This document shows, piece after piece, positions 1-64,000 of a stretch of 64,000 bases of DNA; position 1 is the stretch's first letter; every line of letters begins with the position of its first letter. The position numbers and the translations under genes were made by a program. The notes below the pieces were generated by a model. It worked only from the letters and a program-made list of their open reading frames with translations, did not search any database and was not told the origin of the DNA. The DNA is from Acidobacteriota bacterium (lineage in GTDB: Bacteria > Acidobacteriota > Blastocatellia > RBC074), in NCBI GenBank assembly GCA_016196035.1, contig JACPYM010000015.1:1-64000 (forward strand). The letters run 5' to 3'.

Positions 1-317
1 TGCACGTCGAAATGGCGCATACCAGTCGCCCGCCACGAAGCCTCGCGCACACAGGCGAAGGCCTCGGGCAAAAGCTCGTCCAGCGCCTCCTGCTCCAACA
101 CCTTGCGCGCTTCCTTCTCCAACTCTTCGGAGCCTTCAAGCCTTTGCGCCAGCCGTTCGCGGAATTCAATAGTTTTGGCGCGCAACTCGTCGTCAGAGAG
201 CGGTTTGATCTGCGCTTCGAACGCATTGATCTGGCCGACGATGGGCCAGAGCTTTTTCAACAAGCGTTCATTGGCGGAACCGAAAATTTTAGTCAGGACT
301 TTTTCTACGGCGTTCAT
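1..317 (-). CDS. secA: Protein translocase subunit SecA, N-terminal fragment (runs off the window)
   Basis: SecA is the cytoplasmic ATPase motor that pushes unfolded preproteins through SecYEG. Reading the minus strand from the ATG at 317 gives about 105 residues that match the SecA N-terminus: KIFGSANER, then [17 protein letters not shown], then [20 protein letters not shown] and HFDV just before the edge. The Walker A motif would lie beyond the window. The start is the family's usual position, with a lysine-rich first helix. The gene is divergent from the acyl-CoA dehydrogenase at 570, and about 250 bases between them must hold both promoters. Nothing odd is seen in the visible part. Confidence is high because several conserved SecA blocks occur in order. 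Confidence 0.93.
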
Positions 318-569
318 GGCTAATGCTTTTGCGACCTCAAGGTTGGTGACATATCAAGATTTGCTTGCGACAAACGGCGTCGCAAAACGAAACGGGATTC
401 TAGTGGACGGTCTCACGGAGCGTCAAGAAGGGCAAATTTAATGGGGGCCATACGTTGCAAGTGCTAAAACGGCCTGTCAAGCGTCTGAGTTTCACTTCAT
501 TGTGAGCTGCGTTAGTATCGCGCCAGCTTCGTTCAATCCATCAAATTTGTTTTATCCAGCGAGGTCACA

Positions 570-2288
570 ATGAGCACACCAGTAAGAGAATTGCGCTTGC
601 AAGCACCTGGCGAATTGATAGCGCAAGGCCGCCAACAGCTTGCCGCTTGGGAGCAGGCCCAGCCCGAAAACTTCTTCACCTCTGACCAACACCTGCGCGG
701 CATATTGGAATTTTACTGGGACGCCGAGAAGCTGCGTGCACACGAGCCGCGCTTGACGAAATTCGGTGGTGAAGCCGCGACCCTCGTGGATGCCGCTGTC
801 CGCCGCGCCAACGAAACGCACAACCTGCCGCGCCTCGAACGCTTCAACGCCGTGGGCGCGCGCATCGAAGAGGTCATCCACTGCGCCGATCACCATTTGG
901 CGGGCAAATACATTTACGGCAGCGGTGCGATGGCTGTGTATGCCGAACCGGGTAACAACGTGCTGGCACAGGCGCTGTTTTACCTTTCCTCCTACAACGG
1001 CGAAGCCGGGCACAACTGTCCGTTGGCCTGCACGGCGGGTGTCATCAAGATTTTGCAATACGCCGCCAGCGCCGAATTAAAAGCCAAATACCTGCCGCGC
1101 TTGCTCGATGAGAATTACGAGACGCGTTATCACGGCGCGCAGTTTCTGACCGAAGTGCAGGGCGGTTCGGACGTGGGCGCGAATGCCTGCGTGGCGACGC
1201 CGAGCGCAGACGGCACGTGGCGCATCAATGGTGAGAAATGGTTTTGCTCGAACGTGACGGCGGATTTGGCGCTTATCACTGCGCGGCCTGAAGGCGGCCC
1301 CGCAGGCAGTGTTGTTGGCACGAAAGGCTTGGGCCTGTTCTTGGTGCCGCGCCGGTTGGATGACGGCGCGCTAAACGGGATGTACATTCGCCGTTTGAAA
1401 GACAAGCTGGGCACGAAGACGCTGGCGACCGCTGAAGTGGATTTCAAAGATGCCGTGGCCTATCCAATTGGTGAGCCGGGCAAAGGCTTTCAGCACGCGA
1501 TGGATTACGTCATCAACACCTCGCGGCTTTATAACGCCGTAGGTTCAGCAGCGGCGGCGCGGCGGGCTTACGTCGTGGCGTGGACTTACGCCCAGCATCG
1601 CCAAGCCTTCGGTCAGCCGATTGCGGCCTTCCCGCTGGTGCAGGAGACGCTGGCCGAGATGCGCTGCGACGTGATGGCGCTGACGGTGGGCAGCTTTTAC
1701 CTGGCGCACTTGCGCGACAAAATCGAATTGGGCGAAGCCGACGAGACCGACAAGCAGTTCTTCCGGTTCATGATCAGCTTGAATAAGTACTACGCCTCGG
1801 TCACGGCGACGCAGGTGGTGCGGCGGGCGATTGAGATTCTGGGCGGCAACGGGGCGATGGAAAACTTCTCAGTGCTGCCCCGGCTGTTACGCGATTGCGT
1901 GATTTTTGAGGCGTGGGAAGGGGCGCACAATACGTTGCTGGCGCAGGCGGTGCGGGATGTGCAGCGGCATCGCTTGCACGAGGCCGTAAGTAATCGGCTG
2001 GCAGAGTTGTTCGATCAATTGCCGGATGACGCTTGGCGTGAAGCTGGCAAGCCACGGCTGGCTGAATTACGTGAACAGATGGGGCAGTTGAATCAATTTG
2101 ATGAGCCTTCTGCGGGTGTAATCCTCAAGCCTTTGGCTGAGGCACAAATTCGGCTGTTCTATTTGGCTTGTTTGATGCGGGAAGCGTCGTCGAGTGACCT
2201 GGCGCGTGCCGTTGTGATGCGATTGCAGCTTGCTGATGACCCGGCCAGTCAATTGAGGTTAAACGCAGTGATCAGTGCACGAATTTGA
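570..2288 (+). CDS. Acyl-CoA dehydrogenase family protein, AidB-like
   Basis: A flavoenzyme of the acyl-CoA dehydrogenase superfamily, expected to oxidise an acyl-CoA with FAD and pass electrons to ETF. At 572 residues it is longer than short/medium-chain enzymes (about 380) and closer to AidB and long-chain types. The middle domain carries the family signature TEVQGGSDVGA from residue 194. The C-terminal helical domain has RAFGQPI-type and EILGGNGAMENF blocks, then FEAWEGAHNT, where Glu450 aligns with the WEG/YEG position that holds the catalytic base in medium-chain enzymes. About 100 extra helical residues follow. AGGTCACA sits just before the ATG, a modest ribosome site. No ETF or thiolase gene is adjacent, so the substrate is unknown; AidB-type DNA-protective roles are an alternative. 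Confidence 0.88.
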   Translation: MSTPVRELRLQAPGELIAQGRQQLAAWEQAQPENFFTSDQHLRGILEFYWDAEKLRAHEPRLTKFGGEAATLVDAAVRRANETHNLPRLERFNAVGARIEEVIHCADHHLAGKYIYGSGAMAVYAEPGNNVLAQALFYLSSYNGEAGHNCPLACTAGVIKILQYAASAELKAKYLPRLLDENYETRYHGAQFLTEVQGGSDVGANACVATPSADGTWRINGEKWFCSNVTADLALITARPEGGPAGSVVGTKGLGLFLVPRRLDDGALNGMYIRRLKDKLGTKTLATAEVDFKDAVAYPIGEPGKGFQHAMDYVINTSRLYNAVGSAAAARRAYVVAWTYAQHRQAFGQPIAAFPLVQETLAEMRCDVMALTVGSFYLAHLRDKIELGEADETDKQFFRFMISLNKYYASVTATQVVRRAIEILGGNGAMENFSVLPRLLRDCVIFEAWEGAHNTLLAQAVRDVQRHRLHEAVSNRLAELFDQLPDDAWREAGKPRLAELREQMGQLNQFDEPSAGVILKPLAEAQIRLFYLACLMREASSSDLARAVVMRLQLADDPASQLRLNAVISARI

Positions 2289-2292
2289 AGCT

Positions 2293-2611
2293 GTACAGCA
2301 ACCTTTCCAGGTTGCTGGGGCTTGTGGCAGGGTCTATTCATGCTCGAAAGGCGGCAGCGGAATTTCACAGGATTGACAGGATTTTCAGGATTCACAGCAT
2401 GCGACGAAAAAGCCGCCCTTGATAAATCTTGCGCGCATCCTGTTCATCCTGAAAATCCTGTCAATCCCGTGAAATTGTGACTTGGGTTGGCGGAACTTGG
2501 TTCCTGAAAGTGGCGAGAATGAATAGACCCTGGGGCTTGTGGCAGAGAGCACCCGGAAAACCTGCGGGTGTGGCAATCAGTTCAGCAGCAAGCTGGAAAG
2601 CTTGCTGTACT
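2293..2611. repeat. Nested inverted-repeat element, MITE-like, with a 16-bp flanking direct repeat
   Basis: Three nested layers fill the gap between two genes. The outer arms 2293-2316 and 2588-2611 are inverted copies, and each is itself a small hairpin. Inside them a 16-bp direct repeat, CTGGGGCTTGTGGCAG, lies at 2315-2330 and 2530-2545. Exactly between those copies is a 199-bp unit (2331-2529) with inverted ends GGTCTATTCAT / ATGAATAGACC. Within it, arms of about 30 bp at 2361-2391 and 2446-2475 match with one mismatch (core GGATTGACAGGATTTTCAGG). No transposase is encoded. The layout fits a non-autonomous element with target duplication inserted into an older palindrome. Confidence 0.8.
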
Positions 2612-2629
2612 TTTCAGGAGGCACAACAA

Positions 2630-3658
2630 ATGCGGCTCGGATTGAATTTTGGCTACTGGGGCTCTGTTCCCGTGGATAACGTTGCGTTGGCGCAGGAAGC
2701 CGACCGGCTCGGTTTTCATTCGCTCTGGACGGCGGAAGCGTATGGCTCAGACGCCGTGAGTCCGCTGGTCTGGCTGGCGGCGCAAACCAAACAGATCAAT
2801 GTCGGCACGGCGATTATGCAAATGACGGCGCGCGTCCCGGCGATGGCGGCGATGACGGCGGCGACGATTGATTTGCTGACGGGCGGGCGCATGCTTTGCG
2901 GCATCGGCGCTTCGGGGCCGCAGGTTGTCGAAGGCTGGCACGGCGTCCCGTATGGCAAACCGGTGACGCGGGCGCGCGAGTACATCGAAATCATGCGCGC
3001 CATCTGGAAGCGGGAAGCGCCGCTCGTCCATCACGGCGAGCATTACGACATTCCGTGTCAGGGCGGCAGCGGCTTGGGCAAGCCGCTCAAGCTGATTCAG
3101 CATCCGCTGCGCCCGAGCATCCCGATTTATCTGGCGGCGGTGGGGCCGAAAAACGTCGCGCTGGCGGCGGAACTGGCCGACGGTTGGCTGCCGATATTCT
3201 TTTCACCGGAGCGCGTGGACGGTTACCGCGAATGGCTGGATGACGGTTTCGCCAAGGCGGGCAATGGCAAATCCATGACAAACGGCTTCGACATCGCGCC
3301 GACCGTTCACATAGTTCTTGGCGATGATGTGAACGCCTGTCGCAATCAGGTCAAACCGACGCTGGCGCTGTACATCGGCGGCATGGGCGCGAAGGGCAAG
3401 AACTTTTATTACGACATCGCCTGCCGCTATGGTTACGAAGCGGCGGCGGAGCAGATTCAAGGCTTTTACCTGACCGGCAAAAAGATGGAAGCGCTGGCCG
3501 CCGTGCCCGATGCGCTGGTAGACGAGGTCGCGCTGTGCGGGCCGCGCGCACGCATTGCCGAACGGTTGGCGGCGTGGAAGCATTGCGGCATCACAACCAT
3601 GATCTGCGGCACTTCGGACCTCAATGCCGTGCGGATGATGGCGGAGTTGGTGTTGTAA
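2630..3658 (+). CDS. LLM-class flavin/F420-dependent oxidoreductase
   Basis: A luciferase-like monooxygenase-superfamily protein with a TIM barrel that uses reduced F420 or FMN. The N-terminus [10 protein letters not shown], the strand [20 protein letters not shown], the block [20 protein letters not shown] and the [20 protein letters not shown] stretch are typical of F420-dependent LLM oxidoreductases of the mycobacterial type. The reading frame is open from 2477, but AGGAGG ends seven bases before the ATG at 2630 and the homologous N-terminus begins there. This gives 342 residues, the usual family size. The upstream open frame lies inside a repeat element and is not taken as coding. Substrate unknown; the gene stands alone and converges on phoR. 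Confidence 0.88.
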
Positions 3659-3708
3659 ACGAAAGCAGAAAGTCGTCAGTACCCAAGCGGAAGCATCGCC
3701 ACCGCGTC

Positions 3709-3752
3709 ACGAAGAAGACACGAAGAGAAACGTAAAACTTTGTGCTTTCTTC
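3709..3752. repeat. Short inverted repeat of the CACGAAG-rich type
   Basis: Arms ACGAAGAAGACAC (3709-3721) and GTGCTTTCTTCGT (3740-3752) pair almost perfectly. The hairpin lies between the convergent LLM oxidoreductase and phoR genes, where it could also slow transcription from both sides. Its sequence resembles the larger element at 30121-30270. Confidence 0.5.
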
Positions 3753-3801
3753 GTAGACCTTTGTAGGTGGAGAGTCTTTGTTTTGGATTCCAGCGGTTGC
3801 C

Positions 3802-5160
3802 TCAAGCCGCCGTCACAATTTCGGCAGGCTCGTTTTTGGCTTCTTGGTTAGCCACCGCGCTGAAGGCGCGCACGGGCAGTTTGATGGTGAATTCGCAACC
3901 TTGGCCGACCTCGCTCGTGACAGAGGCTTCGCCACCATGTGCCAGGGCCAAGTGTTTGACGATGGCCAAGCCGAGACCCGTGCCGCCGATGGCGCGGGAG
4001 CGGGCTTTGTCTACGCGATAGAACCGCTCGAACACGCGCGGCAGATGTTCGGCGGGAATGCCGCTGCCGGTGTCGCGGACGTGAATGAGATGGTGATTGC
4101 CGCATTCGGAAAGGGAAGTCGTGACGGTGACGCTACCTTCCGAACGATTGAACTTGATCGCATTGTCTATCAGGTTGATCAGGATTTGTTCCAAACGGCG
4201 CGGATCGGCAGTGACGCGCAAATCATCGAGCGTTTCATTTTGCAGGGCCACCTGTTGTTCGGCGGCGCGCGGCTTCAAGTGCGAGAAAATCTCGTTGACG
4301 AAGAGGCGCAGCGGGACGGATTCGAGCGTCAGGCGCACCTGGCCGGATTCGATGGCCGTGAGTTCGGCGATGTCGTTGACCAGCGCGCGCATGCGTTCGG
4401 CGTTGCGTTGAATGGTGTGCAGGAAGCGCAGGCTGTTCTCGGCATCGTCCAGGCCGCCGTCGAGCAGCGTTTCGGTGTAGGCCGTAATGGCGGCCAGCGG
4501 CGTGCGCAATTCGTGTGAGACGTTGGCGAGGAATTCCTGGCGCACAATTTCCAACCGTTCGAGTTGTGTGATGTCAATGAAGGCGCCCACGACGCCATCG
4601 GGGCCATCGGATTGGCCTGCGCGCAAATGCAGCGGCGTGGCATACAGCCGCAGGATGCGGCGATTTTGCGTCTCGGCTTCGCGCGTTTCCAGCCGCGCTT
4701 CGGCGCGTTCGCCTTTCGCCAGCACATGAGTAAAGGCGCGGTGCACTTGCGGATCGCGGCTCAAATCAGTCAGACGCGCCAGCGACCGCGTGCCCAGGTT
4801 GAGCAGCGTCCGCGCGGCGTCATTGACCAGCAGTACGTTGGCGTCGCGGTCGGTGATGACCAGCCCTTCGGCGACGGAAGCGACGATGGAGCGCAGCAGA
4901 TTGCTGCTGTGTTCGGCCTGAGCCAGCGCGTCGCGCAATTGCTGATTGGCGTGACCGCGTTCTTTGAGCAGTTCGTATTGTTTGTGGATGACGAAGCGCG
5001 CCACGATGAAGGTCAAGACCCCAACGACAATGGTCGAGATGACGTGCGAGGTGTTGACGTCCATCGCTGGGAACAACAACGTTTTGGCGAGTTCATACGC
5101 GCCAAAAAAGATGATAACCACGAGCGTGGCAAGGATGGTTTGTCGTCGTTCCTGAGTCAT
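3802..5160 (-). CDS. phoR: Sensor histidine kinase, PhoR-like
   Basis: An inner-membrane sensor kinase of 452 residues. Two membrane helices lie at about residues 10-28 and 38-57 with almost no periplasmic loop, as in PhoR. A PAS domain follows (about 85-200). The dimerisation/H-box is NVSHELRTPL with phospho-acceptor His216, then the N box NLIDNAIKFN, G1 DTGSGIP, the F box FERFYRVD and G2 GTGLGLA. It is expected to phosphorylate the response regulator encoded 62 bases upstream in the same transcript. With phoU first, the order phoU-phoB-phoR points to phosphate sensing. The short periplasmic loop fits signalling through membrane partners (Pst/PhoU) rather than direct ligand binding. No pstSCAB genes are in the window. 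Confidence 0.87.
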   Translation of the reverse strand: MTQERRQTILATLVVIIFFGAYELAKTLLFPAMDVNTSHVISTIVVGVLTFIVARFVIHKQYELLKERGHANQQLRDALAQAEHSSNLLRSIVASVAEGLVITDRDANVLLVNDAARTLLNLGTRSLARLTDLSRDPQVHRAFTHVLAKGERAEARLETREAETQNRRILRLYATPLHLRAGQSDGPDGVVGAFIDITQLERLEIVRQEFLANVSHELRTPLAAITAYTETLLDGGLDDAENSLRFLHTIQRNAERMRALVNDIAELTAIESGQVRLTLESVPLRLFVNEIFSHLKPRAAEQQVALQNETLDDLRVTADPRRLEQILINLIDNAIKFNRSEGSVTVTTSLSECGNHHLIHVRDTGSGIPAEHLPRVFERFYRVDKARSRAIGGTGLGLAIVKHLALAHGGEASVTSEVGQGCEFTIKLPVRAFSAVANQEAKNEPAEIVTAA

Positions 5161-5221
5161 TGCGGCGATTGGTAGTTGGCATTTGGCGATTAGCAGTTAG
5201 TGACTGCTTGTTGCGCCAAGT

Positions 5222-5977
5222 TCACTGCGCAGCCTGTTCATTGATGTTTGGGGTTAGTTCAGTGCAACCACGGAAACGATAGCCGATGCCGATGACCGTC
5301 TCAATGGAATTGCCGCAGAGGCCGAGTTTTTTCCGTAAGCCGCTGATGTGCACGTCCAGCGTGCGCGCTTCGCCGTAATACTCCAGGCCCCAAACCTGAT
5401 CGAGCAGTTGTTCGCGCGGCACGACGCGGCCTTTGTTGCGCGAGAGAATGGCGAGTAAGGCGAATTCTTTGCGCGTGAGTTTGACGGCCTCGCCCTGCGC
5501 CAGCGCCGTGAAATTGCCGTAATCAATCTGCAACAAACCGTCGTGGTAGCCGGCTGGTTGTTGCGCTTCGTAGCCTGAACGGCGCAGCGCCGCTTTGACG
5601 CGGGCGACCAGTTCACGGACGCTGAAGGGTTTGGTCATGTAATCGTCCGCGCCCAATTCCAGACCGCGCACCTTGTCGCGTTCTTCGGTGCGTGCGGTCA
5701 GCATGATGATCGGTGTTTTGCGCGTGCGCTCTTCGGTGCGCAGACGGCGGCACAACTCAAACCCGTTCATGCCGGGCAGGTTCAGATCGAGGATGATGAG
5801 GTCAGGCACGGTTTCAGCCGTGGCATCGCCCCGGTGCCCGTTCCCCAGCGCGGCTTTCAAGGCGTCTTCAGCGCTTTCCGCCACACGCGCTGTATACGCA
5901 GCTTCGCGCTCCAGGTTGTACCGGATGCTTTCCGCAATATCCGGATCGTCTTCGATAACGAGGATGTATGGTTTCAT
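5222..5977 (-). CDS. phoB: Response regulator, OmpR/PhoB family
   Basis: A DNA-binding response regulator, 251 residues. The receiver domain (about 1-135) has the acidic pair EDD at residues 9-11, the phospho-acceptor Asp64 in ILDLNLPGMNG, and the conserved Lys in MTKPFS. The winged-helix output domain (about 150-238) shows LTRKEFALLAILSRNKGRVV and RTLDVHISGLRKKLG, typical of PhoB/OmpR. About ten extra residues (GNGHRGDATAE) sit in the loop before the phosphorylated aspartate. The gene lies between phoU and the kinase on the same strand. It likely controls phosphate-starvation genes; PhoD-like and other phosphatases at 10.5 and 58 kb are plausible but untested targets. Confidence 0.87.
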   Translation of the reverse strand: MKPYILVIEDDPDIAESIRYNLEREAAYTARVAESAEDALKAALGNGHRGDATAETVPDLIILDLNLPGMNGFELCRRLRTEERTRKTPIIMLTARTEERDKVRGLELGADDYMTKPFSVRELVARVKAALRRSGYEAQQPAGYHDGLLQIDYGNFTALAQGEAVKLTRKEFALLAILSRNKGRVVPREQLLDQVWGLEYYGEARTLDVHISGLRKKLGLCGNSIETVIGIGYRFRGCTELTPNINEQAAQ

Positions 5978-6022
5978 AAGGTCGGGTCGTCGGCAGTCGG
6001 TCGTCGGGTTACCGCTGGCCGA

Positions 6023-6685
6023 CTATCTCAATAATTGACTGTGTTTGATCACCAATGCTTCTTTCATATACACGACCAACTCGCAGATGTCTTTGACGTA
6101 ATCGCCGATGCGTTCGAGGTGTTTGGCGACGAGTACGAGCCGGGCGGCGCGGCCACCGGAAGACGCATCGCGTGTCATGTGATCAAGCAAATCCTGAAAG
6201 ATGCGGTCATAGAGCCGGTCAATTTCATCGTCGCGATCAATCACTTGGCGTGCGGCGACGGCATCGGCGGCGGCGAAAGCATCCAGCGACAGCCGCAACA
6301 TCTCGCACGCCAGCCAACTCATCTTCGGCAAATCAAAATAAGGTTTCAATTGCGGCTCGTTATTCAATTGACCGGCCAACCGCGCGATGTTGCAAGCGTG
6401 ATCGGCGATGCGTTCCAGGATGGGCGTAATCTTGATGGCGGTGACGACGATGCGCAATTCGTTGGGATCAGCGGGCGCGCGGGCCAATAGCGTAATGCAC
6501 AATTGATCCGCTTCCAGTTCGAGCCGGTCAATCCGGTCGTCAGCGCGCAAAACCTGCTCAGCCAATTCCGAGTCACGCTCGATTAAAGCGCGCGTGGCTT
6601 GGTCAATGGCGCGCTCGACTTCGCCGCCCATCAGCAGCACGTGCTCACGTAAATGCTTGAGGTCTGTTTCCAACAGAGTTTTCAT
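6023..6685 (-). CDS. phoU: Phosphate signalling protein PhoU
   Basis: A cytoplasmic helical protein that links Pst phosphate transport to PhoR signalling. Two three-helix repeats are visible: LLMGGEVERAIDQATRAL and, later, DAFAAADAVAARQVIDRDDE, each followed by the ILERIADHACNIA / LERIGDYVKDICE motifs that carry the PhoU metal-binding signature. The frame stays open up to 6823, but the homologous N-terminus (KTLLETDLKHLREH) starts with the ATG at 6685. The 46 extra residues look unlike PhoU, so the shorter 220-residue form is chosen; its ribosome site is weak, so the longer start cannot be excluded. It is the first gene of the phoU-phoB-phoR set. Confidence 0.88.
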   Translation of the reverse strand: MKTLLETDLKHLREHVLLMGGEVERAIDQATRALIERDSELAEQVLRADDRIDRLELEADQLCITLLARAPADPNELRIVVTAIKITPILERIADHACNIARLAGQLNNEPQLKPYFDLPKMSWLACEMLRLSLDAFAAADAVAARQVIDRDDEIDRLYDRIFQDLLDHMTRDASSGGRAARLVLVAKHLERIGDYVKDICELVVYMKEALVIKHSQLLR

Positions 6686-7064
6686 CGCTTCAAATCCCAA
6701 CGAGGCCGCAGTTGTCGGCTTGCTTGCCGGTTGCAACCTGGCCGCCGCGCCCGCGAGAGTGACATCCGCCAATTCCCATTGCCAATCATCCGTTTTGCGC
6801 TCAAGGGTAGAGAAATCTGCCATTTACTTTTTTGAAATACAAGCGTGGGTAAAAAGCTTCTGCCATTGAACGGAAGCCTGCCTTAAAATTGACGATGGCA
6901 AGGTAATGGACAAGTGTTAGTGCGGTGTTAGCTTGATGTTATTTTGAAGTAAAGAACCTGAACACGCAGCCAAGCGCAGTCCGCTTCTACGCCCTTCGAG
7001 TTCGAGCTGATGAGGCGCGGGATCATCTCAAGCCTGACCAAAGCAACGAAAATAGGCTGACATT
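6686..7064. other. Intergenic region between divergent phoU and the Cas4-like pair
   Basis: About 380 bases without a supported gene. It must hold the phoU promoter (leftward) and the promoter of the small nuclease genes (rightward). No clear sigma-70 pair, PhoB box or RNA gene could be recognised by eye. Confidence 0.4.
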
Positions 7065-7328
7065 ATGCTAGTGTTGATGGGTATGAAGAACGCCCGCCAG
7101 CGAATGATAAACGCGTCCGAAGTCAGTGAGTTTGCCTTTTGCGCCAAGGCCTGGAAGCTCAAGTGTGAAGGTGTGGTGGCGGACAGTCCGCACCTGGACG
7201 CCGGGACGGCCTATCACCGGGCGCATCAATCCCACCTCTATCTGGCCCAACGCCTGCGCAGGCTGGGGCTGGCCCTGGCTTTGCTTGCTTTGGCCGCAAC
7301 CCTCATCTGGTTCATTATCAAACTATGA
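7065..7328 (+). CDS. Split Cas4-like nuclease, N-terminal subunit with C-terminal membrane helix
   Basis: A small protein of up to 87 residues that carries the N-terminal elements of the Cas4/RecB-type 4Fe-4S nuclease fold. INASEVSEFAFCAKAW (Cys26) corresponds to the first Fe-S cysteine segment of Cas4, and GTAYHRAH (Gly47, His51) to nuclease motif I. The chain then runs RLRR into one hydrophobic helix (about 67-86) and ends. The rest of the nuclease is encoded by the next gene, which starts inside this stop codon (ATGA overlap at 7325). The two are therefore surely co-translated and probably form one heterodimer. Starts at 7065, 7077 and 7083 are all possible; none has a strong ribosome site. 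Function beyond nuclease-like is unknown. Confidence 0.7.
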   Translation: MLVLMGMKNARQRMINASEVSEFAFCAKAWKLKCEGVVADSPHLDAGTAYHRAHQSHLYLAQRLRRLGLALALLALAATLIWFIIKL

Positions 7329-7846
7329 CATTAGGCTGGCTGCTCCTCTTTTTGTTCGCACTGGCCGTTTTCTGCTGGCTACTGGCGCGGCAATTACGCC
7401 AGGGGAGTGGCCTGCTAGGTGGTGAGATTATTTATGAAGATGCGAGCGGCAAAAATCCCCGTGTGTTGGTTTCCCGCCGTTACGGTTTACGCGGGAAACC
7501 GGACTACCTGCTCAAAGATGGCGCTGGCTGGGTCATCCCGGTGGAATTGAAATCCGGGCGGATGCCACGCAATGGCCGCCCGTACCGGTCGCATGTGCTG
7601 CAACTCGCCGTTTACTTTCTTTTGGTGGAGGACGTGCTTCAGCAGGAGGTCGCGTATGGACTCGTGCGTTATCAAAATGGCGCGCTCCGGGTGCGGAACT
7701 CAAAGCAATTGCGGAAAGAGTTGCTGGCGGTAGTCAAAGAGATGAGGGCCGTGCTTGCTTGTGATAATGCGCGGCGGAGTCATCAGGACCCGCGCCGTTG
7801 CGAAGCATGTTCGATGGCGCACGGTTGTGATGAGCGGCTGGCCTGA
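7325..7846 (+). CDS. Split Cas4-like nuclease, catalytic subunit with N-terminal membrane helix
   Basis: 173 residues. One membrane helix (about 2-22) followed by RQLRQ, then the core of a PD-(D/E)XK nuclease: GKPDY with Asp60, PVELKSGR with Glu74 and Lys76, then HVLQLAVYF with His90, Gln93 and Tyr97. The end has Cys159, Cys162 and Cys168 (CEACSMAHGC), the three C-terminal Fe-S cysteines of Cas4-type enzymes. With Cys26 of the upstream subunit this makes the usual four-cysteine cluster set. Arginines flank both membrane helices so that both soluble halves would face the cytoplasm. No cas1, cas2 or CRISPR array is in the window. It is probably an intact enzyme split in two by a membrane hairpin, not a decayed gene. 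Confidence 0.78.
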   Translation: MTLGWLLLFLFALAVFCWLLARQLRQGSGLLGGEIIYEDASGKNPRVLVSRRYGLRGKPDYLLKDGAGWVIPVELKSGRMPRNGRPYRSHVLQLAVYFLLVEDVLQQEVAYGLVRYQNGALRVRNSKQLRKELLAVVKEMRAVLACDNARRSHQDPRRCEACSMAHGCDERLA

Positions 7847-8506
7847 CCAATGCCGTTCTCTGGGAAAAGGCGGATGGTATGAAATGGGTAGTTGCTTTGG
7901 TTGCCGCCAAGATTCTCTAAACTCTCCGCTGTTCCTCTGCCAGGGAATGTAACCGCAGAGCCTAACAAAGAGAACCGGCAGGCTCATATCTGGCCTGCCG
8001 GTTCTCTTTGTTCTCAGAAATAGTAAAGGGAGTCTTTCGACTCCCAAAGTACCGGCGCGTCCTCAGCCATTAGGGTATTTCCGCGCCGAATTAAATGAAT
8101 CCTAGCGCAAAAGTTTTGGTTTGAAAATAGGACAAACTCCTAGCCGAATGAGGCCGGGACCCTTCCAATCTTTCCCGTTCTGATAAGCCTTCGATTAACA
8201 AGTTGCTTAGGTCTTCGTGACCAGAAACACTCCAGCAAGTAACACCGCGCGACCCTCAAACGCGGGTGTGATCAAGGTCACGCGCGCCGTGTTGCCCACG
8301 TCGCTGTTGGCTCTCGCGTCCTGCCTTACCTTTCGCTACGTCGAAGCACAACGCTGGCAGTGAGTGAAACAAGCTGTGGAATCAACACACGAGGCGTCCA
8401 AATCGCCGTCACTCACACCCGCGAACTATTGAATTGAGCCGCCAATGAAAAGTGAACTGGCGGCCAAAGAGACGCTCAAAGAGACGACCAAAAACGAGGA
8501 GACACA
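7847..8506. other. 660-base intergenic region with one strong hairpin
   Basis: Apart from the hairpin at 7964-8012 nothing coding is supported. The stretch from 8100 to 8500 shows no RNA family or promoter recognisable by eye and may be a long untranslated leader of the gene at 8507. Confidence 0.35.
7964..8012. terminator. 20-bp perfect hairpin, terminator-like or repeat element
   Basis: Arms AACAAAGAGAACCGGCAGGC (7964-7983) and its exact complement (7993-8012) enclose a 9-base loop. It lies about 120 bases after the nuclease pair. The 3' flank has only a short T-rich stretch (TTTGTTCT), so it may be a terminator or one of the inverted-repeat elements common in this window. Confidence 0.55.
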
Positions 8507-10354
8507 ATGTTAAACAACAATACGTTGCAACAAAACAACCCCGCAACGACCCCTGCCTGGCGCAAGCCAGTGCGGAATTTAGGCTTGGCTTTAATCCTTT
8601 CACTCGCCACGCTCGGCAGCGCTACCGCCGTGCTCGGACAAGAACCCGACGACAAACCGCTGGCCATTCCCGCGCGGCTCGGTCTCAAATCGGGTACGTT
8701 GACCCCGATGCCCGGCCGGAATATCTATCAAGCGAATCCCATCGTGAACGAAACGGCGGGGACTCAACAGGTAGCCGGGACGCGTTCGACCAGCGGCGTT
8801 TCCGACATGGTTGGCACGCTGAGCGTGCAAAATTTTCAAGGCACGCAGGCGAATCTTTCCAACACGCACGCTTCGGCGGATGGCTTCCGCAACTACTTTA
8901 ACACTTGGTACACAGCCAACTTTGCGCGGCGTGATTCGGCTGTTTCGGTGTGGCTATATAACGATATAGCGGGCGGCGACAATTATGATCTGTGGACTTC
9001 CGGCGGCACGGATTTGGGGATTGATGCCGTGCGCGCGGCGTGGCATTCCGGCCACGGCGGCATGTGGTCCACCAATGTCTTCTTCGCACCGATGGGCGCC
9101 AACTGGGGCGGGCGCGGTTGGAACGCCTTTTCCAATCAAATGTTCCTGGGCGGGAACAATTACAGCTATGGCGACGAACGGCTGCGCTATATGTTCTGGG
9201 ATACTTGCAACAGCGTGATGGTGAGCGGCGGGAACGATCCTTATTCGACCTGGGGTACGCGTTCGCGCGGCGTGCGGATGGTTTTTGGGTACGAGACGAC
9301 GTCGGTTGATAGTGGCGACTATGGCAAGTATTTCTGGGAGGAATGGAACAAAGGCAAGACCCTGTCGCAGGCGTTCCTGGATGCAAGCTGGCGCATCAAC
9401 ACGGGCCAAAGCCCGTCCGTGGTGGCCTTTGGCAGCGACGCGACCGATGCCACCAATCGTTTGAACAACGAACGTTACCTTTACGCTGGCTCGGTTGGGA
9501 ATAACTGGGGGCAATGGAGATGGTATTACGCGCGCAGTGCCGCTCGTGCCGAACTGTCTTCGCCTGTGAATGCGGCCAACCTCTTCCGCCAGGGGCAGAC
9601 ACCGATGCGGATTTACAGCGTCGCCGCGAAGAGCAATACGGCGGATGAATTCGTTGAAACGGCCCGCATCTTTGGGATTAAGGTCAACGGCGAGTCGCAA
9701 ATTCAAAACCGTCCGCAGGGCTTGCGCGCCATCGAGACCCCTGGCGCCACCTTGGTGATGGAAGCCAATGGCAATTTTGAATTGGCCCTGAAGGCGACTG
9801 CGACACCCAACAATGACCAGCAGATCGTGCTGGGTGATGATGAACTGATTCGCCAAGCCCGTGAACTCGCCGGACAGTTGAGCTTGCTCAAAGGACAGGA
9901 ACTGACGGTGGGCTTGATTCGCGATCTGAACGAAAGTGGTGGCGGCAATGCGGCGACACTGGCGGCGCGCGTCGTGGAAAAGACGGTGATTTTCGATCAG
10001 ATGATTGACGGCTTGCCCTTTATTGATCCCCAGGCAGGTCACCTCGAAATCACCTTTGACGCACGCACCGGTCAAGCGCGCAGCGTTCGCAGCACGCTCC
10101 AGCAGATGGACACTGCCAAACTGGCCGATGCTGCTCCGACTCAGCAGTTGTCGGTGGAAGACGCGCGCTACGAAGCGTTGTCCAAAGCTCAATTGCAGGC
10201 CAAAGCCGGTCAGCTAGAGATCGTTGCTGGCAGCGAAGCCACAGGCTGGCATTTGCTGGACGGGAAGATCGTGCCGGTGTTCCGGGCGGAGGTCAAAGAT
10301 CCGAATCAGCAATTCGGACGCCCGCAACTGGTCGTTGTTCCCTTGATCAAGTAA
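8507..10354 (+). CDS. Secreted protein with a caspase/gingipain-like His-Cys pair (DUF6345-like)
   Basis: 615 residues. A long n-region and hydrophobic segment LGLALILSLATLGSATAVLG predict Sec export, ending near residue 45. In the region of about 120-340, WHSGHGG (His183 in SGHG) is followed 51 residues later by FWDTCNSV (Cys234), and later by a helix GKTLSQAFLDASW. This spacing and order resemble clan CD cysteine peptidases (caspase, gingipain, CHAT), where SGHG and a DxCxS block carry the dyad. I recall similar proteins grouped as DUF6345, but cannot confirm. The C-terminal 250 residues show no motif I recognise. ACGAGGAGACACA before the ATG is a strong ribosome site, and a clear terminator follows the stop. 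Peptidase activity is an inference. Confidence 0.7.
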   Translation: MLNNNTLQQNNPATTPAWRKPVRNLGLALILSLATLGSATAVLGQEPDDKPLAIPARLGLKSGTLTPMPGRNIYQANPIVNETAGTQQVAGTRSTSGVSDMVGTLSVQNFQGTQANLSNTHASADGFRNYFNTWYTANFARRDSAVSVWLYNDIAGGDNYDLWTSGGTDLGIDAVRAAWHSGHGGMWSTNVFFAPMGANWGGRGWNAFSNQMFLGGNNYSYGDERLRYMFWDTCNSVMVSGGNDPYSTWGTRSRGVRMVFGYETTSVDSGDYGKYFWEEWNKGKTLSQAFLDASWRINTGQSPSVVAFGSDATDATNRLNNERYLYAGSVGNNWGQWRWYYARSAARAELSSPVNAANLFRQGQTPMRIYSVAAKSNTADEFVETARIFGIKVNGESQIQNRPQGLRAIETPGATLVMEANGNFELALKATATPNNDQQIVLGDDELIRQARELAGQLSLLKGQELTVGLIRDLNESGGGNAATLAARVVEKTVIFDQMIDGLPFIDPQAGHLEITFDARTGQARSVRSTLQQMDTAKLADAAPTQQLSVEDARYEALSKAQLQAKAGQLEIVAGSEATGWHLLDGKIVPVFRAEVKDPNQQFGRPQLVVVPLIK

Positions 10355-10386
10355 CAGAAGCGGTTCGTAACAAACCCAAATGAAAA

Positions 10387-10418
10387 GAGGCGGGAGCTTG
10401 CTCCCGCCTCCTTTTTTG
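10387..10418 (+). terminator. Rho-independent terminator
   Basis: Stem GAGGCGGGAG / CTCCCGCCTC with a 4-base loop, followed by a run of T, 32 bases after the stop of the secreted His-Cys protein. Confidence 0.85.
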
Positions 10419-10450
10419 ATGAAGCTGGCGTCAAGGATCAGGGCAAGTCG

Positions 10451-11323
10451 TCAGCGCTTGAGCGTAACCGTATCGAACTGCTTGCCATCCAGCCCGTAGG
10501 CTTCAATTTTCAGCTCACTGTCGGTGACGGAAGCCAGCAGAAACGATTGTTGCTGATCCTGCCCAAAGGCGGTGAAGTTGCTCTGTTTGTTGAGCGTGTT
10601 CCGCATGATTTTGCCGCTGCAACCTTCGGTGATGTACTGCACGCCGTTTTGTGGCTTGATGCGTTCGTAAGCGTGCACGTGTCCGGCCAGCACAAGTTTG
10701 ACATTGTATTTGTCGAACAGCGGGTGCAACTGGTTGCGCATGGTTAGATAGGGCGGATGCATACGCCCCGAAGAAAAAAGCGAATGATGCATAAATGCCA
10801 CTTTCCACTTTGCTTTAGACGCTTTGAGCGCGGCCTCCAGCCAGGCCAATTGTTCAGTTTTGAGGCCGGTTTCAGCAGTAGTATCAAGCACGAAAAATTC
10901 GACCAGGCTGTCATTGTCAGCCGTGCCTTTGACGAAGTTGTAATAGCGTTTGCCATCCATGTTGAAGTGCGGGTATTTAAGATGATCCTCGACCGAGGCG
11001 GCATCGTGGTTGCCCAGCGCCGCGTAAAACTTGACGTTGGCATCCAGCAAAGCTTTGTAGGGGGTTTCAAAACGCGGCTTGAAATACTTTGGCCTGCCAT
11101 TGCCATAAATGTTATCGCCCAGCATCAAGACAAAGTCGAAAGGCGTTTTTTCGCGGGCGGCAGCCATTTGCCGGGCGATCTCATATTGTTCCTTGCTGCC
11201 ATCCCCACTGTCCCCGATTACGGCGAAGGTCAGCGGCGGCGGGGCGTTTTGCGACCGGCTGGCGCTGGTGTAGCAGAGCAAAAATAAGAGGACAGCAACA
11301 TAGATTTGAATCTTTTGGCGCAT
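10451..11323 (-). CDS. Secreted metallophosphoesterase (purple acid phosphatase-like)
   Basis: A calcineurin-like phosphoesterase of 290 residues with a cleavable signal peptide (MRQKIQIYVAVLLFLLCYTS). The dinuclear-metal motifs appear in order: FAVIGDSGDG, LMLGDNIYG, AALGNHD, AFMHHS and LAGHVHAYER, the last as in purple acid phosphatases (GHxHxYER). It should hydrolyse a phosphate mono- or diester in the periplasm. The frame opens at 11404, but AAGGAGAAGG just before the ATG at 11323 and the signal peptide fix the start there. It lies 28 bases downstream of the PLD-like gene on the same strand, probably one transcript. Control by the nearby Pho regulators is possible but no Pho box was recognised. 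Confidence 0.87.
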   Translation of the reverse strand: MRQKIQIYVAVLLFLLCYTSASRSQNAPPPLTFAVIGDSGDGSKEQYEIARQMAAAREKTPFDFVLMLGDNIYGNGRPKYFKPRFETPYKALLDANVKFYAALGNHDAASVEDHLKYPHFNMDGKRYYNFVKGTADNDSLVEFFVLDTTAETGLKTEQLAWLEAALKASKAKWKVAFMHHSLFSSGRMHPPYLTMRNQLHPLFDKYNVKLVLAGHVHAYERIKPQNGVQYITEGCSGKIMRNTLNKQSNFTAFGQDQQQSFLLASVTDSELKIEAYGLDGKQFDTVTLKR

Positions 11324-11351
11324 ATTTTTCCTTCTCCTTACAGGTTTCTCC

Positions 11352-12194
11352 TCATAAGATAATGTCACCCCAATCCAATTCAAAAATAATGCGAAAATGC
11401 TCAACTGCTGCGGGTTCAGCCGTAATCAAACCGACTTCGCGGCGCTGATCCAGTTCAACTTTGCGCAGGCTTTGGCTGCCAAAAAAGAGGTCGCGCCCGT
11501 CTCGGATGATGGCCTGAACGTGCAAGCGTATCTGCGGCATTTTGCGCACGGTAATACCCTTGGCGTGTTTGTTGAGTGAACCGATGACCTTGATCTCGAC
11601 GCCCGCGCGCGCGCGTTCTTCCAGGTGCCGAATCATTTGGGCGTCACTCAACTTGTCGTCATAAATCAGCAATTGCCGTTCGGCGCCCTGAATAAAGGCC
11701 GACAATTTTTTGCGCGCATTGACCGGGCTGACCACAAACGGTTCCGCTTCGGGCACGTGGTTGATTTGCAAAGTGTCGGCTTCAAATAGGCCAATGGCTT
11801 CATGCACCAGCAGCGGATCTTCGGTAACCACGCCGAAGCTGCGGCTGTGATGAATGTCGAGAAAGGTGAAATTAAACGTCAGCAGGAAAAGACGGCGCCG
11901 GTCAATGATCATCACTTTGCTGTGATAGCGCACCAAATCTTCGGCGGTGCGCGTGATGAGCACGCCCGCATCGGTGAGGCGTTTTTCCAGCTTCTTGATT
12001 TCTTTGAGGTCTTCGCGGTTGGTGTAAGTGGTCAGGGCGTGCACGCGCACACCGCGCCAGGCGGCTTCGATGAGGGCCTGTTCGATCTCCAACCGATCCA
12101 GGCGATAAATGACAATCTCGACTGATTGTCGAGCCTCGCGAATTCCCTGTAATAACGGCTCAATGCCATCACGGGGTTGAACGATAACGCGCAT
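11352..12194 (-). CDS. Phospholipase D-like protein with one intact and one altered HKD motif
   Basis: 280 residues built from two PLD-like halves. The first half has a full HxKxxxxD motif: His91, Lys93, Asp98 in YHSKVMIIDRR. The second half has LHVQAIIRDGRDLFFGS, in which the lysine is Gln227 (His225, Asp232 kept). PLD enzymes pair two HKD motifs in one active site, so activity on phosphodiesters is uncertain; it may work as a dimer through the intact motif. No signal peptide or membrane helix is visible, so it is probably cytoplasmic. Nuclease (Nuc-like), lipase and non-catalytic roles all remain possible. Probably co-transcribed with the downstream phosphoesterase. Confidence 0.8.
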   Translation of the reverse strand: MRVIVQPRDGIEPLLQGIREARQSVEIVIYRLDRLEIEQALIEAAWRGVRVHALTTYTNREDLKEIKKLEKRLTDAGVLITRTAEDLVRYHSKVMIIDRRRLFLLTFNFTFLDIHHSRSFGVVTEDPLLVHEAIGLFEADTLQINHVPEAEPFVVSPVNARKKLSAFIQGAERQLLIYDDKLSDAQMIRHLEERARAGVEIKVIGSLNKHAKGITVRKMPQIRLHVQAIIRDGRDLFFGSQSLRKVELDQRREVGLITAEPAAVEHFRIIFELDWGDIIL

Positions 12195-12215
12195 TTCGTG
12201 AGTCGGAGACAGGGC

Positions 12216-12283
12216 ACAGCGCGTTGGCTGACGGAGCGAAGAGGCTGCCTTTTCGCTCCGTCACGCGGTGACGCCAGCGCTGT
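12216..12283. repeat. Compound hairpin between PLD-like and kinase-like genes
   Basis: Inner arms TGACGGAGCGAA (12229-12240) and TTCGCTCCGTCA (12251-12262) are perfect. Outer arms ACAGCGCGTTGGC (12216-12228) and CGCCAGCGCTGT (12272-12283) pair with small differences. It abuts the stop codon of the kinase-like gene and may act as its terminator. Confidence 0.55.
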
Positions 12284-13408
12284 TTATATGCCGCCTGCGG
12301 CCTTCAGTTGATTGATGCGGCTACGAATCACTCCAGTGAAGCCATTGACTTCTTCCTGGGTGGCGCCGGCCGCGCGGAAGGCGTCGCGGATTTGGTTGTC
12401 AGTAAGTTGGCCGATGATACCGGCAAACCAGCGGACGTGTTCGCGTGGCACACTCTTGAGCGAACTGCCCATCTTGCCAGTGTAATGGAAGCGCACGGCA
12501 TTGCCGCTCGTGCCTTCGATAAAGGCCTGCTTAGCGTAGTCGGCCAAATCCCATTTCGAGTGTGAGGTAAATCCACCCGCGTGACCGAGTGTGCCGCCCC
12601 AATCAGCGACCAGGTACCACTCTTTAACGCTGCCGTCCTCGTCATACATACCCAGCACGTTGTTATTGTCCGGTTTCGCATCCCAATCATTCAGCAAGAA
12701 GCCGAGCATGGCCAAGCCATAGAGTTCGCGTTTGCCATTGAACGGATTGCTGTCCCACCCCCAGGGAATACGGCGGCGCGCAATGTTGTCAGGGCGTTTT
12801 TCGAACATGCCATTGGTGAAGGAACCGTTGCCGACGAATTTTCGGGCGCGGCCCAGGCCCGTTACGCCATTGACCTGGCCGGAAGGGACGAAATAACTCT
12901 CTTCAACCATATAGCCACAGGCCCAAACGATGCGGCTGCACGCGACTTCGGCGTGGACTTCTTCATCGAACTTGATGTTCCATTTGACGCCATTGGCATC
13001 AATGACCTTGATCTTCGGATTGGTACCGGTCAGGTCTTCTTCCTTGAATTGGAAGGGCGGTTTGGGCTTGCCTTCCTCGCTGCCAATGCCCAGCAGTAAA
13101 TCTTTGGCGGCGACGTTGCCTGGGTCACGCCACATAATCGGCGTGCCTGTTTCAGTCGGCGCATTAGCGGGGATTTTTCTGCCGCCGCCTTTGCTGCTAC
13201 TGCTCTTGCCGCTGACCTTGCTGTCACTGCCGCTTTTACTCTCTTTGCTATGCTTATCCTCTTTTGCTGGTTTCTCTTCTTTTTCCTTTTTACTCTTTTG
13301 CGCCAGGGCCGTGTTGAACGGTAGCGTGCTGGCAGTGGCGAGACCTAAAGCGGCGATGAAAGCCAGTAGCGTCAGCGCACGAAAGAGTGGGGTACGCGTG
13401 TTTGACAT
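12284..13408 (-). CDS. Exported protein with kinase-like motifs
   Basis: 374 residues. A signal peptide (ALTLLAFIAALGLATAS) is followed by a Lys/Ser/Glu-rich linker (about 38-75) and a folded domain. That domain shows, in order, VKWNIKF (Lys142/Lys146), an acidic helix start EEVHAEVACSRIVWACGY (Glu150/Glu154), LLNDWDAKPDNNN (Asp243, Lys245, Asn248) and LVADWGGTLG (Asp269). The order Lys, Glu, D-x-K-x-x-N, D-x-G is that of protein/lipid kinase folds such as HipA, Fam20C and PI-kinase types. Kinase activity outside the cytoplasm is inference. AGGAGGTCAACC ahead of the ATG at 13408 fixes the start, although the frame opens at 13471. The gene stands alone. Confidence 0.62.
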   Translation of the reverse strand: MSNTRTPLFRALTLLAFIAALGLATASTLPFNTALAQKSKKEKEEKPAKEDKHSKESKSGSDSKVSGKSSSSKGGGRKIPANAPTETGTPIMWRDPGNVAAKDLLLGIGSEEGKPKPPFQFKEEDLTGTNPKIKVIDANGVKWNIKFDEEVHAEVACSRIVWACGYMVEESYFVPSGQVNGVTGLGRARKFVGNGSFTNGMFEKRPDNIARRRIPWGWDSNPFNGKRELYGLAMLGFLLNDWDAKPDNNNVLGMYDEDGSVKEWYLVADWGGTLGHAGGFTSHSKWDLADYAKQAFIEGTSGNAVRFHYTGKMGSSLKSVPREHVRWFAGIIGQLTDNQIRDAFRAAGATQEEVNGFTGVIRSRINQLKAAGGI

Positions 13409-13608
13409 TGGTTGACCTCCTACTAAAGTTTCAATCCTTGCGTTACGTGTTTGCGAGCGGAATTGCTGCACGAGGCGAGCGCGTCAGCCTCGATCATACA
13501 TGCGGATTATGGGGCCGGAAAAGAACGGGGATAAATTAAAAGTCCAGAGCCGGCAAGCGCTGGTTTGTAACATTGCTTTCTGCCGGCTACGGGCGAAATT
13601 TATTTCGC

Positions 13609-16047
13609 TTATTTGTAATCCAGTTTCAGATAGCTGCCCGCATCGCCGACCACCAGCACGAAATTCTGCCCATTCAGCGACACCCCGGTGATGCCTTCGG
13701 GCTTAAATTTCTCTTCGAGCTTGATGACATGGCGCGGTTGATCTGTCGTGTTCCCGCTCCATTCCCACAAACCAAATTCGGTTTTCTTTTCGTTGTCGGG
13801 CGCGCCCGAAATGATGAGGAAAGTGCGCGAATGGGCGTCATAGGAAATATCGCGCACGCCCTGTCCATCCAGTGAAAGCGGAATCACAGATGGTTGATCT
13901 ACTTGGATATTATTGATCGAAAATGGCGCCAGCGGGTTGACGAGTTTCAAAGGAATCAACACCGCCTGGCTGCCAATAAACGGCGAACGCAGTCCGAGCA
14001 AGAGCCTTTCGTGATTCGGATCGTAAGCCAAACCCTCGATATTCAACCCGCCTTCCCAGCCAGGCGCGGCGCCTTTGGCGCTGATTTCAGGCACATTCTT
14101 CAATAGGAACCCGCGCAGATCGCTAATGATTTCGGCTTGCGACCCGCGCATGGTTTGCGTTTGCGGATCGAAGGAGAAACGCATAATGGAGTTGGACATG
14201 GGTTGATTGGGATCGGACAGCGAAGTGACCGCATAAACATACGAATTACCGTAGGTGATGGCTTCCGCATCAACGAAGCTGACGCCCAAGGGGATGGGTT
14301 TCAGATCGCCCGCCTGTTTACCCGTGGCGTCCAAGGGCATCCACAATAATTCGTTCTTGCGACCGTCGTCGGCGATTAACACCCCATTGCCGCCTGGTAC
14401 CGTAATCACTCCTGAAGTTTCGGGTTTCTTGCCGAAGAGGCCAGTGCTGAACCCTGTCCACGAACCGCCGGGAACCAATCTGACAACGGCTGCGTTGCCG
14501 CCGCTACTGGCGTTGCCGCCACCTCCTGCCCCACCACTGTCATGGCCAGGGCGCAGCGCGAAGTAACCCAGAGCCAGCGTCAGCATCGAACCCACGACCG
14601 TCGCCAGAATACGCCCGCCGGAATTGACCAGCGCTGCCCGTAAGCGTTCGTCCTCTTTTTTCTTGCGCTCCTTCTCCTTGTCCTTGTCCTTGTCTCTTTT
14701 TTTGCGCTCCTTTTCCTCGTCCGCCGAAAGCGGCGCACCCACGGCATTCAACGCGCCTACGCCGGCTACCGCTGCGGCGACCGCTGGGCCAGCGCCTGTC
14801 ACCGTTGCCAAACCTGCACGGCGGCGAATTTCTTCCAAGGCCTCCAAGGAAAGCCGCGCGGTTTTGTTTTCGACCGTTTCCGCCGGGTTGCGGAAGGTCA
14901 GCAATACTTTGCCCAATTGCAATTTGTCGCCGTGTTGCAGCGTCCAGGCTTCGTTGCTGATACGGGTGCCGTTGACGAAGGTGCCATTGCTGCTGCCCAA
15001 ATCCACCACGCTGAAGCCCCCATCGCGCGCCAGCAAGGCCGCGTGCATGCCGCTGACGGTCGGGTCATTGAGCACGACTTTGTTGTGTGCGGCTTTGCCG
15101 AGAGCGATTTCCGGCTGATTGATGGGAATTTCCAACTTTTCCCCGGAAGGCAGTACGCCGATCAAACGCGGCACAAATTGTTTATCAAGCTGCGCGGCAA
15201 TCTCGCTCGCCGTCGCCAGCCGCAAGCTGAGCGGTTTGTTGACTTGGTTTTTGATCGCTTCCAGCGCCGCCTGGTCGGTCGGGTCGGCCACAGCCAAGAG
15301 CAACTCTCCCGGCTGCCCGGCCAGCGGGGCCATGAGTTTTTCGCGCAAGAATTGCGGCTTCAGCTTTTGCGCCATGCCGAGATCGAGTTCCGCCGTGCGC
15401 ATATCCACCAGTTGCAAATTGAAGGTGCGGCTCATCAAATCGCGCAGCCCCAATTCGGTGACGACTTTTTCTTCCAGCAAGGCGCGATAAAGGCGGCGGC
15501 CCCGCGCGTTCTTTTGGGCTTTGTCCACTTCGGTCTGGGCGACGATTTTGGAATGGACCAACGCACGCGCCACGGTGTCTTCGCTGGGTAACGGCGGGGC
15601 GTTGGGCGGCGGCGGCGCTGGCGGCGGCGGCGGCGGCACAGAGCCTGCGCCTAAAATTTCGGTGGCAGAGAGGGTCACGGTTTGATTGGCGGCGGCGTTG
15701 TTGCGAAACGTGATGATGCAGTGCCCCAACTTGATCACATCGCCGGATTTCAACTCGCGCGGTTCGTTCAAGCGGGTTTCATTGAGGAACGTGCCATTGC
15801 GGCTGCCCACATCAATCAGCGTATATTTCTGGCCGTCAAAACGAATCAAGGCGTGATTGGTGGAAACGGCGGCATCGCCCAGGATCAGTTCATTATCGGG
15901 GCCTTTGCCGATGCGGGTGTCGGGGCGCGTCAGCTCGCGTTCCATAGACGCGCCCTCGCGCGTCGCGATTTGCAACGTGGCATGAGCTTTCTCGGTTGCG
16001 TTGGAGGTGGCGCCGGAGCCGGACGGGGAATTGGTCACGTTCGACAT
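13609..16047 (-). CDS. FHA-MshEN-FHA-membrane-propeller (DUF3616-like) protein
   Basis: 812 residues. FHA domain 1 spans about 42-116 (RIGKGPDNELILGD, STNHALI, DVGSRNGTFLN). A proline-rich linker (PPPPPPAPPPPNAPP) leads to a type II secretion GspE-N/MshEN-like domain (about 155-297). FHA domain 2 (about 300-390) has SGMHAALL and LGSSNGTFVNGTRI. A highly charged Lys/Asp/Glu stretch (about 446-470) precedes one membrane helix (about 480-500). The last about 290 residues look like a beta-propeller of the DUF3616 type outside the membrane. FHA domains bind phosphothreonine and MshEN domains can bind c-di-GMP, so a cytoplasmic signal may be linked to an external sensor. The frame opens at 16134, but GAAGGA before the ATG at 16047 supports this start. 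Confidence 0.78.
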   Translation of the reverse strand: MSNVTNSPSGSGATSNATEKAHATLQIATREGASMERELTRPDTRIGKGPDNELILGDAAVSTNHALIRFDGQKYTLIDVGSRNGTFLNETRLNEPRELKSGDVIKLGHCIITFRNNAAANQTVTLSATEILGAGSVPPPPPPAPPPPNAPPLPSEDTVARALVHSKIVAQTEVDKAQKNARGRRLYRALLEEKVVTELGLRDLMSRTFNLQLVDMRTAELDLGMAQKLKPQFLREKLMAPLAGQPGELLLAVADPTDQAALEAIKNQVNKPLSLRLATASEIAAQLDKQFVPRLIGVLPSGEKLEIPINQPEIALGKAAHNKVVLNDPTVSGMHAALLARDGGFSVVDLGSSNGTFVNGTRISNEAWTLQHGDKLQLGKVLLTFRNPAETVENKTARLSLEALEEIRRRAGLATVTGAGPAVAAAVAGVGALNAVGAPLSADEEKERKKRDKDKDKEKERKKKEDERLRAALVNSGGRILATVVGSMLTLALGYFALRPGHDSGGAGGGGNASSGGNAAVVRLVPGGSWTGFSTGLFGKKPETSGVITVPGGNGVLIADDGRKNELLWMPLDATGKQAGDLKPIPLGVSFVDAEAITYGNSYVYAVTSLSDPNQPMSNSIMRFSFDPQTQTMRGSQAEIISDLRGFLLKNVPEISAKGAAPGWEGGLNIEGLAYDPNHERLLLGLRSPFIGSQAVLIPLKLVNPLAPFSINNIQVDQPSVIPLSLDGQGVRDISYDAHSRTFLIISGAPDNEKKTEFGLWEWSGNTTDQPRHVIKLEEKFKPEGITGVSLNGQNFVLVVGDAGSYLKLDYK

Positions 16048-16427
16048 TGTGCAGATTCCTTCAGGGACTAAGCTGGCATACGTTGCGATAGAGCTTTTAT
16101 AAAGTCGCGTTGAATCAAGGATTACAAGCCGCAACGCAACGGCGATGCTAATCCAGTTCGCGGGCTAAATCAATATGGTGATGTGGCGCGTCCGGGCGCG
16201 CCAATTCAGCCAATCATGAGCCGCGGCGCCAAGCCTGCGCCAAATCCCAAGGCGTTCCTGACCGCCGTTTTTTGTCCTCTTACGATCCCCACGCGCTGTT
16301 CCAGCCGCTATAAATCCAGAACATCTGAATAAGCGCTTCGTAAGGTATAATCGCTTGCGCCGCCACCTGCCAGCCGCTATAAGCGGCGACAGGACGGCGC
16401 AAGCGATTCCCCATAGTTCAAGCCGCA
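16048..16427. other. Intergenic region with -10-like box and hairpin before the S41 gene
   Basis: About 380 bases between divergent genes. TATAAT at 16346-16351 is a good -10 match, though no clear -35 is seen 17 bases upstream. A strong hairpin (16349-16408) starts right there. No gene is supported. Confidence 0.4.
16349..16408 (+). promoter_or_regulatory. Hairpin at the presumed transcript start of the S41 gene
   Basis: Arms AATCGCTTGCGCCG (16349-16362) and CGGCGCAAGCGATT (16395-16408) are perfect, and a second small stem GCCGCT/AGCGGC closes inside. It overlaps the TATAAT box, so any RNA made from that box would begin within or beside the hairpin. It may be a leader structure or another inverted-repeat element. 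Confidence 0.45.
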
Positions 16428-17978
16428 ATGACCAAACTGGCAAATCCGAACATGACGTATCGAACCTTCTTTACAGCGGTTTTCAAATGCGTGCGACCTG
16501 CGGGCATCACACGCAGCGTAGGGGCAGACCTGTGTGTCTGCCCCGGTGGCATTTGCAGTCAGCGAGTTTGTCTGACGCGACCAGGGCAGACACGCAGGTC
16601 TGCCCCTACGCTGAGGTCGCACGCAATCGCAAACCGCTTTAAGTTTGCGCTACTGGCCTTAACCGGGCTGGCCCTCACCCTTCAACTGTGCGCGCAGTCT
16701 GTCCAATCGCCAAACGCCACGCTTGCCGCGCATGCGCCGCCCGCGATCAGCGCTGAGTTGCGGCAGCAGACCTTTGAGATGGTTTGGCGCACTGTGAACG
16801 AAAAGCATTTTGATCCGGCCTTTGGCGGCGTGAATTGGGAGCAGATACGCACCAAGTATGCGCCGCAAGCCGCCGCCGCCAAAAGCGAGGCAGAGTTTTA
16901 CGCCCTGTTGCAGCAGATGCTGGGCGAACTGCATCAATCGCATTTCGCGGTGATCCCGCCTGAGTCCGTCATTGATGACGATCACCAGCCTGCCTTGGGT
17001 GAAATCGGCGTGGCGGTCAAGCTCATCGGCGCGCAGGCGTTCATCAGCCAAGTCAAACCGGATTCCGCCGCCGCGCGCGCGGGGTTGCGTTCCGGTGATG
17101 CCTTGCAGCAAATCGGCGGCGTCCCGCTTACGCAATTGATCCAAAAACTAAGCAAGAGCACTGAATCTGAAGCCATCAAGCGCTTGCGCACAGAGCGCCT
17201 GATCCTGGCACGTCTCGCTGGTGAGCCGGGCAGTGCTGTGAAATTAAGCTATCTGGATGCGCGCAATCAACCGCATGAAATTACGTTGACGCGCACGCGC
17301 GTTACCGGCGAATACTCGCCCGCCTTCGGCAACTTTCCGCCGCAACGCATGGAATTTGAAGCGCAACGCTTGCCGAGCGGTTACGGCTACATCCGCTTTA
17401 ACATCTGGGTCATGCCGATGATGCCGAAGTTGCGCGCCGCGCTGCGCGAACTGGCGGATGCGCCGGGGTTGATTTTCGATCTGCGCGGCAACCCGGGCGG
17501 CATCGGCGGCATGGCTTCAGGCCTTGGCGGTCACCTGTTTGAAAAAGAAACCTCGCTGGGCCGCATGCAAATGCGCAGTGGCTATACCAATTTCGCGATC
17601 TTTCCGCAGACGTTGCGGTATACCGGCCCGGTGGCGATCTTGCTCGATGGCGGCAGTGCTTCGACCAGCGAAGTCTTTGCCAGTGGGATGCAGGAACTAG
17701 GCCGCGCTGTGATTGTGGGCGAACGCAGTGTGGGTGCTGCGTTGCCGTCGGTCTTTCAAAAACTTCCGACGGGCGCGCTCTTTCAATATGCCATCGGCGA
17801 TTTCAAAACGCCCAAAGGCGCCTTGATCGAAGGACGTGGGGTGCTGCCCGATGTGGAGATTAAACTCACCCGCGCAGGTTTGCTGGCCGGACGTGATTTG
17901 CCCCTGGCTGCGGCTGTTGCCCAATTAGAGAAGCAGCAGAAGCATGAGCGTCCGTCTTCAAAAGCCGTGGGCAAGTGA
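16428..17978 (+). CDS. S41 family peptidase with PDZ domain, N-terminus rewritten by a repeat element
   Basis: An exported C-terminal-processing-type serine peptidase of up to 516 residues. The hydrophobic export segment FKFALLALTGLALTLQLCAQ is followed by a helical cap, a PDZ domain (about EIGVAVKLIGAQ to SYLDAR) and the S41 core with DLRGNPGG and the serine motif GGSASTSEVFAS. The usual catalytic lysine block (TFGKG) is replaced by RSVGAALPS, as in tricorn/IRBP-like S41 members that do without lysine. In-frame ATGs exist only at 16428 and 16452, before an inverted-repeat element (16473-16642) that adds about 55 residues ahead of the export segment. There is no ATG, GTG or TTG between the element and that segment. 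The true start, and whether export still works, are uncertain. Confidence 0.78.
   Translation: MTKLANPNMTYRTFFTAVFKCVRPAGITRSVGADLCVCPGGICSQRVCLTRPGQTRRSAPTLRSHAIANRFKFALLALTGLALTLQLCAQSVQSPNATLAAHAPPAISAELRQQTFEMVWRTVNEKHFDPAFGGVNWEQIRTKYAPQAAAAKSEAEFYALLQQMLGELHQSHFAVIPPESVIDDDHQPALGEIGVAVKLIGAQAFISQVKPDSAAARAGLRSGDALQQIGGVPLTQLIQKLSKSTESEAIKRLRTERLILARLAGEPGSAVKLSYLDARNQPHEITLTRTRVTGEYSPAFGNFPPQRMEFEAQRLPSGYGYIRFNIWVMPMMPKLRAALRELADAPGLIFDLRGNPGGIGGMASGLGGHLFEKETSLGRMQMRSGYTNFAIFPQTLRYTGPVAILLDGGSASTSEVFASGMQELGRAVIVGERSVGAALPSVFQKLPTGALFQYAIGDFKTPKGALIEGRGVLPDVEIKLTRAGLLAGRDLPLAAAVAQLEKQQKHERPSSKAVGK
16473..16642. repeat. Inverted-repeat element inserted at the 5' end of the S41 gene
   Basis: Inner arms 16514-16543 and 16584-16613 are 30-bp inverted copies with one mismatch (core GTAGGGGCAGACCTG). 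Outer arms 16476-16499 and 16614-16637 pair over 24 bp with three or four differences. No transposase. The element is read through in frame by the S41 open frame. Confidence 0.8.
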
Positions 17979-18073
17979 GTTTGTTTGTGAGTTGTCCTGA
18001 TGTTGGCCGCGCGCGTTTGACCAACGCCGCTGCCGCTTAACCCTGAAAGCCCTAAAAGGAGGGGAGAAGAACC

Positions 18074-18874
18074 ATGAAACGTTTTGCAATGATCTGTTGT
18101 GTGATGATGCTGGGCGTCAGCTTGGCCCTGGCGCAGGCGCAAGCCCAATCCCAAACGAAAATCGAAGGTTCCAAAGCTGATGCCAAACCGGAAACGAAAC
18201 CGGCGGCGGCGGAGTTGCCGTCGGTGGACAAGATTCTGGAAAAGTATGTGACCGCGCTGGGCGGTAAGGCGGCTATTGAAAAGCTGACCAGCCGCACGGC
18301 CAAAGGCAGCTTTGAATTGCCCGCGATGGGTGCGAGCGGTTCGTTCGAAGCCTTCAGCAAAGCACCCAATAAATCCGGGACCAAAGTCGAAATTGCCGGG
18401 TTTGGCGAGATCCGCAGCGGCTTCGACGGAACGAAAGGCTGGGCGCAAGACCCGATGAGCGGGTTGCGTGAAATGAGCGGTGCCGAACTGGCCGCGACCA
18501 AGCTCGACTCGGAGTTTTTCAAAGACCTCAAGATGAAAGAACTCTACAAACAACTCGTCGTCAAAGGCAAAGAGAAGGTCGGTGATGCCGAAACCTTCGT
18601 GGTCGAAGCGACACCCGCCGAAGGTGTGCCCGAGAAGTATTACTTTGATGCCGCCACGGGGTTGCTATTGCGCCACGATACCGAACGCGAAACGCCGCAA
18701 GGCAAGATGGCGATTGAAACCTCGTTTGAGGATTATCGCGTGGTGGACGGTGTGCAGGTTTGGCACACGATGAAACAGAGCACGCCAGCCTACGCGATGG
18801 TAATGAAGGTAACGGAGGTCAAACACAATGTCGCCATTGAGGACGCCAAGTTCACCAAGCCGTCCGGCCAATAA
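18074..18874 (+). CDS. Exported LolA-like outer-membrane lipoprotein-sorting family protein
   Basis: 266 residues with a clear Sec signal peptide (MICCVMMLGVSLALAQAQAQ) and a following Lys/Ala/Pro-rich spacer. The mature domain from about residue 50 (VDKILEKYVTALGGKAAIEK) has strand-rich segments: KGSFELPAMGASGSFEAFSK, RSGFDGTKGWAQDP, EKYYFDAATGLLLRHD and FEDYRVVDGVQVWHTMK. The latter two are typical of the LolA/LppX-like half-barrel proteins that are frequent in Acidobacteria, which hold a lipid or lipoprotein in the periplasm. Several paralogues per genome are usual and the exact ligand is unknown. AGGAGGGGAGAAGAACC precedes the ATG. A bidirectional terminator follows the stop. Confidence 0.72.
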   Translation: MKRFAMICCVMMLGVSLALAQAQAQSQTKIEGSKADAKPETKPAAAELPSVDKILEKYVTALGGKAAIEKLTSRTAKGSFELPAMGASGSFEAFSKAPNKSGTKVEIAGFGEIRSGFDGTKGWAQDPMSGLREMSGAELAATKLDSEFFKDLKMKELYKQLVVKGKEKVGDAETFVVEATPAEGVPEKYYFDAATGLLLRHDTERETPQGKMAIETSFEDYRVVDGVQVWHTMKQSTPAYAMVMKVTEVKHNVAIEDAKFTKPSGQ

Positions 18875-18897
18875 CCAGGCGGAACTTGAGCAATGAA

Positions 18898-18934
18898 AAG
18901 CGGGAGCGCGATTGTCACAATCGCGCTCCCGCTT
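18898..18934. terminator. Bidirectional terminator-like hairpin
   Basis: A 17-bp perfect stem (18898-18914 with 18918-18934) and 3-base loop, with AAAA before and CTTGGCTCTTGG after. It lies between the convergent LolA-like and zinc-ribbon genes, and so could serve both. Confidence 0.7.
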
Positions 18935-18960
18935 GGCTCTTGGCAACAATCACAGCCGCG

Positions 18961-19869
18961 TCAAACTTCAGCCGTTTGGCCGCGCTGCTTTTCCTGCGGT
19001 AACAAATCAGTGGTGCCTTCGGTGATCGAAGGAAAGATTTCCTGTTCACTAACGAGATGTGGCGGCAACGCGGCGGCCTGGGCCGGCGTGGGCAAAGATG
19101 CCGTATTCGGCACCGTCAGTGCCCGGCGTGGCATAAGTGGCTGTTCCCCTGGGTCATCCTGTCCGTTCAACATCTGGTGCAAACGCCAGATGCCGCTCAG
19201 CAAAAGCGGTAAGCCACAAGCGGCAAACAAGCCCGCCAGAATCGTAATTACCCTGACCCGCTTGGCAAATTTCTCGGCGTCGGGATCGAGCATAAAAAAC
19301 AGCAGGGCCACCGCCACTGCCGCCAGCCAAAGCAAGCCGCCGCTTAGCAAGGAATGATAGGCCGCGCGCGAATTGGCCGTCAGCCGCAAGACTTCCAATT
19401 CCGCCGGTTCAGTTGCCGCATTGGGCGCGCCGCATTGTCGGCAAAACCGCGCGCCCGTGACGGCTTCCGCGCCGCAAGCGGCACAGGCGGCGGTTGCCGC
19501 GCGCGCCACCGCGAGGGCGATCAAGGCCTCGGCCTCGCGCATCAGCGTGTGGCGGTCGCCCTCGACCAGCATCGGATTTTTCACGGTGTAATCAAAGGTC
19601 GCACGTGTGGTGTTGTGGCTGATGGCCTTCAGCCCGATCTGCAGCGTGATCGGATAATCGAGCACGTTGGTCGTACAGCCGTTCTGCCCCCAGCCATTGG
19701 CCCGGCGGCGCGCACGCAACAGATTTTCATCCAGCACGCGATACCCCAATTGTTCCAGCGCCTCGCTCAACCGGCGCCGCACCGTTTCGATGTCCCCTGA
19801 AACCAGGCGCACCACCTCGTGTTCAGCGACGCCGTTTACGTCATACATCCCGCCCATTTCTGCGCTCAT
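18961..19869 (-). CDS. Zinc-ribbon membrane protein of unknown function
   Basis: 302 residues. The N-terminal about 115 residues form an unrecognised domain. A double-CxxC zinc ribbon follows at about residues 124-145 (CAACGAEAVTGARFCRQCGA). Two membrane helices lie at about 168-190 (LLWLAAVAVALLFFML) and 204-229 (VITILAGLFAACGLPLLLSG). The C-terminal 70 residues are proline/alanine-rich and probably disordered. The ribbon would be cytoplasmic. AGGAGGACTGGCA before the ATG gives a strong ribosome site. I do not recognise the family. It is a single gene, convergent with the LolA-like gene and divergent from the shell-protein gene at 20031. Confidence 0.6.
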   Translation of the reverse strand: MSAEMGGMYDVNGVAEHEVVRLVSGDIETVRRRLSEALEQLGYRVLDENLLRARRRANGWGQNGCTTNVLDYPITLQIGLKAISHNTTRATFDYTVKNPMLVEGDRHTLMREAEALIALAVARAATAACAACGAEAVTGARFCRQCGAPNAATEPAELEVLRLTANSRAAYHSLLSGGLLWLAAVAVALLFFMLDPDAEKFAKRVRVITILAGLFAACGLPLLLSGIWRLHQMLNGQDDPGEQPLMPRRALTVPNTASLPTPAQAAALPPHLVSEQEIFPSITEGTTDLLPQEKQRGQTAEV

Positions 19870-20030
19870 TGCCAGTCCTCCTGACCTTGCTAAATTGTTG
19901 CGGAGAAGATTTTCTTTCAGGTGTATTGAGCGTTACGCCTTGCCTCAATGCGGAGTTCCCATTTTGCCGGACGTGCGGTTAGAATGCCACCGCACTTTTC
20001 AACCCTGTTCCGCCAACGAAAGGAATCTAA

Positions 20031-20357
20031 ATGGATGCTCTTGGAATGATCGAAACGCGCGGCCTTGTGGCCATGATCGAAGCCGCCGACGCGATGGTCA
20101 AAGCCGCCAACGTCACGCTGGTCGGTTATGAAAAAGTAGATGCGGGCCTCGTCACCGCCATCGTGCGCGGCGAAGTCGGCGCGGTCAAAGCCGCCGTAGA
20201 GGCCGGCGCCGCCGCCGCCCGCAAAATCGGTGAAGTCACCAGCGTCCACGTTATCCCGCGCCCGCACGGCGAAGTCGAAGAAGGCCTGACCGTCATCCGC
20301 ACCGGCGAAACCACGCGCAAACCGATCAGCGGTTCGGTCAATCCACAAGAGGGATGA
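20031..20357 (+). CDS. Bacterial microcompartment shell protein (BMC-H), orphan
   Basis: 108 residues, a single BMC domain of the PduA/EutM/CsoS1 hexamer type. [20 protein letters not shown], the [20 protein letters not shown] block and [15 protein letters not shown] are characteristic. Six copies would form a hexameric shell tile with a central pore. The ending [14 protein letters not shown] is longer than in PduA (94 residues). AAAGGAATCTAA precedes the ATG. No pentamer vertex protein, BMC-T or signature enzyme is in the window, so if a compartment exists its other genes are elsewhere. The stop overlaps the start of the decayed four-helix-bundle gene (ATGA). Confidence 0.92.
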
Positions 20358-20663
20358 GCGATGAGGCGCGCGCGAGAATGAAAGAGCAAGACTTGAGCGT
20401 GCGAACAACGGAAGTTTGCGTGGCGCAACGTCCGGTTGTATTCGCAACTGCCAAAAACGGCGGAGGCACAAATCATTGGAAAGCAGGTTCTGCGTTCAGG
20501 TACTTCTATCGGTGCGTATTACCGGGAGTCGTGTCGTGCTAAATCAGATGCCGAATCTTTGCAGCAGCGCCCCGGGCAGTCCGCGAATTTTGCAAAAGCA
20601 CGGTTCTCCCAGAGCGGTTCGGCGTCTAAGAGTTGTTCTTGCCTGAGCTTTGATTATGTGTGA
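20354..20663 (+). pseudogene. Frameshifted four-helix-bundle protein (23S rRNA intervening-sequence type)
   Basis: The frame starting at 20354 gives KEQDLSVRTTE. At about 20412 the match moves to another frame that reads FAWRNVRLYSQLPKTAEAQ, then IIGKQVLRSGTSIGAYYRES and CRAKSDAES. This is the core of the small four-helix-bundle (S23-like) family, usually about 115-125 residues. After SDAES the remaining frame (to 20663) no longer resembles the family, so the C-terminal two helices are lost. One frameshift plus a degenerate tail makes a pseudogene likely. It starts inside the stop codon of the shell-protein gene. Confidence 0.72.
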
Positions 20664-20778
20664 ATGAATTAAGCGGGCGGCGCCAAAGACAAAGCAGCGG
20701 CCAAGACCAAGTGTTTTTGGCCGTTGCTTGAAGTTTTGCAGTGCGAACGCCCCGTTGTGGTCGCGCGGGATCGCCAGT

Positions 20779-21783
20779 TCAAGCGTCGAGTCTATGGCCA
20801 GCAAACTTCTTCAAATTCAGATTGGTATTGCCTGAGGCGGCCCCTTCCTGCAAGGGCTGGCGATGCGGATCGAATTGCCCTTGGTATGCGAAATTGCCAT
20901 TCACCTCCGTCATTGCCCGCGCATTGCCAAGATGATTTGTATGTGACCAGTAAAACTGACCGTCTGTGGCTTGCTGGGCCAAAAGCCTGTCTCCGGCATA
21001 AACATACGCTCGCTGCACACCCGCACTCGTCACTTCAATCGCCGTGTTCCCCAACGTACTCGACCGCACATACCACACCGTCCCGCCGCCCTCTACCTTC
21101 TTCACCCGCATCCCCGCCCCATCATACCCATACTGCCCTAATGCCCCATTGTTCACACTCGTCATCCGGTTCGCCGCGTCGTATGCGTAGGTCATCCCAT
21201 CACCCTGCGTCAGGTTCCCCGCGTTGTCATAGTAAAACGGCTGCGTCTGCCCGTTCTCTGTCACGCTCAGCAGGCGGTTGTTGAGCGGGGCGGTCGTGCT
21301 GTTGATGTCGTAATTCAGGGTGTAACTCGGATTCGGCCCGCCACTGCCGCTGCCTGTGCGCAGATTGCCGAAGGCGTCGTAGGTGTAATAGCGCGAGTAC
21401 GCACTGGCCGTCGCGTGGGTCAGCCGGTTGTAGCTGTCGTAGGTGTAGTTGACCGAATACTGCCCCTCTACGCCATTCGTGATGCTGCGGATGCGGTTGT
21501 TGTTGTGGCTTGTCGCGTCGTAATACTCGTAGGTGTAATTGGTGATCGAGCCTGTGCCGTTCGGCCCGACCTTCATGTTAATCGGTTGTTGCCGCGTATC
21601 GTTGTAACCCATCGTCAGTTGCAAGCCGTTGCCGTAATTCAACTGATTGATGGCGCCTGTTACTCTGGGTTGCAAGGCCGGCAGCGGGGCATAAAACAAA
21701 CTGACGATTAACACCGCGGTCAATATGCTGGATAAGCTGCGGCGGACGGCGGATGAACGAAATCGGCTTTGGCGCATAAACAA
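20779..21783 (-). CDS. RHS/YD-repeat protein, truncated before the conserved core end
   Basis: 334 residues with an export signal (SILTAVLIVSLFYAPLPA) and at least five YD repeats (YTYDSYNRLT, YTYDAFGNLR, FYYDNAGNLT, YAYDAANRMT, YGYDGAGMRV), then FYWSHTNHLGNARAMTEVNG. The frame stops at LKKFAGHRLDA, exactly where RHS proteins usually continue with KFTGxERDxExGLxYxxxRYY and a variable C-terminal toxin or effector. It is also far shorter than typical RHS proteins, which have thousands of residues. So this is a fragment, either a solo cassette or a decayed gene. The sequence immediately downstream (20650-20800, same strand, shifted frame) faintly resembles an IS256-type transposase. Confidence 0.75.
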   Translation of the reverse strand: MFMRQSRFRSSAVRRSLSSILTAVLIVSLFYAPLPALQPRVTGAINQLNYGNGLQLTMGYNDTRQQPINMKVGPNGTGSITNYTYEYYDATSHNNNRIRSITNGVEGQYSVNYTYDSYNRLTHATASAYSRYYTYDAFGNLRTGSGSGGPNPSYTLNYDINSTTAPLNNRLLSVTENGQTQPFYYDNAGNLTQGDGMTYAYDAANRMTSVNNGALGQYGYDGAGMRVKKVEGGGTVWYVRSSTLGNTAIEVTSAGVQRAYVYAGDRLLAQQATDGQFYWSHTNHLGNARAMTEVNGNFAYQGQFDPHRQPLQEGAASGNTNLNLKKFAGHRLDA

Positions 21784-22154
21784 ACTCCCTTTGGCAAAGG
21801 CTGACGAAAATGGTGTATGTTACTCGCGGCAATTACACCTCAAGCAGCCGGCGCGCTGATATAGGCTGCGGCGGAGTAACACGCTGTTATGGTTGATTAA
21901 CTTGCAGATTCCGGTTCGCTAGCAATACTTGCGGAGTAGCCGGAAAAAGAACTGGATTAAGTTACTAGGTTGAAGGCCCGAATTGTTGAGTTACCTGCTG
22001 CATCATACGGCTTGGGTGCATAACGCATGGGGCTGGCTTATACGCCCCTTGTTACGCACCGGTCAATTGGAAAAATTTATCAACTCATGCGAAAGGGATT
22101 GCGCGTGCTTCGCTGTGAAAGCGGAAACCTGAAGGGGTGGAGCTGATTTGATGA
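21784..22154. other. Intergenic region after the giant ATPase gene
   Basis: About 370 bases. One hairpin is visible (GGTGCATAAC at 22015-22024 with GTTACGCACC at 22051-22060, and an inner GGGGC/GCCCC), possibly the end of the giant gene's transcript. The rest carries the promoter region of the RHS gene; nothing else seen. Confidence 0.35.
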
Positions 22155-25100
22155 CTAATCGCTGACCGTTTTCAACACCCGGCCCACCAGATGATCCACG
22201 CGCCAGCGCGGGCCAACGCGCTGGGCCAGGCTGAGCAATTCGGCCCACCAGAGCACACGTTTGATGGCGCTCTCAGACATCTCGGTCATTTGGTTGAGGG
22301 ACTTGTGCAGTTCTTCGAGCGTTTGCGCGCCCTCCTTTTCCAGGGCCAGCAAAACACGCAGCGCGTGCAAATGGCTTTGACCCAGCGCGGTTTGATCAAC
22401 GCCCAGGGCGCGGGCTAGATCGCGGGCGGCGGGTTTGTCACGCAAATCTTTGGCGGTGGCGCGCAGGTGATCCATCCAACTGAAGCTGTCAATCTGGCTG
22501 CGTTGATAGAAATACTCGAGCAGCATCGGCCAGTTGCCGGTCACCGCGGTGATGCGCTCGCGGGCGTCATCGTCAATGCTGAAGCTGCGATCATCCAGCC
22601 ATTGGCGCAGGGCATCGTCGTGCCAGGGTTTCAAGCTATACGCCGTGGCGCCTTTGCCGGGCAATAACTCGAAAGGCGTTTGTTGCTGATTGAGCAGGTT
22701 CCAGGCTTTGGCCGGGTCGGCGATAAACGCCACGCGCACGAAGGCGCGCGTGGCGGGCGCGTCTTTCAGCCGTTGATGCGCGTCCTCTATCCAGCGCGCT
22801 TCCCAGGGACTGGAAGGCAGCACGAGCATCAGCGTCGTGCCTTCGGCCTGGCGCTCAAGCGCTTCGTTAAGCTGCCGAATGAAGGATTGATGTTCAGTGC
22901 CGTCGAGCGCGGCAAAGAGTCCGCGCGGCGTGGCGACTTCGATAAATTCGCGCAGGTCGGTCAGACCCGCCGCTTCGTTGCCAAACACGACGGAGAGGCC
23001 GTTCTGGCGGCTGCGCATTTCCATGATTTCTTGCGCGGTCAGCGGGCTGCGGCGCGGCGAGCCGGTGCGGGCGGCGCGGAAGGTGCTGGGGTTGTATTTG
23101 GGCGGCATCTTGCGCGTGCGTTGCAATTCGGCGGCGATCTGATCTTCGTTGCCTAAGAGCACGGCGACGCCCTTGCTGCGCAGCGTGTAACCATTGTCGG
23201 TCGCGCGCAGAATGCCCAAGCCGACCATTTCATCCAACAGCACGGGCAGCGCATTGTCGGCCAGGATGGCTTCGAAGCCCTCTTCCCACCAGTAGCGCGC
23301 CTGCTGCGAAATCCAAGAAATCGAGAAGCCTTGCGAAAGCAGTTTCTCGTCGTTTTGCAGCAGGGAATCGGCCATCAGATAGGCGATCACGCCATAACGT
23401 TCGTCTACTTGTAAGGTGGCTAATAACCCGGCGCGGATGGCGGCGCGCATGTCCTGGCCGCGATAGGCCTCGTCCACATCTTCGGAAGTGACGAAGTAGG
23501 GCGGCCCCGCGTTGCTGTTGCTGGCGCGGTTGGAATTGGTCAGGTATTTCAGCAGGTGATAGCAATAATGCTGAATCAGGCTCGGATAGTAATTGGTGCG
23601 CCACAAAATGCGCCGCACCAAATCCGGCGATTCAAACGTGTAACCGAGGGCGGCCAACGGTTCTTCGATCAGGCGGCGCGCTTCTTGCGCTTCGTGGCCG
23701 AGCAGCGGGCCGATGCTGATGGGCGTGCCGAACTGGGCCAGCGGATGATCGGGAATGCGCGTCATACGCGGAATGTTGTGCACGCCGGCGAAGACGAATT
23801 TGAAACGCCGGCCGGTCTTTTCCATCACGCCGCGCACACGCGAGGCGCGCACGAATTGTTCTTTTTCGTCGGCTTCGAGGAAGCGGTCGGCCTGATCGAG
23901 CAACACCAAGATGCGCCGCTGTTGATTGCCATCCAGCCACTGGCAGACTTGGTCGAGTAGCGTGGTCGGATTGTCATGCCCGCCGCTCACGACTTTGTGC
24001 CGTTTGAACTCTTCGCCCAACAAGAGCCAGAGATCGTCCAATTGCCGTTGTGTGCCGATGTTCTCGCCTTCCAAGTCCAAAAAGACAGCGATGCGTCCTT
24101 GCGCGGGATCGTGGAAGTTACGTTCGACATCGCGCAGTAACGTGGTCTTGCCCAACCGGCGTCCGCCATACACGAACCCCGTGCCGGTCGGACTCATGAT
24201 GGATTTCCGTTCCTGAATGCGCCCGTAAAACATTTCGGGTGAAACCGCCGTGGCCGTGTAAGGCTCAGTCCAGGTGAATGGCAAGGCGGCTTCAAACAAC
24301 GTGTGCAAGCGCGGCGCGCGTTGGCCGTAGAGATAAAGAATCAGCACGTCATCTATCACGACCAGCGTTTGATGACGTTCGCGGCAAAGCCGGGCCAGCG
24401 CCGGGCGCATATCGTCATTCATTTGACCGAAGTAAAAGACGAAGACCGGGCTGCCAAACGAAGTGTCGCCGACGAATTGCAATAACTCTTCTTCGGTGGG
24501 GCGATCCCAAACGCACAGGATGCGGTATTTGCCTTTGGCGTCCGAACCGTAAGCGGGAACCGGGCAACGCTCGCGTCCGATGATGGGATCGGTGACGAGC
24601 GTGATCCAGGTCAGATTTTCCTCCTGCTTGAGCGTGGCTTCTTTGAAGGTGAGACCGAGGAACGGCAGAATTTTGGCGATGTCTTCCTCGCTGATGGTTT
24701 GCATGCGCCGCGTGTTAAACCAGGCGGAAATGGCGCCGGCCACGGCTTCCAGGTCGAAGTCCTTCAAGCGCAGCCCGCACAAATCAGCTCCGGCACGCGC
24801 GCGTTGGATGACGGCATACAGCGGCACCTGTTTCAGATAATCGCTCAGTTCGTGCGCTTTTTCCGGATAGAAGCCGGCGAAGTTGTCGTGCGCCTCTTCG
24901 GTTTCAGGCAATTCCTGATGGTCGAGCACCATGCCCAAATACTCTTCGGCGGTGACCAGGTCGCCGCGTTCCAGGACGCGGGCCAACTGCGGATAGTAAT
25001 AATGGTCGGGGCCAATGCCTGAGAGCTTGAGCTTCTCGCGCAAGGAGACAATGGCGCCTTCGCGCTTGGCCAGAATCGTCTGGCGCATGGTCAGCAATTC

Positions 25101-28100
25101 GTGATGCGCAGCGCCAAAGCGCAAGAGCTTGGCCGTTTCCATGCCGTCCACAACGGCGGCCATGCGCAAATAATCTTTTTCGGGCAGATGTCCCAGATCG
25201 AGCGCGGCGGTAATCATCTTGCGTGTTTCTTCGATCTCCTGGCGCAAGACGGCGCGGCAACTGGTGAGCATCTGTTCACGGTCGCGCCGCATACTCTCCA
25301 CTTTCGCCGGATCAAAGCCGGTGTCGGCGAGGTATTGCAGCAAATAAAGCGTCGCGTCGTGATCGCGCCGTTCGCTGCGAAAGGCGAACGCGCGTTGCCA
25401 ATCGAGCGGCAGGTTTTTGGCGATGGTGCGCAAGAGCGCCGCGATGACGCTTTCCGGCTCTTCCGTCTCGGATTTCAAACGCCAGGTCAGCGGCAATTCA
25501 GTCGCCAAGAGCGGCGCATAAAGCGCGTGGCGGAGCTTTGGCTCGCTCGCGCTGATGACCTTGGCGGCATCGAAAATATCGCCGGCATCCGTGACGGCTT
25601 CGATGCACATGGCCAGCGCTTCACGGATGGGGAGCGCGGGGGTTTGTTGCCGGGTGAGTTCCAATTCACGCACCACCCCCGCCAGGTGCGTCCCGACGAA
25701 TTCGCGCAAGGGCGCGAGGTGCGGCGGCGGTTGCAGGCTGATGCGGCCCGGATTTGTCTCAAGCAGGGAAATCCAGCGGCGCGCCAGGTCAACCGCTTCG
25801 CGGCTGTAATCGAGCAGTTGTTTGAAGGCCTCGCCTTCAATATCGCGCTGTCCGGCGGAGCGCCCAATCAACTCGCGGTCAGTATGATTGATTTCGCGCT
25901 GCACCTGACGTTCATCCGACCATTGCCGGATGAGTCGCTTGACCGCCGCCACATCGCATTTCTCGCTGATCTGGGTGGGCAAGAGCGTGCGCAACCGGCC
26001 TTTCGGCTCGCACCAATTCCGCCAGACGTAGGTGGCTGGGGCAAACTCGAGTTCTTTGAACGGCGCCTGTTTCCACCAGGCCTCGACTTCGTGGCGCAAT
26101 TCCTGAAAATCTTTTTGCCAGGCTTCTTTGTTTTTGTGTTGTCTGAGCATGCCCGGATCAATGGGCCGCGCGTCGTGACATTGGGCGCCGATGGTTTGGC
26201 AAAATTCGTGAAACAGGGGCAGGCTGTTCAGCCGGGGCAACTGCGCCAACACGCGCGGCGCCTTGGTCGAAGGGGCGAGTAAAGCGGGGCGCAAGGTCGC
26301 CGCCGCTGTAAAGAGGCTGACCGACAAGTCCCATTCGGCGCTGGTGGAAGTGAGCCAGCGCGGCGAGAAAAATTTCAGATCGGCGCGCAATTGATGCGCC
26401 AACTCGCCTTCGTCATACCGCATGACCCGGCTCAGTGCCAGGGCGCGGATCAGCCAGGAAGGCAGACACGTGCGTTCGTCCCGTTGCGCGCGTTCCAACG
26501 CGCGCGCCAGCGGAAAGGCCAGCCCCAATTGCCGCTCAAACACCAGCCGCCATAACAAGTCGCGCAACGCGACCAAACGTTCAGGCGCGGCCCCGCTCTC
26601 GATGGCATGCGCGATTTGCGCGGCTTTGAATTCGGCAGGCAACTGGTAAAGCGATGTGTCTTCATTTCCGCTGAAATAGAAGGGGGCATTGCGTTCTTCG
26701 AGCGCCACGTAAAGGAAAGTTTGCTCGCGCTCGTCTTCATCCTCAAAGCCCTGCGGAGTCGTTTCATAGTCCTCAAAAGGCTCCAACTCAGCCGCCTGCG
26801 CGACGGGCAGGGGCGCGGTAATGGGCGGCGGTGGCGGGGGCGGGGGAATCTCGTCATTCAAGGGGGCTGGGGCCGCATTGCCATTCAACACTGGTCGCTC
26901 AGTAAGCGGTGCGCCAGTTTCTGTTTTACTGCCCTTGCCGCGTTTCGCGCTTTTCCCATTCACGGTTGTGGTGATGGGGGCCGCGACTTCATTGAGGGCA
27001 ATTTCGTTTTCCGAGCGATGTGCGCGCGCGGAGGTCTCCGCCTCAACTTCGGAAAGGTCGTCGAGCAATTGCGACCAATGGGAGAGCGCTGTTGGATCCG
27101 GGGCCAGACCAGCGGCAGTAGCAGGGCCGTTCTTCGATTTGGATTTCAGGTTAGCAGGTTCGGCTGGCGCAAGGCCGGTTTTAGCGGTTTTAGCAGTTTT
27201 GCCTGCTTTACTTGCAGAGGGAACTCCAGCAGAGCGTGCATCCTGTGCCAAGAGGTTCGACGACACGCTGGCAGGGGGCTGGGAAGTTGCCTCGTCCTCT
27301 TCGCTTTCCGCAATATCGTCCAGCCGGTTGAACCAAGCTGGCAAAGGTTCATCAGCGCTCTCCGGCTCAGTCTTTTCTTTGCCCTTTCCTTTACGGGAGG
27401 TGGAGGCGTTTTTGGCGCTGTCTTTTTCTGTGATCTTACTTGCCGCCGTCGTTATGGCCTCTACCGGCTCACCGGGTTCTGTGGTATCGGCAGCATTGTC
27501 CGCCGCCAGCGCCAGCTTACCTTCCATCAGCGCTTTAGCCATCTCTTCCAGTGAAGGCCAGTTGCCGCCGGCCCACTCATTTAAGGGCAAATCAGCAGAG
27601 ACTTCAGCGCTGGCGTTCTGGCCAGCGAAATTTGCGTTAACCGGTTGGGGGCTGGACGCTGGCTCGACTGGCAGCGGCTCAGCATGGCTCGCCGGAGTTG
27701 TGGCTTGGCTGTCGTTCCGTTCCATTTCAGAAAGGAACGAAGATAGCGAATCGTCTTCGGTTGCGCCGCTTAGGTCTGCCGGATCGCTGGGGGCCGGGGA
27801 GGGCTGGAAATACAATTGCCCACGGGCCGCCTGCGCCGCCAACTCTTTACCGAAGTATTGCGCGACTTCTTCGCGTAAGGCATCCCATTGATCTCCATCC
27901 AGGTTGTTCCACTCATCAATGAGATAAATCAGCGACTGATAGGGTTTTTGCGCCTCACGCAGCGTCTGTTCTTCGAGCGGGGCGGGCGCGCCTTTGAGCG
28001 CGCCAATGGTTTCGCGCAACTTGCTGGCCTGCGCGTAACATTCCTGCAAAGGTTTATAGTTCGGTTGCGTCTTGTGGGCCAGTAAAAGAACGCGATTGAG

Positions 28101-28502
28101 CAGCGTAATCGTTTCCTGGCGAACCTGTTGGGCGGCGGCTTCTTGCGCCAGTGCGCGCCGGGCTTCTTCGGCTTTACGGGCTTCTTCTTCAGCGCGCACA
28201 CGGGCTGTCGTGATGGCTTCGATAACGACGTTTAGGAGTTTTTCCAGCGTGTAAAGATCGGGAATCTCTTCGGGTTTCAGCAGCGGGGTGACGTGGAAAA
28301 GCTCAGCGGCGCGCAGCAACTCCGCCCGCAATTCCTCGAAATCTTTGCGGGTTGTTTGCAACTCTTCCACCATCACATCAGAGAGCGGACGGCCAGACTT
28401 CTGCATTTCGGCAGCGGCGTCGAGCAGCAACGATCCCAACTGGGCAAAATTGCCGGTGAGAGAATCGAACTTATCTCTTAGGACAACCCGACTGACTTCC
28501 AT
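22155..28502 (-). CDS. Giant 2115-residue P-loop (STAND/archaeal-ATPase-like) protein
   Basis: The largest gene here. Residues 1-240 are helical and coiled-coil-rich (RARVRAEEEARKAEEARRAL). About 250-600 is low-complexity Ala/Ser/Glu/Pro, probably disordered. About 610-1420 is a long helical region with no motif I recognise. An ATPase follows: Walker A YGGRRLGKTTLL at about 1450, Walker B ILVLLDQAD at about 1534, then FKFVFAGVHNIPRM and a helical lid (LIEEPLAALGYTFESPDLVR), typical of archaeal-ATPase/STAND proteins. About 1700-2115 holds a further domain and a winged-helix-like end (ESAIKRVLWWAELLSLAQRV). There is no signal peptide or clear membrane helix. Large STAND ATPases often act in defence or signalling; that role is inferred. 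Single gene with no partner next to it. Confidence 0.75.
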   Translation of the reverse strand: MEVSRVVLRDKFDSLTGNFAQLGSLLLDAAAEMQKSGRPLSDVMVEELQTTRKDFEELRAELLRAAELFHVTPLLKPEEIPDLYTLEKLLNVVIEAITTARVRAEEEARKAEEARRALAQEAAAQQVRQETITLLNRVLLLAHKTQPNYKPLQECYAQASKLRETIGALKGAPAPLEEQTLREAQKPYQSLIYLIDEWNNLDGDQWDALREEVAQYFGKELAAQAARGQLYFQPSPAPSDPADLSGATEDDSLSSFLSEMERNDSQATTPASHAEPLPVEPASSPQPVNANFAGQNASAEVSADLPLNEWAGGNWPSLEEMAKALMEGKLALAADNAADTTEPGEPVEAITTAASKITEKDSAKNASTSRKGKGKEKTEPESADEPLPAWFNRLDDIAESEEDEATSQPPASVSSNLLAQDARSAGVPSASKAGKTAKTAKTGLAPAEPANLKSKSKNGPATAAGLAPDPTALSHWSQLLDDLSEVEAETSARAHRSENEIALNEVAAPITTTVNGKSAKRGKGSKTETGAPLTERPVLNGNAAPAPLNDEIPPPPPPPPITAPLPVAQAAELEPFEDYETTPQGFEDEDEREQTFLYVALEERNAPFYFSGNEDTSLYQLPAEFKAAQIAHAIESGAAPERLVALRDLLWRLVFERQLGLAFPLARALERAQRDERTCLPSWLIRALALSRVMRYDEGELAHQLRADLKFFSPRWLTSTSAEWDLSVSLFTAAATLRPALLAPSTKAPRVLAQLPRLNSLPLFHEFCQTIGAQCHDARPIDPGMLRQHKNKEAWQKDFQELRHEVEAWWKQAPFKELEFAPATYVWRNWCEPKGRLRTLLPTQISEKCDVAAVKRLIRQWSDERQVQREINHTDRELIGRSAGQRDIEGEAFKQLLDYSREAVDLARRWISLLETNPGRISLQPPPHLAPLREFVGTHLAGVVRELELTRQQTPALPIREALAMCIEAVTDAGDIFDAAKVISASEPKLRHALYAPLLATELPLTWRLKSETEEPESVIAALLRTIAKNLPLDWQRAFAFRSERRDHDATLYLLQYLADTGFDPAKVESMRRDREQMLTSCRAVLRQEIEETRKMITAALDLGHLPEKDYLRMAAVVDGMETAKLLRFGAAHHELLTMRQTILAKREGAIVSLREKLKLSGIGPDHYYYPQLARVLERGDLVTAEEYLGMVLDHQELPETEEAHDNFAGFYPEKAHELSDYLKQVPLYAVIQRARAGADLCGLRLKDFDLEAVAGAISAWFNTRRMQTISEEDIAKILPFLGLTFKEATLKQEENLTWITLVTDPIIGRERCPVPAYGSDAKGKYRILCVWDRPTEEELLQFVGDTSFGSPVFVFYFGQMNDDMRPALARLCRERHQTLVVIDDVLILYLYGQRAPRLHTLFEAALPFTWTEPYTATAVSPEMFYGRIQERKSIMSPTGTGFVYGGRRLGKTTLLRDVERNFHDPAQGRIAVFLDLEGENIGTQRQLDDLWLLLGEEFKRHKVVSGGHDNPTTLLDQVCQWLDGNQQRRILVLLDQADRFLEADEKEQFVRASRVRGVMEKTGRRFKFVFAGVHNIPRMTRIPDHPLAQFGTPISIGPLLGHEAQEARRLIEEPLAALGYTFESPDLVRRILWRTNYYPSLIQHYCYHLLKYLTNSNRASNSNAGPPYFVTSEDVDEAYRGQDMRAAIRAGLLATLQVDERYGVIAYLMADSLLQNDEKLLSQGFSISWISQQARYWWEEGFEAILADNALPVLLDEMVGLGILRATDNGYTLRSKGVAVLLGNEDQIAAELQRTRKMPPKYNPSTFRAARTGSPRRSPLTAQEIMEMRSRQNGLSVVFGNEAAGLTDLREFIEVATPRGLFAALDGTEHQSFIRQLNEALERQAEGTTLMLVLPSSPWEARWIEDAHQRLKDAPATRAFVRVAFIADPAKAWNLLNQQQTPFELLPGKGATAYSLKPWHDDALRQWLDDRSFSIDDDARERITAVTGNWPMLLEYFYQRSQIDSFSWMDHLRATAKDLRDKPAARDLARALGVDQTALGQSHLHALRVLLALEKEGAQTLEELHKSLNQMTEMSESAIKRVLWWAELLSLAQRVGPRWRVDHLVGRVLKTVSD

Positions 28503-29047
28503 GTCTGTTTCCTAAACGGATGCTCTTGTAGGCAGGCTGACGAACTGAGTTGGAGCGGGGAATACGCAGCTAGGATTGAGTCGCTCCGAAAAGGGGTTCC
28601 GCGCCATGCAGGCCTCGTAAAAAGACAATCGCCTGACGTCACAACACCACAACCCTGACACCATGCACTCACCGTGTCGCCAGCGGAACTCTAACTATGA
28701 TAGGGATGCAAGGATAAACGAATGCGCCTGTTCCCACTTCTCATTCTCAAGAAATCCCGAACCGATCAAGACCAACCAATTTCTGAAGCAACGTTCTGGA
28801 TGTAACCACGCAAGCAGATTGGATCAAAGCAGGTTAGGCTCCGATTTGCGGTGTGAGAAGTCTTGTTTCGGAATCCGATCGGGAAACAAGCAACGGGCGG
28901 CAATATAGTCGCTTGGTTGTCAATAATCAACCATAAATTACTGCGAAAATCCCAGAAATGATGGGCTAGTTGTACTAAGCACCGAGAATGTTCCGGCAAG
29001 ACATCTCGCTCCCTTTGGTCACTTGATTGGCTAGCGTAGATCTGCCT
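28503..29047. other. 545-base intergenic region upstream of the giant ATPase gene
   Basis: No supported gene, RNA or repeat. It must include the promoter of the 2115-residue ATPase. Base composition becomes more AT-rich from about 28690 to 29000 than in the flanking genes. Confidence 0.35.
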
Positions 29048-29788
29048 TTAGCAAGATTGTCCTTTGATACTGACGATTCCCTTTGTGCCTTTGTTCGGTT
29101 GTGGGCAAGCCTGTGAGGCATTGCTTGCGCGTTGCAGCGGCGCCGTGGTCTTGGCGGGAAAGTTAAAGGGCGAGCTTGGCAGCGGTTTATGCAAAATCGG
29201 TTCCCAGACCCAAACAGATGCTTCTGAAACCGACTCATCGTTGCGCTCAAAGTTGTTAAATTGTTGTTGCAACCCGAAGACGCCCAGTGAAGGGTGCGGC
29301 AATTCAATGCCGTCTGCGTTAATCATTGAAGGGAAAGCCAGCAAGCTGGGATTGGAAATAAAGCTTGATTCAAGCGCTGGAATGAAAGGCAAAGGAACTT
29401 TGTCAAAACGGCTCTGACGCCGTGGTTGAAACGCGACTGACTGTTCTGCGCGCCTGCCTGTCCGGCCAACTTGATTCAAAACCTCTGTCAGTCTGGCAGG
29501 CCGGCCAGACGCCGCCTGGCCGGCGCGAACCAGTGCCAAATCAATTTTGGACGCGGAACTGGCGTCGGCAAACCGCATTGCCAAAGGCGTGGGATTGCCC
29601 GTTACCACGGCGACCAGCGAGCCATAGGCTTGCCAGCTTTCCCGTGCTTTTTCCGGTAGCAGGTTTGTCACAGAAGCGAAGGCATTGGCGGTAAACACTG
29701 CCACGTTATTTGAAGAAAACGGCCTTAATGCATGCGCGACCGTCAGCAGGGCCAGTAATGACAGTGCACGAATCGTATGGGTCAGCAT
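29048..29788 (-). CDS. Hypothetical exported protein
   Basis: 246 residues of unknown function. An N-terminal export signal is clear (MLTHTIRALSLLALLTVAHA). The remainder is polar, with many Ser, Pro and Asn residues and no domain I recognise, and ends in two cysteines near the C-terminus (QACPQPNKG and QSC). ACGGAG six bases before the ATG at 29788 favours that start over the ATG two codons upstream. It is flanked by long intergenic stretches, so it is probably transcribed alone. A plus-strand open frame overlaps it but lacks a ribosome site. The signal peptide and ribosome site are the main support for a real gene. Confidence 0.5.
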   Translation of the reverse strand: MLTHTIRALSLLALLTVAHALRPFSSNNVAVFTANAFASVTNLLPEKARESWQAYGSLVAVVTGNPTPLAMRFADASSASKIDLALVRAGQAASGRPARLTEVLNQVGRTGRRAEQSVAFQPRRQSRFDKVPLPFIPALESSFISNPSLLAFPSMINADGIELPHPSLGVFGLQQQFNNFERNDESVSEASVWVWEPILHKPLPSSPFNFPAKTTAPLQRASNASQACPQPNKGTKGIVSIKGQSC

Positions 29789-30278
29789 AAACAACTCCGT
29801 AACGAGAGAGCAGAAACAGTCAGCTTGTTCTGTAATTCCTAGTGGGTTTGTCCCGCAGCGCTTGGATCATCTTTTACCAAGCTATTCTCTAAACGCTCCA
29901 GCCCAGTCGAAGTTTAATGACTTTCGTAAATATCTATTGTCCTTTTGCCGTCAATTACGTGCGGTTGGTGGCGCGGAATGCAGCAAAGTTTCAGCCGGTG
30001 GTAAATAATTTGAAAACAAGTCCAGCCAAGTATGCCCGATCCCGACAGGGAAGTTGTCAACCGCATGTAAAATCAATCGTAAAATCAGGCCCGACCATGC
30101 CGTTCATTTAAGTAAGGCGCAAAAAGTTCTTTGACAGAAATTTTTCACCACGAAGAAACGAAGAGCGCGAAGGATAGAGAAGAAACGTCAATGTTGATAC
30201 GCCTTTCCCTTCTTCCTTCTTCCTCATCTTCGTGTCCTTCGTTGCTTCGTGATTGTCAAAGAATTTTTTGCCACTTAC
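29789..30278. other. 490-base intergenic region holding a large inverted repeat
   Basis: Contains the element at 30121-30272. The remainder (29800-30110) is AT-richer and shows no gene or RNA I recognise; it includes the upstream region of the hypothetical exported gene. Confidence 0.4.
30121..30272. repeat. Imperfect inverted-repeat element of the CACGAAG type
   Basis: The left arm begins AAAAAGTTCTTTGACA and includes CACGAAGAAACGAAG. The right arm (to about 30272) is its approximate reverse complement: TCCTTCGTTGCTTCGTG at 30235-30251, then TGTCAAAGAATTTTT at 30254-30268. About 40 paired bases lie on each side with several mismatches. It lies directly after the FKBP gene end. Confidence 0.7.
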
Positions 30279-30836
30279 TTAGCGCATACCAAACGCATTG
30301 TTGCCTTTGATTCCAATCAACTCGACTTCAAAGACGAGCGTCGAATTTGGCGGAATGGTTCCCATCGGGTTGCTGCCGTAGCCTAGTGCTGGCGGAATGA
30401 CCAGTTTGCGTTTGCCTCCCACGCGCATGGCTTCGATCCCGCGTCCACCGCCGACGCCAATCTCCCATCCTTTGATTACTTCACCTTTGCCGAGTTTAAG
30501 TTCCAAGGCTGGTTTCGCCCCGTCTTGATTACTGTCGAACTTGATGCCATCCACGGTCCAGCCGGTATAACGCAGCCGCACCGTTTGTCCGAACAAGGGG
30601 CGCGGCCCATTGCCCACCACCAAATCCTGATATTTCAAACCAGAAGGCGTTTCGATGAGGTTTTCGGCGGCTTTTTCTGCCACGGTGGCAGGTGTTGGCG
30701 AGGGGTGATCGGGGAAAGCCCCTGCCAGCGGCGTGGGGCTGGCAGCCGATTCCGCCGGCGGCGTTGGTGACTGGCAGGCACTCGTGACGAACATCAAGCC
30801 GCATAGCAAGAGAGTAGTTGGACGCACACATGTCAT
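30279..30836 (-). CDS. FKBP-type peptidyl-prolyl cis-trans isomerase, lipoprotein
   Basis: 185 residues. A lipoprotein signal ends in the lipobox VTSAC (Cys21 lipidated), followed by a Pro/Ala/Ser-rich tether to about residue 60. The FKBP domain shows TPSGLKYQDLVVGNGPRP, VRLRYTGW, DGIKFDSN, GEVIKGWEIGV, GGKRKLVIPPALGYGS and [16 protein letters not shown], covering the usual active-site strands and loops. It should speed proline isomerisation during folding of envelope proteins, anchored to a membrane facing the periplasm. A second FKBP domain occurs in this window at 50274-51116. The gene is divergent from the ROK-family gene; an inverted-repeat element follows its stop. Confidence 0.9.
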   Translation of the reverse strand: MTCVRPTTLLLCGLMFVTSACQSPTPPAESAASPTPLAGAFPDHPSPTPATVAEKAAENLIETPSGLKYQDLVVGNGPRPLFGQTVRLRYTGWTVDGIKFDSNQDGAKPALELKLGKGEVIKGWEIGVGGGRGIEAMRVGGKRKLVIPPALGYGSNPMGTIPPNSTLVFEVELIGIKGNNAFGMR

Positions 30837-30922
30837 CGCATTTCCCCAAAGATAAAGTTTGTGGTTGAAGCTGGATTACGGCTTTTCAGCCCAGAATGCC
30901 TTTAGCTCAGGCAAGCGGCGGG

Positions 30923-30928
30923 TATAAT
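30923..30928 (+). promoter_or_regulatory. -10-like TATAAT box upstream of the ROK gene
   Basis: A perfect TATAAT lies 47 bases before the ATG of the ROK-family gene. The hexamer 16 bases upstream (TTTAGC) is a poor -35 match, so the call rests on the -10 box and position. Confidence 0.35.
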
Positions 30929-30974
30929 AGCGGGCGTCGTAAAGCCGGTCAAAACTCTTCAAGGCAGGTCGCTC

Positions 30975-32024
30975 GTGAAAACAACCAACACACGCCACCC
31001 CGTGCCGCCACCGCTGACCCTGGCTCTGGCGTTCCATCCCGCCGCCTTGACGGCGGCCCTAGTGGATCAGCGCGGTCGTCTCGTGGCCCAGGCGAAAAGC
31101 GCCCCGAAATTTTATACCACCCGCGCCGTCATAGCGGCGCTGGTCGAATTGATTATTGAATTGGCCCACACCCCCGCACGCGGCGCTGCTGAGATCAACG
31201 CGATCGGTATTGCGTTACCGGGCCAACTCGATCCGCAGAGCCAACGGGTGACCATCCCGGCTTGGAAAAACTGGGCGCGCGTGCCGCTCGGTGAACTGCT
31301 GGAACAGGCCTTGAATAAGGCCGGCTATGACATTCGGCAACCGGGGGCGGCCACCGAAGCCGTAGCGGAAACGCGTCTTTCGGGGCACCCACCTGTAACC
31401 ATTCGCCCGCGTGCCGTGGCCCTGGCGGCAGCCGAAAGCTGGGTCGGCGCCGCGCGTGGCAAGCAACATGTCGTCTATCTTGGGTTGAGTGAAACGATTG
31501 AAAGCGGGATTTTGATCGGCGGGCAGGCTTTGCTGGGGGCTGACGGGGTGGCGGGCGCAGCCGGTTGGTTGGCGCTGGGTGACAACTTCAAACGCGATTA
31601 CGAGACGCAAGGTTGTTTGACCAGCGAAGGCGCGCCAGGCGCCCTGGTGCGGCGGGCCATTGAAGAGTTTGGCGGCGACACACGCTCGATGCTGGGCAGC
31701 CTGATTATGGAAACGCCCGGCCACTTGACGCCTGAAATGATCGTGCGGGCGGCGCGCGGCGGCGAAAGCCATGCGCATCACGTGGTCACGGCGCATTGCC
31801 GCTGGCTAGGCCGTGGCATGGCCAACCTGATCTCGCTTTTCAATCCCGAAGCCTTGCTGCTGGGCGGCGAATGGGGGGGGGCGCTGACGCCTTTCCTGGA
31901 TGAGATTCGTGAGGAAGCGCGGTTGTGGGCGTTGCCTGAGGCGGCCCGCCGCTGTAAAATTTTAGCGGCGACAATTGAGAATCATGCCGAACTCATCGGC
32001 GCGGCGCGGCTCACGCAAACTTGA
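30975..32024 (+). CDS. ROK-family protein with degenerate nucleotide-binding motifs
   Basis: 349 residues with the overall ROK (sugar kinase/regulator) layout. The N-lobe has AIGIALPGQLDPQSQRV, then RAVALAAAESWVGAARG and the glycine-rich segment SGILIGGQALLGADGVAGAA, ending with LISLFNPEALLLGGEWG. Key ROK kinase features are missing. The first strand reads LALAFHPAALTAALVD in place of DIGGTxxxxA. The ExGH and CxCGxxGCxE zinc motifs that follow the glycine-rich loop are replaced by WLALGDN and a lone QGCLTSEGAPGAL. Sugar kinase activity is therefore doubtful; a sensor or regulator role without the helix-turn-helix seen in NagC is possible. Preceded by AGGCAGGTCGCTC. Confidence 0.7.
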   Translation: MKTTNTRHPVPPPLTLALAFHPAALTAALVDQRGRLVAQAKSAPKFYTTRAVIAALVELIIELAHTPARGAAEINAIGIALPGQLDPQSQRVTIPAWKNWARVPLGELLEQALNKAGYDIRQPGAATEAVAETRLSGHPPVTIRPRAVALAAAESWVGAARGKQHVVYLGLSETIESGILIGGQALLGADGVAGAAGWLALGDNFKRDYETQGCLTSEGAPGALVRRAIEEFGGDTRSMLGSLIMETPGHLTPEMIVRAARGGESHAHHVVTAHCRWLGRGMANLISLFNPEALLLGGEWGGALTPFLDEIREEARLWALPEAARRCKILAATIENHAELIGAARLTQT

Positions 32025-32057
32025 GCCGCGTGCTTCCTCATTCAACCTACCCCGGCC

Positions 32058-35000
32058 CTAAAACTCCAGCCGGAATCCGAATTGAAACGCGCGTGGGATG
32101 CCGGGCGCAAAGGAACCAGAGCCGAGGCCATAACGATTGACGCGGTCGGTTTTCAATGTGCCGTTGATCGAACCGGGTGAAGCGTCGAGCGTGCCGCTCA
32201 GGAAATTGCCGGGGGTATCGTAATTGCCAATGTTGAAGAGGTTGAAAATCTCCACCATCGGTTCAACCCGCACGCGCCCGTCGCCGTAAAATTTAATCAC
32301 CTTTGAGATGCGCACGTCGGTGTTGCTAAAACGATCCACCGGGACTTGGCCGGCGGGGGCGAGCGCGAGAACCTCACCGCCATTGACGGTGGCGCCCAAG
32401 GCGCGCAGTTGTGCTTCGCTGAACAGCCCCGCTGTAACCAACGCGCGCGCGGCTGGCGTGAAGGCCGTTTGCACCGTGCCGTTAAAATCGGTGATCAGGC
32501 TGTTGAGCCGCCCCACGCCTACGCCACGGCCAAAGGCGCCGACGTTGGTGCCAGGCAGCAAGTCGCGCGTCGTGCCGTCGCCATCCAGATCGGTGAAAAA
32601 GATTTCGCCCGCGCCCGACCCGCTGTGTTGCGGCAACAGGATCGTCACCGGCAAGCCGCTGGCGAGGCGCGTGGTCGTGCTGAACTTAATGCCCCAGGGC
32701 AGTTCGGTTAGGAAGCTGACCGTGAATTGGTGCGTGCGATCCAGCCCCGTCGGCCCGTAGAATTTGGTCGGGCTGTCATTTGAGAATGAACCGGCCAGAA
32801 AATCCTGATCGCCCGCCGTCGAGGCAAAACGCGAGAGGGAATAACTCACCACCGTCGTCGCGTCTTTGACGATCCAGAATTTGCCCAGCCGTCCGCGCAG
32901 ATTGACCGACAGAGCGTTGTAAGTGGACAAGCCGACCGGCGCGATGACTGAGATGTTGCGGTAGTTGCGATTGACGCCGCTGAACGCGAAGCCGTCCAAC
33001 GCGCTGCCCGCATCCAGCCCAAAATCGGCGTAATCGCCGATGGTTGCTCCGGCTGTGATCGCGCAATTGATCGCGGCGGCAGTCGCATTGGCCGGACATT
33101 TGAAACTGTCATTGACGTCGCTGATGATCTGGCGCGCCAGTGTGGGGTTGAGCGTGTTGGCCGCGCCGATGCGATTCAGATTGATCCCTTGATTGAAATG
33201 CACGCCGCGATTGCGCAGGTAATCCACGCTCAGCACCAGGCCCGGCTTCAATTCGCGCTGCACGCCGATGTTGAATATGATGCCGTAGGGGCGCTGATAC
33301 TTGTTGTAAATCAGGCTCGACGCATCCAGCGTCTGGTCAAAGAGCGGCGCGACGCCTTTGGGCGGATAGTTGGCGGCCAAGCCGGCGGTGATCTGTTGCA
33401 AGACGGTTTGCATGTTTTGCGCGGCGGCGATGACGTTTTTGAGCGGTTGGCCTAACAGGTTGAGCGGGCCGTTGCAATTGCCCGGCGTCGCACTATATTT
33501 CGTGATGTCGAAGATGCACGCGCCCGTCGCCGGATTGAGCAGCTTGGGCGAACCGGCGTTGAGCACCGGCGTGTCATTGCCCAGGCCCGGCGGCAGATTC
33601 AACGGGCGATCAAAGAGCGCGTTGTTGATGATGTTCGTTTCGTAAAAGATTCCCGCGCCCCCGCGAATCACCGTCTTGCCGTTGCCGCGCACGTCCCAGG
33701 CAAAGCCCGCCTGTGGCGCAAAATTCAAATTGGGCCGATCCACTTTGCCGGCCAGATCAGGATGGAAGGCCGCCAGCGTTGGCGTGCGCGGCAGATCGTT
33801 GTTGGCGATGTTGCTGTCGAACACGTAGCGCACGCCAACGCTGGCGGAGAAGCTGGGCGTGATCTTCCAGTTGTCCTGAATGTATGCGCCAAAGCGGCTG
33901 TCATAAAAACCGCCAAAGGGCAGGTTGTGCGCCGGTTTCTCGCTGCCGAAGCCGAGGCCGTTGCCGAGCACGATCTGCGTCAGCGGGAAGTTGAGCGGAT
34001 TGCCCACGCCGCCATTGGCCTTGGCGAAATCAATCGTCCCCACGTTGTAGTTGGCGCGGATGCGCGGCGCGAGGCCGAAGAAACTGGCGAAACCGCCCTG
34101 CACGATCTTGTTGAACGAAGAGCCGAAACGCAGCGTGTGGTTGCCGACGACCCAACTGCCGTCGTACTTGACCTGCTTGTTGTCCTGATAGGTTTGTTGC
34201 GGCGCGAGCAAATCCGCGCCGACCGTCAGTTGAAAGCGGATGTTCACCAGCAGCGGTTTGCCGGCGGGATCGAGCGTCTTGGGCGTGCCCGCCGCGGCGT
34301 TCGCGTCCACGATGCCATTGTTGAAATTCAGATAGCTGAAGCGCAGGGCGTGCGTCCAACGCGAGGTGCTGTAATCCGCGCCGACGACATGGAAGTTGGT
34401 GTTGTTCTGATTGGCAAAGGCCGACAGATCATTGCCGCCAAAGCCCGTCACGCCGGAATTATGGTTGTGGCTGAAACGATAGAACGCTTTCAAGCTGTTG
34501 GTGACGACCCAATCCACCCGCCCGCTCGCCAGCGTTTCGCGCAACGGCACGCCAAAAGCGGCGGTGAATTGCGGGAAGGGCGTCGAGTCGGTGAATTGCT
34601 GGCCGTTCTGCCGGGTGCGTTCGGCTTCGAGATGCCAGAACAATTTGTCCTTGATGAAATAGCCACCCGCGCGCCCGCCGAAATTCTGGCGCTCGAACGG
34701 CGGTTTCGCCGTCGTCGGCGAGGTCTTATCCAAACGCAAATCTGCCGCATACGATTCGTTGCGGAAAAAGCCGAAGCCGGAGCCGTGAATTTGATTGGAG
34801 CCGCTGCGCGTGACGATGTTGACCGCACCGCTCGAGGTCAGATCGGTACTGGCATCCAGCGACGAACGGCTGAGCTGAAATTCCTGGATGGATTCGTTGG
34901 AAAGATTGGTGGTCGTGGTGCCGACCGTCTCGTCGGTGATGTCCACGCCGTCCACCTGAATGCGCGTCGAACGCCCGCTGCGCCCGCCGATAGAGACACC

Positions 35001-35555
35001 TGACATCTGATTTTTAGTCGGATCGAAATCGCCGCCGTCGCGCACCTGCACGCCCGGTTCGAGTTGCGCCAAATCCAAAAAGTTGCGCCCGTTGAGCGGT
35101 AGGTTGTCAATCTGTTTGGCGGTGATCACGCCATCAATGGTGGCGCGCGCATTGTCCACCACGGCTTCGGAACTGGTGGAGGTGACTTCGACGACCTGTT
35201 TGGTGTCGCCGACTTCCAGCGTCGCCGTGAAGGGCGTAATCGTGCCGACCTTCACGGTCACCCCTTTTGCCTGATATTTGCGAAAGCCGTTTTTTTCGAC
35301 AGTAAGCGTATAAAGGCCCGCTTCCAGATTCTGAAAAGCGAACGCGCCGCGCTCATTCGTAGTGGCTTTGATCTCGGCGCCGGTCGCGACGCTTTGCAAG
35401 CTCACGCTGGCACCCGGAATCACGGCGCCGGCCTGATCGCTGGCGGTGCCTTCGATGGCGCCACGAATGATTTGCGCTGTGACAGCTTGGCTCACGAACA
35501 GGGTCAGCAATAACGCTGCCCAAAGCGTAAAAGACTGGCTGCGAAGTTTCTGCAT
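32058..35555 (-). CDS. TonB-dependent receptor, Oar-like with carboxypeptidase-regulatory domain (copy 1)
   Basis: An outer-membrane beta-barrel of 1165 residues. A signal peptide (ALLLTLFVSQAVTAQ) is followed by a carboxypeptidase-regulatory-like beta-sandwich (about 28-125; GAIEGTASDQAGAVIPGA, ERGAFAFQNLEAGLYTLTVE). Then comes the plug domain (TAKQIDNLPLNGRNFLDLAQ, DGVDITD, SGAVNIVTRSGSNQIHG). The long barrel ends with the aromatic beta-signal FQFGFRLEF. Such Oar-like proteins, common in Acidobacteria, take up large or scarce substrates, often oligosaccharides, using TonB energy. A strong paralogue lies 440 bases upstream on the same strand. GAGGAACC precedes the ATG. The substrate cannot be read from sequence. 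Confidence 0.93.
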   Translation of the reverse strand: MQKLRSQSFTLWAALLLTLFVSQAVTAQIIRGAIEGTASDQAGAVIPGASVSLQSVATGAEIKATTNERGAFAFQNLEAGLYTLTVEKNGFRKYQAKGVTVKVGTITPFTATLEVGDTKQVVEVTSTSSEAVVDNARATIDGVITAKQIDNLPLNGRNFLDLAQLEPGVQVRDGGDFDPTKNQMSGVSIGGRSGRSTRIQVDGVDITDETVGTTTTNLSNESIQEFQLSRSSLDASTDLTSSGAVNIVTRSGSNQIHGSGFGFFRNESYAADLRLDKTSPTTAKPPFERQNFGGRAGGYFIKDKLFWHLEAERTRQNGQQFTDSTPFPQFTAAFGVPLRETLASGRVDWVVTNSLKAFYRFSHNHNSGVTGFGGNDLSAFANQNNTNFHVVGADYSTSRWTHALRFSYLNFNNGIVDANAAAGTPKTLDPAGKPLLVNIRFQLTVGADLLAPQQTYQDNKQVKYDGSWVVGNHTLRFGSSFNKIVQGGFASFFGLAPRIRANYNVGTIDFAKANGGVGNPLNFPLTQIVLGNGLGFGSEKPAHNLPFGGFYDSRFGAYIQDNWKITPSFSASVGVRYVFDSNIANNDLPRTPTLAAFHPDLAGKVDRPNLNFAPQAGFAWDVRGNGKTVIRGGAGIFYETNIINNALFDRPLNLPPGLGNDTPVLNAGSPKLLNPATGACIFDITKYSATPGNCNGPLNLLGQPLKNVIAAAQNMQTVLQQITAGLAANYPPKGVAPLFDQTLDASSLIYNKYQRPYGIIFNIGVQRELKPGLVLSVDYLRNRGVHFNQGINLNRIGAANTLNPTLARQIISDVNDSFKCPANATAAAINCAITAGATIGDYADFGLDAGSALDGFAFSGVNRNYRNISVIAPVGLSTYNALSVNLRGRLGKFWIVKDATTVVSYSLSRFASTAGDQDFLAGSFSNDSPTKFYGPTGLDRTHQFTVSFLTELPWGIKFSTTTRLASGLPVTILLPQHSGSGAGEIFFTDLDGDGTTRDLLPGTNVGAFGRGVGVGRLNSLITDFNGTVQTAFTPAARALVTAGLFSEAQLRALGATVNGGEVLALAPAGQVPVDRFSNTDVRISKVIKFYGDGRVRVEPMVEIFNLFNIGNYDTPGNFLSGTLDASPGSINGTLKTDRVNRYGLGSGSFAPGIPRAFQFGFRLEF

Positions 35556-35998
35556 GACTGGTTCCTCGCAAATTCTGGTTGTCGGTTGTAAGAAAGGTTT
35601 GTCGTCGGATGATTACCTAGTATTACGGCGCTCACAAACTAATTACTGTTTCCCAGCGCCCATCCCGGCCCGGCGGCATTCTCCACCTGCTTTCCCGCAA
35701 AGGCAAATTCAATTCCAACTTTATGAACCCTTGCCACAGGCCAGCTCAAATCCTCTGGAAAGAATAAATTGTCGCTTGGATTGGGCGGCGCGGCGCTGTC
35801 TTTGCCATGCAGAAATCTGAATTTCTGCTTTGGTATTTTGGATTGTTTGCGGAATAGCAAGCGGCTGCTGCGCAGGGCAAACTTTGACCGGGTTATGTCT
35901 GAAGGAAGGACTGCGGAACAAGTGGGGGCTAGAATGCGGCAGAGGCGGCCTGGAATGAGCCGCCTCTGCTGTTTTGACTGTCAATTAAACAACGCCGT
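35556..35998. other. Intergenic region between the two TonB receptor genes, with hairpin
   Basis: About 440 bases. A perfect 11-bp stem GCAGAGGCGGC / GCCGCCTCTGC (35939-35949 with 35959-35969) follows the stop of receptor copy 2 and could end its transcript, although no T-run follows on the minus strand. No gene is supported here. Confidence 0.45.
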
Positions 35999-38900
35999 TT
36001 AGAACTCCACGCGGAAGCCGAACTGGAAGGCGCGCGGAATGCCCGGCGTGAACGAACCGGAACCCAGGCCGTAACGGTTCGAGCGCAACGCTTTCGTCGT
36101 GCCGTTGATCGAACCCGTCGCGCCGTCCAGTTGATTGAACAACGGATTGGCGGGTGGATCGTAGTTGCCGATGTTAAAGAGATTGAACACTTCGACCAGC
36201 GGTTCAATGCGCACGTGCTCTTTGATGCGGAACTCCTTCGAGAAACGAATATCCGTATTGAAGAAGGAGTCCAGCCCAATCGCATTGGCTGGCGCCAGCG
36301 GCAACGTCCCGCCGTTATTAACCGTGCCGTGCAAAGCGGTCAATTGTGCCTGGGTGAAAAGACCTGCTGTCACCAGCGCTTGAGCGGCGGGGGTCAGTGT
36401 GTTGGTGACGGTGTTGTTGAAGCTGGTCAGCAGCCCATTCAGGTCTTTGATTTTCACGCTGCGCCCGAATGCGCCACGATTGGTGCCCGGCAAGGGGTCG
36501 CCGACCGTGCCATCACCATCGAAATCAGTGAAGAAAATTTCGCCCGCACCTGAGGCGCTCGCGGTGGGCACGAAAATCGAACTCGGGAGCGCCGTCGCCC
36601 AGCGGGTCGTTGAGTTGAGTTTGAATCCCCAGGGCAGATTCGAGAGGAAGCTGACCGACAGTTGATGCGTCCGATCCAACACTGCTGGGCCGTAAAACTT
36701 CGTCGGGCTATCGTTAAAAACCGAAGCCGAGAGGAAGTCCTGATCCAGGCCAGTCGAATTGAAGCGCGAGAGCGCATAACTGATGTTGACCGTCGTGCCT
36801 TTGACCGGGCCGTAATCTTTCAACCGCCCGCGCAGATTGACCGTCAACGCGTTGTAAGTCGAAAGGCCTACTGGCGCAACCACGACCACGTTGCGGAAGT
36901 TCGGATTGTTGCCTTGGAAGGCGAAGCCATCCAAAGCACTACCCGCGTCCAATCCGTTATTCGCATAATCAGCAATCGTTTTGCCTTTGCCGATGGCGCA
37001 ATTGATCGCCGCCGCCGTGAAGGCGTTGCCGCACCCCGCGGCGTCATTGGTTGCGGCGATGATGCTGCGCGCTGCTGCGACGTTGAGGGTATTCGCCGCA
37101 CCCAGGCGGTTCAGATTGAGCAGTTGATTGAAATGCACGCCGCGATTGCGCAGATAATCCACGCTCAGCACCAAGCCGTCTTTCAATTCCCGCTGGAACC
37201 CGACGTTGAACATCATGCTGTAAGGACGCTTGTAATCGTTGTAAACCAGCGCCGCGCTGCCTGGCGTATCCAGCGTCAAGGCAAATTGCGAAGGGCCGGT
37301 GGTCGGCGAATACTTCGCGGCCAACGCTGCTGTCGCCGCCTGGAAGTTCGCCTGAATGTTTTGCGCCGCCGCAATCACAGTCTTGAGCGGTTGGCCCAAC
37401 AGCCGCGTGCCGCCCGTGCAATTGCCTGGCGCCGCGTTGTAATGCGTCACATCGAAGAGGCACGCGCCGGTCGCCGGATTGAGTACAATCGGCGCACCGG
37501 CGCTGAGGATTGGCGTGTCATTGCCCAGTCCTGGTGGTAGGTTGAGCGGGCGGTCGAAGTAAACGTTGTTGATAATATTCGTTTCGTAATACAACCCAGT
37601 GCCCGCCCGGATCACAGTCTTGCCGTCACCGTGCAAATCCCAGGCGAAGCCGAGTTGCGGCGAGAAATTGGCAGCCGGATTTTTGACCTTGCCAGCCAGC
37701 GTCGGACTGAACTGGGCCAGAATCGGCGTGCGTGGCAAATCGTTGTTTGCCAGATTGCTGTCATACACGTAACGCAGCCCCAGCGTGACCGAGAGGTTGC
37801 GTTTCAAGCGCCAGGCATCCTGTGCATAAAAACCCAGCCGGTCGTTGTTAAAGCCGCCGAAGGGCAGTCCGTGCGCGGGCTTTTCGCTGGCGAAACCCAG
37901 GCCGTTGCCCAGGCGAATGTTCAACAGCGGAAAGTTAAGCGGATTGCTCGCGCCCCCGTTGGCATTGGCAAAAGCAATCGTCGTCGCGTTGTACGACCCG
38001 CGAATGCGCACCGCGTTGGCAAAGAAACTCGCCAGCCCGCCGCTCCGCAACGCATTGTACGCGCCGCCAATCCGCAGTGTGTGATTGCCGGTCACCACAC
38101 TGCCGTCGTATTTCGTTTGGTAGTTGTCCTGGAAGGTTTGTTGCGGCGCCAGCGGATTCGGCCCGACTTGCAATTGACCGACGATGCCGACCAGCAACGG
38201 CTTACCTGCCGGGTCAAGTGTCACCGGCGTGCCGGCAGCAGCGTTGCCAGCCACGATGGCGTTGTTGAAATTCAGATAGCTGAAGCGGCCTGAATGCGTC
38301 CAACGCGATCCGGCATAATCCAAGCCCGTCACGTGGCTGTTGGTGTTGTTCTGATTGGCGAAGGCCGCCAGATTGATGCCGCCGAATCCGGTCACGCCGG
38401 AATTGTTATCGTGATTGAACCGGTAAAACGCTTTCAGGTTCGACGTGACGTGATAATCCAGACGTGCGCCGCCGACGGTTTCGCGTAGCGGCACGGGGAA
38501 ATTGCCGGTAAATTGCGGGAAGGGCGTCACGGAAGTGAATTGCTGGCCGTTTTGCCGGTTGCGCTCGACCTCGGCGTGCCAGAAAAGTTTGTCCTTGATC
38601 AGAAAGCCGCCCATTCGTCCGCCGAAATTCTGGCGTTCATAGGCCGGTTTCTCTGTCGTCGGTGAAGTCTTGTCCAGCCTTAGATCGGACGCATAGCCCG
38701 CGTCGCGGAAGAAGCCGAAGCCCGCGCCATGAAATTGATTGGAGCCGCTGCGCGAGACGATGTTGATCGCGCCGCTGGTGGTCAGATCGGTGCTGGCATC
38801 CAGCGTCGAACGGCTGACCTGAAATTCCTGAATGGATTCGTTCGAGATGTTGGTGGTGGTGGTGCCGACGTTTTCATCGGTGATGTCCACGCCGTCCACT

Positions 38901-39499
38901 TGAATGCGCGTCGAACGCCCGCTGCGCCCGCCGATCGAAGCGCCCGCCATTTGGTTCTTGGTCGGATCGAAATCGCCCCCGTCGCGCGTTTGCACACCGG
39001 GTTCAAGCTGGGCCAAATCGAGGAAGTTGCGCCCGTTCAGCGGCAGATTGTCAATTTGCTTAGCGGTGATCACCCCGTCCACGGTGGAGCGTGATGTATC
39101 CACCGAGGCATCCGCGGTGGAAGAAGTTACTTCGACCACTTGATTGGTGTCACCCACTTCCAGCGTCGCCATGACGGGCGTGACGTTGCCGACTCTGACG
39201 GAGACTTCTTTCGCCAGATATTTGCGGAAGCCGCCTTTCTCGACGGTCAGGCGATAGTTGCCCGCTTCCAGATTTTGAAAGCTGAACGCGCCGCGTTCAT
39301 TGGTTGTGCCTTTAATCGCCGCGCCGGTCGCGACGTTTTGCAGCGTCACGTTCGCGCCGGGAATCACTGCGCCGGTCGGATCAAGGGCCGAGCCTTCAAT
39401 TGCGCCGCGAATCGTTTGCCCCGTAATCGTCTGGCTTACGACCAGCACCAGTATGGCTGCCAACCAAAACGTGGCTGCTTTTATGCAATGTCTTTTCAT
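35999..39499 (-). CDS. TonB-dependent receptor, Oar-like with carboxypeptidase-regulatory domain (copy 2)
   Basis: 1166 residues with the same layout as copy 1: signal peptide (FWLAAILVLVVSQTITGQ), carboxypeptidase-regulatory domain (GAIEGSALDPTGAVIPGA), plug (QIDNLPLNGRNFLDLAQLEP, STRIQVDGVDITDENVG) and a barrel ending in FQFGFRVEF. Identity to copy 1 is very high in the first 300 residues and at both termini, and lower in the barrel loops (for example around ILSAGAPIVLNPATGACLFD), where substrate contacts would lie. AAAGGAGGATTCTAC before the ATG at 39499 fixes the start, though the frame opens at 39544. A tandem duplication followed by loop divergence is the simplest explanation. Confidence 0.93.
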   Translation of the reverse strand: MKRHCIKAATFWLAAILVLVVSQTITGQTIRGAIEGSALDPTGAVIPGANVTLQNVATGAAIKGTTNERGAFSFQNLEAGNYRLTVEKGGFRKYLAKEVSVRVGNVTPVMATLEVGDTNQVVEVTSSTADASVDTSRSTVDGVITAKQIDNLPLNGRNFLDLAQLEPGVQTRDGGDFDPTKNQMAGASIGGRSGRSTRIQVDGVDITDENVGTTTTNISNESIQEFQVSRSTLDASTDLTTSGAINIVSRSGSNQFHGAGFGFFRDAGYASDLRLDKTSPTTEKPAYERQNFGGRMGGFLIKDKLFWHAEVERNRQNGQQFTSVTPFPQFTGNFPVPLRETVGGARLDYHVTSNLKAFYRFNHDNNSGVTGFGGINLAAFANQNNTNSHVTGLDYAGSRWTHSGRFSYLNFNNAIVAGNAAAGTPVTLDPAGKPLLVGIVGQLQVGPNPLAPQQTFQDNYQTKYDGSVVTGNHTLRIGGAYNALRSGGLASFFANAVRIRGSYNATTIAFANANGGASNPLNFPLLNIRLGNGLGFASEKPAHGLPFGGFNNDRLGFYAQDAWRLKRNLSVTLGLRYVYDSNLANNDLPRTPILAQFSPTLAGKVKNPAANFSPQLGFAWDLHGDGKTVIRAGTGLYYETNIINNVYFDRPLNLPPGLGNDTPILSAGAPIVLNPATGACLFDVTHYNAAPGNCTGGTRLLGQPLKTVIAAAQNIQANFQAATAALAAKYSPTTGPSQFALTLDTPGSAALVYNDYKRPYSMMFNVGFQRELKDGLVLSVDYLRNRGVHFNQLLNLNRLGAANTLNVAAARSIIAATNDAAGCGNAFTAAAINCAIGKGKTIADYANNGLDAGSALDGFAFQGNNPNFRNVVVVAPVGLSTYNALTVNLRGRLKDYGPVKGTTVNISYALSRFNSTGLDQDFLSASVFNDSPTKFYGPAVLDRTHQLSVSFLSNLPWGFKLNSTTRWATALPSSIFVPTASASGAGEIFFTDFDGDGTVGDPLPGTNRGAFGRSVKIKDLNGLLTSFNNTVTNTLTPAAQALVTAGLFTQAQLTALHGTVNNGGTLPLAPANAIGLDSFFNTDIRFSKEFRIKEHVRIEPLVEVFNLFNIGNYDPPANPLFNQLDGATGSINGTTKALRSNRYGLGSGSFTPGIPRAFQFGFRVEF

Positions 39500-40059
39500 G
39501 TAGAATCCTCCTTTGGAAAAACCAGCGCTGTGTAAAACTCGCACTGGCGGTGCGAAAGCCCTGCGGTTTAGTACGCCACGGCATTGGACACACTACCAGC
39601 CGACACGGGCGCTCTCGCGCCGTGTGCAAACCGCAAAGCGACAAATTGCAGGATCAGGAAATGAATGGTGAGGCGCTAATCATCCCTCGCTCTGAGCGCA
39701 CGAAACTGGCTGCCAACTCAACCGTGGGCTAGGTGAAAACGATCCGCCATCACACAACTTTGAATTAGGCAACTGTTATTCCAACGCAAAACAGGAATGC
39801 GCCACAGGCGCACAAGCTTGCCACGCTGAAAGAGTTAAGAGTTGGAACGAAAGAAGGGTCGAAAAGATGACTGAGCGTGGTTATTCAAAATCCTAAATTT
39901 TCGGTATGGCTTTTCGGAGAAATGGCGAAAAGTCCCGTGTTTATTGGCTTTTATGCGTTGCTCATGATGTGGATCAAGCGGTTGCCATGATACTTTTTGA
40001 GTTGATTGCATTCCACATCAATGGATTGTTTCAGCCAGCATTTACACAAACAACTCCGC
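39500..40059. other. 560-base intergenic region upstream of receptor copy 2
   Basis: No supported gene. Small palindromes occur at about 39602-39624 (ACACGGGCG / CGCCGTGT) and between 39562 and 39633 (GCGGTTT / AAACCGC). The right half is AT-rich. It likely holds the receptor promoter; no regulatory site could be named. Confidence 0.35.
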
Positions 40060-41622
40060 TTACCACCAACCCAACAGCTTCCACCACAGCAAGCCCACGC
40101 TCGCCCAGATCACGATATTCGGCAGCGCGCCGATCAGCCCCAATTGCCACCATTTCTGTTGCGACACATAACCCGCGCCGAAATAGATCGGCCCCGGCGT
40201 CGTGCCGTAATGTGTTAAGCCTGCCGACAGGTTGGAAAAATACGCGAGCAACAACACGGCCAGTGCGGGCGGTGCGCCCGCCGCGATAACGACAATCAGG
40301 AAAGGCGTGAACATCGCCAGCGAATGCGCCGTGATGCTGGCGAAGGCGTAGTGCGCGAAGAAATAAATCAGCGCCAGCACGGCCAAGGCCGCGCCCCACT
40401 TCCATCCGGCGGTGAACTGACCTGCTGTTTCGGCAAATTTTTTAGTAATGCCCGTCTCGCCCAGGGCTTCGGCCATGCGCACCATGCCGCCATACCAGAT
40501 GAACACATCCCACGCCGGATGCTCTGAAATCAGGTCTTCCCAAACCAGTACGCCAGCCAGCAACAACGCGCAAATGCCGACGAGTGCGACGACCGAATAA
40601 TCCAGGCTGTGCAAACGGCTGGTCGTGCCCCACAACAAACCGATTAGCACGAAGACCGCCAGCGTGATGCGCTCGTGCAGCGAAGGCCCGCCCATCTTGG
40701 TCAGTTCCTGCTGAGCGAATTCGCGCGCGGCGGGCGTGTGCGTGACTTCGGGGGGAAACAGGCGATACAGCAGCAAGCCCGTGACGGCCAGCGACACCAG
40801 ACTCGGCACGATGCCGCCAATAAACCAGCGGCTGTAGCTCAGATCAATTTGCGTCGCCTGTTGCGCCAGTTTGCGAATCACCAGATTGCCCGCCTGACCG
40901 GTCAGGAACGTCGCACAGATGATGACTTCGCATTGATAAATGAAGGTCATCAGGAACGCGCCCAGTTTGCGCGCCGTCGCACCGGGCCGCGAGTCATAGG
41001 TTTCAGCCACGCTTTTGGCGATGGGAAAGGTGATGCCGCCGCAACGCGCGCCATTCGAGGGCACCACCGTCGCCAGCAAAAAATCCGTCGCGACCAGCGC
41101 ATAGCCCAAGCCCAGCGAACTTTTCCCGATGGCGCGAATAAACAGCAACGCAATGCGCCGCCCTAACCCCGTCTTGATCATCGCCCGCGACATAAAAAAC
41201 GCCGCCAGTACCAGCCACACCACCGGATCGGCATATCCGCCCAAGGTCGCCTTGAGCCGCAAGGTCTCGATGGCTTTCCAATCCGGTTTGGTCAAATCAG
41301 GCGAGACCACACGGATGGCGGCCTCGCTGAGCGGCATGGCTTTGGTCAGCATCACGGCGACGATGCCCAGCAAGACCATCGCGCTGCCGGGCACGGGCCG
41401 CACAATCGAACCCACGATGGTCGCCAGGAAAATCGCCAACAAGCGCCACGAGGCAGCGCTGATACCGGCAGGCGTGGGCAGGGCATGCACCGCGAGGCCG
41501 GTCAGCAGCACGATGGCCCATTTGCCCAACAGCACGAGCCGTGCCTGTCGCCGCGCGGCGGGTGTAAGGGCGCTGACAGAATCCGGGCCGGAATTTCCTC
41601 CGGCGTTTGGTGATGATTCCAT
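40060..41622 (-). CDS. DASS-family (SLC13) anion:sodium symporter or dicarboxylate translocator
   Basis: 520 residues with about 12 hydrophobic helices. The family features are a first scaffold AIVLLTGLAVHALPTP, MVLLGIVAVMLTKAMPLSEA, the duplicated motif regions around TDFLLATVVPSNGARCGGIT and AYFSNLSAGLTHYGTTPGPI, and the domain WDVFIWYGGMVRMAEALGETG. The SNG and TTPGP turns are substrate-site hairpins of the divalent-anion:sodium symporters, closest to the plant/bacterial 2-oxoglutarate/malate and citrate carriers. It should move a di- or tricarboxylate across the inner membrane. AAGGCGGATTATCGCA precedes the ATG at 41622; the open frame reaches 41745, but those residues are Arg-rich and unlike the family. 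Confidence 0.87.
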   Translation of the reverse strand: MESSPNAGGNSGPDSVSALTPAARRQARLVLLGKWAIVLLTGLAVHALPTPAGISAASWRLLAIFLATIVGSIVRPVPGSAMVLLGIVAVMLTKAMPLSEAAIRVVSPDLTKPDWKAIETLRLKATLGGYADPVVWLVLAAFFMSRAMIKTGLGRRIALLFIRAIGKSSLGLGYALVATDFLLATVVPSNGARCGGITFPIAKSVAETYDSRPGATARKLGAFLMTFIYQCEVIICATFLTGQAGNLVIRKLAQQATQIDLSYSRWFIGGIVPSLVSLAVTGLLLYRLFPPEVTHTPAAREFAQQELTKMGGPSLHERITLAVFVLIGLLWGTTSRLHSLDYSVVALVGICALLLAGVLVWEDLISEHPAWDVFIWYGGMVRMAEALGETGITKKFAETAGQFTAGWKWGAALAVLALIYFFAHYAFASITAHSLAMFTPFLIVVIAAGAPPALAVLLLAYFSNLSAGLTHYGTTPGPIYFGAGYVSQQKWWQLGLIGALPNIVIWASVGLLWWKLLGWW

Positions 41623-41847
41623 TGCGATAATCCGCCTTGTTAGTTGATGAAGTGTTTGTCTGGGATGTAAAGCGCGGCGAATGCTACACCGCGCACGCGG
41701 GCGGCTCAAGCGGCAATGAGCCGTATTTAACATGCTTTTAGTCAACCAAATACTGCAAGAGTTGCTCTAACGCGGCGCTCTAGGTCTATACTGATTACGT
41801 CAAGGCTGCTGAAGTTATCAACTCCAATCCGGGAGGGGAGAAAAAAG

Positions 41848-42990
41848 ATGGTCAAGAAGATTTTCCGCCAAACCGTCACGCTGTTCTTTGCGGGCGCGCT
41901 TGCTGCCACCTGCGCATTGGCGCAGTCCACACCGCAACCCAAAGAAAAACTCGATGATAAAGACAATCCGCTGTTGATCGGCAAACGCGACATCAACAAA
42001 GGCAGCATCAATTTTTATTCGCTCGAAAAAGAAGTCGCCCTGGGCCGTCAAATGGCCATGGAAGTAGATCGGCAATCGAAGCTGATTACCGACCCGGCGA
42101 TCAATGAGTTCATCAATCGCATCACACAAAACCTGGTGCTCAACTCTGACTCCAAAGTGCCTTTTACTGTCAAAGTGATTGACGACGAGGTGGTGAATGC
42201 CTTCGCGCTGCCGGGCGGCTTTCTCTATGTTTATCGCGGGCTGATCGAAACTGCCGATAACGAAGCCGAGATTGCCGGTGTGATGGCGCATGAGATTGCC
42301 CACGTTGCCGCGCGCCACGGTGTCGAACAAGCGTCCAAGGGCACGCTGATAAATTACGCCTCGATCCCGCTGATCTTCCTGGGTGGCATCGGTGGGTACG
42401 CGATTCAGCAAGCGGCCGGGCTGGCGATTCCGCTGGGCTTTTTGAAATTCTCGCGCGGCGCTGAACAGGAAGCTGACCGCTTGGGCGCGCAATACATGTG
42501 GGCTGCCGGGTATGACCCGCAAGCCCTGGCGAGCTTCTTTGAAAAGCTGCAAGCCAAAGACAAACGCAAACCGGGCACGCTCTCCAAGATGTTCAGCACA
42601 CATCCTTACACCGGCGACCGCATCACGGCCGTGAATGCGCTGGTCGCCAAGTTTCCGGATCGCGGCGAATACCAGTTGAGCACGTCGGAATTCAAAGACG
42701 TGAAATCCCGCGTCCTGGCCGCATCGTCCTCGACGCGCGCCATCAACGCCGATGCCGACGCCAAACGCCCGACGCTCAAACGCCGCCCGCAAAATCCGAA
42801 TGACAGAGGCGACAGCACCGCCGATGATTCTGCGGCGCCCACCGACCGCCCCGTGCTCAAACGGCGTGAAGGTAGCGATGGGACGGAGCCGAGTTCAACC
42901 ACTACCCCGGCCACCAAAACGACCGAATCCGGTGACCGCCCGGTGCTCAAACGCCGCGAAGGCTCCAGCGACACGCCGGATAAACCGTAG
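41848..42990 (+). CDS. M48-family metalloprotease with repetitive C-terminal tail
   Basis: 380 residues. A signal peptide (LFFAGALAATCALAQ) is followed by a BepA/Loi-like M48 peptidase domain: HEIAHVAARHG with zinc ligands His148 and His152 and catalytic Glu149, and the third ligand Glu208 in GAEQEADRLGAQY. FSTHPYTGDR-type text closes the domain. It probably degrades misfolded outer-membrane proteins in the periplasm. The last 80 residues are polar and carry the motif RPxLKRR three times (RPTLKRRPQN, DRPVLKRREGS, DRPVLKRREGS), which is not part of the usual family. GGGAGGGGAG before the ATG is a strong ribosome site. A terminator lies just downstream. Confidence 0.88.
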   Translation: MVKKIFRQTVTLFFAGALAATCALAQSTPQPKEKLDDKDNPLLIGKRDINKGSINFYSLEKEVALGRQMAMEVDRQSKLITDPAINEFINRITQNLVLNSDSKVPFTVKVIDDEVVNAFALPGGFLYVYRGLIETADNEAEIAGVMAHEIAHVAARHGVEQASKGTLINYASIPLIFLGGIGGYAIQQAAGLAIPLGFLKFSRGAEQEADRLGAQYMWAAGYDPQALASFFEKLQAKDKRKPGTLSKMFSTHPYTGDRITAVNALVAKFPDRGEYQLSTSEFKDVKSRVLAASSSTRAINADADAKRPTLKRRPQNPNDRGDSTADDSAAPTDRPVLKRREGSDGTEPSSTTTPATKTTESGDRPVLKRREGSSDTPDKP

Positions 42991-43313
42991 TGCTTCGTCG
43001 TTGCACACAACTTGATTGCTAAACAGAATCAAAAGGGCCGCTCAACCAGCGGCCCTTTTTTCGTCTCCGGGTTCGGTTGCGGCGTTACGTTGCCGCCCGG
43101 TTCTTCTACGCCCGCAGCCTGTCCTCCGCTATAATCCGCCCGCTTTTGCAACCGAGCGATTCGGGCTTGGTCGCCTTTCTGAAGCAGTACCCAAATAGAA
43201 TTTCAGCAGTGTTAGGGATGAGTGCACGTTTCAAGGCGTAGCAATGAATCGTCGGTTTAGCAGTTGCGCCAACCAAGCCCGCTTCATCCCGTGCCATTCA
43301 AACGAGGAGCCGT
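42991..43313. other. Intergenic region before the TIR-WD40 gene
   Basis: About 320 bases. It holds the terminator at 43031-43061 and a TATAAT at 43130-43135 without a recognisable -35. The remainder is likely the leader of the TIR-WD40 gene. ACGAGGAGCCGT precedes its ATG. Confidence 0.4.
43031..43061 (+). terminator. Rho-independent terminator after the M48 gene
   Basis: Stem AAAAGGGCCGCT / AGCGGCCCTTTT with a 5-base loop and a T-run (43055-43061), 40 bases after the stop. Confidence 0.85.
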
Positions 43314-46300
43314 ATGCCTAAGCAGTTGGAACCGCCCAAGCCAAACGCCACCCCAAACGCCACGTATGATGTCTTTCTCAGTTATTCGCGCCGCGACATC
43401 GAGTTCGTGAAGCTGTTGGAAACGGCGTTGAATGAGCACATGCCCGCCGCCGGGCAGCAGCGCCTGAGCGTCTTTCGTGACGAAGGCAAGATCACCGGCA
43501 ACGAGTATTACCGCACGATCGAACGCACGCTGCGCAATTCGCGCAAACTGATTCTGGTGGCCTCGCCCAATGCGTACAAAAGCCAGTTCGTAAATGACGA
43601 GGTGCGCGATTTCATTCGGATGAAAGGCGCGCGCAATGTCTTCGTGATCCTGTACAAGGGGATGCCCAACAACGAAACGCCGCCGGGCCAGGAAGACCAG
43701 AAAGCCTTTCCCGAAGTGCTGTGCGAAGTCATGCGGATGCCATTGGCCGCCGATTATCGAGGCTTTGACCTGGCGCAGAATGATTTGACGACAGGCCGTC
43801 ACCTCAACGATTGGCGCAGGGTGTTAGAGCACTTGTACAGCGAAGAGATAGCGCTGGCCGCGCGCGAGGCGTGGGACATTTTCATCAGCTACGCCGCCGC
43901 CGATGCCGCCTTTGCCGGGCATCTGGAAAAGGAGTTGGAGAAATACACCCCGCCGAAAGAACTGGCGCAGGAACACAACCTGCCCACGCGTCGCCTCAAG
44001 GTCTTCCGCGACGAAGACGACGCCACCAGAGACGACAACGACGCCATCCGCCGGGCGCTGGAAAGCTCCCAGCACATGTTTCTGCTGTGTTCACCCGCCG
44101 CGCGTGACGACGACCGGGTCAAACAGCAGGTCGCCCGCTTCGCTGGCTTGCAAGGCGCGGAACGCATCGTCCGTGTGCTGGTGGCAGGCGAACCCGCGCC
44201 GGATGTAGTCGGCGGGGCATTCCCCACTGAGTTGTGCCGCTGGATTGAGGAGCCTGCCTACACCGACTATCGCGGCTTCAAGCTGGGGAAAGACAAACTC
44301 AGCAACGGCACGTATAGCGGCCATTGGGCAACCTTGTTGGCGATGCACTATCAGATCAACCGCGAAGAATTGGAGCAGCGCGAGCGTAAACGCCGTGTGC
44401 GCAATCGCCAGTTAATTGGCGGCATTGTCAGTGTCGTGATTTTGCTGTTATCGGTGGCCTTGATTTTAGCTTTAGTGCAAAGATCCGAAGCAATAAGACA
44501 AAGACAAATATCCGAATCAGGACTTTATGTGTCACGTGGTTTGTTGGCCCAAGCCGCCATGGAGCGGCGCGACTACATCAGTGCCAACGACTTTCTTGAA
44601 GCCTCGTTCCCTGCGCCGGGTATGCCAGCCAACGAGGATTTGCGTAGCTTTGATTGGTTTTATCGTTGGCGTCAACTACACGACGAAAAGGCGACGCTCA
44701 AGGGGCATAGCAGCAGCGTTTGGTCGGTGGCGTTTGCGCCGGATGGGCGGACGCTAGCGAGCGGGAGTGCGGACAAGACGGTGAAGCTGTGGGATGTGGC
44801 GAGCGGGCAGGAGCGGGCGACGCTGAAAGGGCACGGGGCCAGGGTTTGGTCGGTGGCGTTTGCGCCAGATGGGCGGACGCTGGCGAGCGGGAGTGCTGAT
44901 ATGACAGTGAGGCTGTGGGAGGTGGCAAGCGGGCGGAAGTTGCTCGAGTTCAAAGGGCACAAGGACAATGTTAATTCGGTGGCGTTTGCACCGGATGGCC
45001 GGACACTGGCGAGTGGGAGTTGGGACGGGACGGTGAAGCTGTGGGAGGTGGCGAGTGGGCGGGAGTTGCGCGAGCTGAAAGGACATCGCGCCTTGGTTAC
45101 TGCGGTGGCGTTTGCGCCAGATGGGCGGACACTGGCGAGCGGGTCTGGGGACGATGCGGTGAAGCTGTGGGAGGTGGCGAGCGGGCGAGAATTGCGCGAG
45201 TTCAAGGGACACAGCGATGGTGTTAGTGCAGTGGCGTTTGCGCCGGATGGAAAGACGCTGGCGAGCGGGAGTTGGGACAAGGCCGTGAAATTGTGGGAGG
45301 TGGCAAGCGGGCGGAAGTTGCGCGATTTCAAAGGGCACAGCGACGATGTTAGCTCAGTGGCGTTTGCGCCGGATGGAAAGACGCTGGCGAGCGGGAGTTG
45401 GAACACGGGTAGACCGTTTCTGTTTGGTACGGACATCACGATAAAGCTGTGGGAGGTAGCGAGCGGGCGAGAGTTGCGCGAACTCAAGGGGCACAGTGCT
45501 AGGGTTAGTGCGGTGGCGTTTGCGCCGGATGGAAAGACATTGGCAAGCGGGAGCGAGGACAGGACAGTGAAGCTGTGGGAAGTCGCAAACGGAAGCGAGT
45601 TGCGCGAGTTCAAAGGGCACAACGGCAGCGTTAGTGCGGTGGTGTTTGCGCCAGATGGAAAGGCGCTAGTGAGCTTGAGTGATGACGGAAGCGCGAAGCT
45701 CTGGGAGGTGGCGAACGGGCAAGAGCGGGCGACGTTGAAAGGGCAAGAGGCCGATGTGAATGCAGTGGCGTTTGCGCCAGATGGGCGGACGGTGGCGAGC
45801 GGTAGTGAGGACAAGACAGTGAAGCTGTGGGAGGTGGCGAGCGGGCGGGAGTTGCGCGAGTTCAAGGGGCACAGCGATGAGGTTAGTGCGGTGGCGTTTG
45901 CGCCGGATGGGCGGACGCTGGCGAGCGGGGGTGCTGATATGACAGTGAGGCTGTGGGAGGTAGCGAGCGGGCGAGAGTTGCGCGAACTCAAGGGGCACAG
46001 TGCTAGGGTTAGTGCGGTGGCGTTTGCGCCGGATGGAAAGACGTTGGCAAGCGGGAGCGAGGACAAGACAGTGAAGCTGTGGGAAGTCGCAAACGGAAGC
46101 GAGTTGCGCGAGTTCAAAGGGCACAACGGCGGCGTTAGTGCGGTGGTGTTTGCGCCGGATGGAAAGGCGCTAGTGAGCTTGAGTGATGGCGAAAGCGCGA
46201 AGCTCTGGGAGGTCGCGAACGGGCAAGAGCGGGCGACGTTGAAAGGCCAAGAGGCCAGGGTTTTGTCAGTGGCGTTTGCGCCAGATGGGCGGACGGTGGC

Positions 46301-46670
46301 GAGTGGGAGTGGGGACGGTACTGTGACGCTGTGGAGTGTAACGAGCGGGCGGGAGCAAGTGACGCTGCGCGGGCACGGGGCCTCTGTTAGTTCGGTGGCG
46401 TTTGCGCCAGATGGGCGGACACTGGCGAGCGGGAGTTGGGACAGGACGGTGAAGTTGTGGGATGTGGCAAGCGGGCAAGAGCGGGCGACGTTGAAAGGGC
46501 ACGGGGACAGTGTTGTGTCGGTGGCGTTTGCGCCGGATGGGCGGACGCTGGCCTCCGGCGGAAACGGGTGGGTGGGTGCTGATGGCAAAGAGATTTTCCC
46601 CATCCTGCTCTGGCGCGGGGCGACCGATGCCGAAGTGGCGCGGGATTGCATTCGCTGTGGGCGGCAGTAG
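43314..46670 (+). CDS. TIR-TIR-transmembrane-WD40 receptor-like protein
   Basis: 1118 residues. TIR domain 1 (about 17-150): YDVFLSYSRRD, VFRDEGKITGNEYY, SPNAYKSQFVNDEV. TIR domain 2 (about 185-330): WDIFISYAAAD, KVFRDEDDATRDD, SPAARDDDRVKQQV; the Glu kept in domain 1 (NDEV) is Gln here. One membrane helix (about 366-388, GGIVSVVILLLSVALILALV) follows. Then 15 WD40 repeats of mostly 42 residues run from about 461, nearly identical (SVAFAPDGRTLASGS). Repeat 6 has a 10-residue insertion and repeat 15 is degenerate. Bacterial TIR domains often cleave NAD in antiviral or stress responses; the propellers would be the sensor, outside the membrane if the TIR part is cytoplasmic. Function is inferred. 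Confidence 0.85.
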   Translation: MPKQLEPPKPNATPNATYDVFLSYSRRDIEFVKLLETALNEHMPAAGQQRLSVFRDEGKITGNEYYRTIERTLRNSRKLILVASPNAYKSQFVNDEVRDFIRMKGARNVFVILYKGMPNNETPPGQEDQKAFPEVLCEVMRMPLAADYRGFDLAQNDLTTGRHLNDWRRVLEHLYSEEIALAAREAWDIFISYAAADAAFAGHLEKELEKYTPPKELAQEHNLPTRRLKVFRDEDDATRDDNDAIRRALESSQHMFLLCSPAARDDDRVKQQVARFAGLQGAERIVRVLVAGEPAPDVVGGAFPTELCRWIEEPAYTDYRGFKLGKDKLSNGTYSGHWATLLAMHYQINREELEQRERKRRVRNRQLIGGIVSVVILLLSVALILALVQRSEAIRQRQISESGLYVSRGLLAQAAMERRDYISANDFLEASFPAPGMPANEDLRSFDWFYRWRQLHDEKATLKGHSSSVWSVAFAPDGRTLASGSADKTVKLWDVASGQERATLKGHGARVWSVAFAPDGRTLASGSADMTVRLWEVASGRKLLEFKGHKDNVNSVAFAPDGRTLASGSWDGTVKLWEVASGRELRELKGHRALVTAVAFAPDGRTLASGSGDDAVKLWEVASGRELREFKGHSDGVSAVAFAPDGKTLASGSWDKAVKLWEVASGRKLRDFKGHSDDVSSVAFAPDGKTLASGSWNTGRPFLFGTDITIKLWEVASGRELRELKGHSARVSAVAFAPDGKTLASGSEDRTVKLWEVANGSELREFKGHNGSVSAVVFAPDGKALVSLSDDGSAKLWEVANGQERATLKGQEADVNAVAFAPDGRTVASGSEDKTVKLWEVASGRELREFKGHSDEVSAVAFAPDGRTLASGGADMTVRLWEVASGRELRELKGHSARVSAVAFAPDGKTLASGSEDKTVKLWEVANGSELREFKGHNGGVSAVVFAPDGKALVSLSDGESAKLWEVANGQERATLKGQEARVLSVAFAPDGRTVASGSGDGTVTLWSVTSGREQVTLRGHGASVSSVAFAPDGRTLASGSWDRTVKLWDVASGQERATLKGHGDSVVSVAFAPDGRTLASGGNGWVGADGKEIFPILLWRGATDAEVARDCIRCGRQ
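44697..46560 (+). repeat. In-gene tandem array of about 126-bp WD40 units with a 504-bp block duplication
   Basis: Fifteen WD40 units, mostly 126 bp. Two stretches 504 bp apart (4 x 126) are almost the same at nucleotide level: AACTCAAGGGGCACAGTGCT begins at 45481 and again at 45985, and the following three units match in order. This points to recent unequal exchange within the array. Confidence 0.85.
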
Positions 46671-46692
46671 GGGTGAGAGCGATACGCCGGGA

Positions 46693-46781
46693 CGGTACCG
46701 CGCGGCTGAGCAAGCGGCGCGTCAACCTCTGCTAGCCACTCGCTCAACGGCGCGGACTCCGCTTGCTCAACTGCGGTACCG
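46693..46781. repeat. Inverted-repeat element between convergent genes
   Basis: Arms 46693-46717 and 46759-46781 are inverted copies (CGGTACCGC ... TGAGCAAGCGG) apart from a 2-base gap. It lies between the ends of the TIR-WD40 and amidase genes. Confidence 0.7.
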
Positions 46782-46804
46782 ATTTGGCGCTGGTGCGGCG
46801 CATA

Positions 46805-48631
46805 TTAATCCAGCTTCGGATGCTGCGTATGCCAAGCTGTCGCTTGCTGATAGGCCAGCGCCACTCGCAACGGTCCGCCTTCGTCGTACAAATTCCCGGT
46901 GAACATAATCGCTTGCGGTAGATTGTTGATAAAACCGCAGGGCACGACGGCAGCCGGGTGGCCAGTGAGGTTGGTGATGGTCAGGCTGGCGCTGCCGGGG
47001 GCAGGGGTGACGAAGACATCCCAGTTCGCCATCAACTTATCCATCTCGCGCATCAGCAGCGTGCGGGCGCGTTGGGCGCGGATGTATTCGACCGCCGGGA
47101 TGAAGCGCGCTGTGCGGAAGCTGTTCGGCCAATCGCTGGCGCTTTGGCCGGACAGTTGATTGACGCGGCCATCGCGCGTGATGTCGTCAAAGGCTGTGGC
47201 GGCCTCGGCATTCAGGATGATGCGCAGACTGTTCGTGTCGAATTTTGGCAATTCGATGGGCTGCAAATTCGCGCCCGCTTTGCGCAATGCTTCGAGCGCG
47301 TCCTGGTACATCTTCAACCGTTCGGCAGCGTTCTGTCCTTGGCCGCCGCCACCACCCGCGCCACCGCCACCAGCAGCACGATTGGGCTGCGGCTCGAATT
47401 CAGCTTTGACGAAGCCGATGCGCAGCTTCGAGAGCGGCTGGTCGGGTTGCCAGATGAAGGGCGCGTCGCCGACGGTGAGGTCGCGTCCGTCGGGGCCATA
47501 AAGCGCGTCGAGCACGAGGGCGCAATCCTCTACGCCACGGCAGATGGGGCCGATCTTGTCCATCGTCCAGCTCAGCGCCATCGCGCCGTAGCGGCTGATG
47601 CGTCCGTAAGTCGGGCGCAAGCCGGTCACACCGCAACGCGAAGACGGCGAGACAATCGAACCCAGCGTTTCCGTGCCGAGTGCAAAGCCTACTAAACCCG
47701 CCGAAGTCGCCGAGGCCGAACCCGCCGACGAACCGCTGGAGCCTTGTTGCGTTTCTTCGGGCTGCCAGGGATTGCGCGTCATCCCAGCGAACCAGCGTCC
47801 GCCCTGCGCCAGCGCGCCCATCGAGAGTTTGGCGCAAAGCACGGCACCCGCGTTGCGCAAGCGTTCGACCACGGTCGAATCGTAATCAATCATCCGTTCT
47901 TTGAACGGTTCGGCGCCCCAGGTGGTCTTGATGCCTTTGGTGGCAAAGAGGTCTTTGACGCCGCAGGGAATGCCGTGCAGCGGGCCGCGATATTTGCCTG
48001 CTTTGATTTCGCGGTCGGCGGCTTCGGCCTGTTGCAGCGCGAGTTCTTCGGTCAGCGTGACGACGCAGAGCAGCTTGGGGCCGTATTTTTTCAGGCGCGC
48101 CAGATACATCTTGGTCAGATCGAGCGAGCTGACCTGTTTGGTGCGCACGAGTTCGGCCAGTTGCGTGAGCGTGCAAAAGGCGAGGTCTTCGACGGCTTTG
48201 AATTTGGGCGCTTCGGTTTTGCTGGCTTTGAGTTTGAGCTTGGGGCCGCCGGATTTCTTGGCGGCGCGCATGCCGGGCAGGGCGGGATGAAAGGCGATGG
48301 CCGGTTCAGTGTCGAGCGGAACTTCGATTTTGCGCAGCGCTTCATAATTGCCCAGGTTGCGATTGACGCCGGGCAGTGCCATTGCTTCCTGCGCATCGTC
48401 CAAATCAACGCCCATGATTTGTTCGGCGACTTGCAGCATCTCTTTGGTGATGCGCTGCGGCGTTTGGGGTTGTTGCGGCTGTTGGGCTAGCACCACTTCG
48501 CCGCCAAGTTCAGGCAGTGCGGCGGCAGCGACTCCAGCGGCGGGGAGTAATTTGACGAACGTGCGGCGGTCGAGTGTTGACGGTTGCTTTGCACCTTGAA
48601 CGTTGCGGCGCGCACCTGATTTCTTTTTCAT
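46805..48631 (-). CDS. Amidase-signature family hydrolase, Tat-exported
   Basis: 608 residues. The N-terminus has a twin-arginine signal (DRRTFVKLLPAAGVAAAAL) with a hydrophobic stretch, so it should fold before export. The amidase-signature core carries the Ser-cisSer-Lys triad: Lys in LHGIPCGVKDLFA, the cis-Ser segment GSSGSSAGSASATSAG, and the nucleophile in LGTETLGSIVSPSSRCGVTG. GatA-like sequence runs on to the C-terminus. A Gly-rich insertion (AAGGGGAGGGGGQ) sits in the C-terminal third. Extra-cytoplasmic location and lack of gatB/gatC neighbours argue against tRNA amidation; it probably hydrolyses an amide nutrient. About 190 residues precede the core, longer than usual. Single gene. 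Confidence 0.88.
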   Translation of the reverse strand: MKKKSGARRNVQGAKQPSTLDRRTFVKLLPAAGVAAAALPELGGEVVLAQQPQQPQTPQRITKEMLQVAEQIMGVDLDDAQEAMALPGVNRNLGNYEALRKIEVPLDTEPAIAFHPALPGMRAAKKSGGPKLKLKASKTEAPKFKAVEDLAFCTLTQLAELVRTKQVSSLDLTKMYLARLKKYGPKLLCVVTLTEELALQQAEAADREIKAGKYRGPLHGIPCGVKDLFATKGIKTTWGAEPFKERMIDYDSTVVERLRNAGAVLCAKLSMGALAQGGRWFAGMTRNPWQPEETQQGSSGSSAGSASATSAGLVGFALGTETLGSIVSPSSRCGVTGLRPTYGRISRYGAMALSWTMDKIGPICRGVEDCALVLDALYGPDGRDLTVGDAPFIWQPDQPLSKLRIGFVKAEFEPQPNRAAGGGGAGGGGGQGQNAAERLKMYQDALEALRKAGANLQPIELPKFDTNSLRIILNAEAATAFDDITRDGRVNQLSGQSASDWPNSFRTARFIPAVEYIRAQRARTLLMREMDKLMANWDVFVTPAPGSASLTITNLTGHPAAVVPCGFINNLPQAIMFTGNLYDEGGPLRVALAYQQATAWHTQHPKLD

Positions 48632-49182
48632 AGCTCTCCTGAACGGTAAATGGTTGGAACGTGTCTGTCCGCAGAGCCGCGGGCAGTTGCAGATCAGCGA
48701 AACCTGTCGGCAACCGCAGAGGCAATGTCATTGAGTTAAGCGCGGCAAAGAGGTGTTCAGAGTTTACGCTTCAGCGTGTCTCAGTCGAATCAACACGCTG
48801 AAGCGTGAACTCTGAACCTTGATTCGCTGCCCTCGCTTTTGCGGGGTTGCGCGCACCGTCTGATCGTGTGCGGCGTTAGTCATTTTCTCTGTGTCTGGTG
48901 CTGTTGCAGGCTTAGACCCTTGCTCGCTCCGCCGGGTTTCCAGTATTGTCTCGGCAGGTGATGCGGGGTGCCTTTCACGCCTTCGCCCACGCTTTCGCTT
49001 GGATTACGGCAAACGAAATAACACGAACTGATAGCACGTGCCAATCTGTTTGACCTAACTAAAGACAATTCGGACGCATTCCCAATTCAGGGCAGCAGGC
49101 AGTCTGTTCAGACCTGCGCCGAAACCGATCAGAGTCCATCCGGCACTAGATGCCAAACTTAAAACGGAAGAGAGTGGAAATT
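48632..49182. other. Intergenic region between divergent amidase and acetamidase-like genes
   Basis: About 550 bases. It holds the inverted repeat at 48755-48817; otherwise no gene or RNA is recognised. Promoters for both flanking genes are expected here. Confidence 0.4.
48755..48817. repeat. 25-bp inverted-repeat element
   Basis: Arms 48755-48779 (core AGTTTACGCTTCAGCGTG) and 48793-48817 are inverted copies with one mismatch, separated by 13 bases. Confidence 0.75.
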
Positions 49183-50238
49183 ATGAAAAATGGGATTCTG
49201 ATCCTGGCAGTCTGTTTCCTGGCTGTGCTGAGTGTTGAAATGAGTGCGCAACAACGCCGCGCGCCGCGTCCCGCGCCAACGCCGACGCATCAATTAAAGC
49301 CCACGCCGAAAACAGTCGCGTGGGGCTATTACGACGCCAAAGCCGAGCCGGTGCTGCACATCAAATCGGGCGACACAATCGAGATTCAAACCCTGATCAC
49401 CAGCAACCCGACGCGCTTGGAAGCCGCAGGCGTGCCGCCCGCGCAGGTTGAACAAGCCTTGCGCGACATCAACAAAGAAGTCACCAACAAAGGGCCGGGC
49501 GGCCACATCCTGACCGGGCCGATCTTTGTCGAAGGTGCCGAACCGGGCGATGTGCTCGAAGTGCGCATTCAAAAGATCAAGCTGGCGATTCCCTACGCCT
49601 ACAATTCCTTTGGCCCACGCAGCGGGTTCATCCCGGAAGACTTTCAATCGTCAAAGACGAAGATCATCCCGCTGGATGAAAAGAAGCTGGTCGCGCATTT
49701 CGCCGACGGCATAGAGATTCCGCTGCGCCCGTTTTTTGGCAGCATGGGCGTCGCGCCGCCCGAAACGATGGGGCGCGTCAACAGCGCACCGCCGGGCATT
49801 CACGCGGGCAATCTGGATAACAAAGACCTGGTGGAAGGGACGACGCTCTTTATTCCAGTGCATGTGCGCGGCGCTTTGTTCGAGGTCGGTGACGGCCACG
49901 CCGGGCAAGGCAATGGCGAAGTGGACATCACGGCGCTCGAAACTTCGCTCATCGGCACCTTTCAGTTCATCTTGCGCAAGGACATGAAATTGAAATGGCC
50001 GCGCGGCGAAACGCCTACGCACTATATCGCGATGGGCATAGACAAAGATTTGACCGAAGCGGCCAAGATCGCCGTGCGCGAAGCGATTGATTTGCTGGTG
50101 ACGGAAAAGCATCTGACGCGCGAAGATGCCTATATGCTGTGCAGCGTCGCGGTGGATTTCAATATCACGCAGGTCGTGGACGGCACCAAAGGCGTGCACG
50201 CCATGATTCCCAAAGCGATCTTCAAAGCAACGCACTGA
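49183..50238 (+). CDS. Acetamidase/formamidase family protein, exported
   Basis: 351 residues with a Sec signal peptide (GILILAVCFLAVLSVEMSAQ). The mature part is an acetamidase/formamidase-type beta-sandwich: VLHIKSGDTIEIQT, GPGGHILTGPIFVEGAEPGD, PRSGFIPEDF, ETMGRVNSAPPGIHAGNLDN and VRGALFEVGDGHAGQGNGEV, the last with the conserved metal-site residues of the family. It should release ammonia from a small amide in the periplasm. The open frame begins at 49150, but the ATG at 49183, behind GAGTGGAAATT, starts the signal peptide. It lies 35 bases before the DUF4440-FKBP gene and may share its transcript. Function pairs loosely with the divergent amidase. Confidence 0.87.
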   Translation: MKNGILILAVCFLAVLSVEMSAQQRRAPRPAPTPTHQLKPTPKTVAWGYYDAKAEPVLHIKSGDTIEIQTLITSNPTRLEAAGVPPAQVEQALRDINKEVTNKGPGGHILTGPIFVEGAEPGDVLEVRIQKIKLAIPYAYNSFGPRSGFIPEDFQSSKTKIIPLDEKKLVAHFADGIEIPLRPFFGSMGVAPPETMGRVNSAPPGIHAGNLDNKDLVEGTTLFIPVHVRGALFEVGDGHAGQGNGEVDITALETSLIGTFQFILRKDMKLKWPRGETPTHYIAMGIDKDLTEAAKIAVREAIDLLVTEKHLTREDAYMLCSVAVDFNITQVVDGTKGVHAMIPKAIFKATH

Positions 50239-50273
50239 ACATTTTTGGTAATAATTACGGAGGTTAAAGATAG

Positions 50274-51116
50274 ATGAAGCGAATCCGCATTGCGGCCATC
50301 CTGACCCTGACCTTGTTCACGGCGTTGGATGTGTCCGCGCAAACAAAGCGTCCAATGCGTACCAGCACAGGCAAAGCGGCGGGCACAGGCGCAGCCGGTT
50401 CGGTCGAAGCGACGATCAAAAAGCTCGAAGCCGAATGGTTCGCCGCGGTGACCAGCAAAGACACTGCAACGATCAGCCGCATCTTCGCCGATGACATGCT
50501 GACGGGCGATGACGACGGCACCTGGCTGAAAAAAGCCGACATGCTGAAATACGTCAAGGCTGGCTTGCCCATTGATAAAGTCACGAGCGACGAATTCAAG
50601 CTGCGGCTGTATGGCACGACGGCCATCGTGAATGGCAAATCCAGCTTTTATGCCGATGGCAAAAAGCTGGGCCAAAATCATCACACCGCCGTGTGGGTCA
50701 AACGCGCAGGCAAATGGCAAGTCGTGGCGTGGCAATCCACGCCGATCAAAATCAACTTGGCAAAAACTACGGAGAAAACAATGACGACTGCTTCAGGTTT
50801 GCAATACGAAGACATTGTTGTCGGCACGGGCGAAAGTCCCAAATCCGGCCAAATGACCAAAGTGCATTACACCGGCTGGCTGACGGATGGAACCAAATTC
50901 GATAGCTCGGTGGATCGTGGACAACCATTTGAATTCGAGGTTGGCATGGGTCGCGTCATCAGAGGCTGGGACGAAGGCGTGCTGACCATGAAAATCGGCG
51001 GCAAACGCAAGCTGATCATCCCGCCGCAACTCGGTTACGGCGCGCGCGGCGCAGGCGGCGTGATTCCGCCAAATGCCACGCTGGTGTTTGAAGTGGAATT
51101 GCTGGGTGTGCAGTAA
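50274..51116 (+). CDS. DUF4440/SnoaL-like domain fused to an FKBP isomerase
   Basis: 280 residues. A signal peptide ([18 protein letters not shown]) is followed by an NTF2-fold DUF4440 domain (about 42-160; [50 protein letters not shown]). From Met170 there is a complete FKBP domain ([69 protein letters not shown]). The linker encodes GGAG six bases before the Met170 ATG, a working-looking ribosome site inside the gene. This suggests that two neighbouring genes fused after loss of a stop, and that a short cytoplasmic FKBP may still be made from 50781. The DUF4440 ligand is unknown. Confidence 0.88.
50771..50783 (+). promoter_or_regulatory. Internal ribosome site and ATG for a free FKBP
   Basis: GGAG at 50771-50774 is followed after six bases by ATG at 50781, in frame, exactly where a stand-alone FKBP would begin ([17 protein letters not shown]). 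Seen in sequence; use is inferred. Confidence 0.55.
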
Positions 51117-51129
51117 ACAAACAAAAAAC

Positions 51130-51226
51130 GAGATTACGGAACAGACGGAAATAACGGAAGAAACGGAAATGAAACCGGGTTGGGCTATTCTGTCTGTTCC
51201 GTTATTTCCGTCTGTTCCGTAATCTC
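51130..51226. repeat. 29-bp perfect inverted-repeat element
   Basis: Arms 51130-51158 and 51198-51226 are exact inverted copies (core TTACGGAACAGACGGAAATA), spacer 39 bases. It lies 14 bases after the FKBP fusion stop and before lpxD. Confidence 0.85.
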
Positions 51227-51283
51227 TCTTCCGCTTAGCCTCTCATCCTTCAAATCCCGCAAACTGTTCTCGCAATCGTTGCC

Positions 51284-52321
51284 ATGAAACTTTCCGAACT
51301 CGCTCAACTCACCAACGCCACCATCGAAACCGGCGCGCCCGATTTAGAGATCACTGGCGCGGCGGGCCTGGCCGAAGCCCGCGCGGGGCAGGTGGCCTTT
51401 CTCTCGAATCCGCGCTACACCGGACAAGTCAACGAGACGCAGGCGGCAGCCATCTTCCTCGCCGCCAACACGCCGATTACACGCACTGACATCGCCGTCT
51501 TGCGGGCCAAAGACCCATACCTGGCTTACACCAAAGCGCTGCGCCTCTTTCATCCCGACGTTGAAGTCACACCCTTCGTGCATCCATCTGCCGTGATTGA
51601 TCCGACGGCGCAAGTGGCGGCGGATGCGCATATCGGGGCCTGCACTGTCATCGGACTGCATTGCGTCGTGGGCAGCAAGGTTTTGCTGCATCCGAACGTC
51701 ACGCTTTACGAAGGCGTCCACATCGGTGCGGATTCAGTGATTCATTCCGGCGTCGCCTTGCGCGCCAACACGCAGATCGGCGCGCGCGTGATCATTCATA
51801 ACAATGTCGTCGTGGGTTCAGACGGCTTCGGCTTTGCCAAGAACGAAGACAAAAGCTGGCTGAAGATTCCGCAAACGGGTCGCGTCGTGATCGAAGACGA
51901 TGTCGAAATCGGCGCGGGCACGACGATTGACTCGGCTTCGGTCGGCGAGACGCGCCTCAAACGCGGCGTCAAGATTGATAACCTGGTACAGATCGGCCAC
52001 TCCTGCACGATTGACGAAGACGCGCTGATCTGTTCGCAAACCGGCCTCGCGGGCAGTTCGCACATTGGCCGCCGCGTGATTTTGGCCGGGCAGGTCGGCA
52101 TCGCCGGACACTTGCACGTGGGCGACGATGCGGTCATCACGGCCAAAAGCGCCACCAGCCACGACATCCCGCCGGGCAAAGTCATTTCGGGCATTCCGGG
52201 CTTTGATAACAAGGATTGGTTGCGCGCGACGGCGGCGTATCGGCGCTTGGGCGAGATGGCGCGGACGGTGCGGGAGTTAGAAAAGCGATTGGCGCAGTTG
52301 GAGAAAGAGCCTGAGAATTAG
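51284..52321 (+). CDS. lpxD: UDP-3-O-(3-hydroxyacyl)glucosamine N-acyltransferase LpxD
   Basis: 345 residues, the usual length. LpxD adds the N-linked hydroxyacyl chain from acyl-ACP in the third step of lipid A synthesis. The N-terminal uridine-binding domain shows AGQVAFLSNPRYTGQ. The left-handed beta-helix follows with many hexapeptide repeats (IGADSVIHSGVALRANTQIG, VIIHNNVVVGSDGFGFA). The catalytic His is in VQIGHSCTIDEDALI, and GQVGIAGHLHVGDDAVI and the C-terminal helix EKRLAQLEKE complete the family pattern. It is a single gene here; other lpx genes are not in the window. It supports an LPS-containing outer membrane. Confidence 0.95.
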   Translation: MKLSELAQLTNATIETGAPDLEITGAAGLAEARAGQVAFLSNPRYTGQVNETQAAAIFLAANTPITRTDIAVLRAKDPYLAYTKALRLFHPDVEVTPFVHPSAVIDPTAQVAADAHIGACTVIGLHCVVGSKVLLHPNVTLYEGVHIGADSVIHSGVALRANTQIGARVIIHNNVVVGSDGFGFAKNEDKSWLKIPQTGRVVIEDDVEIGAGTTIDSASVGETRLKRGVKIDNLVQIGHSCTIDEDALICSQTGLAGSSHIGRRVILAGQVGIAGHLHVGDDAVITAKSATSHDIPPGKVISGIPGFDNKDWLRATAAYRRLGEMARTVRELEKRLAQLEKEPEN

Positions 52322-52433
52322 ATTGTTGAACGGACGCATATTTGGGTGAGCGATAGATCGGGGCATCTAAGAAACCTAGCATACCATTGCACTAACAAGA
52401 TTTTGATTTGTACTGAACTCTCGGGGATAAGTT

Positions 52434-53390
52434 ATGAAAGATAAGTTTATAGATGATCTAGAAGACGTAATTGATCCAGAACCCGTAATTGATCCAAGTC
52501 TCATATGGGGTGAGGAGAATGGGCCAGGGAAAAGGCGATTGCAAGCCTCATTTATCAGTGACGAGGCTGTCGGTTTTTTTGAAAAACTTGCTGCTGAAAC
52601 TTGGAACGATTTGAGGAGGCGCAATCTTGTAAAAACGCCACTTCTTGAGACAACCATAACAAATATTCTCATGGCGAAAATACAAGAAAGAATAAAATAT
52701 GAAAATTTACGGGACATACGACAGGTGATACCAAAGTCAAGTGAAGAAGCTGTCATGGGTTTTGATTGGGAATGGTGGGTTGGTTCTGGTAATAGATGGT
52801 TTCGATATGTTGTACAAGCTAAGATATTAAGTCGTGAATCATTAAAATATGAAGCGTTGTGCCATCGGGTAAAAAGCAGCAAAAAGCTCCAGATAGATGT
52901 ACTTAAAGATTTTGCAGATAGAAAAAAGGCTATTCCGCTTTATTGTTTTTATAATTACTTGCCAAATGACATAGCTGAAAGTTATTGGCATTGCCCGCCT
53001 GAATACCAAAAAGACATCTCACAACTTGGCTGTACTCTCGTTCCGCTAGAAATTGTCAAACCTATTCACGATAAGAGAATTGCAAAGCGTTTTATTTACT
53101 TGCATGAAAGCCCTCAGGCATTGCCTTGGCGTTGTTTGTTTCATGCACATTTGGATGAAACTGGGCCACCTGAAGGAGAGATTGTTCCACCATATGCGCG
53201 GAACTACTGGGACAGAAAGTATGATGAATTACCGAAGTTTCTTCAAGAAGCTGGTTCTGACAGACCGGTCTCACTGCCGCCCGAATTATACGAAGGATGT
53301 TACCCAGAAAGAATAATGATCATACAGACTAACGACAAAATACTTCAAAATAGCGGTAACTTATCATCAGAGATAGGCCCTTTGCCTTAG
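52434..53390 (+). CDS. AT-rich foreign gene: putative PD-(D/E)XK-fold protein (DUF6615-like)
   Basis: 318 residues. Base composition and codon use are clearly more AT-rich than in every neighbour (AAA, ATA, AGA codons; ATATG and AATAAAATATG runs), a sign of transfer. A restriction-fold-like set of residues is visible: Glu72 in LLETTITNILMAKI, Asp111 in MGFDWEWWVG, Gln128-x-Lys130 in RYVVQAKIL, and Gln153 in KKLQIDVL. The order E-x(38)-D-x(16)-QxK fits Mrr-like PD-(D/E)XK enzymes with Q replacing E. I recall the family as DUF6615 but cannot confirm. Its stop overlaps the end of the convergent TPR gene by four bases. It is a single gene with no methylase. Confidence 0.62.
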   Translation: MKDKFIDDLEDVIDPEPVIDPSLIWGEENGPGKRRLQASFISDEAVGFFEKLAAETWNDLRRRNLVKTPLLETTITNILMAKIQERIKYENLRDIRQVIPKSSEEAVMGFDWEWWVGSGNRWFRYVVQAKILSRESLKYEALCHRVKSSKKLQIDVLKDFADRKKAIPLYCFYNYLPNDIAESYWHCPPEYQKDISQLGCTLVPLEIVKPIHDKRIAKRFIYLHESPQALPWRCLFHAHLDETGPPEGEIVPPYARNYWDRKYDELPKFLQEAGSDRPVSLPPELYEGCYPERIMIIQTNDKILQNSGNLSSEIGPLP

Positions 53391-55912
53391 TCCCTAGGCA
53401 ACGCCGCCATCTCCTGCCGCGCCTGATTCGCTTCCGCAAAATTCCCGCCGCCAATCTGCAACGCCTTTTCATACGCCTGCCGCGCCCGCGCCGCTTCGTT
53501 GTTTTCGCGCAAGGCTCGCGCCAGATGCAGGTAATAGCCCGCGTTGGCGGGCCGCCGTTCGAGGGCTTTGTTGAATTGTTCGATGGCGATGCTGTGCTGG
53601 CCTTTTTTGTAATAGGCGTAACCGAGCGTGTCGAAGAAGCTGGCTTCGGGCGCGATGCTGATGGCGTGTTGGGCGTTGTCGGTGGCTTTGTCGAGATTGC
53701 CCATGTTTTTGTCGGCGTAGAGCCAGGCGAGATTGTTGTAGGCAATGGCCGCGCCCAGTGAACGGCTGTCGAAGCTGAGCGCGTGTTCGTAATGGTTGAG
53801 CGCTTCGGAATAGCGCCCGCGCTCTTCTTCGAGCAAGCCGATCAGCAGGTGCGCCTGGGCGGTCTGTTGGGATTGGCGATTGTTTTTGGTGACGGCGTCG
53901 AGTTCAGTGATGGCGCGCTCAAAGAGGTTCTTGCGTTTGTAAAAATCGCTGAGCGCGAAATAGGCCGTCATGAAATCAGGATCAGCCGCGAGCGCTTGGC
54001 GCAAGGCGGTTTCCGTATTCGCTGTATCGCCTGTCGCATCGTAGAGCCGCGATTTTTGAAAGAGCAATTGGGCGCGTGCCGTTTGGGCGGATTGCGCGGC
54101 GAGCAGCGAATCAAGTTTGGCGAGCGCCGGTTGGTAGTTCTTTTGCGCGAGCGTCACATCCACCAGCATGGCGATGGCGGCAGGGCTACTAGGCGCGAGT
54201 TCGACGGCTTTGTCGGCGGCTGCCAAAGCTCTAGTCAGATCGCGTTTGAGCAGGTGAATGGTCGCCAGATTGATGTGCGGTTCGGCGGCGTGCGGGTCAA
54301 TGTCGGCGGCACGGTTCAGGTCATTGGCCGCGTTGGTGTAATCGCCAAGTTGCAAACGGGCGACGGCGCGCGAGGTGTAGGCCTTGCTCTCCAAATCCTT
54401 CAACGCCTCGGCGGGCAGGCGCGTGGCCTGAAAATCGGTGTCGCTGGTTTTGAGCGCGGCCAGCACGTTGAGCAATTGATTCGCCGTGTCGAGCGCATCA
54501 CCAGCCTTGTTCTGGTGCAAGTGAATGCGGATGAGCATCAACAGGCCCATCGGATGGCGCGGGTAATAACCGAGCAAACTGTTGACCAGCGAACGCGCGC
54601 GCACCGGATCGTTGTTTTGCAGGTACGCATCCGATGTGTAGTACAGCGCGGCAGGTAACGCCGGTTCCAGTCGCAGCGCCTGTTCCAGATCAAGGATGGC
54701 TTCGCGGTAATCGCCTTCGAGCGTGCGTATGCGGCCACGCACGAGCAACGCGTCGGTGTCCTGTTTGTTGCGTTGAAAAGCGGCCTCGAGTTGTTGCTTG
54801 GCTTCGTTCGCACGACCCTGCGCGAGCAACATTTCGGCTAGGCGTGCATAGCCGCGCTGAAAATCGGGATGGTCTTTGAGCAGTTGCTGATATTCGCCGA
54901 TGGCCTGTTCGGTGCGACCTGCGCGCGCGTGCAAATCAATGACCTGGGCGCGTCCGCCAGTCTTGTCAGGCTCGAATTCGATTTGTCGCGCGAGGTATTT
55001 TTCGGCTTCGTCGTAACGCTCCTGATTTTCATAAAAGCGGCGCAAGGCGATCAGCACCAGCCGATCTTTGGCGTCGTGCTGGAAGGCCGCGAGCAGTTGC
55101 TGCTCGGCTTCGGCACTGCGGCGGTTGGCAAAGAGGAAATCGCCATACGCCAGCCGGGCCGGGGCGGATTGCGGATTTTTGGCGATGGCTTCTTTGAACG
55201 CGGCATCGGCTTGTGCTCTGAACGTGGCGGCGGTGCCCGCCTCGCTGGCGCGTTGATCGTAGTAGCGGGCGAGCGCCAGATAAGGTTCGACGCGATTGGG
55301 ATTGAGCTTGATGGCGCGGTCGAGTTCGGCCTTGGCGTCGTCGTAGCGTTTCTGCATGGTGCGCACTTGGGCGAGCAGGATGAAGGCTTCGGCGTTGTTG
55401 GCGTCTTTGGCGAGGATTTCGTTGACGAGGCGTTCGGCCTCTTTGACGGCTTCCTCCTGCTGACGGCCCAGCCGCGTGTATTGCAAAAACATCTGGCCTA
55501 GCCGCAAACGCGCGTCCAGGTTGTTGGCGTCGAGTTTGGCCGCGAGTTGGAACTGTTCGGCGGCCTCTTGCAGGTTGCCGAGCGCGAGGCTGGCATCGCC
55601 CAAACCGTGATGCGCGGCGGCCAGATTGCGGTCGCGTTGCAAGGCGTTGCGAAATTCAAGGCGGGCCTCGGCGTATTGCTGATCTTTCAGGTATTGCTGG
55701 CCGCGCGCGAGATGGGCGGCTTTTTCTTGTTCTGGATTTTGGCAGGCGGAAAGTAACAGCGCGAGCAGGATAACGATGCAGTACGGGGAGCGTGAGCGAC
55801 CTGAGCTTCCCGAATGTACTTTATATCGTGGCTCAGGTCGCTCACGCTCCCCGTACTGTATTGGCGCGCGATACGCGCGCGCCGGAGATTGAAATATCTG
55901 AATTGCCTTCAT
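53387..55912 (-). CDS. TPR-repeat lipoprotein (PEP-CTERM/XrtA-associated TPR type)
   Basis: 841 residues. The lipoprotein signal YCIVILLALLLSAC ends in an LSAC lipobox (Cys57 from the first ATG). The mature protein is about 20 tetratricopeptide repeats (ARGQQYLKDQQYAEARLEFR, NALQRDRNLAAAHHGLGDAS and so on) in the style of the PrsT/PEP-CTERM TPR lipoproteins, which scaffold exopolysaccharide or sorting systems. The only ATG ahead of the signal is 55912, and the first 48 residues are largely read from an inverted-repeat element (55779-55858), which may have replaced the original start. No good ribosome site is seen. It is divergent from folE, and its end overlaps the AT-rich gene by 4 bases. 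Confidence 0.8.
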   Translation of the reverse strand: MKAIQIFQSPARAYRAPIQYGERERPEPRYKVHSGSSGRSRSPYCIVILLALLLSACQNPEQEKAAHLARGQQYLKDQQYAEARLEFRNALQRDRNLAAAHHGLGDASLALGNLQEAAEQFQLAAKLDANNLDARLRLGQMFLQYTRLGRQQEEAVKEAERLVNEILAKDANNAEAFILLAQVRTMQKRYDDAKAELDRAIKLNPNRVEPYLALARYYDQRASEAGTAATFRAQADAAFKEAIAKNPQSAPARLAYGDFLFANRRSAEAEQQLLAAFQHDAKDRLVLIALRRFYENQERYDEAEKYLARQIEFEPDKTGGRAQVIDLHARAGRTEQAIGEYQQLLKDHPDFQRGYARLAEMLLAQGRANEAKQQLEAAFQRNKQDTDALLVRGRIRTLEGDYREAILDLEQALRLEPALPAALYYTSDAYLQNNDPVRARSLVNSLLGYYPRHPMGLLMLIRIHLHQNKAGDALDTANQLLNVLAALKTSDTDFQATRLPAEALKDLESKAYTSRAVARLQLGDYTNAANDLNRAADIDPHAAEPHINLATIHLLKRDLTRALAAADKAVELAPSSPAAIAMLVDVTLAQKNYQPALAKLDSLLAAQSAQTARAQLLFQKSRLYDATGDTANTETALRQALAADPDFMTAYFALSDFYKRKNLFERAITELDAVTKNNRQSQQTAQAHLLIGLLEEERGRYSEALNHYEHALSFDSRSLGAAIAYNNLAWLYADKNMGNLDKATDNAQHAISIAPEASFFDTLGYAYYKKGQHSIAIEQFNKALERRPANAGYYLHLARALRENNEAARARQAYEKALQIGGGNFAEANQARQEMAALPRD
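55779..55858. repeat. 28-bp perfect inverted-repeat element at the 5' end of the TPR gene
   Basis: Arms 55779-55806 and 55831-55858 are exact inverted copies (core GGGGAGCGTGAGCGACCTGA) with a 24-base spacer. It is read in frame by the TPR gene, giving GERERPEPR and GRSRSPYC-like text. Confidence 0.85.
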
Positions 55913-56069
55913 TCGGATTTAATGATGCGTTAGGAGGTAGCGGGGTGATGTTGTTGATTGCCGGTGCGAGTGTAGCGGATGCTTTCTCGCACGGGCAAGC
56001 TGAACCAAACCTACGATGGCTTGCGGCAGCACAACGCGCCAACGATAATGCCCGCCTTCTGAAAACAAT

Positions 56070-56657
56070 ATGAACAGCGAGCAGAACATGGATTTGGAAA
56101 AGATTGCCGCCGGGGTGCGTTTGATCCTCGAAGGCATCGGCGAAGATGTGGAACGTGACGGCTTGCGCGAAACGCCGCAGCGCGTGGCCGAAATGTACGC
56201 TGAAATCTGCGGTGGCTTGCACGAACAGGCCGAAGCTGAATTGAAAGTCATCCCGTCCGGCGCGCCCGATGGCGAAGACTTGGTGATGGTCAAAGACATC
56301 GCCATCGCTTCGCTGTGCGAACATCATCTGGTGCCGTTCACCGGCAAGGTGCACATCGCTTACATCCCGCAAAACGGACGCATCGTGGGTTTGTCGAAAC
56401 TGGCGCGCATCGCCGAGATTTTCGCGCGGCGTCCGCAAGTGCAGGAACGCTTGACGACACAAATTGCCGAATTGCTTTATCGCGGCCCGCTGCAACCCAA
56501 AGGCGTGTTCGTAGTAATGGAAGCCGAGCATCTATGCATGGTGATGCGCGGCATCAAAAAACACGGCGCAACGACCGTGACCTCAGCGTTGCGCGGCGTA
56601 TTCAAAGAAGACGAGCGTGCGCGGAATGAAGCGCTGGCTTTATTGCGGCGTAGTTAA
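56070..56657 (+). CDS. folE: GTP cyclohydrolase I
   Basis: 195 residues. It converts GTP to 7,8-dihydroneopterin triphosphate, the entry step of folate and related pterins. The zinc ligands are all present: Cys83 and His86 in [12 protein letters not shown], and Cys156 in [11 protein letters not shown]. Other family blocks are [25 protein letters not shown] and [13 protein letters not shown]. The length fits the shorter bacterial enzymes (E. coli 222). A second ATG seven codons in (56088) is an alternative start. The downstream esterase gene begins 31 bases after the stop and may share the transcript. The upstream 150 bases are shared with the divergent TPR gene. Confidence 0.95.
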
Positions 56658-56688
56658 TGGCGAGACCGCCAGGATTTTCGGAGACCAA

Positions 56689-58299
56689 ATGAACACCAAC
56701 GAAACATTGCGACGAAAACTAAGCTGGCAAGGCATGGCCATTTTTCTGCTTGCCGTACTGGCTTGGCCTGCGGCTGCCGCCACGTGCGAAAGCTTGGCGG
56801 AATTGAGGTTGTCCAACACCACGATCACAACAGCGCAATCCATTGCCGCCGGAGCCTTCACGCCGGCCAGCGGTTCGGCCGCGCCATACAAAGACCTGCC
56901 CGCCTTTTGCCGCGTAGCCGGGGTGATCAAACCGTCCAGTGATTCGGACATTAGGTTTGAAGTCTGGTTGCCGAGCGCGAATTGGAACGGCAAATTTCAT
57001 GGCATCGGCAATGGCGGGTTCGCCGGTTCGATCTCGTATGCAGGACTGGCGGGCGCGTTGGCGCGTGGTTACGCCTCGGCTTCGACGGATACGGGACATG
57101 CCACATCAGACGCAGCTTGGGCACTGGGCCATCCCGAAAAGATTGTGGATTACGGCTACCGCGCGATTCACGAGATGACCGACAAGGCCAAACAGATCGT
57201 CAAGGCGTTTTATGGCGATGGCCCGCAGCGTTCGTATTTCGCTAGTTGCTCGAACGGTGGGCGGCAGGCGTTGATGGAGGCACAGCGTTATCCCAATGAT
57301 TACGACGGCATCATCGCGGGCGCGCCGGCGAATGCGTTCACTTACATCCTGACGGGCTTTGCCTGGAATATGAAAAATACGTTGGCTGATCCGGCCAACT
57401 ACATTCCAGCAAGAAAACTGAAAGCCATCGAAGCCGCCGCGCTCGCCGCATGTGACACGCGCGATGGCGTGAAAGACGGCGTGCTCGCTGAGCCGGTGAA
57501 ATGCAATTTCGATCCGGCGGTTTTGCTCTGCAAAGGCGAAGAAACGGATGAATGCCTGACCGAAAAGCAGGTCGCCGCATTGAAGAAAATTTACGCCGGG
57601 CCGCGTAATGCCAAAGGCCAACTTATTATTCCTGGCTTCACGCCCGGCGGTGAGACAGGGCCGGGCGGTTGGACGGCCTGGATTACGGGCGGAACGCCGA
57701 CCACGGCTGCGCAATTCTTTTTCTCGACGCAGGCGTTCAAGAACATGGTTTACAACGATCCAAATTGGGATTTCAAAACCTTTGAGCTGGAACGCGACGG
57801 TAAGGTGGCGAATGAGAAGCTCGCGCCGATCTTGAATGCGACCGATCCAGATTTGAAAGCCTTCAATGCGCACGGCGGCAAGCTGATTCTTTATCACGGC
57901 TGGAACGATGCGGCGCTGCCGCCGGTGAATACGATCAACTATTTTCAGAGCGTGGCGGCGAAGCTGGGCCAGCGGCAGGCGAATGGTTTTGTGCGTTTGT
58001 TTATGGCGCCCGGCGTGCAGCATTGCAACAATGGCCCCGGCCCCGATGCGTTCGGGCAGATGGTGACGAGCACGCAATCTGACCCGCAGCACGATCTGAC
58101 GCTGGCCTTGGAACGTTGGGTAGAACAGGGCGTCGCGCCGGAGCAAGTGATCGCGACGAAACGGCAAGGCGGACAAGTGACGCGCACACGACCGCTTTGC
58201 GCTTATCCACAGGTGGCGCAGTACAAAGGCAGCGGCAGCACGGATGACGCCGCGAATTTCGTTTGCGTGACGCCAAAGGCTGGCAATCAGAAAAAGTAA
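56689..58299 (+). CDS. Tannase/feruloyl esterase family protein, exported
   Basis: 536 residues with a Sec signal ([16 protein letters not shown]). The alpha/beta-hydrolase has the family's CS-D-HC signature: the nucleophile motif [11 protein letters not shown] (Cys-Ser joined by disulfide to the His-Cys), the acid in [14 protein letters not shown], and [14 protein letters not shown] with the catalytic His. Other family blocks are [26 protein letters not shown] and the calcium-binding loop region [12 protein letters not shown]. It should release phenolic acids from plant polymers or hydrolyse similar aromatic esters outside the cell. The frame opens at 56617 inside folE, but the ATG at 56689, behind CGGAGACCAA, starts the signal peptide. 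Next gene begins 35 bases later. Confidence 0.9.
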
Positions 58300-58333
58300 C
58301 GTTGGTTTGAATCTGGAAACAACGGAGAAAAAG

Positions 58334-59863
58334 ATGCAAAGACGCACATTTCTGACTGGCACCGCCGCCTGGGTGGGCATGAACTGGCTTGCGCCTGCGG
58401 TACTCAAGGCCAGTGGCAATGCGCCGAAATTCGCGGCCAATCCGTTCGCGCTCGGTGTCGCGTCAGGCGAGCCCTGGGAAGACAGTGTAGTGTTGTGGAC
58501 GCGCCTGGCGCCGGATGCGCTCAATGGCGGCGGCATGTCGCCAGCCAGCGTCGAGGTGAAATGGGAACTTGCCAGCGATGAGCAAATGAAAAACATCGTG
58601 GCGAGCGGCACGGCGATAGCGGCGGCAGATTTAGGCCACGCGGTGCACGTCGAGGTATTCGGGCTGCAACCGGCGCGTTGGTATTGGTATCGCTTTATGG
58701 TGGGCAACGAAGTCAGTCCGGTAGGGCGCACGCGCACTGCACCTGCGCCGGGCATGCTGACGGAGCGCTTCAACTTTGCCTTTGCATCTTGCCAGCATTA
58801 CGAAACAGGCTGGTACACGGCTTACAAGCACATGTGCGAAGAGAATCTCGACTTGGTCGTCTTCCTGGGCGATTACATTTATGAGTACGGCGCGATTGAA
58901 GACCGCGTGCGCAAGCACAATGGCCCGGAAATCATGAACTTGAATGATTACCGCAATCGTTACGCGCTTTATAAAAGCGATGCGCTGTTGCAACGGGCGC
59001 ACGCGCAATTCCCGTGGGTCGTGACCTGGGACGATCATGAGGTAGCGAACAACTACGCGGGGTTGTACGTGCCCACGCAGAAAACAGGCGTTGAGGCGCG
59101 GCGCGCGGCGGCCTATCAGGCGTTTTTTGAACACATGCCGTTGCGGCCTTCGTTGTTGCGGCAAGGGCCGTATATGGAGTTGTATCGCGATTTGAGTTTT
59201 GGCCGCTTGCTCGAAATGCAGGTGCTGGACACGCGGCAATACCGCACGCCGCAACCGTGTGGCGACGGGACGAAAGAAGCCTGCGCGGAAGTTTTCGATC
59301 CGCAGGCGACGATTTTGGGGCGCGCGCAAAAGCGTTGGTTGATGCGCAACCTCGATCGTTCGCCCGCGCGCTGGAATGTGCTGGCGCAACAGGTCATGCT
59401 GACGCCGCTCGATCTGGAGCCGGGGCCGGGGCGCAAATTCAGTATGGACAAATGGGCGGGCTACAACGTCGAGACCAAGCAGTTGATGCAATTTCTGGCG
59501 ACGCGCAAACCGAGCAATGTGGTCGTGTTGTCAGGCGACATTCACTCGAACTGGGTGACCGCATTGAAGGCGGATTACGATAGGCCTGAATCCGCCGTGT
59601 TGGGCGCGGAATTCACCGGCACTTCGATCTCTTCGGCGGGCGACGGCATGGATACGCGGCCCACCACGGAAAGGCTGATTGCCGAAAATCCGCATTTGAA
59701 ATTTTACAACGGGCAGCGCGGCTACGTGTGCTGTGCGGTGACGCCGGAAAAATGGCAAACCGATTTCCGCGTCGTGCCGTTCGTGACGAAGCCGGATGCG
59801 CCGGTCAGCACGCGGGCTTCGTTTGTGGTCGAAAACGGGCGACCGGGTGCGAAACAGGTTTAG
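58334..59863 (+). CDS. phoD: PhoD-family alkaline phosphatase/phosphodiesterase, Tat-exported
   Basis: 509 residues. The twin-arginine signal [20 protein letters not shown] indicates folded export. A PhoD N-terminal domain ([25 protein letters not shown]) precedes the metallophosphatase core: [54 protein letters not shown] and [12 protein letters not shown], which together bind Ca/Fe at the active site. It releases phosphate from mono- and diesters outside the inner membrane. The open frame starts at 58307, but the ATG at 58334, after ACGGAGAAAAAG, begins the Tat signal. It may respond to the PhoB homologue encoded at 5.2 kb. An inverted-repeat element starts right after its stop. Confidence 0.9.
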
Positions 59864-59973
59864 TACACCGGCAACGAAGCGCTTTAATCGTTGCGGCCTC
59901 ACCTCGTAGTAACGAATCAATTCGTTACTACGAGGTGAGGCTCAAACTGCCAAGGAGCTTAGTTGCCGGTGTA
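59864..59973. repeat. Inverted-repeat element directly after the phoD stop codon
   Basis: Inner arms 59896-59916 and 59921-59941 are perfect 21-bp copies (core CTCACCTCGTAGTAACGA). Outer arms TACACCGGCAACGAAGC (59864-59880) and 59957-59973 differ by one base. It fills the gap to the next gene. Confidence 0.85.
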
Positions 59974-59999
59974 TTTAGCCACCAAAGAAAGCAGACTTA

Positions 60000-60794
60000 A
60001 TGCAGGAACGATTGCAGAAATTGATTGCGGCGGCGGGCGTGGCTTCGCGGCGCAAGGCGGAAGAGTTGATCTTAGAGGGACGCGTCACGATCAACGGGCA
60101 GGTCGTGAAAGAACTCGGCACCAAGGCCGATCCGGCGGAAGACCACATCAAAGTCAACGGCAAGCTGATTAACTTGAAACTGTCACAGCAAGAGAAGATT
60201 TATCTGTTGCTCTATAAACCGATGGGCTATTTGACCAGCAAGTCCGACCCGCAGGGCCGCCAGTTGGTGATTGATTTGTTGGGGAAATACCGTGACAAGG
60301 TGAATCCGGTCGGGCGGTTGGATGTGAATACCGAGGGGTTGATTCTATTGACCAACGACGGCCAGTTCACCCAGTTGATCGCGCACGCCAAACACAAAGT
60401 GCCGAAGGTGTACGAAGTCAAGGTGAAGGGCCAACCCAGCGAAGTCCAGATTCGTAAGCTCGAACGCGGGATCGTGTTGGACAAAGTAAAGACCGCGCCC
60501 GCGCAGATCAAACAGATGGAGTTGAGTGATACCAATGCCTGGTATGAAGTGACGCTGTTTGAAGGAAGGAATCAGCAGATTCGCAAAATGTTCGATTCGA
60601 TTGGGCATTCGGTACTCAAGTTGCGGCGCGTGGCGATTGGCTTTTTGCGCAATGAGAAGTTGCGGCCCGGCGAGTTTCGGCTGTTGAGCGGAGCCGAGGT
60701 CAAACGCTTCTCGACATTACCAGCCGCGCCAGCCAAGGCCGCTGTGAAAAAGGCGCGGAAGAAAACGCCAGCGCCAAAGGCAACCCGTGCGTAG
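60000..60794 (+). CDS. rluB: Pseudouridine synthase, RsuA/RluB-type with S4 domain
   Basis: 264 residues. The S4 RNA-binding domain (about 2-60) shows LQKLIAAAGVASRRKAEELI and GRVTINGQVV. The RsuA-type catalytic domain follows with LLLYKPMGYLTSKSDPQGRQ, the aspartate motif PVGRLDVNTEGLILLTNDG, and GRNQQIRKMFDSIGHSVLKL. The catalytic Asp lies in GRLD. It makes a pseudouridine in 23S rRNA (RluB, position 2605 in E. coli) or another site in this clade; the exact site is inferred. The C-terminus is a Lys/Ala-rich tail (KKARKKTPAPKATR). It begins a co-oriented group with ispH and rpsA. No strong ribosome site is seen, but the start matches homologues. Confidence 0.92.
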   Translation: MQERLQKLIAAAGVASRRKAEELILEGRVTINGQVVKELGTKADPAEDHIKVNGKLINLKLSQQEKIYLLLYKPMGYLTSKSDPQGRQLVIDLLGKYRDKVNPVGRLDVNTEGLILLTNDGQFTQLIAHAKHKVPKVYEVKVKGQPSEVQIRKLERGIVLDKVKTAPAQIKQMELSDTNAWYEVTLFEGRNQQIRKMFDSIGHSVLKLRRVAIGFLRNEKLRPGEFRLLSGAEVKRFSTLPAAPAKAAVKKARKKTPAPKATRA

Positions 60795-60983
60795 GGGCGG
60801 AAGCCGCAGCTTGACAAGGTTCAGAGCCAGCCTTTAGAGTCTCAACGTCTTGAATTTCAAAGCTTAGGATGTTGTCTCGATGCTCAATTCCATCAGCTTC
60901 CGTACTCGCCCTTGACCCTCTGAAACAGTTTGGTTTGTGCGGCCCACTGTGAGGCGTGAAGGCGGCAGTTTGCGGGGGCATTG

Positions 60984-61013
60984 CCAGGTTGCAGTTGACC
61001 AGGTTGCAGTTGA
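60984..61013 (+). repeat. Tandem 15-bp direct repeat before ispH
   Basis: CCAGGTTGCAGTTGA occurs twice head to tail (60984-60998, 60999-61013), ending 19 bases before the ispH ATG. It may be a slippage product in the leader or a paired protein-binding site. Confidence 0.7.
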
Positions 61014-61032
61014 ATTGAAGCAACAATGAAAT

Positions 61033-61896
61033 ATGGAAATCGTATTGGCGGAAAGTCTGGGGTTTTGCATGGGCGTCAAGCGCGCCGTTGATCTGGCGTA
61101 TCGCGCGCTCGACAAAGCCGCTGGACAGCCAGTGGTGACGTTGGGGCCGTTGATTCACAACGCGCAAGAGATTGACCGGTTGCAGCGCGACGGCATCGGC
61201 GTGACCGAGGTGGAAGCGATTCCGGCCAGTGGCACGGTGGTGATTCGTGCGCATGGCGTCACGCCGCAAGCGTTTGACCAGCTTAAATCACGCGGCCTGC
61301 GCATTATGGATGGCACGTGCCCTTACGTGCATTACTCGCAGCGGCGCGCTTCAGAGCTTTATCGCGAAGGGTATACGGTCGTCATTGTCGGTGACGCCAA
61401 GCACCCGGAAATCGTCGGCATCCTGGGCTACATCAACAACGATGCTTACGCCGTCAAAACGGTCGAAGAGGCCGAGGCGTTGCCGCGGTTGGCACGCATC
61501 GGCACGATTGCGCAAACGACGATCAGTCCGCAGAAGTACAACGCGATCATTGAAGTGTTAAAGACCAAGGCGCCAGAGGTGAGGGTCTGCGAAACGATTT
61601 GCGACGCCACCACCGAGAATCAAGGTGCGATTCGCGCGCTGGCCGGTGAGGTCGAATTGCTTTATGTCATCGGCGGGCGTCACAGCGCCAACAGCGTCAA
61701 ACTGGTTGAAACCGCGCGCGAACAATGCCCGCGCGCGACGCTCATCGAAACAGCGGATGAGATTGACCCGGCGGATTTGCGTGGCGTGCGCACGGTGGGT
61801 GTGAGTGCCGGCGCGTCCACACCCGATTGGATGATTCAGCGCGTCGTGGAACGGCTGCGCGAACTAGACCGTCAAATCAATGCGCTGGCGGCGTAG
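61033..61896 (+). CDS. ispH: 4-hydroxy-3-methylbut-2-enyl diphosphate reductase
   Basis: 287 residues. IspH makes IPP and DMAPP in the last step of the MEP isoprenoid pathway with a Fe-S cluster. The three cluster cysteines are Cys12 (ESLGFCMGVKRAV), Cys96 (MDGTCPYVH) and Cys190 (ETICDATTENQ). The substrate histidines are also present (His42 in GPLIHN, His74 in IRAHGV, His124 in DAKHPEIVG), as is the GGRHSANSVKL diphosphate loop. It lies just upstream of rpsA, an arrangement also known from Clostridia, where the two are fused. The upstream leader contains a tandem 15-bp repeat and no obvious ribosome site. Confidence 0.95.
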   Translation: MEIVLAESLGFCMGVKRAVDLAYRALDKAAGQPVVTLGPLIHNAQEIDRLQRDGIGVTEVEAIPASGTVVIRAHGVTPQAFDQLKSRGLRIMDGTCPYVHYSQRRASELYREGYTVVIVGDAKHPEIVGILGYINNDAYAVKTVEEAEALPRLARIGTIAQTTISPQKYNAIIEVLKTKAPEVRVCETICDATTENQGAIRALAGEVELLYVIGGRHSANSVKLVETAREQCPRATLIETADEIDPADLRGVRTVGVSAGASTPDWMIQRVVERLRELDRQINALAA

Positions 61897-61961
61897 TGCC
61901 CGCAGCGTTGGCAAATAATGGCTTGACGGTTTATGATCCCGATTCTTTAAGTTCAAATTCC

Positions 61962-62037
61962 ATGCCCGATCAGCAAAACGATCCTGGAGTGGCAAGCGTC
62001 ACTCTCGAAGTTCTCCCAGGAGGAAGTTCAGCTCAAC

Positions 62038-62048
<11 letters not shown>
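61962..62048 (+). CDS. Possible 28-residue leader peptide overlapping the rpsA start
   Basis: A small open frame, ATG at 61962, ends with TGA at 62046-62048, so it overlaps the first 11 bases of rpsA in a different frame. The rpsA ribosome site lies within it. Ribosomes finishing it would stop right at the rpsA start, which could couple the two. No homologue is known to me. The main alternative is chance. Confidence 0.3.
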
Positions 62049-63897
<1,849 letters not shown>

Positions 63898-63926
63898 CCG
63901 GGAAGCGCATTTACGCTAGAGACAAA

Positions 63927-63961
63927 CGGGAACACGAGTCAGGCTCGTGTTCCCGGTGTTT
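63927..63961 (+). terminator. Terminator hairpin after rpsA
   Basis: Stem CGGGAACACGAG / CTCGTGTTCCCG (63927-63938 with 63944-63955), 30 bases after the rpsA stop, followed by GTGTTTCGTT. Confidence 0.7.
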
Positions 63962-64000
63962 CGTTAGCGCCGCAAATTACGCAACCATGACCGGCGCAAA

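Follow-up and report, generated by a model that had tools for sequence, protein, structure and literature searches.

Gene pair and Cas4 motifs

The window, by which we mean the whole 64,000-nucleotide stretch of acidobacterial DNA that was analysed, contains two short genes on the forward strand that share the four bases ATGA, at once the stop of the first (gene 1) and the start of the second (gene 2). Both open reading frames were located in the window sequence, with the following features.

7083..7328 (+): gene 1, N-terminal part of a Cas4 fold followed by a C-terminal predicted membrane helix; 81 aa, or 87 aa from the ATG at 7065
7140..7142 (+): Cys26 of gene 1 (87-aa numbering; C20 in the 81-aa form), invariant in 18 aligned gene 1 proteins (alignment A6)
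7215..7217 (+): His51 of G47-x3-H51 in gene 1 (G41 and H45 in the 81-aa numbering), invariant in alignment A6
7263..7319 (+): predicted membrane helix of gene 1, LGLALALLALAATLIWFII, Kyte-Doolittle mean 2.63, with an R-rich N-terminal flank
7325..7328 (+): ATGA overlap of gene 2 start and gene 1 stop; a 4-base overlap is found in most bacterial and archaeal pairs
7325..7846 (+): gene 2, N-terminal predicted membrane helix followed by the C-terminal part of a Cas4 fold; 173 aa
7331..7387 (+): predicted membrane helix of gene 2, LGWLLLFLFALAVFCWLLA, Kyte-Doolittle mean 2.56, with an R-rich C-terminal flank
7502..7552 (+): catalytic PD-(D/E)XK residues of gene 2, D60 (7502-7504), E74 (7544-7546) and K76 (7550-7552), invariant in alignments A4 and A7
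7601..7615 (+): Q93-x3-Y97 of gene 2, a RecB/Cas4-type nuclease motif, invariant in alignments A4 and A7
7775..7828 (+): R-[NS]-H of gene 2, then C159-x2-C162-x5-C168 (three Fe-S cysteines), invariant in alignments A4 and A7

The start of gene 1 is uncertain: comparison with its relatives speaks for the ATG at 7083 (81 aa) rather than that at 7065 (7065-7328, 87 aa), and profile A6, which was built on gene 1, recovered the gene at 7083-7325. Four residues (C, W, G and H) are invariant across the gene 1 proteins of alignment A6. We take the cysteine to occupy the position of the first Fe-S ligand of Cas4, and the G-x3-H is the N-terminal active-site motif of RecB/Cas4-type nucleases. While G-x3-H lies on gene 1, Q-x3-Y lies on gene 2, which also carries D60, within the motif G57-K-P-D60, and E74-x-K76. 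The four cysteines of the putative Fe-S cluster are divided as well, one on gene 1 and three on gene 2, and all are invariant in the alignments; the Arg-x-His that precedes the latter three is a signature of the membrane-anchored Cas4 family described below.

A preliminary description of this DNA had proposed that the hallmarks of Cas4 are spread over two ATGA-joined genes, each with one membrane helix at the split point and with both soluble parts facing the cytoplasm, and this picture held up. Every residue that it named was found in the sequence, and each half has a single strong hydrophobic segment (means as listed above). Net charge across the 14 bacterial pairs is +3.5 on the N-terminal side of helix 1 and +2.8 on the C-terminal side of helix 2, with about +0.6 on the other sides, and archaeal pairs follow the same trend; this charge asymmetry flanking the helices predicts that both soluble parts are cytoplasmic. 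Membrane insertion itself rests on hydropathy prediction only, and the orientation on hydropathy and charge. By estimates of dN/dS in pairs with usable dS (0.2-0.8 for gene 1, 0.15-0.45 for gene 2), both halves are under purifying selection.

Gene 2 exceeds the Pfam cut-offs for both Cas_Cas4 (31.5 versus 22.7 bits) and PDDEXK_1 (35.4 versus 22), and solved Cas4 chains were matched by profile. Its score falls slightly below the cut-off of the NCBIfam cas4 equivalog TIGR00372 (61.7 versus 65 bits), as expected for half a protein, so that on the score of gene 2 alone the window pair is not classed as a CRISPR Cas4 equivalog. On the Cas4 models of PADLOC, gene 1 covers only the first 45-63 positions, and gene 2 mostly those from about 45-60 to the end.

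Relatives in Bacteria and Archaea

A first genome scan with a single protein as query gave no matches; a three-row alignment as query recovered archaeal relatives. In-depth coverage was confined to Acidobacteriota and Thermoplasmatota. Among Blastocatellia, a profile of gene 2 matched 14 of 162 genomes at E <= 1e-18, and an independent profile of gene 1 matched 13 of the 162 at E <= 1e-5. Both halves occur in the same 13 genomes, a patchy distribution (13/162), and in 13 of 13 they are adjacent in the order gene 1, gene 2. The 14th gene 2 match (G746) sits at the very start of a contig and is cut by the contig end. The preliminary description would have been undermined if homologues of the second protein always stood alone without the first, and partners were therefore looked for: the 13 Blastocatellia genomes and all 35 archaeal split loci examined are paired, with gene 1 directly upstream of gene 2 in each of the latter, and G746 is the only exception. 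Another intact pair is present in the acidobacterium BP7.bin24 (L049), and a decayed one in a member of another acidobacterial order (G378:C3; L019, L130), where GKPDY has become GKPDC and gene 2 stops before the C-terminal cysteines. No single-chain form was found among the bacterial relatives.

Archaea of the Thermoplasmatota present a second architecture. An alignment-based scan detected proteins in Thermoplasmata that form a single chain of about 325 aa, and a single-chain profile matches 189 of 293 Thermoplasmatota genomes at E <= 1e-3 and some 174 of the 293 at E <= 1e-20 (counted from the table), a threshold beyond the 1.7e-15 that ordinary Cas4 proteins reach with the bacterial profile A1. 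The membrane Cas4-type family is found in about 60% of the Thermoplasmatota sampled. Fetched loci contain either a single chain or a split pair, the latter with one helix per gene at about 35 loci. By a simple hydropathy count, the single chains mostly have 2, 4 or 8 membrane helices between their N- and C-terminal nuclease parts, and the odd counts are probably threshold effects; single-chain versions with an internal membrane hairpin, a form that the preliminary description had raised as a possibility, thus do exist in Thermoplasmatota, as far as the predicted helices go. Four single-chain archaeal genomes also encode an ordinary Cas4 (about 200 bits), so the membrane single chain is a separate paralogue.

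Several archaeal loci have features of their own. Three single chains have about eight helices (L109:2991-4649, +; L115:3480-4976, +; L186:1031-2527, -), with hairpins that look as if duplicated, and that of L109 adjoins the gene for ribosomal protein L15e. Also beside rpL15e is the single chain of L111 (2962-4884, +), whose frame runs past the C-terminal cysteines into a TRAM-like-looking domain. Among the archaeal split pairs (L098-L108, L148-L171), the overlap codon is ATA (ATAG or ATAA) in 26 of 35. Most of these ATA-overlap pairs have a Shine-Dalgarno-like GAGGTGAT or a close variant just 5', and some lack any in-frame ATG, GTG or TTG for more than 200 bases (L155, L162: 437). Coupled re-initiation at AUA may be how archaeal gene 2 is translated, or a -1 frameshift may yield a fused protein. 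Stop-codon readthrough was considered and rejected, as some pairs are in the same frame across the stop (L049, L057) but most are not.

In a tree of 104 sequences and 192 columns that included four ordinary Cas4 proteins, the membrane family stands apart from those four with a bootstrap of 96, and all archaeal single chains fall into one clade (bootstrap 100). The split forms fall into a bacterial group (56), the main group of archaeal split forms (93) and another archaeal group that is small and deep. This placement of split forms and single-chain clade points to an older split form and a later fusion; the deep nodes are weak (56-68).

Structure models cover archaeal single-chain relatives, not the window pair, and no inter-residue distances were read out from them. 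The model of a single chain with one hairpin (L172), the natural analogue of the pair and 35% identical to window gene 2, has a pLDDT of 93.3 and a pTM of 0.86, with long helices at 31-83 and 88-126 forming a hairpin inserted after the N-terminal helices and ahead of the beta sheet. Its best structural match is Cas4 (Z 19.9 over 180 residues at 2.6 A, spanning 1-265); in Foldseek E-value order, Dna2 comes first with Cas4 chains close behind. A four-helix single chain (L048) gave a lower pTM of 0.71, its membrane part being poorly predicted, and aligns best with the Cas4 domain of 7mi4 (Z 19.4 over 169 residues at 2.1 A, model residues 1-322). In both models the alignment with Cas4 extends over the whole chain, the hairpin region standing as an insertion. 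The structure-search matches that are not Cas4-like mostly involve the long helical hairpin only.

Genomic context and comparison with known nucleases

The window pair is flanked by phoU-phoB-phoR on one side and by a DUF6345 gene on the other. The latter (8507-10354, +), downstream of the pair, encodes a secreted-looking protein of 615 aa (DUF6345 match, Pfam E 4.2e-15). Other bacterial pairs have CBS-ClpS-ClpA or PfkA genes nearby, and the archaeal loci have rpL15e, the secY operon or ABCE1 as neighbours; names of neighbouring genes in these other bacteria and archaea are our own reading of the sequences. The neighbourhood is constant within genera, varies among lineages and consists of housekeeping genes, on which grounds a defence-island context was rejected. 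In a relative of the same genus, the gene immediately upstream of the pair encodes a PrsW-like membrane protease (L044, 3-1112, +), and in four archaeal loci such a gene is two genes away (e.g. L098, 1539-2240, -); this is probably coincidence.

We also agree with the preliminary description that no CRISPR genes lie near the pair. The direct neighbours are phoU and the DUF6345 gene rather than cas1 or cas2, the Cas1 fragments of this genome are on contigs C45 and C111 and not on the window contig (C15), and no Cas1 match was obtained in 7 of 14 carrier genomes. A part in a CRISPR adaptation module was rejected for want of nearby cas genes and because Cas1 is confined to other contigs. An origin in phages or plasmids was likewise set aside: 50,697 phage records and one viral-contig scan yielded no match, and the plasmid sequences that matched did so at less than 37% identity and over the nuclease part only.

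The Cas4/RecB-type nucleases that we know of, or met in this analysis, are soluble. Dna2, human EXO5, AddB and AdnA have nuclease domains with a Cas4-type fold (EXO5, AdnA and Dna2 align with a single-chain model at Z of about 11-14); unlike the membrane family they are soluble, and Dna2, AddB and AdnA are fused to helicase modules. With Cas4 itself (CAS-Cas4 and solo-Cas4; PF01930, TIGR00372) the membrane family shares the fold, as modelled for its archaeal single chains, and PD-(D/E)XK, Q-x3-Y, G-x3-H and the 1 + 3 cysteines in the same order, and the Cas4 structures 7mi4 and 8d3l are the best structural matches of the single-chain relatives. It differs from Cas4 in being made of two chains, or of one chain with internal membrane hairpins, in its lack of cas neighbours, in the Arg-x-His before the three cysteines and in the bootstrap-96 separation. 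The pair belongs in the Cas4/PD-(D/E)XK superfamily and is not a CRISPR Cas4. The Argonaute-associated Cas4 family protein ACE1 (9iab, 9iac) is likewise a stand-alone, non-CRISPR protein of Cas4 fold, but it was solved as one chain and is named for an association with Argonaute, and no Argonaute was seen around the pair loci examined. Solo-Cas4 (Hudaiberdiev et al., 2017; PMC5704561) is similar in being a Cas4-family gene outside CRISPR loci; in the main text of that survey, to which this statement is confined, the word 'transmembrane' is absent and the sole 'membrane' belongs to the name of a neighbouring gene. Our literature search found nothing relevant on membrane or split Cas4; subscription papers and preprints were outside its scope, and absence is not proof.

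A split membrane nuclease of this kind might have as its main job a barrier against incoming DNA, degrading DNA of phages or plasmids, or DNA taken up in transformation, during its passage through the membrane. A membrane location with an inward active site fits such a role, gene 2 matches not only Cas4 models but also, weakly, the DruK (Druantia) nuclease models of PADLOC, and a Cas4-like nuclease of Synechococcus elongatus is reported to reduce plasmid transfer or maintenance (PMC10653904). The pairs, however, lie among housekeeping neighbours that are constant within genera and not in defence islands, the phage records and the viral-contig scan gave no match, and about 60% of the Thermoplasmatota sampled carry the family. 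We regard a barrier as unlikely to be the main function, while keeping it under consideration.

Two subunits of a putative membrane nuclease

That the two genes make one enzyme is indicated most strongly by fusion. Half profiles built from archaeal single-chain relatives only were searched against 1164 six-frame segments from the whole window; the N-half profile retrieved only gene 1 (E 1.7e-7, next best 1.4) and the C-half profile only gene 2 (E 1.6e-43, next best 0.087). Exactly the two segments of the pair are singled out, which excludes a chance match. That gene 2 is the nuclease by itself, with gene 1 as a distinct small partner or regulator in the membrane, might be argued from the weakness of gene 1's own matches to nuclease families (PDDEXK_1 E 0.072; Cas4 models E 0.005-0.02). 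Yet gene 1 aligns with the N-terminus of the archaeal single chains and retains the Cas4 cysteine and G-x3-H, the fused chains keep the order gene 1 part then gene 2 part, and the N-terminal Fe-S cysteine of Cas4 is on gene 1, not gene 2; we find this very doubtful. Equally little speaks for a non-catalytic Fe-S membrane protein, a sensor or scaffold that has retained the Cas4 fold: activity data are absent and a membrane hairpin is unusual for this fold, but the active-site D, E, K, Q and Y of gene 2 are invariant or nearly so across bacteria and archaea. A single-chain gene broken by frameshift or assembly error, as overlapping frames, fused relatives elsewhere and the one decayed pair (G378/L019) could hint, can be dismissed along with a pseudogene, since 14 bacterial and about 35 archaeal pairs keep the split with junctions that vary, purifying selection acts on both halves, and no single-chain form was found among the bacterial relatives.

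We hold with good confidence that the pair is one enzyme, a heteromeric, membrane-anchored Fe-S nuclease of the Cas4 family (PD-(D/E)XK, RecB-like), its Fe-S binding and DNA cleavage being inferred. Sequence and comparison establish that there are two halves with their respective motifs, that these are obligately paired and under purifying selection, that fused versions exist, that charge is asymmetric about the helices, and that the single-chain relatives have a Cas4 fold in their models. We propose that the gene 1 product would contribute the N-terminal part of the fold, the first Fe-S cysteine, G-x3-H and one membrane helix, and the gene 2 product the second helix, the catalytic D60/E74/K76, Q-x3-Y and three Fe-S cysteines. 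The two helices would pair as a hairpin whose counterpart in archaeal relatives is one continuous chain; given such pairing, the cytoplasmic parts could close into a single Cas4 fold with cluster and active site shared between the subunits, neither of which would be expected to function alone.

Cleavage of DNA at the inner face of the membrane is inferred from the invariant residues. Characterised archaeal Cas4 proteins are 5'-3' exonucleases whose Fe-S cluster is held by four conserved cysteines (PMC12538437), and by analogy with characterised Cas4 proteins the pair is probably an exonuclease on DNA ends. Its role is the weakest step of our proposal. Context and distribution lead us, with modest confidence, to favour upkeep or processing of DNA at the membrane over defence: most likely, the chromosomally encoded pair maintains or processes DNA close to the membrane and does not serve CRISPR adaptation. 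In the loci examined, neither neighbours nor co-occurrence indicates a substrate.

Taken more broadly, the pair may represent an undescribed family of membrane-embedded Cas4-type nucleases common to Thermoplasmatota and Blastocatellia, in which two membrane subunits together build the cluster and the active site, and which serves some conserved DNA transaction at the membrane outside CRISPR; the archaeal one-piece form would have arisen by fusion and then gained extra hairpins. We offer this tentatively, as a proposal for which belief and doubt are nearly in balance. That about 60% of the Thermoplasmatota sampled carry the family suggests that it has a general function in the cell; we found none assigned to it. 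If true, the family would represent a new way of tethering DNA processing to the membrane, with a gene cut inside a membrane hairpin and natural one-piece counterparts, and would clearly exemplify an Fe-S enzyme in which two subunits supply the cluster ligands (1 + 3).
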